DNA from: a virus | IMG/VR virus record: IMGVR_UViG_3300037558_003026 | Span: 1-23,415 of that record | Length of the DNA: 23,415 nt | Strand: one strand, 5' to 3' | Part shown: positions 1-23,415 of the stretch, in pieces | How positions within the stretch are numbered: the first letter of the stretch is position 1 | Layout of the letters: each line of letters opens with the position of its first letter | Notes under the pieces: generated by a model | Seen by the model: only the letters and a program-made list of their open reading frames with translations | Database searches by the model: none | Told to the model about the DNA's origin: nothing | Program-made: the position numbers and the translations under genes

Positions 1-1077
1 TCAGCCGATCTTGCAGCCCCAGAAGGACGTGTGGTCGGCGGCGAAGTAGCCGTCCGCGACCCGGAAATACCCCTGCAACTCGACGGTATCGCCCGCAGTC
101 AACGGCACCATGGTCTGCAGCCAGATCGCGGTGGCGAGCGAGACATGGGTGGCTGAGATTTCGCCGAGGGAGCCGCGGATTTCGGTCGTGCCGTTCAGCA
201 CCAGCCGCCCGCGCATGCGGGCCGTGGCGCTGGCGTTGATCTTGTAGAGCAGCGTCGCGCCAAAGAGGTAGGTGCCGTCTGCGGGGGCGACGAAGTGATT
301 GTTCGCGGCGTCGAACGCGCCCTGGTCGTTGTGGTCGGTGTTGTTGAGGCCGATCTTCGTCCAAGTCCCGACGCCGACATAGTTGTCGTAGTTGGTGTAA
401 GCCTTGAAGCGCGGCAGCCGGGGCTGGTCGACGATGCCGTTCGCGTTGTCGACGCTCAGCCCGTCGAAGAAGGTGCTGCCGTCGGCGGAGACCGCGAGCC
501 TGAAGCGGTCAGAGCCGAAGAGGCCCACCAGCGCCTTGGTCACGAAGCCGGTCTGCAGCGTTAGTCCGAGATCGTCGCCCGCGGCCTCCTTGTTCATGGT
601 GTAGAACAGATCGCCCGTGCCGCCCTCAGCCACGGTCTTCGCCGTCCAGAGCGCGGCGTTGAGTTTGGCCGAGAACGGGTTCGACGCATCCGCCGTCGTA
701 CCGACCCCGAGGAGCGCCATGTTCTGCAGCGCCGCGGGCGTAGTCCCGATCCAGCCCGCGCCGTCGTAGACCAGCAGCAGGCCCTCGTCCTCGACCCAAG
801 CCCGCCAGCCGGTCCGCGGCGGCAGTCGAAGCCAAGCGCCATCGGTCCAGAGCGCGACGTTCAAATCCCAGCCCGCCCAGTCGCCCGTCGCGCCCGAGCC
901 AACGATGTAGCGGTCGCCGTCGGCGGGACTGCCCGGCGGCGCAGTCACGCCCCGGTCGAGCACCGAGAGCTGGACGAGCCCGTCGAGAATCCGCAGCGCC
1001 TCGTTGTGGGGGACATGCTTCTGGGCCTGCGCCGCCAGGATGTAGGGCAGCAGGAGATGGGTCGTGGCGTCGGACAT
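1..1077 (-). CDS. DUF2793 protein with C1q-like C-terminal domain (putative tail-tip / receptor-binding protein)
   Basis: The protein has 358 residues. The N-terminal part (about 1-200) has the DUF2793 pattern: PYILAAQAQKHVPHNEALRI at 11-30, then PPGSPADGDRYIVG and repeated tryptophan-rich segments. This family is common at the distal end of Rhodobacteraceae phage and GTA-like tail operons. The C-terminal part (about 223-358) resembles a C1q/TNF-type jelly roll (FKAYTNYDNY, then FVAPADGTYLFGATLLY), a fold often used for receptor or glycan binding. I start it at the ATG at 1077 because the family begins MSDATTHLLLPY; longer in-frame readings run into the upstream gene. It lies 11 bases after the TIM-barrel gene and is the last late gene visible. 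The stop codon is at the very edge of the window. A receptor-binding role is inferred from position and domain type. Confidence 0.85.
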   Translation of the reverse strand: MSDATTHLLLPYILAAQAQKHVPHNEALRILDGLVQLSVLDRGVTAPPGSPADGDRYIVGSGATGDWAGWDLNVALWTDGAWLRLPPRTGWRAWVEDEGLLLVYDGAGWIGTTPAALQNMALLGVGTTADASNPFSAKLNAALWTAKTVAEGGTGDLFYTMNKEAAGDDLGLTLQTGFVTKALVGLFGSDRFRLAVSADGSTFFDGLSVDNANGIVDQPRLPRFKAYTNYDNYVGVGTWTKIGLNNTDHNDQGAFDAANNHFVAPADGTYLFGATLLYKINASATARMRGRLVLNGTTEIRGSLGEISATHVSLATAIWLQTMVPLTAGDTVELQGYFRVADGYFAADHTSFWGCKIG

Positions 1078-1088
1078 GGGAAAGGCCT

Positions 1089-4000
1089 TCAGAACAGGAG
1101 CGTGACGGTCTTGGGCGCGCCCCGCCCCACGAGGGCGGAGAGCTGGAAGATGCGGACGGTGAGGCTGTCGCCGGGGGTGAGCGGCGCACCCCAGTCGGCG
1201 GTCTGCTGGGCGGCAGCGTAGACCGCGCTGGTGGTGGCCGTGCTCAGCACGCGCTTCACCGTGTCGCCGTCGAGGATCTCGACCTCGTAGGCCTCGGTTT
1301 CCTCTGCGAGAGCCGCCTCGGCCGCGCCCCAGCTGTCGGCGGACAGCGCGCGGGACCGGCGCGTCCAGCGGATGGTCAGATCGCCGGGCGTACGCGGCGT
1401 GCGCCACGGCTGCTCGACATGGGCGACCGAGAAGGGTCGCAGACCGACGCCCTCAGGCGTGAAGGTCTGCGCCACATAGGTTTCGTCGCTGACCGGGCGG
1501 CTTGCGGGGCCAATGCGCCAGTTCCACGGGATGCCGAGATCAGCCTCGGCTATCGGCAGTGACGCAAGCGCGGTATCCAGAACCACCACCCCCGCGCCTG
1601 CGGGCGCCGGGTTGCCCATGGCGCCCTCGGTCCCGCGCTGGCCCCGCAGCAAGCGAGTCAGCCGATACCGGCCGGGCGCCAGCAGTTCCGCCGCACCCGC
1701 CTGCACGATCTCCCAGGTGCCGGGCGTGCTCTCGACGGCGAGCACATTGGCCCTGCCGAACAGCGTCAGGTCGGTGACGCTCTCCAGCGTGCCGGTGAGC
1801 AGATCGACCACCAGCGCATTGCCGAGATCGAAGCGCGAGGTGGGGCCCAGGTAGAAGTCCGAGACCAGCGTGCCGAGTTGGGCGCGACTGCCAAACGTGG
1901 TCAGCAACTCGAAGCCATCGGTCGAGGGGCTGCGGAACACCGCCATCTCGCCCGGCCACGGAACCGCGTGCGCCGCGACCATCGGCCGATGTGCGGGCTG
2001 GTCCTCGGTCAGCTGCGGCAGGTCCATCAGTACCGCATCCGGCGCGCCGAACACGACGGCCCGCGTCAGCGACGCCGCGCGGGGATCGCCGGGCGGCAGA
2101 TCGTAGGTCGCGCGGTCCTGGCGGACCGCCTCGATGCCGCGCGCCTCGGCATCGGCGATGGAGACGAACCGCAGATCGACCAGTCGCCCGTCGTGCGCGA
2201 GCCGGATCGCGTCGGCCGGGTCGAGCGCGAGCCGCGACGGCGGCAAACGGAACGCCGCCGTCTCGCGTCCCACCCACGCCTCCATCAGCGCGCGGCGGCA
2301 GCGCCGCTCGGCTTCCTCGGGCGGCACGGCCATCGGGAAGGACTCGGAGGCGATGCGCGTCGTGTCCACGGTGATGCGCCGGGCCTCGACGAGGGCCGCG
2401 TCATAATCCTCGTCGGCGCGGGCGACCTGCCACTTCAGCGCCTGCGGCAGTTCCGTCTCCTGGCCACGCGTCAGTTCCAGCACGTCGCCCTCGCGGGCGG
2501 CCACCAGGTCGTCGGCCAAGAGGGTGGCGACGGAGGCCCGGCCGCGCATTACGAAGCGGATCACGCCCTCGGTCTCCACCGCGTCGAAGCCGAAATGCCG
2601 CGACAGCGTGGTGATCGAGGCGCGCGGGCTTTCGAGCGCAGTGATCGCGTAGCCTTCCACTGCGCCCCAGAGACCGGAGACGTCGATGCGGGCTTCGGGC
2701 AGCCCGGCGCGCAGGCAGAGGTGCCGGACCAGCGCCGCCAGCGAGACCGCACCGAGGCGGCCCGTCAGCCAGTGGCCGAGCCGCCAGTTCGCGCCGTCCG
2801 TCCAGACGTCGGTCAGCGCCGGGAAGAAGGGATAGGGCCGCGCGTCCCAGGTCCAGGCGGCGCATTCGGAAACCTCGACCATCCGGCCGCCGTAGACCGA
2901 GGACACAAGGTTGTTGGCGGGGGCGCCCCACCAGAGGTAGGTAGCCTCGAGATAGGCGCGCTGAATGGCGTCATCGCGCCAGCCCCGCGAGAAATGCGGT
3001 GTGAAGCTTTCCGAGGACTTCGGGTCGAAGAAGACGTTGGGCTGGTTCGTGCCCCGGTCGATGGCCGGACATCCGAGCTCGGTGAACCAGATCGGCTTCG
3101 ATTGCGGCACCCATGCCGTTGGCGTCGCGCCCTCCACCCCACCCGGGCGGTCGTAATGCGCATTCGTCCACCAGGCGCGAAGATCCTTGTAGCGGAAGAC
3201 CCACGGCTTGCCCGCCGCGCCGTCCGCGATCGGAGTCCGGACCTGCGCCGAGCGATCGGCGGCGCTGGCGTAGAACCAGTCGAAGCCTTCGCCGCCCGCG
3301 ATGTTCGCCTGCAGGTAGGCGCGGTCGTAGATCGCGGGCCAGCCCTCCTGCGCATCGGCATGCTCGAAGCCGTCGCGCCAGTCGGAGAGCGGCATGTAGT
3401 TGTCGATCCCGACGAAATCGATCTCCGGATCGGCCCAGAGCGGGTCGAGGTGGAAGAACACGTCGCCGCTTCCGTCGCCCGGCTGGTGACCGAAGTATTC
3501 CGACCAATCGGCTGCGTAGCTGATCGCCGTTCCCTCCCCGAGAATCGCGCGCACGTCGCCCGCCAGATCGCGGAAGGCCTGCACCGCCGGATAGGTGGAC
3601 GCACCCGATCGGATCGTGGTCAGCCCGCGCATTTCCGTGCCGATCAGGAAGGCGTCGACGCCGCCCGCCGCCGCGCAGAGATGGGCGTAGTGCAGCACAA
3701 TGCGGCGCAGACCCCAGTCGTTCGCCGCGCCGGTCCAGGAGACGGTCTCGCCCGAGACGGTGAAATCGGACGGGCTGGCGCTGCCGAAGAAGGCGGCGAC
3801 CTGGCTGGCCGCCGCGGCGGTCTTGTCGGCGCTGTCGGCGCAGCCCGCGGCGGGCGAACAGGTGATCCGCCCGCGCCACGGGAATGCGGGCTGGCCCGTC
3901 TCGGCGGCGTTGTCGCTGTAGGGGTTGGGCAGCGCGTTGCCGGGCGGCACGTCCATCAGGATGAACGGATAGAAGGTCACGCGCAGGCCGCGCGCCTTCA

Positions 4001-5057
4001 TCTCCTTGATCGCCTGCACCACCGCGAAGTCGGCCGGCGTGCCACCATAAACCGGCCGGTCCTGGTCGTCGCGGCTGACGAGATGGGCGGCCGCGCGCGA
4101 GACACCGTTGACGCTCCAAGTCTGCGGGCTCGTGGTCTTCTCAGACACCTCAACGCCGGGGCGGATGGTGCACTCGCCCGCGCGCAGGTCGTTCCCGAAC
4201 CAAGCGACGACGAGGCTGACGCTCTCCACCTTAGGCGCCATCGCCTGCAGCCGGTCCAGCGCCACCACCATGTCGGCGGTGTCCGACAGCGCGTTCAGGT
4301 TCTCAGGGATCTGCGCGCCGCCGCTGCCCTTCCGGATGCCGGTCGTCGCGTAGGTGAACTCGCCCGAGGCGGGGATCATGGTGACGGCGCGGGTGAGCCC
4401 CTCGGCGGTGTCGGGATCGGCGAGCGGGCGGAAGACCTCGAAGGAGAGCTGCGGCAGGCGATTGCCGTAGTTCCCGAGCGGCAGGTCCTCGAAGACGACA
4501 TAGGCCGTGCCGCGATAGGCCGGCGTGTTCGCCGCGCCCATCTTCGCCGCAATGAACGGATCGGCCGTCTGGCTCTCGTCGCCCGGATACCACCGCCAGG
4601 TGATCCCGGCGGTGTCGAGCAGCTTGCCGTCCGCCCAGATGCGGCCGATGCCGGTGATTGGCCCCTCACAGAGCGCAACCGCGAAGCTCGCGTAGTAGAG
4701 GTATTCGGTGGTCTTGACCTTTCCGCCACCCCCGCCGCCCTTGCCGCCACCCTGCGTGGTGGTCTTCGTTTCCTCGCGGAAGTCGGTCGCCCAGATCACG
4801 TTCCCGCCCATGCGCATCCGGCCATAGACGCGTGGGATGACGGCGCCCTCGGTCGAGGACGTGATCCGGAGGCTGTCGAGCCGCGGCCCCTCGATGCGCT
4901 GTGTGGGCGCGAGCGACGACACGATCCAACTGTCGACGACCGACCCGATAGTCGAGCCGACGAAGCCGCCAATGGTCGCGGCGCTGACGCCGAGGATCGC
5001 CCCGCCGATCGAACCGCCGATGGCGGCACCGGCCGCGCCGAGAACTAGGGTGGCCAT
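1089..5057 (-). CDS. GTA TIM-barrel-like tail tip protein (RcGTA gp15 / 'megatron' type)
   Basis: This 1322-residue protein is the largest in the window and is of the GTA TIM-barrel / Phage-tail_3 family, which forms the tail-tip fibre or penetration device. The N-terminus is rich in Gly and Ala with GxxxG spacing (MATLVLGAAGAAIGGSIGG), like a membrane-active or packing helix. A glycine-rich stretch (GGGKGGGGGGK) follows near residue 100. The middle is glycoside-hydrolase-like: GTEMRG with Glu475, FVGIDNYMPLSDW, and FTELGCPAID with Glu660. These two glutamates are placed as in many TIM-barrel hydrolases, but catalysis is unproven. The C-terminal third carries the Phage-tail_3-like beta-rich region. 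It follows the NlpC/P60 gene by 9 bases and precedes the DUF2793 gene, the usual GTA gp14-gp15 order. Long open frames on the opposite strand here are composition shadows. Confidence 0.93.
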   Translation of the reverse strand: MATLVLGAAGAAIGGSIGGAILGVSAATIGGFVGSTIGSVVDSWIVSSLAPTQRIEGPRLDSLRITSSTEGAVIPRVYGRMRMGGNVIWATDFREETKTTTQGGGKGGGGGGKVKTTEYLYYASFAVALCEGPITGIGRIWADGKLLDTAGITWRWYPGDESQTADPFIAAKMGAANTPAYRGTAYVVFEDLPLGNYGNRLPQLSFEVFRPLADPDTAEGLTRAVTMIPASGEFTYATTGIRKGSGGAQIPENLNALSDTADMVVALDRLQAMAPKVESVSLVVAWFGNDLRAGECTIRPGVEVSEKTTSPQTWSVNGVSRAAAHLVSRDDQDRPVYGGTPADFAVVQAIKEMKARGLRVTFYPFILMDVPPGNALPNPYSDNAAETGQPAFPWRGRITCSPAAGCADSADKTAAAASQVAAFFGSASPSDFTVSGETVSWTGAANDWGLRRIVLHYAHLCAAAGGVDAFLIGTEMRGLTTIRSGASTYPAVQAFRDLAGDVRAILGEGTAISYAADWSEYFGHQPGDGSGDVFFHLDPLWADPEIDFVGIDNYMPLSDWRDGFEHADAQEGWPAIYDRAYLQANIAGGEGFDWFYASAADRSAQVRTPIADGAAGKPWVFRYKDLRAWWTNAHYDRPGGVEGATPTAWVPQSKPIWFTELGCPAIDRGTNQPNVFFDPKSSESFTPHFSRGWRDDAIQRAYLEATYLWWGAPANNLVSSVYGGRMVEVSECAAWTWDARPYPFFPALTDVWTDGANWRLGHWLTGRLGAVSLAALVRHLCLRAGLPEARIDVSGLWGAVEGYAITALESPRASITTLSRHFGFDAVETEGVIRFVMRGRASVATLLADDLVAAREGDVLELTRGQETELPQALKWQVARADEDYDAALVEARRITVDTTRIASESFPMAVPPEEAERRCRRALMEAWVGRETAAFRLPPSRLALDPADAIRLAHDGRLVDLRFVSIADAEARGIEAVRQDRATYDLPPGDPRAASLTRAVVFGAPDAVLMDLPQLTEDQPAHRPMVAAHAVPWPGEMAVFRSPSTDGFELLTTFGSRAQLGTLVSDFYLGPTSRFDLGNALVVDLLTGTLESVTDLTLFGRANVLAVESTPGTWEIVQAGAAELLAPGRYRLTRLLRGQRGTEGAMGNPAPAGAGVVVLDTALASLPIAEADLGIPWNWRIGPASRPVSDETYVAQTFTPEGVGLRPFSVAHVEQPWRTPRTPGDLTIRWTRRSRALSADSWGAAEAALAEETEAYEVEILDGDTVKRVLSTATTSAVYAAAQQTADWGAPLTPGDSLTVRIFQLSALVGRGAPKTVTLLF

Positions 5058-5066
5058 GTCGGGGTC

Positions 5067-5501
5067 TCAGCGTTGCGGGAACAGGAAGGCGAAGGCGATG
5101 CGTCGCCGCCAGGACTGCGTGAGCGATTCCTCGATCACGCCCAGCCGCTCGTAGGCGTGGAGGAAGCTGTTGGGCGTGGTGACGATCCCCACATGCTTGG
5201 CGATGGCGCGCGGCTTCATCCGGAAGAGGACGAGCGCGCCGGGCCCGACCTCGGCGGGCGGCACCTCGATCATCATCCGGCGCGCGCCTTCCGCCAGCAC
5301 CTCGCGCGGACCCGTCTCGCCCCAGTCGCGGCTATAAGGCGGGATCGGGAATGGCTCGGGGCCGACGACCTCGCGCCACACGCCGCGTGCCAGCCCGAGG
5401 CAGTCACAACCGACACCGCGTAGGCTCGTCTGGTCGTGGTAGGGCGTCCCGAGCCACCCGCGCGCCGCAACGATGACCCGCTCCGGATCCGCGGGCGTCA
5501 C
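5067..5501 (-). CDS. NlpC/P60-family tail peptidase (GTA gp14-like)
   Basis: This 144-residue protein is a cysteine peptidase of the NlpC/P60 type found at phage tail tips, where it cleaves peptidoglycan cross-peptides during DNA entry. The fold-defining residues are visible: Cys34 in GCDCLGLARG, His103 in AKHVGIV and His115 in FLHAYERL, in the family's usual C-H-H order. The N-terminus AARGWLGTPYHDQTSLRGVGCDC matches the family start. The gene overlaps the DUF2163 stop by four bases (ATGA at 5501-5498), so it is probably translated by reinitiation. It lacks a signal peptide, as expected for a virion component. Length and neighbours agree with RcGTA gp14. Confidence 0.93.
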   Translation of the reverse strand: MTPADPERVIVAARGWLGTPYHDQTSLRGVGCDCLGLARGVWREVVGPEPFPIPPYSRDWGETGPREVLAEGARRMMIEVPPAEVGPGALVLFRMKPRAIAKHVGIVTTPNSFLHAYERLGVIEESLTQSWRRRIAFAFLFPQR

Positions 5502-6382
5502 AGCACGCCTCCGTCGTGGCCGCCGTCCTTCGTCGCGTAGCGCAGGATCGTGTCCTGGCCGGGGATGTGCGGGAAACCGCGGAAGTTGGCGGTGTTGGCG
5601 AACTTGGCGCCGCAGGTCTCAATCCGCTTGTCGCAGCCGGCGCGGATGGTGAAACCGTCGCCCTCGGCAATGGCGCGCACCGGCGCTTCGAGCAGGGTCA
5701 GGATCGCGATGCCGTCGGTCACGTCGTGGCCCAGCACTTCCGCGCGACGCCCGGCGTTCGCACCGCTGGACCACTCGATGGTGCCGAAGTTGAACCAGCC
5801 GGAGGTGAAGCCGCTGAGCCCCGAGGCGGTGAAGGCCCGATCCCGCAGCAGGTCGATCACGGCGCCCGCACCCTTGAAAGCGGGATCCTCGAGATCGACG
5901 CCGCAGCGCGCGTCACCTAGCACGGCATCGCAGGTCGCCTGGAAGGTCCGCCCGACCGTCTGACCGAGCACATGCGCGAGCGAACGCACCTCGGCGACGA
6001 AAGCCAAGCGCCCGCGCCGGATCTGGCCGATGGCGCCGCGCCGCATCAGCAGCCGCTGGCCCGTATCGGCCCAGTTCACGCGCCATACCTCGACCTCGGC
6101 GTTGTCCCAGCGGCCGTCGAGGATGTCGGTCTCGGTGATCCGGTCCGAGGTCAGCACGCCCTCGGCGTCCTGCGCATCGACCGACAGGTCCGAGCCCGAG
6201 CGGACCTCGGAGGCCGTGAGTCCGCTCTCTGGCTCGAAGTCCGTGCCATCGAAGCTCAGCGTCCGGTCGTGGTCGGTGAAGCCGAAGGTGACGCAGTCGG
6301 CGCGCGTGATCCGCCAGGACCAGGCGAGCGTCGTCGTGCCCTCGTCGAGATGGGCCTGCAGGGCGGGAGCGAGGGTCTTCAT
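5498..6382 (-). CDS. DUF2163 tail hub protein (GTA gp13-like)
   Basis: This 294-residue protein is of the DUF2163 / phage_BR0599 family, the tail hub that joins the tail tube to the tip fibre. The DUF2163 part includes LAWSWRITRADCVTFGFTDHD near the start and a C-terminal FRGFPHIPGQD motif typical of the family. Four cysteines stand out: Cys151 and Cys160 (TCDAVLGDARCGVD), and Cys250 and Cys257 (AGCDKRIETCGAKF). Related tail-tip hub proteins, such as lambda gpL, bind an iron-sulfur cluster, so these four may do so; this is inference. The start overlaps the stop of the spanin-like lipoprotein gene by four bases (6379-6382), and its own stop overlaps the peptidase start. The lysis cassette separates it from its usual upstream partner DUF2460. 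Confidence 0.92.
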   Translation of the reverse strand: MKTLAPALQAHLDEGTTTLAWSWRITRADCVTFGFTDHDRTLSFDGTDFEPESGLTASEVRSGSDLSVDAQDAEGVLTSDRITETDILDGRWDNAEVEVWRVNWADTGQRLLMRRGAIGQIRRGRLAFVAEVRSLAHVLGQTVGRTFQATCDAVLGDARCGVDLEDPAFKGAGAVIDLLRDRAFTASGLSGFTSGWFNFGTIEWSSGANAGRRAEVLGHDVTDGIAILTLLEAPVRAIAEGDGFTIRAGCDKRIETCGAKFANTANFRGFPHIPGQDTILRYATKDGGHDGGVL

Positions 6383-6621
6383 CGGCAGGTTCCCGTCATC
6401 CGGTCATCGAGATCGGCGATCCAGTCCGCCCAGTCCGGCGGAACCTCCGCGACGGTCTCGGCAGCCGGCCGGGCGAGCCTCGCCTCGGCATAGGAGGCAC
6501 AGCCCGCGTCACCAGTTCCCATCGTTGCGGCGCAGCCGGTCAGCAGGATCGCCAGCGCCGCGGCCATCGCGAACCGCGTCGCGCCCGCGTTCGACGCGCT
6601 TGCTCTTGTCTTCCATCGCAT
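6379..6621 (-). CDS. Rz1-like outer-membrane spanin lipoprotein
   Basis: This is an 80-residue predicted lipoprotein. After a basic N-terminus and a hydrophobic stretch (MAAALAILLTGC) it has a lipobox LTGC with Cys30 as the predicted lipidated residue. That leaves a mature part of about 51 residues with two further cysteines (Cys41, Cys79), which could form disulfides as o-spanins do. I chose the ATG at 6621 because GGGAGG lies nine bases upstream. Its first 113 bases lie inside the Rz-like gene in another frame, the nested arrangement known for Rz/Rz1, and its stop overlaps the DUF2163 start by four bases. No similarity to a named Rz1 can be claimed by eye; the call rests on the lipobox, size and nesting. 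Confidence 0.72.
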   Translation of the reverse strand: MRWKTRASASNAGATRFAMAAALAILLTGCAATMGTGDAGCASYAEARLARPAAETVAEVPPDWADWIADLDDRMTGTCR

Positions 6622-6739
6622 CGCGTTCGGCCTCCCGTTTGCCTTCGCGCTCCCCTTCCGCACGCCCCCAGACCCGGCCGAGGACGACACCTCCGACCGC
6701 GCCCAGAGCCGCGACCAGCCAGATCAGGAACTCAGCCAT
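6509..6739 (-). CDS. Rz-like inner-membrane spanin
   Basis: This 76-residue protein has one N-terminal membrane segment (MAEFLIWLVAALGAVGGVVL). A strongly charged, probably coiled-coil stretch follows (GRAEGEREGKREAERDAMED) and ends DGNW. That is the topology of an i-spanin: an inner-membrane anchor with a periplasmic coiled coil that meets the lipoprotein partner and fuses the two membranes in the last step of lysis. A GGGGAG motif lies just upstream of the ATG at 6739. The start overlaps the preceding 33-residue gene by eight bases, and the downstream half contains the start of the Rz1-like gene in a different frame. It is shorter than lambda Rz (153 residues). The function is inferred from topology and nesting. 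Confidence 0.7.
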   Translation of the reverse strand: MAEFLIWLVAALGAVGGVVLGRVWGRAEGEREGKREAERDAMEDKSKRVERGRDAVRDGRGAGDPADRLRRNDGNW

Positions 6740-6833
6740 CGTCCCGCTCCCCGTGCGCGGCGGCGACGCAGAGGGCGACGACGAAGACGCCGAGGAAGCC
6801 GCCCAGGACCAGACCTGCGAGGAACTCAAGCAT
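6732..6833 (-). CDS. 33-residue membrane microprotein, DUF3789-like
   Basis: This is a very short gene encoding MLEFLAGLVLGGFLGVFVVA followed by LCVAAAHGERDDG. It is a single membrane helix with glycines and a short charged tail. The size, the 'FLxGxxxGxxxGVFxxALCxAA' pattern and the charged end resemble the DUF3789 family of tiny phage membrane proteins. The ATG at 6833 overlaps the stop of the upstream membrane-protein gene by eight bases (ATGCTTGA). Its own stop overlaps the start of the Rz-like gene by eight bases (ATGGCTGA). This double overlap is the main reason to accept it as real rather than chance. A role in lysis timing is possible but not shown. Confidence 0.68.
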   Translation of the reverse strand: MLEFLAGLVLGGFLGVFVVALCVAAAHGERDDG

Positions 6834-7056
6834 CGCCGCGGAACCCGCGCTCGATCCGGTCGCGCAGGCCGATCAGGCCAAGCCCGAGGAACATGAGGCC
6901 AGCGGGAGAGGCGTCGCCGCTGCCGGCAAGGAGAGCAACGAGCCGGGACAGTTCGGCGAACGGGCCGGTAGCAGGCAGCGCCAGGGAAGCGATGCCGGTG
7001 AGCATGGCGAGCAGTCCCGCCCACCAGGTGAGCGAGTTGGGGCGAACGTACCGCAT
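6826..7056 (-). CDS. Small two-helix membrane protein, possible holin or antiholin
   Basis: This 76-residue protein has two hydrophobic segments: LTWWAGLLAMLTGIASLALP near the N-terminus and SPAGLMFLGLGLIGL near the C-terminus. They flank a small linker and are followed by a basic/acidic tail (RDRIERGFRGDA). It lies directly after the lysozyme gene (five bases between) and overlaps the next microprotein gene by eight bases. Its size, topology and place suit a class II holin, an antiholin or an accessory lysis membrane protein. I do not recognise a named family. Because a better holin candidate lies upstream of the lysozyme (7850-8200), the holin assignment is uncertain. Confidence 0.75.
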   Translation of the reverse strand: MRYVRPNSLTWWAGLLAMLTGIASLALPATGPFAELSRLVALLAGSGDASPAGLMFLGLGLIGLRDRIERGFRGDA

Positions 7057-7061
7057 GGGGA

Positions 7062-7721
7062 TCAGGCCCTCCGGATCAGGGTGGAGAAGAAAGCGGCCAG
7101 CCGCGCGAGCCAGCCGGTGGGCGCGACGGGTTCAGGATCGCGGACCGGCGGCCGCGGCGCCGGGCCCCGCCGCAGCAGGGCCAAAGCCTCGTCCTCGGTC
7201 AGACGACGGATCGGCCGCGAAAAGTCCACGCGGCCCGTGCGGTCCACAGACCAGACCGGGATCGTACCGCCGGGATAGCGGCCATGCCGGAACAGGTCGC
7301 GCTCCGCCTCGCGGCGCGGGATGATGGACGCCGGTCGCCGCCAGTTCAGAAACGCGTCGGCGGCTGCAACGCGATTGCCGGCATTGAGGTGCCGGGTCAG
7401 CGCAGCCTTGGCGATGCCGCCGGTGTTGTAGTGGAAGCTGACCAGCGCATCGAACTCGTGCGGCGCCAGCGGCACCTTCACGGCGCGCAGGACGGCGGCC
7501 TCGTAGCGCGCAAGATCGGCGCGGAAGACCCGGAAGGCTTCTCGGATCCCGGCGTCGAGATCGGCGGGCATGCCGCGCGGCATGGTGGCGGGATCGGGCG
7601 GCCCAGCGGCGGCGGTGTGGCCGATGCCGAAGGTCCAGACCTGTTTCACATCGAGATAGGGTCCGGGCACGATTCCTTCGTGCCGGACGAGGGCCAAAAG
7701 GCCCCGGTCGGTCATGTGCAT
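7062..7721 (-). CDS. T4-type lysozyme endolysin (GH24 muramidase)
   Basis: This 219-residue protein is a glycoside hydrolase that cuts the glycan strands of peptidoglycan at lysis. The GH24 catalytic spacing E-X8-D-X5-T is present as Glu15 (VRHEG), Asp24 (YLDVK) and Thr30 (VWTFGIGHT). The conserved ALVSFHYNTGG helix motif lies near residues 90-100. The C-terminus is extended beyond the domain by a proline-rich linker (APRPPVRDPEPVAP) and a hydrophobic/basic amphipathic end (GWLARLAAFFSTLIRRA) that could bind membrane. There is no N-terminal signal or SAR helix, so release should need a holin. I start it at the ATG at 7721, six bases after GAGGT; a second ATG lies two codons in. Confidence 0.93.
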   Translation of the reverse strand: MHMTDRGLLALVRHEGIVPGPYLDVKQVWTFGIGHTAAAGPPDPATMPRGMPADLDAGIREAFRVFRADLARYEAAVLRAVKVPLAPHEFDALVSFHYNTGGIAKAALTRHLNAGNRVAAADAFLNWRRPASIIPRREAERDLFRHGRYPGGTIPVWSVDRTGRVDFSRPIRRLTEDEALALLRRGPAPRPPVRDPEPVAPTGWLARLAAFFSTLIRRA

Positions 7722-7725
7722 GGGA

Positions 7726-7857
7726 TTACCTCAGAAGCGAGAGGATCAGGATCAGTGCCGCGATGGCGAGACCGATGCGCAGGCGATGGGTAAAGGCCTG
7801 CCGGGGGTCGGCCGGGTCGCAGCGGAGGGAGCGCGCGAGGCGGAGAAGGTCATTCAT
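7726..7857 (-). CDS. 43-residue single-pass membrane protein in lysis cassette
   Basis: The protein runs MNDLLRLARSLRCDPADPRQ, then AFTHRLRIGLAIAALILILSLLR. It has a charged N-terminal half and one C-terminal membrane helix ending almost at the stop. The ATG at 7857 overlaps the stop of the holin-like gene by eight bases (ATGAATGA), and its TAA lies just ahead of the lysozyme Shine-Dalgarno sequence. A longer in-frame reading from 7920 starts inside the holin gene and is unlikely. Small one-helix proteins in this position may tune holin function, but I recognise no family. Confidence 0.7.
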   Translation of the reverse strand: MNDLLRLARSLRCDPADPRQAFTHRLRIGLAIAALILILSLLR

Positions 7858-8200
7858 CGCCGCCGCCTTCGTTGGCGCGGCGGAGGCGGGCCAGCAGCAT
7901 TTCAATGAAGGCCGGACCAAAGACGCCGACGAGATAGGCGGCCGAGCCTGCCGCCCCGCCCGCAGGGATCGCCTCGGGCGGCAGACTCATCCAGCTCGTG
8001 ATCACGGCCATGGAGAGGCTGCCCATCCCGGCCGCGATCAGTCCGCCGAGCAGGATGTGCCGCAGCGCATCGCGCAGGCGCATCTTCGTGGTCAGCGCGT
8101 TCGTCGCCCCGCCGAGCGCGCCCCAGGCGGCGAGGATTACGGCGGTCGAGGCCGCAAGCTCGCGCAGCACGGCGGCAACGAAGCTGCCAGTGTCGTTCAT
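7850..8200 (-). CDS. Putative holin, three membrane segments
   Basis: This 116-residue protein has three predicted membrane segments: about 13-36 (ELAASTAVILAAWGALGG), about 45-71 (LRHILLGGLIAAGMGSLSMA) and about 80-106 (AAYLVGVFGPAFIEMLLARL), with a charged C-terminal tail (RRANEGGGDE). The layout, including a polar loop between helices 1 and 2 and an AYLVGVF motif near the C-terminus, resembles the phage holin class typified by the P2-like/Phage_holin_3 families. Holins form inner-membrane holes that release the lysozyme encoded two genes downstream. The start overlaps the DUF2460 stop by four bases and the stop overlaps the next gene by eight. Family membership is inferred from pattern only. 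Confidence 0.8.
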   Translation of the reverse strand: MNDTGSFVAAVLRELAASTAVILAAWGALGGATNALTTKMRLRDALRHILLGGLIAAGMGSLSMAVITSWMSLPPEAIPAGGAAGSAAYLVGVFGPAFIEMLLARLRRANEGGGDE

Positions 8201-8823
8201 CGCCGGATCTCCAAAAGCGGAATGGAGGTGATCGAGCCGAGCCGCTCGAGGTCGAGCGTGACGTCGAGCGCATCGGTGTCGAAGCGGACCGGCACGTCGA
8301 ACTCGAACCCTGCGGTGATCGCGACGCCCGAACCCGGCGCGGCGCTGAAAGTAACGAGGCCGGTCGTGGTGTCGACCGACCAGCCAGAGGGCTGTTCGAC
8401 CCCGCCGAGCGCGATGCGCACGCTGCCCGCCACCGGTTTGGCAATGGCGCGCGTCCAGGATTGCGCGCCGGATGCGTAGCGCTTCACCAACTGGAAGGCG
8501 GTCGTCGTGCCGTCGCCGGTGCCGATCGCCTGGTCGGTGGGCGATGGCGAGCCCGAGGGCAGGCAGGACTTGTGGTCGCCCCAGTCCTTGAACCGGAAGC
8601 CATGCAGGCGACCGTTCCGCGCCTCGAAGAAGGCGACGACCGCCGCCAGATCGTCGGTGCGGCGGATGCCGTAGGCCACATCGTAGCGGCGGCGCGAATT
8701 GGACCAGCTCGCATTGCGCTCCTCGTCGCCCGAGGCGAGCTCGACGATTTGGGTGCGCCGCTCCGGCCCGCCCCGCGCGCCGCGACTGATGTTGTCAGGA
8801 AACCGGACCTCGTGAAACGCCAT
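8197..8823 (-). CDS. DUF2460 distal tail protein (GTA gp12-like)
   Basis: This 208-residue protein is of the DUF2460 (TIGR02217) family, the distal tail protein of GTA-type tails, acting between tube and hub. Diagnostic features are MAFHEVRFPDNISRGARGGP at the start, then NSRRRYDVAYGIR, and FFEARNGRLHGFRFKDWGDH in the middle. The C-terminus ends in a beta-rich FDVPVRFDTDALDVTLDLER pattern with a terminal PLLEIRR typical of the family. I use the ATG at 8823 because the family begins MAFHEVRFP; a much longer upstream reading overlaps the tape measure in a different frame. The 61 bases between it and the tape measure hold no further gene. Confidence 0.93.
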   Translation of the reverse strand: MAFHEVRFPDNISRGARGGPERRTQIVELASGDEERNASWSNSRRRYDVAYGIRRTDDLAAVVAFFEARNGRLHGFRFKDWGDHKSCLPSGSPSPTDQAIGTGDGTTTAFQLVKRYASGAQSWTRAIAKPVAGSVRIALGGVEQPSGWSVDTTTGLVTFSAAPGSGVAITAGFEFDVPVRFDTDALDVTLDLERLGSITSIPLLEIRR

Positions 8824-8884
8824 CAAGTTTCTCCCTCGTTCGTGCTCTGGCCCCCGCAACCGGTTCCCACTTGCGGGGTCGCAC

Positions 8885-11302
8885 TCACATGCCCCTCCGC
8901 CCGAGCGAGACGGCACGGGCGATGTCCGCCGCGACCTGCGTGCGGGACTGCCGGAAGCTCTCGGCGTCACGGGCCATGATCGTGACGTTGACCGCGCCGC
9001 CCGCGCCGTAGCTCTGCGCCTCCCGCCGCGACAGCACCCGCTCGCCCCGCTGCAGGATCGCGGGCACCTCGTCGTGGCGAAGCCCGGCCAAGCCCCCGCC
9101 ATGCATGCGAGGCGCGGCAGCGAAAGCCATGGCCGGGACCAAGCGTGAGGGCCCGGCCGATCCGACCATCCCGCCCGCATGCAGGACGTTGGCGAAGATC
9201 CCGCCTGCGCCGGAGAACACGCCGGAGAGCGCATTGGCGATGGGCCCGAGGATGAACCGCCGCGCAGCCAGCTTGGCGAGATCGGCCAGCAGCGAAGTAA
9301 CGAGGTCGCGGAAGTTCAGCTTGCCCGTCTTCACGAACTCGCCCACGGCGTTCTCGGCCGACTGGAAGGCGCTGACCAGGCTCTGGCCGATGTCGCCACC
9401 GATGTCGCGGGCCTTGCTGGCATAGTCCGACAGCGCCGTTGTGACCGCCTGCCAACCGGTGACGGCAGCCTCGGTCGCGGGCTCCGCTGCAGCGGCGGCA
9501 GCTCCGGCTGCCGCACCCGCACCCGTCGCGGCGCGTCCGGCATCGCCGAGCGCCGTCTCCAGCCGCTCAGCCGCACCGGTAGCCTCAGTCAGCGCATCCG
9601 CACTGCCTTCATCGGTGCCGCGCACCGCGTCGCGCAGGGCCCGCCAGCTTTCAAGGGGTGCGCGGGCCTCTTCGGCCAGATCGCGCGCGGCGCCGCGGTA
9701 GACATTGGCTGACTCGAGCGCACGGGCGGCCGCGTCCGTCAGGCCGAGATCGGGCGCGGTCAGCGGGTTGTCCTCGACGGCCCGGTCGAACGCCGCCTGC
9801 GCCGCCGTCGTGGCGGCACTGGCCGCACCCTCGAAGCGGTTCTCGATCTCGCCGAGGTCGAGGTCCGGCACCAGCGAGATGCGGCGCTCGGACCCGAGCG
9901 CTTCCAGACCCTGGTTGATGCCACCGATGAAGCCGTTGATGCGCGCGACCACCCCGTTCAGCATCGCCTCTACGCCGTCGACCAGGCTGTTGGCGGCCTG
10001 GAACGCCAGGTCCCCGATGGCGGCAGGCAGCAGGCCCCAGATCGCCTTGATCCCCTCGTAAGCGCCCTCGAACGTGTTCGCGGCGGTGTTGCCGAAAGCC
10101 ACCACGCTCTCGATAGCGCTCTGCATGGCCGAGGCGGCATCGGCCTTCAGGTCGAAGAACATCGCCGTGGCGGCTGCACCCGCCGCAGCCGCGCCCATCC
10201 TGATCCTCTCCCAGACCTCGACGGCAAGATCCTTCAGGAGCGACATCGCCTCGCCGAAGCCGCCCGCGCCGGACACGAGGCGGGTGAACTGGTAGACGAG
10301 CTCGCCCGCGCCGACGATCAGCGCGCCGATGCCGGTACGGATCAGCGCGCCGCGCAAGACGACCAGCGCTGTGGCGAGGCCACGGACGGAGAGCGCCGCA
10401 GCGGCCATGCCCGCCACCCAGCGGCCCGCGACGAAGGCCGCGAAGGTCGCGGCGTAAGTGGTCAGGCGGCCGATGTTGTCGAAGAGGCCGCGGATCGCGA
10501 TGCCGAGCGGGCCGGTCCGGCTGGCGACAGCCGCCATGGCATCTGCCACGGCTTCGAGCGCGGGGGCCGCGGCGACGGCGAGCTGGTTCGACAGACCACG
10601 CCAGATCAGCCCGAGCCTTGAGATGGCGTCGTTCGTCCGCTCGATCTGGTCGGCGTCCTGCTCGGAGACCACGACACCGAAAGCAAGCACGTCCTCCGTC
10701 GCCTGGCGCAGCGTCGCGGTGTCGATCCGCGACATGGCGATGGAGCCTTCCTCGCCGAAGAGCTGCCCCGCCACGGCGGCGCGTTCGGCGGCGGGCACGA
10801 AGTTCTCGATGGCCGCGTTGATCGCGCCCACGCGCTGGTCCAGCGGCAGGGCGATCAGGTCGGTGGCGGAAAGGCCCAGCCGGTCCAGCGCATCGGCGGC
10901 GGGGCCGGTCCCGGCGGCCGCCTGGCTGAGACGGCGCGTCAGATCCTTGGTCGCCTGCTCGATGCCGGACATCGACACGCCTGCCAGTTCGCCCGCGCGC
11001 TCCAGCGTCTGGATCGAGGCGACGGTTGTGCCGAGGGACTGCGCGAGCTTGGCCTGCGCATCCACCGTCTGCAGGCCGGAGCGGATCATCGCCACGCCAG
11101 CGGCGGCCGAAGCCGCCACGGCGGCAGCGGCGGCCACGCGCACCCGGCGCGAGAATGCTGCGAGCCGGGCGTTCGCCGCCTCCATCTCCCGGCTCAGCCG
11201 TCCGAAGCCGCGCGATCCGGCTTCGCCCACGCCTTCCAGTTCGGCGCGCACCTGTCGCCCGCCGACCGCGGCGAGGCGGACGGACACACGCTTTTCAGCC
11301 AT
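8885..11302 (-). CDS. Tail tape measure protein, lambda-family C-terminus
   Basis: This 805-residue protein sets tail length and is ejected ahead of DNA. It is rich in alanine and largely helical. Hydrophobic stretches at roughly residues 280-335 (for example GIGALIVGAGELV) resemble the membrane-inserting part of tape measures. Near residue 660 it has GKLNFRDLVTSLLADLAKLA, the signature of the lambda-type tape measure C-terminal domain. The C-terminus holds LHAGGMVG and RMHGGGLAGLRHDEVPAILQ, common in this family. With the usual 1.5 angstrom per residue, 805 residues predict a tail near 120 nm. The start overlaps the end of the frameshifted chaperone frame by eight bases (ATGGCTGA at 11302-11295), so translation is coupled. 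Size and place fit lambda gpH. Confidence 0.95.
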   Translation of the reverse strand: MAEKRVSVRLAAVGGRQVRAELEGVGEAGSRGFGRLSREMEAANARLAAFSRRVRVAAAAAVAASAAAGVAMIRSGLQTVDAQAKLAQSLGTTVASIQTLERAGELAGVSMSGIEQATKDLTRRLSQAAAGTGPAADALDRLGLSATDLIALPLDQRVGAINAAIENFVPAAERAAVAGQLFGEEGSIAMSRIDTATLRQATEDVLAFGVVVSEQDADQIERTNDAISRLGLIWRGLSNQLAVAAAPALEAVADAMAAVASRTGPLGIAIRGLFDNIGRLTTYAATFAAFVAGRWVAGMAAAALSVRGLATALVVLRGALIRTGIGALIVGAGELVYQFTRLVSGAGGFGEAMSLLKDLAVEVWERIRMGAAAAGAAATAMFFDLKADAASAMQSAIESVVAFGNTAANTFEGAYEGIKAIWGLLPAAIGDLAFQAANSLVDGVEAMLNGVVARINGFIGGINQGLEALGSERRISLVPDLDLGEIENRFEGAASAATTAAQAAFDRAVEDNPLTAPDLGLTDAAARALESANVYRGAARDLAEEARAPLESWRALRDAVRGTDEGSADALTEATGAAERLETALGDAGRAATGAGAAAGAAAAAAEPATEAAVTGWQAVTTALSDYASKARDIGGDIGQSLVSAFQSAENAVGEFVKTGKLNFRDLVTSLLADLAKLAARRFILGPIANALSGVFSGAGGIFANVLHAGGMVGSAGPSRLVPAMAFAAAPRMHGGGLAGLRHDEVPAILQRGERVLSRREAQSYGAGGAVNVTIMARDAESFRQSRTQVAADIARAVSLGRRGM

Positions 11303-11959
11303 CGGGACGTTCCATCTGTTCGTTGAGTTTGGCGACCATCACCGCCTCGATGACGGGCAGCAGTTCGGCCATGGCGAGCGGTGGCACGCCGAGCGCGTCA
11401 CCGAGCGCCAGTGCCGCAGTCATGTCCCAGCCAATCACCGCGCCGGGCAGGACGCGCAGCTGGCCTCCGAGGCGGCCGACCAGGTCCCAGACCTGCCAGC
11501 CTTCATGCGTGAGCGGGCGGTTCAGCCGCGCCGGGCAGTCCGGGCAGGCTTGTGTGCAGGCTTGGCAGTAGCGATCGCCCCCGCCGAAGGACCATTCGGC
11601 GAGAGCGCGGAGCCGTTTTTTTCCTGTTCCAGCAGCAGACCCTTCGAGACGTAGGTCAGCTGGAAGGCCTCGAAGATCGGCCACACATCGAGCAGCGCGT
11701 CGATGGCCTCGGGGCTTGGCTCGATAGGTTTGCCGTCGGCGTCGCCGATGCCGTCCCAGGCGAGCACCGCCCGCCGCGCCAGCGCTTTCGCGAAGGCCAC
11801 CGCGCGTTCCTCGTCTGACGCCTCCTCGGGCACGCCTTCCACAGCAGGATCGCTGCGCGTCGCCACCATCAGCGCCGTCGTCAGCGGGCGGAGCTGCACG
11901 CGGACGCCAGGGGCGAGGTCATACCAGCGGGGCGCGTTCGTCAGGTCGAGCGTCAGCAT
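11295..11959 (-). CDS. Tail assembly chaperone, -1 frameshift fusion (gpGT-like)
   Basis: Slippage by one base back at 11615-11621 joins the first 115 codons of the short form to a second frame running 11615 to 11295. The predicted product has 221 residues. The added 106 residues begin RLRALAEWSFGGGDRYCQAC, continue with CPDCPARLNRPLTHEGWQVW, and end KLNEQMERPDG. This extension is well conserved in pattern with the small T-type proteins found before tape measures in alphaproteobacterial phages. It carries a CX2CX3CX2C cysteine cluster absent from the short form. The second frame has an ATG at 11684, but it lies deep within the first frame and lacks a convincing ribosome binding site, so frameshifting explains it better. 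The stop overlaps the tape measure start by eight bases. Confidence 0.82.
11522..11959 (-). CDS. Tail assembly chaperone, short form (gpG-like)
   Basis: This 145-residue zero-frame product lies between tail tube and tape measure, the position of lambda gpG. It starts MLTLDLTNAPRWYDLAPGVR and is mostly helical, with an acidic middle. The start ATG at 11959 overlaps the tail tube stop by one base (TGATG). Near its end it contains the frameshift heptamer A AAA AAC (residues 114-115), after which the zero frame continues for 30 residues (GSALSPNGPSAGAIATAKPA and a basic end) to the stop at 11522. The chaperone role, coating the tape measure before tube polymerisation, is taken from the lambda system by position and by the frameshift. 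Confidence 0.85.
   Translation of the reverse strand: MLTLDLTNAPRWYDLAPGVRVQLRPLTTALMVATRSDPAVEGVPEEASDEERAVAFAKALARRAVLAWDGIGDADGKPIEPSPEAIDALLDVWPIFEAFQLTYVSKGLLLEQEKNGSALSPNGPSAGAIATAKPAHKPARTARRG
11576..11623 (-). promoter_or_regulatory. Programmed -1 ribosomal frameshift signal
   Basis: On the minus strand the zero-frame codons are GAA AAA AAC, giving the heptamer A AAA AAC at 11621-11615, an efficient bacterial -1 slippery site. After a seven-base spacer (GGCTCCG) comes a hairpin with a 13-bp stem: CGCTCTCGCCGAA at 11607-11595 pairs with TTCGGCGGGGGCG at 11588-11576. It has two G-U pairs and a six-base loop. Heptamer, phase, spacer and stem all match the standard signal, and the -1 frame after it is open to the tape measure start. 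Confidence 0.88.
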
Positions 11960-12900
11960 CAATACGTCTCCACATCGTTCACGAGGGTGGCGGTGCACAT
12001 CCGGCCAACGACGCTGTCGCGGGCGGCCTGCCAGTCGAAGGTCGCCTGCACGCCCTGCGGCCCGGAAATCTCGATCCGCGGGCGCGGCAGATAGACGGCG
12101 TGCACGGTGAAGGTGAAGCTCTCGCCCGTGGGCAGGACGTAAGCGAACTCCATCTCGCAGGCCTCGCCGTTGATCGCCTGTGTCACCAGCGTCTGGTCGG
12201 CGAAGCGCACCTCGATCCGGCCGGTGAGCGCCGCGATGGACGGGTCGGCCCCGTCGATGCGGCCGTCCGAGCGGATGGTCTCGATGCGGTCGAGGTTGTT
12301 GGCATAGGTGATCTCGGCCGAGACCACGTTGCCGAGCGCGGTGCCATTGCGGGTGATCGACCCGTTGAAATGGCCGAAGCGCTTCAACTCAAGCGCGGCA
12401 GGCGTCCCAGCGCTGGTCGTTGTGCCCACCGTCTCGCCTTGCGCCACCAGACGGGCTGTCGCGGTCAGGAGGCCAGACCGCTGCATCTGCCAGGTGATCT
12501 GGTCGAGCACGCAGCCGGAATACATCGCATAGCGCGGGATCTCGGGCATGCCGGTCTCTATCGACAGCGAAGGCAGCGTCCAGGACCCCGACTGGAACGC
12601 GTGGCTGTACGGGGCTTCCACCCCCGTGGTCGTGGGCGCGCCGAAGGCCGCCTTCAGCCAGAAGCCGAAGGCCTCGGCGTCGAGCGGGACAACGACATCG
12701 CCATCGGCCGTGACCGCGTCCTTGATCGGCGCCAGCGGATCGCGGCCGTAGCCGAGAAGCTCCGAGTTCAGCAGCGGCTGCTCCGCCCCGAGCGAGGTGC
12801 TGGCGAAGGGCATGCGGGTGAAGCCGCTGGCGGGCGGCGTTCCATAGGTCGTCTCGAACGCAAGCGCCATCAGCGCCCGCGCCCCCTGGGCTCGTGCCAT
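11959..12900 (-). CDS. Major tail tube protein (gpV-like)
   Basis: This 313-residue protein is of the phage tail tube type (Phage_tube_2 pattern), whose hexamers stack into the tail tube. The N-terminus MARAQGARALMALAFETTYG is characteristic: the tube family often begins with a 'xxxLxxAxExTYGT' motif. It is beta-rich throughout, with TTYGTPPASGFTRMPF, SIETGMPEIPRYAMYSGCVL and FTFTVHAVYLPRPRIEISGP. A GGAG Shine-Dalgarno sequence (GAGGAGAACACC) stands just before the ATG at 12900, one of the better ribosome sites in the operon, as expected for an abundant protein. It follows the tail terminator by 24 bases and overlaps the chaperone start by one. Confidence 0.92.
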   Translation of the reverse strand: MARAQGARALMALAFETTYGTPPASGFTRMPFASTSLGAEQPLLNSELLGYGRDPLAPIKDAVTADGDVVVPLDAEAFGFWLKAAFGAPTTTGVEAPYSHAFQSGSWTLPSLSIETGMPEIPRYAMYSGCVLDQITWQMQRSGLLTATARLVAQGETVGTTTSAGTPAALELKRFGHFNGSITRNGTALGNVVSAEITYANNLDRIETIRSDGRIDGADPSIAALTGRIEVRFADQTLVTQAINGEACEMEFAYVLPTGESFTFTVHAVYLPRPRIEISGPQGVQATFDWQAARDSVVGRMCTATLVNDVETY

Positions 12901-12924
12901 GGTGTTCTCCTCGGGTTGTCGGGA

Positions 12925-13344
12925 TCAGGCCAGCGGGTCGGCCGTGGAATAGTGCAGCACGACCGGGATCACGGCGGCCTTAAGGCTCGCCGCGCCCTCG
13001 ACCGGCAGATCGACCGGGCGCGGCGCTTCCGCCTCGACCCAGTCGCAGAGCCCGCCCAGCGTGCGGTCGGCGGCGAGTGCCGCGCCGATGCTGGCGGTCA
13101 GCGCGTCGAAGGCGGCGTCTCGGGTTGCGCCCTGCACGACCGCCTCGATCTCGGCGCGGTGCTGGTAGTGGTAGCGCAGGGGTGACAGCGTGACCTCCGG
13201 CTCCCCTGGTTCGCCATCGCGCAGGATCAGCAGCCCCCCGGCCGGCACGCGCTCGGGCAGCACCTCCCCGCGCAGGGCGGTGGCGGCCAGCGCCGAGAGC
13301 CGCGCATGCAGCGCGGCGAGGATGGTTTCGCGTGGGGTGGGCAT
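12925..13344 (-). CDS. Tail terminator protein (gpU-like)
   Basis: This 139-residue protein sits exactly where lambda gpU lies, between the gpZ-like protein and the tail tube. It begins MPTPRETILAALHARLSALA and contains a beta-rich core (LLILRDGEPGEPEVTLSPLR, YHYQHRAEIEAVVQ) followed by a helical stretch and a hydrophobic end (AAVIPVVLHYSTADPLA), consistent with the tail terminator fold. I choose the ATG at 13344. An in-frame TTG at 13353 is possible and an ATG at 13349 is out of frame. The ribosome site is weak (GAAAG, nine bases upstream) and lies in sequence shared with the promoter region of the plus-strand cassette, as if the cassette had replaced the original leader. Confidence 0.83.
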   Translation of the reverse strand: MPTPRETILAALHARLSALAATALRGEVLPERVPAGGLLILRDGEPGEPEVTLSPLRYHYQHRAEIEAVVQGATRDAAFDALTASIGAALAADRTLGGLCDWVEAEAPRPVDLPVEGAASLKAAVIPVVLHYSTADPLA

Positions 13345-13355
13345 TCCATACAACT

Positions 13356-13427
13356 TTCACACGTGTCTGCACCTTGTTGACAGCGTCACCTGGTCAGCCT
13401 ATCTTCACAAGTGTCTGCACCTTGTGA
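13356..13427. promoter_or_regulatory. Operator-like repeats controlling the plus-strand cassette
   Basis: Two 22-base direct repeats differ at one base: 13356-13377 and 13404-13425, sharing GTGTCTGCACCTTGT, with starts 48 bases apart. The second is also part of a perfect palindrome, TCACAAG at 13405-13411 and CTTGTGA at 13421-13427, separated by nine bases. The first contains the 8-base palindrome ACACGTGT. The first ends on the -35 box and the second covers the end of the -10 box and the start site, ideal for repression. The likely ligand is the ribbon-helix-helix protein encoded just downstream, which is inference. Confidence 0.75.
13377..13405 (+). promoter_or_regulatory. Sigma70-type promoter for the plus-strand cassette
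   Basis: A perfect -35 box TTGACA (13377-13382) is followed by a 17-base spacer and TATCTT (13400-13405), four of six matches to TATAAT. Transcription would start near 13412, about 25 bases before the ATG at 13437, and the leader has GAGG seven bases before that ATG. It is the clearest vegetative promoter in the window and points against the late operon. Confidence 0.78.
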
Positions 13428-13436
13428 GGGAAAGCA

Positions 13437-13985
13437 ATGGCTACCGAAAACACGACACGCGTTTCATTTCGTCTGAAGACCGACGTATTTTACCTGGTTC
13501 AGAAGCTGTCGGCCGATGCCGGTCTGGATCCGTCAGCTTTCATGCAGCGCGCTCTCGAACGTGCTGTGTACGAGCATCTTCCGCCGGAAAGGCAAAAGGA
13601 GCTCGACAACATGGAAACGCTTTACAACGCCGCGCAGCGCAAAGCGCGTGAGGTATTCGACGCCGGGCGCTTCGATGAACACTTCACGCTAACGGTTTTC
13701 CGCGAGCTCATGTCCGACGCAAAGACACGCCATCTGTACGAGCAAGTCATTGAGGCTGACGCATATACCGACGGCGCGACAAAGAAGACCCCGCTCAATA
13801 TGTATCTCGGCTGGTACATCAAGAACGCGATCAGTGCCCAGCCGTTGCTGGACGACGCGGGGAAGCCACGGCGCGGGTTCGTCAAGGGTGAGCCAATCAA
13901 GAGCTACACGTTGCTTCAGAGTTCGGCGGCTCGCACCCCCTGTTCTCGCAAACACGCAGGAGGTTTGAGCGATGAGCGATCATAA
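13437..13985 (+). CDS. Ribbon-helix-helix DNA-binding protein, first gene of moron cassette
   Basis: This 182-residue protein has an N-terminal region (about 7-48) that looks like a ribbon-helix-helix domain: a beta strand TTRVSFRLK, a first helix TDVFYLVQKLSADAG, a turn LDPS and a second helix AFMQRALERAVYEHL. Such domains bind operators as dimers and often repress their own promoter, which fits the repeats just upstream. The remaining 130 residues are charged and helical (ETLYNAAQRKAREVFDAGRF, then FTLTVFRELMSDAKTRHLYE) with a distinctive TPLNMYLGWYIKNAISAQPL segment. I recognise no family in that part. The gene overlaps the next by 14 bases. Its base composition is far below that of its neighbours (33/60 G+C in a counted line against 44/60 nearby), a sign of separate origin. 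An antitoxin-type regulator is one possibility; none is proven. Confidence 0.85.
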   Translation: MATENTTRVSFRLKTDVFYLVQKLSADAGLDPSAFMQRALERAVYEHLPPERQKELDNMETLYNAAQRKAREVFDAGRFDEHFTLTVFRELMSDAKTRHLYEQVIEADAYTDGATKKTPLNMYLGWYIKNAISAQPLLDDAGKPRRGFVKGEPIKSYTLLQSSAARTPCSRKHAGGLSDERS

Positions 13986-14451
13986 AAAAATTCTTGCATC
14001 GATCGGAGCTTCGACAGACGCCGATCAGCTGCGACGCTTTCGGGAGAACGCTCAGAAGAAGGGAGTCACCGTTGTCGCAGATGCGGCATTCAGACGCTTG
14101 ATCGAGATCCTCCCCGAACAGGCACCGGGTAGCATTGAACATGATTTCTGGATGACGATTCACGCCTTCGAGGAGGTCCTTCGGGATGAGCGCGGAAAAA
14201 CCGTTCGCCTGTCCAGAACTCGGCAGAAGATTGGCCGAGTGGGGGTCAAGCAGACGCTGATAGACTTTGCCACGAGCAAAGCTCCCACGGATGGCTTCAA
14301 CATGTTGATCGAACGAGGTCTCCCCGAACTGACAGGTGAGGCTCTCGTCCTGAAACACAGCGGAGCTTTTGATTTAGGAGTGCAAAACGCTGCCAAGCAG
14401 CGGTTGGAGGATGCGGGCGTAGACATCACCAAGCTCCAATCGAGCTGGTAG
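13972..14451 (+). CDS. Unknown protein, second gene of moron cassette
   Basis: This 159-residue soluble protein of unknown family begins MSDHKKILASIGASTDADQL. It has helical N-terminal segments and a middle IEHDFWMTIHAFEEVLRDER. A basic stretch KTVRLSRTRQKIGRVGVKQT is followed by FNMLIERGLPELTGEALVLK and LEDAGVDITKL at the end. There is no signal peptide or membrane segment. A strong Shine-Dalgarno AGGAGG lies eight bases before the ATG at 13972, inside the end of the preceding gene, and the frames overlap by 14 bases, so the two are co-expressed. G+C is low (29/60 and 30/60 in two counted lines). By place and pairing it could be the effector of a two-gene system (superinfection exclusion, defence or toxin), but nothing in the sequence names the activity. 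The stop is 16 bases from the convergent stop of the gpZ-like gene, with no terminator between. Confidence 0.85.
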   Translation: MSDHKKILASIGASTDADQLRRFRENAQKKGVTVVADAAFRRLIEILPEQAPGSIEHDFWMTIHAFEEVLRDERGKTVRLSRTRQKIGRVGVKQTLIDFATSKAPTDGFNMLIERGLPELTGEALVLKHSGAFDLGVQNAAKQRLEDAGVDITKLQSSW

Positions 14452-14467
14452 TGATTTTCCGGTTCGT

Positions 14468-15097
14468 TCAGATCCTTCCCTCCACCCAGTTCGCCACGAT
14501 CAGCCCCGGCACCCTGTCCAATGCCCGGTCTGCATCTCGTGCCAGGTCCAGCCGCTTCGGCAGCTTGACCTGCGGCACCAGCAGGAAGATCGGCGCGGTG
14601 ACCTTGCCGCGCCCGGTCTTCGAGCGCGACAACACCGCCTGGCCCTTCGTGTTCAGCCTGCTCTCCGCCACCAGCAGGCTGGGGCCCGTGCGGCGATAGA
14701 CGAAGCGCAGGCGGAGGCCGCGTCGCCGCTCCCATTCACCGGGCGTGATCCGGCCGCCGCGCAGGGACTTGCCTGCGGCGGGCAGCGGGATCGCGAGCCA
14801 GAACCCGTTCTTCGATCGGATCAGCGGGCCGGTGTCATGCGCGCCGACGATGACCGGGGCCTTGGACCAGACCAGCGCTGCCGCATCGAGGCTTTCGCCC
14901 GATCTCGGGAAGTTCTGGCTTCGGATCGAGTTGGCCAGCCGTGTGCCGAGCCCCGCGCCAGTGATCTGCAACCGCCAGGCCGACTTCAGCCCGGTCCCGG
15001 CCTCGCGCATGGCGGCCGTCACGGCGCGTTCACCGGCCGCGACCTCGGCCGCCATCATCGCGACGATGTCGGGATCGATGTCGAGCTTCAGTTTCAC
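14468..15097 (-). CDS. DUF6441-type neck/minor tail protein (gpZ-like)
   Basis: This 209-residue protein occupies the gpZ position between the gpFII-like connector and the tail terminator. It begins with MKLKLDIDPDIVAMMAAEVA, then has a helical part (GERAVTAAMREAGTGLKSAW) and an RLANSIRSQNFPRS segment. The second half is basic and beta-rich, ending VPGLIVANWVEGRI. This pattern is what I recall for DUF6441, found in alphaproteobacterial phages and thought to serve the neck or tail completion; family membership is not certain by eye. The start is GTG at 15097, with GAGG five bases upstream, and overlaps the previous stop by four bases. Its stop faces the end of the plus-strand cassette. Confidence 0.8.
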   Translation of the reverse strand: MKLKLDIDPDIVAMMAAEVAAGERAVTAAMREAGTGLKSAWRLQITGAGLGTRLANSIRSQNFPRSGESLDAAALVWSKAPVIVGAHDTGPLIRSKNGFWLAIPLPAAGKSLRGGRITPGEWERRRGLRLRFVYRRTGPSLLVAESRLNTKGQAVLSRSKTGRGKVTAPIFLLVPQVKLPKRLDLARDADRALDRVPGLIVANWVEGRI

Positions 15098-15405
15098 GCA
15101 GGCCTCAGATCGACGGTCCAGACCAGCCGCTCGCGGTCGCGGACAGGCTCGCCCTGGATCAGGAAGGCCTCGCCATCAATCTCGATGCGGTCTCCGGGGC
15201 GCGGGTTCGCCACCTCGGCCACGCGAAGGTCAATCCGGGTGGTTTCGGACCAGAGCCGCGCATCGCCGAAGTCGGAGACGGCATCCGCGCGCCGGGCGAC
15301 GGCACGCACCAGCACGGGCGCGCCGCCGTCGGCGATATAGACCGCCTCCCGTCCAATGTTCGGATCGGCGAAGAGCGCGCCAACGGCGGCGGCGAAGGCG
15401 CTCAT
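15094..15405 (-). CDS. Head-tail connector protein (gpFII-like)
   Basis: This 103-residue protein starts MSAFAAAVGALFADPNIGRE and continues AVYIADGGAPVLVRAVARRA, then has alternating strands (RIDLRVAEVANPRPGDRIEI, GEAFLIQGEPVRD) and ends WTVDLRPA. A short helix followed by a small beta barrel, with a final 'D-RLVWTVDLR' strand, fits the head-completion protein family exemplified by lambda gpFII, which forms the docking ring for the tail. The ATG at 15405 overlaps the cement-protein stop by one base. A longer reading from 15807 covers the cement gene in another frame and is a shadow. Confidence 0.83.
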   Translation of the reverse strand: MSAFAAAVGALFADPNIGREAVYIADGGAPVLVRAVARRADAVSDFGDARLWSETTRIDLRVAEVANPRPGDRIEIDGEAFLIQGEPVRDRERLVWTVDLRPA

Positions 15406-15740
15406 CAGAACGCCGCGTTCAGGCGCACCTGGCCGATGGTGTCGCCCGCACCGCTCGCCACTGCCTCGACGGCCACGCCGATGAGGGTGTTGTCGGTCGC
15501 GACCGTGGTGCAGCGCTTGTTGGTGTCGTCCCAATAGACCTTGGCGCCGGCGGTCCAGGCCTGGGAGCCGACCTTGGTGATGTCGAAGACGCCGACGAGC
15601 GCGGTCTCGACGGGCTCGCCGAGAGCGGCGTCTCCGGCAGCGATGCCGAAGATGGAGCCGACGAGCAGGCCGTCGCCGGAGGCGACGGCATAGGGCGCGG
15701 TCAGGGTGATGGTGTTGCCGGGCTGGACGTAGTTTTTCAT
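15405..15740 (-). CDS. DUF2190 capsid cement / decoration protein
   Basis: This 111-residue protein belongs to the DUF2190 type, small beta-rich proteins that decorate and stabilise phage heads in place of lambda gpD. Typical features are the start MKNYVQPGNTITLTAPYAVA, then SGDGLLVGSIFGIAAGDAAL, a central VYWDDTNKRCT and the end GDTIGQVRLNAAF. It follows the capsid gene by 77 bases. That gap contains a possible ribosome site (AAGGAT, nine bases before the ATG) and no gene. Confidence 0.92.
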   Translation of the reverse strand: MKNYVQPGNTITLTAPYAVASGDGLLVGSIFGIAAGDAALGEPVETALVGVFDITKVGSQAWTAGAKVYWDDTNKRCTTVATDNTLIGVAVEAVASGAGDTIGQVRLNAAF

Positions 15741-15817
15741 GATGGGGATCCTTGTGGAATGACGAAGGGCGGCCCGTCAGGACCGCCCGCATGTCAGGGT
15801 TCAGCATGGGGTGCGGG

Positions 15818-17875
15818 TTACGCGCCCGGGTTCTTGTAGAGGCCGCGCCAGTCGATGGCCTTGGCGCCGAAGTCGAGGCGGCACTTGATCTCGACGCCGT
15901 CGACGTCGAAGCCGTTGCGCGTCTCGATGTAGGCGCCCTGCTGTCCCTCGAGATAGGCGTACTCGATGGTGTCGATCTGGTTCGGGCTCGCGGCCAAGTA
16001 CCAGGCGGTCTCGCTGGCGGCGTCGAGGCGGGGCTCGCTGATCGGCGCGAGGGTGCGGATCGACTGCGGCACGACGCTGGACGTCGCGGCAGGCACCAGG
16101 TTCTGGGCGACCAGCTGCTCGGCCTTCAGTTCCAGCGAGGCAGGCACGATCAGGAAGGCGGGCCGGACGTTCAGCACCGTCTTCTTGTCGAGGCCGGTCT
16201 GCTTGGCCATCGCCGCCCGCGCCGCGCCCACGCTGCCGACATCGAGCGCCGCGCCGGTGCCCGAGAGGTTCTTGTGCGTGGTGTGGAACAGCGCGTTGCC
16301 GTCGGCCATCGCCGGGTTGGCGGTGATAATGCCCCAGACCACGTCCGACTCGAGCTGGGCGATTGAGTTGCCATACATCGCCGGGATCCGGGTGAAGGCA
16401 TCGAGATCGTCGTTGATCAGCGTCTGGCGGGTGATCGCGACCACCCGGCCATAGGTCTTGACCTTGTAGCTCTCCTTGCTCTCGCCGAGCGTGCCGCGCT
16501 TGAACTCGCCGCTCTCGCCGACTTCGAGCAGTTGGGGCGCTTCGCCCAGCTGGACCCGGTGCATCGCCTTGAAGTCGGTGGCGAGCACCTGGCGGCAGAA
16601 CAGCATGAAGGTGCGGGGATAGGCCTCGTAGGCCTGCCGCAGCGTCTTGTTGGTGACCGCCGAGAGGATCTCGGGGAAGTCCGAGGTCGAATGCAGCGCG
16701 CGCGTCGCCACCTCGTCGCGCGACAGGCCCCGCGTGTTGACCCCGGCATTGCCGAGGCTTTCGCGGGCCAGTTCCAGCAGCGTCATGCCGCGGTACTGGC
16801 GCGCGGCGTCCTCCAGTTGGAACAGCGTCGGGCTGTAGCGGTGCAGCAGCGCGTTCGCCACGGCATCGCGGCGGGTGATGCGCTCGTCCCGGCCGCCAAG
16901 CGGGACAGAGACATGGGGGAAGGTCCGGGTCTCGTCGGATTTGGCGGCGACCTGATCGAGGATCAGGCGGCGGGACTCGTCGACGCTGACGCCGCGCTTG
17001 ACCAGATCCTCGGCGAAGCCGCGCTCGAGGTTCAGTCGCCCGGCCAGATCGTAGATGGTGGAGACCCGGTCGCGCTCGGCCTCGCGGGCGCGGGTTGCGA
17101 CAGCCTCGGTGTCGGGCGCAGGAGTTGCCTGCGTCTTCGGCTGGCTGCGGGTCCCGCTGGTCGCAACCTTGGGTTCGGGCGCAGCCGCTTTCGGCTCGGT
17201 CATGGGGGTGTCCTCGGTATCATTCGGCTCGGGCGGCTGGGTGTTGGCGGGGTTTGCGGCGTCGCTCGCCGGGGTTTCGGTCTTGTCCGTCATCGGAATC
17301 GGTCCTTTCGTGCTGGAAGGGGCGTCCCGGCGGTGAAGGACGCAGTCGTGAAGGGGATGCTGGGCACGGAAGCCCGCGGCGGGGTCGGCGCCGACCGCGA
17401 CGGCGGAGACCTCGAAGGGCGTCCAGTCCACCGCGCGCCAGAGTTCTCGGGCCGCCTCGGGTTTCGAGACCTCGAAGCGGTGGACCTGGTAGCCGATGGA
17501 GACCGCGCGGATGTGCCCGGCCTGGATGTCGCGCCAGATCGGCTCGACGTCGGCGCGTTCGCTGATCCGCACCAGCGCGATCCCGCGGCCGTTCTCGATC
17601 CGGGCCGAGCCCGGCACGACCGAACCGATGACCGCGTCGAGCGTGTCGAGCTCGTGAACCTTCAGGAACGGCGCGCCCGCGTTCAGCCGGTCGAGACGGA
17701 CATGGGCCGGGTCGAGGCTCAGTTCCTCGTCATAGGGCTCGCCGAAGAAGGTCGCGCGACGCACGCGGGCGCCAGCCGACCAGACCACCTCGACGGTGCG
17801 GGTGTCGGCATCGGCCGTGTTCGGCGCAAGCTCCGCCGACCGGCGCATGGCCGGCAGTTCGATCATCGTGTCCAT
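15818..17875 (-). CDS. Prohead protease-major capsid protein fusion
   Basis: This 685-residue protein joins two functions usually on separate genes. The N-terminal part (about 20-185) is an HK97/S78-type prohead serine protease with likely catalytic His74 (FLKVHELD) and Ser126 (IRAVSIGYQVH). A linker of about 80 residues is rich in Pro, Ala and Thr and probably acts in the scaffold region. The C-terminal part (about 330-685) has the Mu gpT-like / HK97-fold capsid pattern: TRALHSTSDFPEILSAVTNK, VVAITRQTLINDDLDAFTRI, ALFHTTHKNLSGTG, and WYLAASPNQIDTIEYAYLEG. Self-cleavage in the prohead would release mature capsid protein. The ATG at 17875 is five bases after the portal stop. An internal start at 17293 (Met195) has a very good ribosome site and may give the capsid part alone. 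Confidence 0.93.
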   Translation of the reverse strand: MDTMIELPAMRRSAELAPNTADADTRTVEVVWSAGARVRRATFFGEPYDEELSLDPAHVRLDRLNAGAPFLKVHELDTLDAVIGSVVPGSARIENGRGIALVRISERADVEPIWRDIQAGHIRAVSIGYQVHRFEVSKPEAARELWRAVDWTPFEVSAVAVGADPAAGFRAQHPLHDCVLHRRDAPSSTKGPIPMTDKTETPASDAANPANTQPPEPNDTEDTPMTEPKAAAPEPKVATSGTRSQPKTQATPAPDTEAVATRAREAERDRVSTIYDLAGRLNLERGFAEDLVKRGVSVDESRRLILDQVAAKSDETRTFPHVSVPLGGRDERITRRDAVANALLHRYSPTLFQLEDAARQYRGMTLLELARESLGNAGVNTRGLSRDEVATRALHSTSDFPEILSAVTNKTLRQAYEAYPRTFMLFCRQVLATDFKAMHRVQLGEAPQLLEVGESGEFKRGTLGESKESYKVKTYGRVVAITRQTLINDDLDAFTRIPAMYGNSIAQLESDVVWGIITANPAMADGNALFHTTHKNLSGTGAALDVGSVGAARAAMAKQTGLDKKTVLNVRPAFLIVPASLELKAEQLVAQNLVPAATSSVVPQSIRTLAPISEPRLDAASETAWYLAASPNQIDTIEYAYLEGQQGAYIETRNGFDVDGVEIKCRLDFGAKAIDWRGLYKNPGA
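17291..17308 (-). promoter_or_regulatory. Internal ribosome binding site and start within the capsid fusion gene
   Basis: AAAGGACC (17308-17301) stands seven bases before an in-frame ATG at 17293 (Met195, beginning MTDKTETPASDAANP), exactly where the protease domain ends and the linker begins. A second in-frame ATG at 17203 (Met225) also follows a GAGGAC. Use of the first would give a 491-residue product carrying linker and capsid domain, like lambda Nu3 nested in C. Use is not proven. Confidence 0.5.
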
Positions 17876-17880
17876 GAGGG

Positions 17881-19434
17881 TCAGTCCTGTTGGTCGGCCC
17901 GCGCCGGGTCATTGTTCGCGTCGGCGGCCGGTTCGTCGTCGGCCGGATCGTTTGTCGGATCGGCGGCCGGATCGTTGCTCTGCGCACTGCCGGTCTTGGT
18001 GACGCGGCGCGGGTCGCTGTCGAGCACCAGCCCCAGCGCGTCGAGCTTGGCATTGGTGGCGGCGATCTCGGCCAGCACCGCATCGGGATTGCGGCCCTGC
18101 TTCGCGATCACCTCGGCCAGCGTCATGGTGCCGGAGCGGATCGAGAGCAGGTTCGCCATCGCGTCCTTCTGCGGATCGACCGCCTCGAACTTCGGCGGCG
18201 ACCATTCCACCGGCACGATCGGCGACGGGATCTGCCCCGCCGCCCATGCGGCTTCCGTGAACCAGCGCCACACCGGCGCGCAGAACATCGGGATGAACAG
18301 CTGCCATTGGACGGCGTCGATCTGGCGGCGGAACTCCACGAGCCCCGCCCGTATAGAGGAGTAGTTGACCTGGCTGAGATCGCCGGTCAGCAGCTCGTAG
18401 GGCACCCGGAACCCGGCCGAGATCGTGTGCAGGCTGGCGCGCTTGTATTCGCCATAGCCGCCGGTGGCCGACGGCTGGTTGAAGCGGATGTCCTTGCCGC
18501 CACGGGCATAGGCGATCAGCCCCGGCTCGAACTGCTCCACCCGGTTGCCGTCGGCATCCACCACGGAGGGTGCGATCCCCTGCTGCGCTTCGTCGTCGCC
18601 GAAGACGATGGCGGTGACGCAGGCCTCGGTCTTCTTGCGAACCAGTTCCGCGACCTCGTAATCGTCGAGATCGCGCAAGCTGCGGATCACCGGCGCGCCC
18701 CAGGGAACGCCGCGCGCCTGCGTGCGCTGCTTCTCGTAGACATGGGCGATCTCGCTCGCCGGGACCGGGCGGCTCTGCAGACCGTTCTGAAAGGCGCCGT
18801 AGGCGTCGCCCGGATGCTCGGCGTGCAGCCAGTAGGCCCGGCGCTTGCCGACCGGGTCGAACTCGATCCCTTGGACCAGCCGCCCCGCGCCGAGGACGCC
18901 GGATTTCGTGGCGTCGAGGAAGTCGGCCTCGAGCACCTGCAGTTGCAGCGGGACCGGCAGACCGTCGCTTGCACGCCGCAGCCTTCGACGGACCAGAACC
19001 TCGCCCGCCTCGACCATCTCGCGGCAGATCAGCGTCTGCAGGCCGTAGAAGTCGAGCTGGCCGTCGGCGTCGCAGTCTGCCGTCCACCGCTCGAACAGCG
19101 CGTCGACCTTCCGGTCCAGCTTGTCGTCGCCGCTGGCGGCGCGCGGCATGATCCCGGCACCGATGATGTTGTTGACCAGCACCGCCACGGCCTTGGCCGC
19201 ATGCGGGTTGTTGCGCACGAGGTCGCGCATCCGGTCGCGCAACAGCGCCCCGGCCACGCCGATCTCGGTGTCGGCCGAGGATCCCGGCGCGCGCCAGCCC
19301 TCCGTCCGTCGGCCGCGTGCAGCCCCGTCATAACCCCGCGTCAGGGTCTCGAAGGCCTGACGCGCCATCACGCGGCGGGCGGCCATGCGCGGCGCCAGCG
19401 TGGCGATGGCGTGGTCGAACCAGGTCGCCGACAT
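17881..19434 (-). CDS. Portal protein, lambda family
   Basis: This 517-residue protein is a lambda gpB-type portal, the dodecameric ring at the head vertex through which DNA passes. Family motifs include LVRNNPHAAKAVAVLVNNII early, then DFYGLQTLICREMVEAGEVL and LQLQVLEADFLD, the EIAHVYEKQRTQARGVPWGA stretch, and FRVPYELLTGDLSQVNYSSI with FRRQIDAVQWQLFIPMFC near the end. The C-terminus is a low-complexity, Asp/Pro-rich tail (about 480-517) with repeated NDPA units. I start at the ATG at 19434, which overlaps the gpW-like stop by one base; longer readings cover the gpW and terminase ends in other frames. Confidence 0.94.
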   Translation of the reverse strand: MSATWFDHAIATLAPRMAARRVMARQAFETLTRGYDGAARGRRTEGWRAPGSSADTEIGVAGALLRDRMRDLVRNNPHAAKAVAVLVNNIIGAGIMPRAASGDDKLDRKVDALFERWTADCDADGQLDFYGLQTLICREMVEAGEVLVRRRLRRASDGLPVPLQLQVLEADFLDATKSGVLGAGRLVQGIEFDPVGKRRAYWLHAEHPGDAYGAFQNGLQSRPVPASEIAHVYEKQRTQARGVPWGAPVIRSLRDLDDYEVAELVRKKTEACVTAIVFGDDEAQQGIAPSVVDADGNRVEQFEPGLIAYARGGKDIRFNQPSATGGYGEYKRASLHTISAGFRVPYELLTGDLSQVNYSSIRAGLVEFRRQIDAVQWQLFIPMFCAPVWRWFTEAAWAAGQIPSPIVPVEWSPPKFEAVDPQKDAMANLLSIRSGTMTLAEVIAKQGRNPDAVLAEIAATNAKLDALGLVLDSDPRRVTKTGSAQSNDPAADPTNDPADDEPAADANNDPARADQQD

Positions 19435-19643
19435 CAGCGATCCCCGCGCGAGAAGCCAGCCAGGCCGGCGACCGGCAGCGGTCGACTGACGCCCGCGATG
19501 GCGCGCTCGATGGTCCGGATGCGGGCGAGGAGATCCTCGGCCGAGCCATAGTCGACGGATTTGCCATCGTAGCTGACCCGGGTCGTGCCGCTGGCGTAGG
19601 CCCGGCGCAGCGCCGAGAGCTCGGTTTCCGTCCAGTCGGTCAT
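19434..19643 (-). CDS. gpW-like head-tail joining protein
   Basis: This 69-residue protein sits between terminase and portal like lambda gpW (68 residues). It starts MTDWTETELSALRRAYASGT, followed by a beta hairpin (TTRVSYDGKSVDYGS) and a second helix (AEDLLARIRTIERAIAG), the helix-hairpin-helix layout of gpW. Such proteins close the portal ring before tail joining. The ATG at 19643 lies two bases after the terminase stop; GGAGG is twelve bases upstream, a little far. An in-frame ATG at 19655 is possible but has no spacing from the same site. Confidence 0.9.
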   Translation of the reverse strand: MTDWTETELSALRRAYASGTTRVSYDGKSVDYGSAEDLLARIRTIERAIAGVSRPLPVAGLAGFSRGDR

Positions 19644-19645
19644 GT

Positions 19646-21652
19646 TCAAAACCATCCTCCGCGCCGCCCGAGCCAGTCGGAGCGGCGCTTGCCCTGCGGG
19701 GCCTGTCCCGGCCGGTTGATCTGTCCCGCGGGATCCGTGTTGGTGGGGGCCGCCCCGAGCTGATCCTCGAGGTCGCGCCATTTCGCCTCAGACCAGCGAT
19801 CCGCGCCCGCGATCCAGGCGGCGGCACGGGCATAGACCCGGCAGTCCAGCGCCTCGTTGCGTTCGCGCAGCTTCTGCCATTCCAGCCGGGCGAAGCCGCG
19901 CTTCGTGCGCACCGTCACCAGCTGCTCGGCCACGAACTGCTTCAGCCATTCGTTCTCGACCCAGTGCGGCAGATGCACCGAGCCGGGCGGGAATGTCGCC
20001 CCGTCGGCCATCTCCTCCTCGGTCGGGCGCGCCAGCCGCAGGAAGCGGTAGGTCTCGGCCTTGAAGGTCGAGACTGCCACGGTCCAGAGCCGGGCCCCGC
20101 GCCGCAGGCGCTTGCCGCCCTCGGTCGCGTCGACGAAGGTCGGGCCCGACACCGGGCTCGAGCGGTTGAACCCTTCGACACCTTTCACCGGCGACACCTG
20201 CGCAAACCCCTGCGCCCGCGACCAGGAATAGACCGCCGGGGCCTCGTAGCCGGTGTCGATGGCGAGCCGCGCGATGCGCAGATGTGCGCCGCGTTCATGC
20301 GGCCACGACCGGTCCAGCAGCGCGGTCAACTCCGACCAGGCGTCATGCCGGTCCGGCCCGCCCTCGATGACGACGTGATCGACGAGCCAGCTTTCCAGCC
20401 CACGCCCCCAGGCCCAGACATCGATCTCGATCCGGTCCTTCTGGACGTCGGCCCCGGCGGTCAGGAACAACCCGCCCGCGGGCACCGTACCGGATGTCCA
20501 GCGCTCGCGCCGGTCGTAGAGCCGCTGCCAGTCCGGCGCTTCCCCGGTTTCGACCCATGTCTCGCCAAGGATGGTGTTCCGAAACGCCTTGATCGCCTCG
20601 TCCGACCCTTGGGCCGCGTCCCATGCCCGCACGATCCGCTCCCAGCTCAGCCAGCCGATCGGCGAATAGAGCGCCGAGAGGTGATACCCGACCGTGGTCG
20701 GGTCAGCGGCCGTGGCGGTCGAGCGCCATTCGCCGCCCTCCAGCATGGCCGTCTTGTGGTGCTCCGCGATTGCCGCGTCGCAGCCCTCGCAGTGATACAC
20801 GGCCGTCTCCGGACGACCCTTCTGCCAGCGCAGCCGGTCGAACTTCAGCCACTGCATCGCCCCGCAGTGCGGGCACGGCACGAAGAACCGGCGCTGGTCG
20901 CTCGCCTCGAACTCGCGCTCGATGCGCGACAGCCCGCGGATCGTTGGCGTCGAGACCAGCAGCACCTTGCGCCGATGGGCGAAGGTCAGCGACCGGGCTT
21001 CCGCCAGCGTGACCGGGTCGCCTTCCTCGTCGGCCGAGGCCGGATAGGCGTCGACCTCGTCGAGAAAGATGTAGCGAGCGGGCGTCGAGCGCAGGCCGAC
21101 CGCCGAGTTCGCCCCGGTCATGATCAGGATGCCGCCCGCGAACTCTTTCGACAGCATCGTGTTGCCCGCGTCGCGGGATCGCGCGGGCTTGACCCGCTCC
21201 CGCAGCTCGGGGCTCTCGTCGATCAGCGGGTCGATCCGCTGCCGCGAGTTGCGCTTGGCCAGTTCCACGGTCGGCTGGACCGCGAGCATCGGGCCCGGCG
21301 CCTGGTGGATCGCGAACCCGATCCAGTTGTTGCCCGCCTCGGTCGCGCCGACCTGCGCGGCCTTCATGAACACGATCCGCTGCGTGGGATCGCCGGGCGA
21401 CAGCCGGTCCATGATCTCGCGCATGTAGGGCGTGCGCACCGTCCGATACCGCCCCGGTTCGGCCGAGGCGCGGCCGGAGAGCATCCGGTGCCGGTCCGCC
21501 CATTCCGAGACCGTCAGGTCCGGGTCGGGCCGCAGCCCGTTGCCCCAGGCGCGCAGGATCTCGCCCGCGCCGTCGAAGTCCGTCAGGCCATCGCCGCTCT
21601 CACCGGAAGTCGGGCCGGACCTCGGCGAGTTCGTCGAGGTGGGCGCGTACAT
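19646..21652 (-). CDS. Terminase large subunit, GpA family
   Basis: This 668-residue packaging motor and nuclease cuts concatemeric DNA and pumps it into the prohead. The ATPase part has FMKAAQVGATEAGNNW (Walker A-like, around Lys97-Thr104), YIFLDEVDAYP (Walker B, Asp198-Glu199) and LLVSTPT (motif III, about 231-237). A zinc-ribbon-like set of cysteines follows: Cys260, Cys263 (PCPHCG), Cys288, Cys291 (HCEGCD). The nuclease part begins with LTAGADVQKDRIEIDVWAWG and has LAIDTGYEAPAVY. The start ILRAWGNGLRPDPDLTVSEW is GpA-like. I use the ATG at 21652, which overlaps the small terminase gene by 53 bases; a shorter start near 21585 cannot be excluded. Confidence 0.95.
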   Translation of the reverse strand: MYAPTSTNSPRSGPTSGESGDGLTDFDGAGEILRAWGNGLRPDPDLTVSEWADRHRMLSGRASAEPGRYRTVRTPYMREIMDRLSPGDPTQRIVFMKAAQVGATEAGNNWIGFAIHQAPGPMLAVQPTVELAKRNSRQRIDPLIDESPELRERVKPARSRDAGNTMLSKEFAGGILIMTGANSAVGLRSTPARYIFLDEVDAYPASADEEGDPVTLAEARSLTFAHRRKVLLVSTPTIRGLSRIEREFEASDQRRFFVPCPHCGAMQWLKFDRLRWQKGRPETAVYHCEGCDAAIAEHHKTAMLEGGEWRSTATAADPTTVGYHLSALYSPIGWLSWERIVRAWDAAQGSDEAIKAFRNTILGETWVETGEAPDWQRLYDRRERWTSGTVPAGGLFLTAGADVQKDRIEIDVWAWGRGLESWLVDHVVIEGGPDRHDAWSELTALLDRSWPHERGAHLRIARLAIDTGYEAPAVYSWSRAQGFAQVSPVKGVEGFNRSSPVSGPTFVDATEGGKRLRRGARLWTVAVSTFKAETYRFLRLARPTEEEMADGATFPPGSVHLPHWVENEWLKQFVAEQLVTVRTKRGFARLEWQKLRERNEALDCRVYARAAAWIAGADRWSEAKWRDLEDQLGAAPTNTDPAGQINRPGQAPQGKRRSDWLGRRGGWF

Positions 21653-22196
21653 GCTTCTCCAGGACCTTCTGCATCGCGGCTGGCTCCATGGTGATCTGTT
21701 GACCCGTCGCGTCGCTGCACGAGGCCGAGAGCTCGGCCGCCATCAACGCCGCCGCGCGTGCAGGCCAGTTCACCCACGCGTCCCGTTCCTCCCGCGCCAG
21801 CCGGAACACCAGCGCCAGCGCGCGGGCCCGCTCGATCAACTCCCCCTTCAGCTTCTGGAGCCGGATGCGCCGCTCTTGCGCCTTCAGCACCTCGTTCGCG
21901 GTCTTCGCCTGCAGGAAGGTCGTGCCGCCCCCGACGGCGGGGACCGCCAGCCCCTGTTCGCGCAGAGTGTCGCCGACCGCCGCCACCGCCGCCTCGGGGA
22001 CGGGCTTCAGCTTCGGCGCTGGTGCCTTCCTCGTCTTCGACGGGTCCGTCGTCTCGGCCCGTCTGGCGTCGCTGGCGGCAGCGTTGATGCTGCCGTCCGG
22101 ATAGAGGACCAGCCGCTCGGCCGCCTTCGCCTTCTGGATCGCGCCCCGCGACAGCCCGACATGGGCGGCGTACTGGCGCTCGCTCATGCCCTGCAT
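21600..22196 (-). CDS. Terminase small subunit (Nu1-like DNA-packaging protein)
   Basis: This 198-residue protein recognises the packaging site and hands it to the large subunit. The N-terminus MQGMSERQYAAHVGLSRGAI followed by YPDGSIN is a winged helix-turn-helix of the Nu1/terS kind. A basic, proline-rich linker comes next (DPSKTRKAPAPKLKPVPEAA), then a helical part (TANEVLKAQERRIRLQKLKG, then RLAREERDAWVNWPARAAAL) and a C-terminal piece that probably binds the large subunit. The ATG at 22196 has GGAG six bases upstream; an alternative ATG at 22187 does not. It is the first gene of the late operon in this window. Confidence 0.88.
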   Translation of the reverse strand: MQGMSERQYAAHVGLSRGAIQKAKAAERLVLYPDGSINAAASDARRAETTDPSKTRKAPAPKLKPVPEAAVAAVGDTLREQGLAVPAVGGGTTFLQAKTANEVLKAQERRIRLQKLKGELIERARALALVFRLAREERDAWVNWPARAAALMAAELSASCSDATGQQITMEPAAMQKVLEKHVRAHLDELAEVRPDFR

Positions 22197-22226
22197 CGAC
22201 GGCTCCGATTATCATTCAGATTCATG

Positions 22227-22247
22227 CGCTTATCGAGTTGATAAGCG
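22227..22247. promoter_or_regulatory. Perfect palindrome in the divergent region
   Basis: CGCTTATC (22227-22234) and GATAAGCG (22240-22247) are exact reverse complements around a five-base centre (GAGTT). It lies between the divergent small terminase and accessory genes. It could be an operator for a phage repressor or activator, or part of a packaging site. I see no convincing promoter boxes on either strand between 22197 and 22307. Confidence 0.55.
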
Positions 22248-22263
22248 GCGCCACCGGAGTGAA

Positions 22264-22281
22264 CGTCCTTTCAGAAGGACG
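22264..22281. promoter_or_regulatory. Hairpin ahead of the accessory gene
   Basis: CGTCCTT and AAGGACG form a perfect seven-pair stem with a TCAG loop. It ends 26 bases before the ATG at 22308 on the plus strand. With no U tract it is unlikely to be a terminator; a structured leader or a protein-binding site is more plausible. Confidence 0.5.
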
Positions 22282-22307
22282 ATGCAACTCACCACGGAGC
22301 CACCCCG

Positions 22308-22616
22308 ATGACCACCCGCCTGAACCCGATCACCACCCCCCGCCACGAGTTGCGCGCCGAGAAGGCGCGCCGGAACAAGGGTGAGCCCGGTTCCGCCACC
22401 GGTTCGAGGAACCGGGCGAACGCACTCGCCGCCTTCATCGGCAAGAAGGCCGAGATCGACGAGATGCTCTCCCGCCTGCAGGCGCTCAGCGACGAGCATT
22501 TCAACTGCCACCCCGACGAGGCGGGCTGGGCCATTGTCGGCACCCTCGAACACTACGCCAACCTGCTGAAGCGCATCACCGACAGCGCCTTCGGCGAGGG
22601 CGAGCACGCCCGCTGA
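22308..22616 (+). CDS. Unknown 102-residue accessory protein
   Basis: The protein begins MTTRLNPITTPRHELRAEKA and has a basic first third (EKARRNKGEPGSATGSRNRA), which may bind nucleic acid. A helical part follows (AFIGKKAEIDEMLSRLQALS, then GWAIVGTLEHYANLLKRITD), ending GEGEHAR. CGGAG lies ten bases upstream of the ATG. It is divergent from the terminase and in the same direction as the DUF3489 gene. I do not recognise the family. Codon usage matches the host-like high G+C, unlike the moron cassette. A regulatory or DNA-processing role is only a guess. Confidence 0.8.
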   Translation: MTTRLNPITTPRHELRAEKARRNKGEPGSATGSRNRANALAAFIGKKAEIDEMLSRLQALSDEHFNCHPDEAGWAIVGTLEHYANLLKRITDSAFGEGEHAR

Positions 22617-22618
22617 TC

Positions 22619-22633
22619 TCCGGCACTGCCGGA
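22619..22633. promoter_or_regulatory. Short perfect palindrome after the accessory gene
   Basis: TCCGGCA and TGCCGGA flank a single base directly after the stop codon. No T tract follows, so it is more likely a protein-binding site or a weak processing hairpin than a terminator. The rest of the stretch to 22711 holds only the GGAG ribosome site of the next gene. Confidence 0.35.
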
Positions 22634-22711
22634 ACTCCCGCCGCGCGCCCTGCGCGGCTCGGGGCCGTAGAAGGCGCCGCATGACGCGGGCCCGAATACG
22701 GAGACGACCCC

Positions 22712-23230
22712 ATGACCCAGATCCAGCTTTCAGACGCCCAAGCCGTCATCCTTTCCACCGCCTGCGCGCGCGAGGACGGAGCGGTCTTTCCCGTCACCGC
22801 CAGCCTCAAGGGCGGCGCCGTCGGCAACGTCTGCAAGAGCCTCCTGAAGCAGGGCCTGATCGAGGAGATCGCCGCCAAGGATCTCAACACGGTCTGGCGG
22901 CACGACGAGGAGCGCGGCCCGATCACGCTGCGCGCCACCCCGCTCGCCTACAGCACCCTCGGGATCACGGACGAGCAGGATGAGACACCGCCGGCGGAAA
23001 CGCCGACCGCCCCGATCCGGCACCGGAAGGGTACCAAGCAGGAGACGCTGATCGAGATGCTCCGCTCGGACGGCGGCGCGACCATCGACGAGATCGTCGC
23101 CCAAACGGGCTGGCAGTCGCACACGGTGCGCGGCGCCATGTCCGGCGCGCTGAAGAAGAAGTTCGGGCTCGAGGTCACCTCCGAAAAGGTCGAGGGGCGC
23201 GGGCGCGTGTACAGACTCCCCGCCGCCTGA
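22712..23230 (+). CDS. DUF3489 domain-containing protein
   Basis: This 172-residue protein has an N-terminal winged-helix-like half (LSDAQAVILSTACAREDGAV, then NVCKSLLKQGLIEEI). A proline/threonine linker (DETPPAETPTAPIRHRKG) precedes the DUF3489 domain: GTKQETLIEMLRSDGGATID, then TGWQSHTVRGAMSGALKKKF, LEVTSEKVEGRGRVYRL. That C-terminal motif is highly characteristic. The domain looks like a helix-turn-helix DNA-binding unit and is common in alphaproteobacterial phages and mobile elements, often beside recombinases; its function is not established. ACGGAGA lies nine bases before the ATG at 22712. Confidence 0.93.
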   Translation: MTQIQLSDAQAVILSTACAREDGAVFPVTASLKGGAVGNVCKSLLKQGLIEEIAAKDLNTVWRHDEERGPITLRATPLAYSTLGITDEQDETPPAETPTAPIRHRKGTKQETLIEMLRSDGGATIDEIVAQTGWQSHTVRGAMSGALKKKFGLEVTSEKVEGRGRVYRLPAA

Positions 23231-23256
23231 CGCACCGGACCCCGAAAAGTTGATGG

Positions 23257-23279
23257 CCGCCGTCCCTCCGGGACGGCGG
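23257..23279. terminator. Strong hairpin between convergent genes, probable terminator
   Basis: CCGCCGTCCC (23257-23266) and GGGACGGCGG (23270-23279) form a perfect ten-pair G+C stem with a three-base loop, 26 bases after the DUF3489 stop and five bases before the convergent gene's stop. The following sequence has only a weak T run (TCGATCATTT), so it may work as a Rho-independent terminator of low U content or as a 3' end stabiliser in both directions. Confidence 0.65.
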
Positions 23280-23283
23280 TCGA

Positions 23284-23415
23284 TCATTTGGCGCTCCGCA
23301 TCCGGATCGCCTCGAACACCCGCCGCAGGGCGAAGGACCGTGCAATGCTCACCACGGTGAACACCGCGCCCATCTTCAGGTTCTGCGCCAGCGTCGTGTG
23401 CAGCCCGAAGATCGG
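23284..23415 (-). CDS. DUF7220-type membrane protein, 3' end only
   Basis: The last 43 codons are present; the 5' end lies beyond the window. The visible residues read PIFGLHTTLAQNLKMGAVFT, then VVSIARSFALRRVFEAIRMR and SAK. The 'FGLH..L..NL..GAVFTVVSIARSF.LRR.FEAIR' pattern is what I recall for DUF7220, small two-helix membrane proteins of alphaproteobacterial phages and mobile elements, of unknown function. It converges on the DUF3489 gene across the hairpin. Confidence 0.8.
   Translation of the reverse strand, partial: PIFGLHTTLAQNLKMGAVFTVVSIARSFALRRVFEAIRMRSAK

Follow-up and report, generated by a model that had tools for sequence, protein, structure and literature searches.

In the P2 LysB/LysC class of spanins, as described in a spanin survey (PMC6139136), the gene of the o-spanin lipoprotein starts inside the i-spanin gene in another frame and ends beyond it, the pair being located after the endolysin. 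According to that survey (Kongari et al. 2018, PMC6139136), known pairs have a combined periplasmic length of 62-300 residues and nearly all contain cysteine, the commonest combination being 0 + 2, which is also that of T4 PseT.3/PseT.2. Comparison of T5 with Shivani and phiR201 in this source further reveals an overlapped pair split by a homing-type endonuclease, of the GIY-YIG type, with an o-spanin that keeps its signal sequence. As for lysis timing, a study of F1 mycobacteriophages (PMC13056207) reports that it is set jointly by LysF1a, a 2-TM protein, and LysF1b, a 1-TM protein, the two genes overlapping. In P2, according to the record annotation, a gene with an effect on the timing of lysis, lysA, is found between the endolysin and the spanins.

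We analyzed a virus record of 23,415 bases (the window) that carries a cassette on its minus strand between the tail genes dit and hub, in the order dit, tm116, tm43, GH24 endolysin, hol76, d33, rz, rz1, baseplate hub and NlpC/P60 gene (Table 1). Its rz/rz1 spanins belong to a known kind; what is modestly new is a DUF3789-like micro-gene, d33, tied to one holin-like gene, hol76. The rz/rz1 pair has the layout of the P2 LysB/LysC class, but sits between dit and hub. Phage RcOceanus, with a hub protein 66% identical to that of the window, has dit directly next to hub and carries no lysis genes at this point, which gives the cassette the appearance of having been inserted at the dit/hub joint. 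The hosts named for relative loci are mostly Rhodobacteraceae and their relatives. No protein match to hol76, d33 or rz was found in 50,697 phage records, where rz1 had one weak partial match (E 0.8), and the cassette DNA matched none of these records nor any of 72,556 plasmid records. The cassette would thus be a prophage lysis cassette without a DNA match among phage-collection records, and our best explanation, which taken as a whole we judge somewhat better than even, is that a prophage family of the Rhodobacterales type uses it for lysis.

Table 1. Positions of the cassette genes and related features in the window
Feature	Position	Strand	Remarks
dit, distal tail gene (DUF2460)	8829-8197	-	cassette located between this gene and hub
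tm116, 116 aa, three hydrophobic segments, candidate holin	7850..8200	-	charge pattern compatible with N-out/C-in
tm43, 43 aa, one C-terminal hydrophobic segment	7726..7857	-	kept in relatives
GH24-type endolysin, 219 aa	7062..7721	-	PF00959 E 4.6e-23; phrog_7 endolysin
hol76, 76 aa, two-TM holin-like	6826..7056	-	two membrane helices predicted; dN/dS 0.10
d33, 33-aa single-TM micro-protein, DUF3789 match	6732..6833	-	PF12664 25.2 bits; dN/dS 0.31
rz, 76 aa, i-spanin-like: N-terminal TM, then charged helix	6509..6739	-	phrog_1026 E 4.3e-5
rz1, 80 aa, o-spanin-like lipoprotein	6379..6621	-	LLTGC lipobox, mature part 51 aa; start inside rz, other frame
GGGAGG, Shine-Dalgarno-like site for rz1	6631..6636	-	9 nt upstream of rz1 ATG
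baseplate hub gene, directly after cassette	5498..6382	-	TIGR02218 E 1.1e-87; 4-nt overlap with rz1

In the lysis cascade that we propose, a holin (tm116 and/or hol76) would open the inner membrane first, the GH24 endolysin, in which no hydrophobic signal or TM segment was found, would then cut the wall, and rz in the inner membrane and rz1 as an outer-membrane lipoprotein would join both membranes, removing the outer barrier. The d33 product is a genuine single-TM peptide under selection of its own; its translation is probably coupled to that of hol76 via the ATGNNTGA overlap, and it would most likely reside with hol76 in the inner membrane and tune the start of lysis as an antiholin or co-holin. 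The charges flanking its hydrophobic segment point to neither orientation. This cascade, with a d33 that tunes timing together with hol76 and independently of the spanins, appears to us probable on balance. The cassette genes and the tail operon are on one strand, so that gene neighbourhood by itself is no proof of a function in lysis; genes, frames, conservation and modularity are what the sequences themselves display. A role of d33 in lysis timing, considered separately, falls slightly short of an even call. We infer it from the coupling of a 1-TM micro-protein to a 2-TM protein in a lysis cassette and from the F1 precedent. There, too, a 2-TM N-in/C-in protein is followed by an overlapping 1-TM gene (PMC13056207); the two systems are likened by layout and not by sequence, and LysF1b, of 124 aa, includes a charged cytoplasmic domain, whereas d33 has 33 aa and is almost only a membrane segment.

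To follow the cassette in relatives, 232 loci were collected. Removal of L155, the locus of the window itself, of 83 duplicates and of 21 incomplete loci left 127 distinct cassettes, with close relatives of the query sequences over-represented. Among the 96 of these that have d33, rz and rz1, 87 show exactly 33, 76 and 80 codons and are called canonical.

The original prediction that d33 is DUF3789-like is supported by a score above the Pfam gathering cut-off (25.2 against 22 bits, match residues 1-26). PF12664 also matches 21 of 25 diverse relatives of d33 at E<=0.01, and M1, E3, G7, G11, G12, C22 and A25 are invariant in these 25. To our knowledge the DUF3789 family has no known function, and the name 'DUF3789' was not found in a search of 5.39 million papers, which leaves room for work elsewhere. 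DUF3789 proteins are known from Firmicutes elements, in hosts without an outer membrane. Such an origin, together with the optional and scattered presence of d33 across cassettes, would suit a membrane peptide that has no lysis role (acting, for example, in superinfection exclusion or on the host membrane) and merely rides in the late operon, a role that the Firmicutes DUF3789 proteins would share. We regard this as a serious minority possibility, against which stands the constant association of d33 with hol76. A search of 394 genomes of one bacterial family with PF12664 only, hence blind to hol76, gave 18 places in 15 genomes, all of them directly after hol76 in the cassette, including one that lacks rz/rz1 (L250), and the 8-nt hol76/d33 overlap is present in 86 of the 87 canonical relatives. 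This search is not very sensitive, because the cut-off is missed by many d33 genes already known; it was exceeded in only 3 of the 15 matching genomes, most relatives lying near or below it. In 385 genomes of the class, one of 6 PF12664 places was in a cassette, and in 398 genomes of the phylum, 5 of 11; the remaining 5 and 6 places had no cassette genes nearby, and 7 of these 11 were stretches within open frames of 242-748 aa.

If d33 does tune lysis with hol76, a more general reading is conceivable, namely that DUF3789-type micro-proteins form a new class of holin partners: single-TM proteins of 30-odd residues, translationally coupled to a conserved two-TM holin-like protein, that would set lysis time and behave as plug-in modules gained or lost through repeated ATGNNTGA stop/start joints with the flanking frames intact. 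In this full form the proposal is speculative, and we think it rather unlikely to hold throughout. Relatives that differ in the micro-gene and are otherwise alike can serve as natural controls when the function of DUF3789 is first put to the test.

The spanin identity of rz and rz1, also part of the original prediction, is well supported at the sequence level. The rz protein matches the Rz-like spanin family phrog_1026, and its hydrophobic segment 2-20 is a single N-terminal TM segment; an AlphaFold2 model (mean pLDDT 74) gives a helix 2-60 starting from the membrane segment and a short helix 65-74. A six-frame lipoprotein scan of the window found no lipoprotein ORF besides rz1, and the two genes share a cassette with a GH24 endolysin. 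Across 117 rz/rz1 pairs, the rz1 lipobox is present in 116 (115 strict, 1 relaxed; the exception is L061), the +2 residue is other than Asp, in keeping with outer-membrane sorting, in 116, and the mature length is 51 aa in 113; two extra cysteines occur in rz1 in 115 pairs and none in rz in 109, which is the combination of T4 PseT.3/PseT.2 (Kongari et al. 2018, PMC6139136). The 113-nt overlap, found in 87/87 canonical relatives, agrees with the spanin gene arrangement.

It is conceivable that the pair is some other envelope pair and not a spanin, given that rz is short, that its PHROG match is modest and that its flanking charges do not favour C-out. We consider this quite unlikely, as the periplasmic parts (about 54 + 51, hence ~105 residues combined) fall within the 62-300 range of the survey (Kongari et al. 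2018, PMC6139136), and as the cysteine pattern, the overlap, the lipobox, the slot after the endolysin and replacement by a non-homologous pair all fit a spanin. The charge argument carries no information on rz, because lambda Rz and P2 LysB show an identical bias with respect to N-in/C-out, and the positive-inside rule was dropped as a topology test. For the cassette proteins, membrane topology and assembly into complexes are inferred. Synonymous resampling of the rz/rz1 overlap retained the lipobox in 1.7% of simulated rows against 83/87 observed, a figure that is not usable as a probability, since shared ancestry also keeps codons alike and diversity in the overlap is only somewhat reduced: synonymous diversity relative to expectation was 0.43 in the overlap, 0.52-0.57 in non-overlapping hol76, rz and rz1, and 0.40 in d33 alone.

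Two natural experiments, as read from gene content, support rz/rz1 being an overlapped two-component spanin. In L138, L220 and L227 the slot is occupied by another rz/rz1 pair of the same overlapping layout with no similarity detected to that of the window; the replacement rz of L138 also matches phrog_1026. In three other cassettes (L050, L060 and L065) an HNH endonuclease gene lies between rz and rz1, with a PF13392 match in L050. In these split loci rz1 has acquired a new start within the 3' end of the HNH gene, out of frame with it, and again has a signal peptide and lipobox; in L050 the new start overlaps the HNH gene by 41 nt. This resembles the T5/Shivani case of the survey (PMC6139136), in which the enzyme is GIY-YIG; here it is HNH, and it is found in four relatives and not in the window. 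The inserted gene occupies L050:5117-5701, and the fourth case, L288, was seen only as a similarity hit. Among relatives without rz/rz1, nine (L231 and eight that carry d33) had no lipoprotein ORF within stretches of 2-8 kb and may therefore lack spanins. In the diverged relatives L304, L305 and L307 (and L231), hol76 abuts hub with neither micro-gene nor spanin pair between.

The place of d33 between the holin-like protein and the spanin, described as fixed in the original prediction, proved variable. Besides the 96 of the 127 cassettes with all three genes, 18 have rz/rz1 without d33, 3 an HNH-split rz/rz1 without d33, 3 another spanin pair without d33, 6 d33 without rz/rz1 (two of them, L221 and L222, assigned by eye from translation) and 1 nothing between hol76 and hub. 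The micro-gene is thus missing from 25/127 and lacks rz/rz1 in 6/127, and its only constant neighbour is hol76. In one of the 18 cassettes with rz/rz1 but no d33, an unrelated 62-aa ORF takes the micro-gene's place after hol76 (L212:3231-3419). A more even draw was made from 390 genomes of the order, which contained 46 hol76 places in 34 genomes; four weak matches (21.6-31 bits, away from cassette genes) were dropped. The resulting 42 cassettes comprised 23 with d33 and rz/rz1, 7 with d33 alone, 4 with rz/rz1 alone, 1 with rz/rz1 plus HNH, 1 in which rz1 is accompanied by no recognised rz, 3 with another pair and 3 with neither. When present (30/42), d33 was always right after hol76. If every cassette with an rz1 is taken to have a spanin pair, d33 against spanins gives the table 23, 7, 9 and 3 (Fisher p = 1.0), and independence was likewise found in the 127 cassettes (Fisher p = 1.0).

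That d33 is instead a third spanin part, or a helper of rz/rz1 in outer-membrane disruption, might be suggested by its 8-nt overlap with rz and by the GGGGAG that its last codons carry before the rz start; it is very improbable, and was rejected on the counts of the even draw, in which d33 occurs without a spanin pair in 7/42 cassettes and is absent from 9 of the 32 that have one. Being kept or lost independently of the spanins, d33 is better seen as an optional accessory of hol76: from its distribution, it belongs with hol76, and neither needs the spanins nor is needed for them. On a tree of endolysin and hol76, d33 required at least 16 state changes and rz/rz1 at least 4; the tree took in 123 of the 127 cassettes, 4 without a usable endolysin being left out, and recombination may inflate the d33 figure. 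Since d33 is often lost while the rest stays, it is not needed for lysis. In 18 of 21 cassettes that have rz but no d33, an 8-nt overlap likewise joins hol76 to rz, so that the module could be dropped or added with the frames undisturbed. The d33 and rz starts are alike over 26 nt (identity 0.59, against 0.30 at other offsets), a likeness that may reflect the shared joint only, rather than a d33 copied from the rz TM segment. By gene content, micro-gene and spanins are both optional: the endolysin and the holin-like gene stay constant, while the outer-membrane module and the micro-protein are each gained or lost without regard to the other.

The reading frames themselves are as first proposed in most respects. 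The 33-residue membrane gene overlaps each neighbour by 8 nt (hol76 stop 6826 and d33 start 6833; d33 stop 6732 and rz start 6739), and the start of the lipoprotein gene, preceded by its own GGGAGG, falls within the Rz-like gene in a different frame. The description of three nested genes applies only to the start of rz1, which lies 113 nt ahead of the rz stop; d33 does no more than overlap the genes on either side, and rz1 exits rz, ending 130 nt beyond its stop, so that the spanin layout is 'overlapped' and not 'embedded'. Starts and frames are conserved: in the 87 canonical relatives the rz overlap is 8 nt in 83 and the rz1 overlap 113 nt in all, and the other 9 of the 96 depart through frameshifts, read-through or minor changes in length. 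For 87 rows that differ by >3%, window included, dN/dS was 0.10 for hol76. It was 0.31 both for d33 and for the part of rz outside the overlap, and 0.26 for the corresponding part of rz1, against 1.2-2.2 for the same DNA in shifted frames. On this evidence d33, rz and rz1 are all real genes; although short ORFs are frequent in GC-rich DNA, and although some length is non-canonical in those 9 of 96 relatives and the d33 start of one (L013) is broken, a chance open frame of 33 aa is scarcely credible given the in-frame dN/dS of d33 (shifted frames 1.2 and 2.2) and its codon-position entropy of 0.34/0.20/0.64.

Which protein acts as holin bears on the role of d33. Profile searches gave no convincing family match for hol76, which is unusually conserved for a holin; its designation as holin is for these reasons itself a guess. 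With its three hydrophobic segments, tm116, which matches only PHROG families without assigned function, is by sequence an equal candidate, and could be the sole holin. Outside the phage cassette, weak relatives of hol76 occur as well, at 33-41% identity, in L301, L303 and L302 (L302:3291-3485), the last adjoining genes that, recognised by eye, resemble groES/groEL.

Follow-up and report, generated by a model that had tools for sequence, protein, structure and literature searches.

Comparative analysis of a phage cargo operon indicates that its first gene, ORF1, very probably encodes a ribbon-helix-helix (RHH) repressor of its own two-gene operon. The window, i.e., the whole 23.4-kb virus record that was analyzed, has its siphovirus-like structural genes (assigned partly from gene order) on the minus strand. 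ORF1 and ORF2 are oriented against these genes and lie between the DUF6441 and tail-terminator genes. The features are as follows.

12925-13344, minus strand: tail terminator gene, left flank of the cargo slot (PHROG 4204, E 9e-45)
13356-13377, plus strand: putative operator 1, TTCACACGTGTCTGCACCTTGT, a pseudo-palindrome CACANG-N9-CNTGT, the last T of which is the first base of the -35 box
13377-13382, plus strand: -35 box TTGACA
13400-13405, plus strand: -10 box TATCTT, separated from the -35 box by a 17-bp spacer
13404-13427, plus strand: putative operator 2, composed of the repeat TTCACAAGTGTCTGCACCTTGT (13404-13425) plus a perfect palindrome (13405-13427)
13437-13985, plus strand: ORF1, predicted RHH autorepressor with a conserved C-terminal domain
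13455-13565, plus strand: predicted RHH domain of ORF1, residues 7-43 (AlphaFold2 pLDDT about 90; β-α-α; Foldseek matches to CopG, Arc, AtaR, and NikA)
13584-13928, plus strand: C-terminal domain of ORF1, residues 50-164, helical with a β-hairpin, no family match
13972-14451, plus strand: ORF2, conserved helical protein, second gene of the operon
14468-15097, minus strand: DUF6441 gene, right flank of the cargo slot (Pfam PF20039, E 2e-47; PHROG 6367)

The earlier note had described two 22-base direct repeats (21 of 22 identical) flanking a TTGACA-17-TATCTT promoter. Both descriptions were confirmed: the repeats differ by one base, start 48 bp apart, and flank the promoter boxes at the positions given above. 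This promoter (10 of 12 matches) is the only sigma-70-like one found by scanning positions 13250-14600, and a simple consensus scan of the same interval revealed no terminator-like site. In the whole window, sites of the TTCACACGTGTCTGCACCTTGT/TTCACAAGTGTCTGCACCTTGT type occur twice. The second repeat starts on the last two bases of TATCTT, and operator 2 runs from the end of the -10 box across the likely start site into the beginning of the ribosome site GAGG (13426-13429), which precedes the ORF1 start codon at 13437. The palindrome that had been noticed here, TCACAAG-N9-CTTGTGA at 13405-13427, is indeed a perfect one (7+9+7), but the first repeat has the dyad as well, in the form ACANG-N9-CNTGT common to both.

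We aligned the promoter with those of close relatives, the proteins of which are 69-95% identical to ORF1 (18 sequences including the window, 17 of them distinct over this stretch). The alignment is free of gaps from operator 1 through operator 2. All 18 promoters have retained both operators, TTGAC, the 17-bp length of the spacer, and the 48-bp distance between the repeats. Among the 17 distinct promoters, 14 of 20 columns are invariant in the operator 1 core (13358-13377) and 13 of 20 in the operator 2 core (13406-13425), as compared with none of 17 in the promoter spacer and one of 13 in the bases upstream. Averaged over columns, the major base reaches frequencies of 0.91 and 0.92 for the two operators, 0.65 for the upstream bases, and 0.55 for the spacer. 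Thus, the spacer keeps its length and not its sequence, as expected for a promoter. The ACANG-N9-CNTGT dyad is conserved in both operators (at 94-100% of sites, the N position excepted), and the -10 box of relatives strays from the consensus (TAGTTT, TAAGTT). In near-identical relatives, 17 of 18 positions match in the best 18-bp repeat window, whereas 20 shuffles gave no more than 14/18; the repeat pair at the ORF1 promoter is not a product of chance. One ORF1 copy (L025, from position 2014) has a stop after 30 codons, and its operators are intact.

The operon occupies a hypervariable cargo slot (window 13345-14467; also seen in L056-L133). The slot is filled in all of the about 70 close relatives that have both flanks, with inserts of 376 to 2621 bp and no empty example. 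In Rhodobacter phage RcDormio, where the DUF6441 gene product is a minor tail protein, nothing occupies the slot, and the flanking genes share a 4-bp overlap. Clustering of the 89 frames predicted in the slot of the close relatives, some of them probably spurious, gave 69 groups of proteins. Their matches include the domains HEPN, NYN, PLD, NERD, RES, Schlafen-AlbA, and ParE, and also cation, chromate, and sulfate transporters, indicating that the slot is a general cargo site and does not serve defence alone. ORF1 and ORF2 have their own promoter opposite to the late genes, and at this one site they are replaced in relatives or absent. They are best explained as a two-gene cargo (moron) operon. 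A limited literature search yielded no earlier description of the slot, and no paper on DUF6441 was found.

The putative operators go with ORF1 and not with the slot. The repeat pair was found only in slot records carrying ORF1/ORF2; at other cargo promoters of the same phage slot, the best repeat window reaches 11-13/18, which is the shuffle level. The genome-wide search for the shared core that the earlier note had proposed was conducted with the pattern CACANGTGTNYGCACCNTGT (up to two mismatches) in three cargo-holding genomes of 5.3, 4.2, and 3.9 Mb (13.4 Mb in total). Each of the three contained exactly two sites, all at the ORF1 promoter, and a control pattern gave none. The idea of a wider regulon was dropped, as this search returned no additional sites. 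Judged by these distributions, the operators look like a dedicated control circuit.

Next to the operators stands a gene with a suitable predicted fold. The AlphaFold2 model of the ORF1 monomer (pLDDT 83) has an unpaired N-terminal strand followed by helices 15-28 and 32-43, as in RHH monomers. In Foldseek searches with this model, DNA-bound CopG ranks first (TM 0.78, normalized by target), followed by Arc (TM 0.69), with AtaR and NikA lower in the list. The E-values for the RHH unit are about 1, which is poor because the unit comprises only about 45 residues. VIA-align returned PutA, AtaR, CopG, Arc, and AmrZ at Z about 3. Pfam matches were weak and confined to relatives of ORF1 (best E 0.02 for a NikA-like model and 0.03 for RHH_1, the latter in four relatives), the window protein itself having none. 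Since sequence matches are weak and Foldseek E-values are about 1, the fold assignment is based on topology and on the agreement of many RHH entries. The N-terminus of ORF1 is accordingly described here as a predicted RHH β-α-α unit of the CopG/Arc kind.

Beyond this unit, ORF1 showed no family match in the libraries searched. Its C-terminal domain carries the motif PLNMYLGW..KNAI..PL..D..GKP.R..VK..PI.SYTLL and gave, within the whole-ORF1 model, weak helical fold matches only (Z up to 5.2). The window copy has an extra C in a C-run at about 13936-13940, which puts the last ~14 ORF1 codons in a different frame from that of relatives (182 versus 176 residues). The shifted end falls in a predicted disordered tail, and the shift may be either a natural frameshift or a sequencing error.

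Remote homologues served as independent replicates. About 1180 genomes were searched with profiles, and some 30 chromosomal homologues of ORF1 were retrieved. An AACATAC-N7-GTATGT-like site joined directly to the -35 box (TTGAC) is present at 19 of 23 Rhodobacteraceae loci; the remaining four have no clear site. Second sites were scored with leave-one-out matrices against a threshold set at the maximum of 100 shuffles, and 15 exceeded it: ten at +38 bp and five at +36, +39, +40, +43, and +49. Locus L145 has a marginal second site at 24 bp, and L149, L153, and L160 have a single clear site. Within these loci, the junction of site and -35 box occurs 20 times upstream of an ORF1 homologue and once elsewhere. 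The Rhodoblastus homologue is preceded by TGACAT-CGT-ATGTCA twice, 45 bp apart, around TTGACA. In these remote loci, one palindrome abuts the -35 box and the next lies over the -10 box, usually 38 bp apart. As read from the DNA, there is one layout with at least three operator sequences across the ORF1 lineages. No other observation argues as strongly for binding by the ORF1 family itself as the recurrence of the same layout with lineage-specific operators.

This bears on the question of whether a host or phage regulator, such as a lysogeny repressor, could bind the sites, with ORF1 merely lying downstream. Many cargo genes are under outside control, and the evidence on the binder is indirect. 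However, the sites differ from one ORF1 lineage to the next and are present at ORF1 homologues of chromosomes and phages alike, while they are missing from the rest of the three genomes and from other cargoes in the slot. We therefore consider an outside regulator highly improbable.

ORF1 and ORF2 could also form a type II toxin-antitoxin system, in which an RHH antitoxin (ORF1) and a toxin (ORF2) would repress as a complex. The gene order (shared by about 20 contigs), the overlapping frames in the window, the RHH-type promoter autoregulation, and the mobile context would all fit. So would the precedent of E. coli RelB/RelE, which autorepresses through RHH dimers on paired pseudo-palindromes (PMC2812701). 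In that system, dimers and half-sites must be adjacent (PMC2812701), whereas the two sites at ORF1 are 48 bp apart. Each of the two genes has solitary relatives, which makes an obligate pair unlikely: the Rhodoblastus genome contains ORF1 and no ORF2, Rhodobacteraceae homologues of ORF1 are mostly single, and Rhizobiales homologues of ORF2 are solitary. Obligate pairing was rejected on this ground. No toxin or antitoxin model was matched above threshold, and ORF1 and ORF2 are large by the standards of toxin-antitoxin proteins. Altogether, a toxin-antitoxin function appears unlikely. Searches for an ORF2 family or fold in Pfam, PHROGs, NCBIfam, PADLOC, PDB sequences, and the Foldseek PDB and viral sets gave no match. 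A second viral scan with the alignment added no contigs. Three of the Rhizobiales ORF2 homologues adjoin dnaK (L176, L177, and L178), the one in L177 lying between dnaK and a J-domain gene.

Autorepression by the downstream RHH protein, as suggested in the earlier note, is thus well supported by comparison: the sites track ORF1, the predicted fold is that of CopG/Arc, and remote homologues have palindromes of their own. The operators also overlap the promoter of the gene with which they co-occur. In the proposed mechanism, RHH dimers would occupy two pseudo-palindromes of 19-21 bp, one sharing its last base with the start of the -35 box and the other reaching from the end of the -10 box across the start site. 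Filling of either or both sites would exclude RNA polymerase, and the ORF1 level would in this way set the expression of ORF1 and ORF2. We infer that ORF1 binds the operators as two dimers per site and that the outcome is repression, not activation.

The further suggestion that the geometry favors cooperative binding between the repeats found no support. The 48-bp spacing corresponds to 4.6 helical turns (10.5 bp per turn), the spacings of 45 and 38 bp to 4.3 and 3.6 turns, and the range in other lineages is 36-49 bp. Because the paired sites do not lie on one face and their spacing varies, contact between the operators is not implied. Cooperativity, if there is any, more probably acts within each 19-21-bp pseudo-palindrome, where two dimers would be the likelier unit.

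Could ORF1 activate from operator 1 and repress from operator 2? Activators do bind at positions such as that of operator 1, which ends on the -35 box, and the off-consensus -10 boxes of relatives (TAGTTT, TAAGTT) would be compatible with activation. But a TTGACA-17 promoter in principle requires no activator, and the -35 box itself is overlapped by operator 1, so that we regard dual control as very unlikely and repression from both sites as the preferred reading. Both operators lie inside the late operon of the opposite strand, and the tail-terminator start codon follows the nearer one at a distance of about 12 bp. ORF1 on these sites might conceivably form a roadblock to late transcription, coupling cargo repression to tail gene expression. 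We give this little credence; if it were true, a cargo protein would restrain its own phage.

RHH autorepression is textbook knowledge, and the mode of regulation described here is an ordinary one. Less ordinary are the protein family and the cargo slot. Like CopG, Arc, and related RHH repressors of the MetJ/Arc superfamily, ORF1 has a predicted N-terminal β-α-α unit, and pseudo-palindromic sites cover its operon's promoter. It differs from CopG and Arc by about 115 additional conserved residues without a family match and by two separate operators that bracket the -35 and -10 boxes. This RHH family with a conserved C-terminal domain, common to alphaproteobacterial chromosomes and phages, is apparently undescribed. 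Its operators can be read from the sequence in each lineage, and the family provides a natural set for asking how operator and RHH strand change together. Also new is a prophage structural-gene cargo slot that collects defence-like and transport genes. It resembles the cargo hotspots of P2-like phages and P4-like satellites in being a fixed place for very different accessory genes, some defence-like, but it is located inside a structural gene cluster and in phages of alphaproteobacteria.

The Rhodobacteraceae homologues of ORF1 are mostly alone and divergent from metY (the O-acetylhomoserine sulfhydrylase gene, recognized by sequence), as in L054, L140, L143-L147, L152, L157, and L160. This neighborhood pointed to a possible MetJ-like role in metY control; an operator copy next to metY itself was not noticed. 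A published survey assigned metY in these orders to the SAM riboswitch (PMC4239095), and none was detected in the seven chromosomal loci scanned. Near the chromosomal homologue in L147, a Guanidine-II riboswitch match just above threshold was found at L147:3339-3381.
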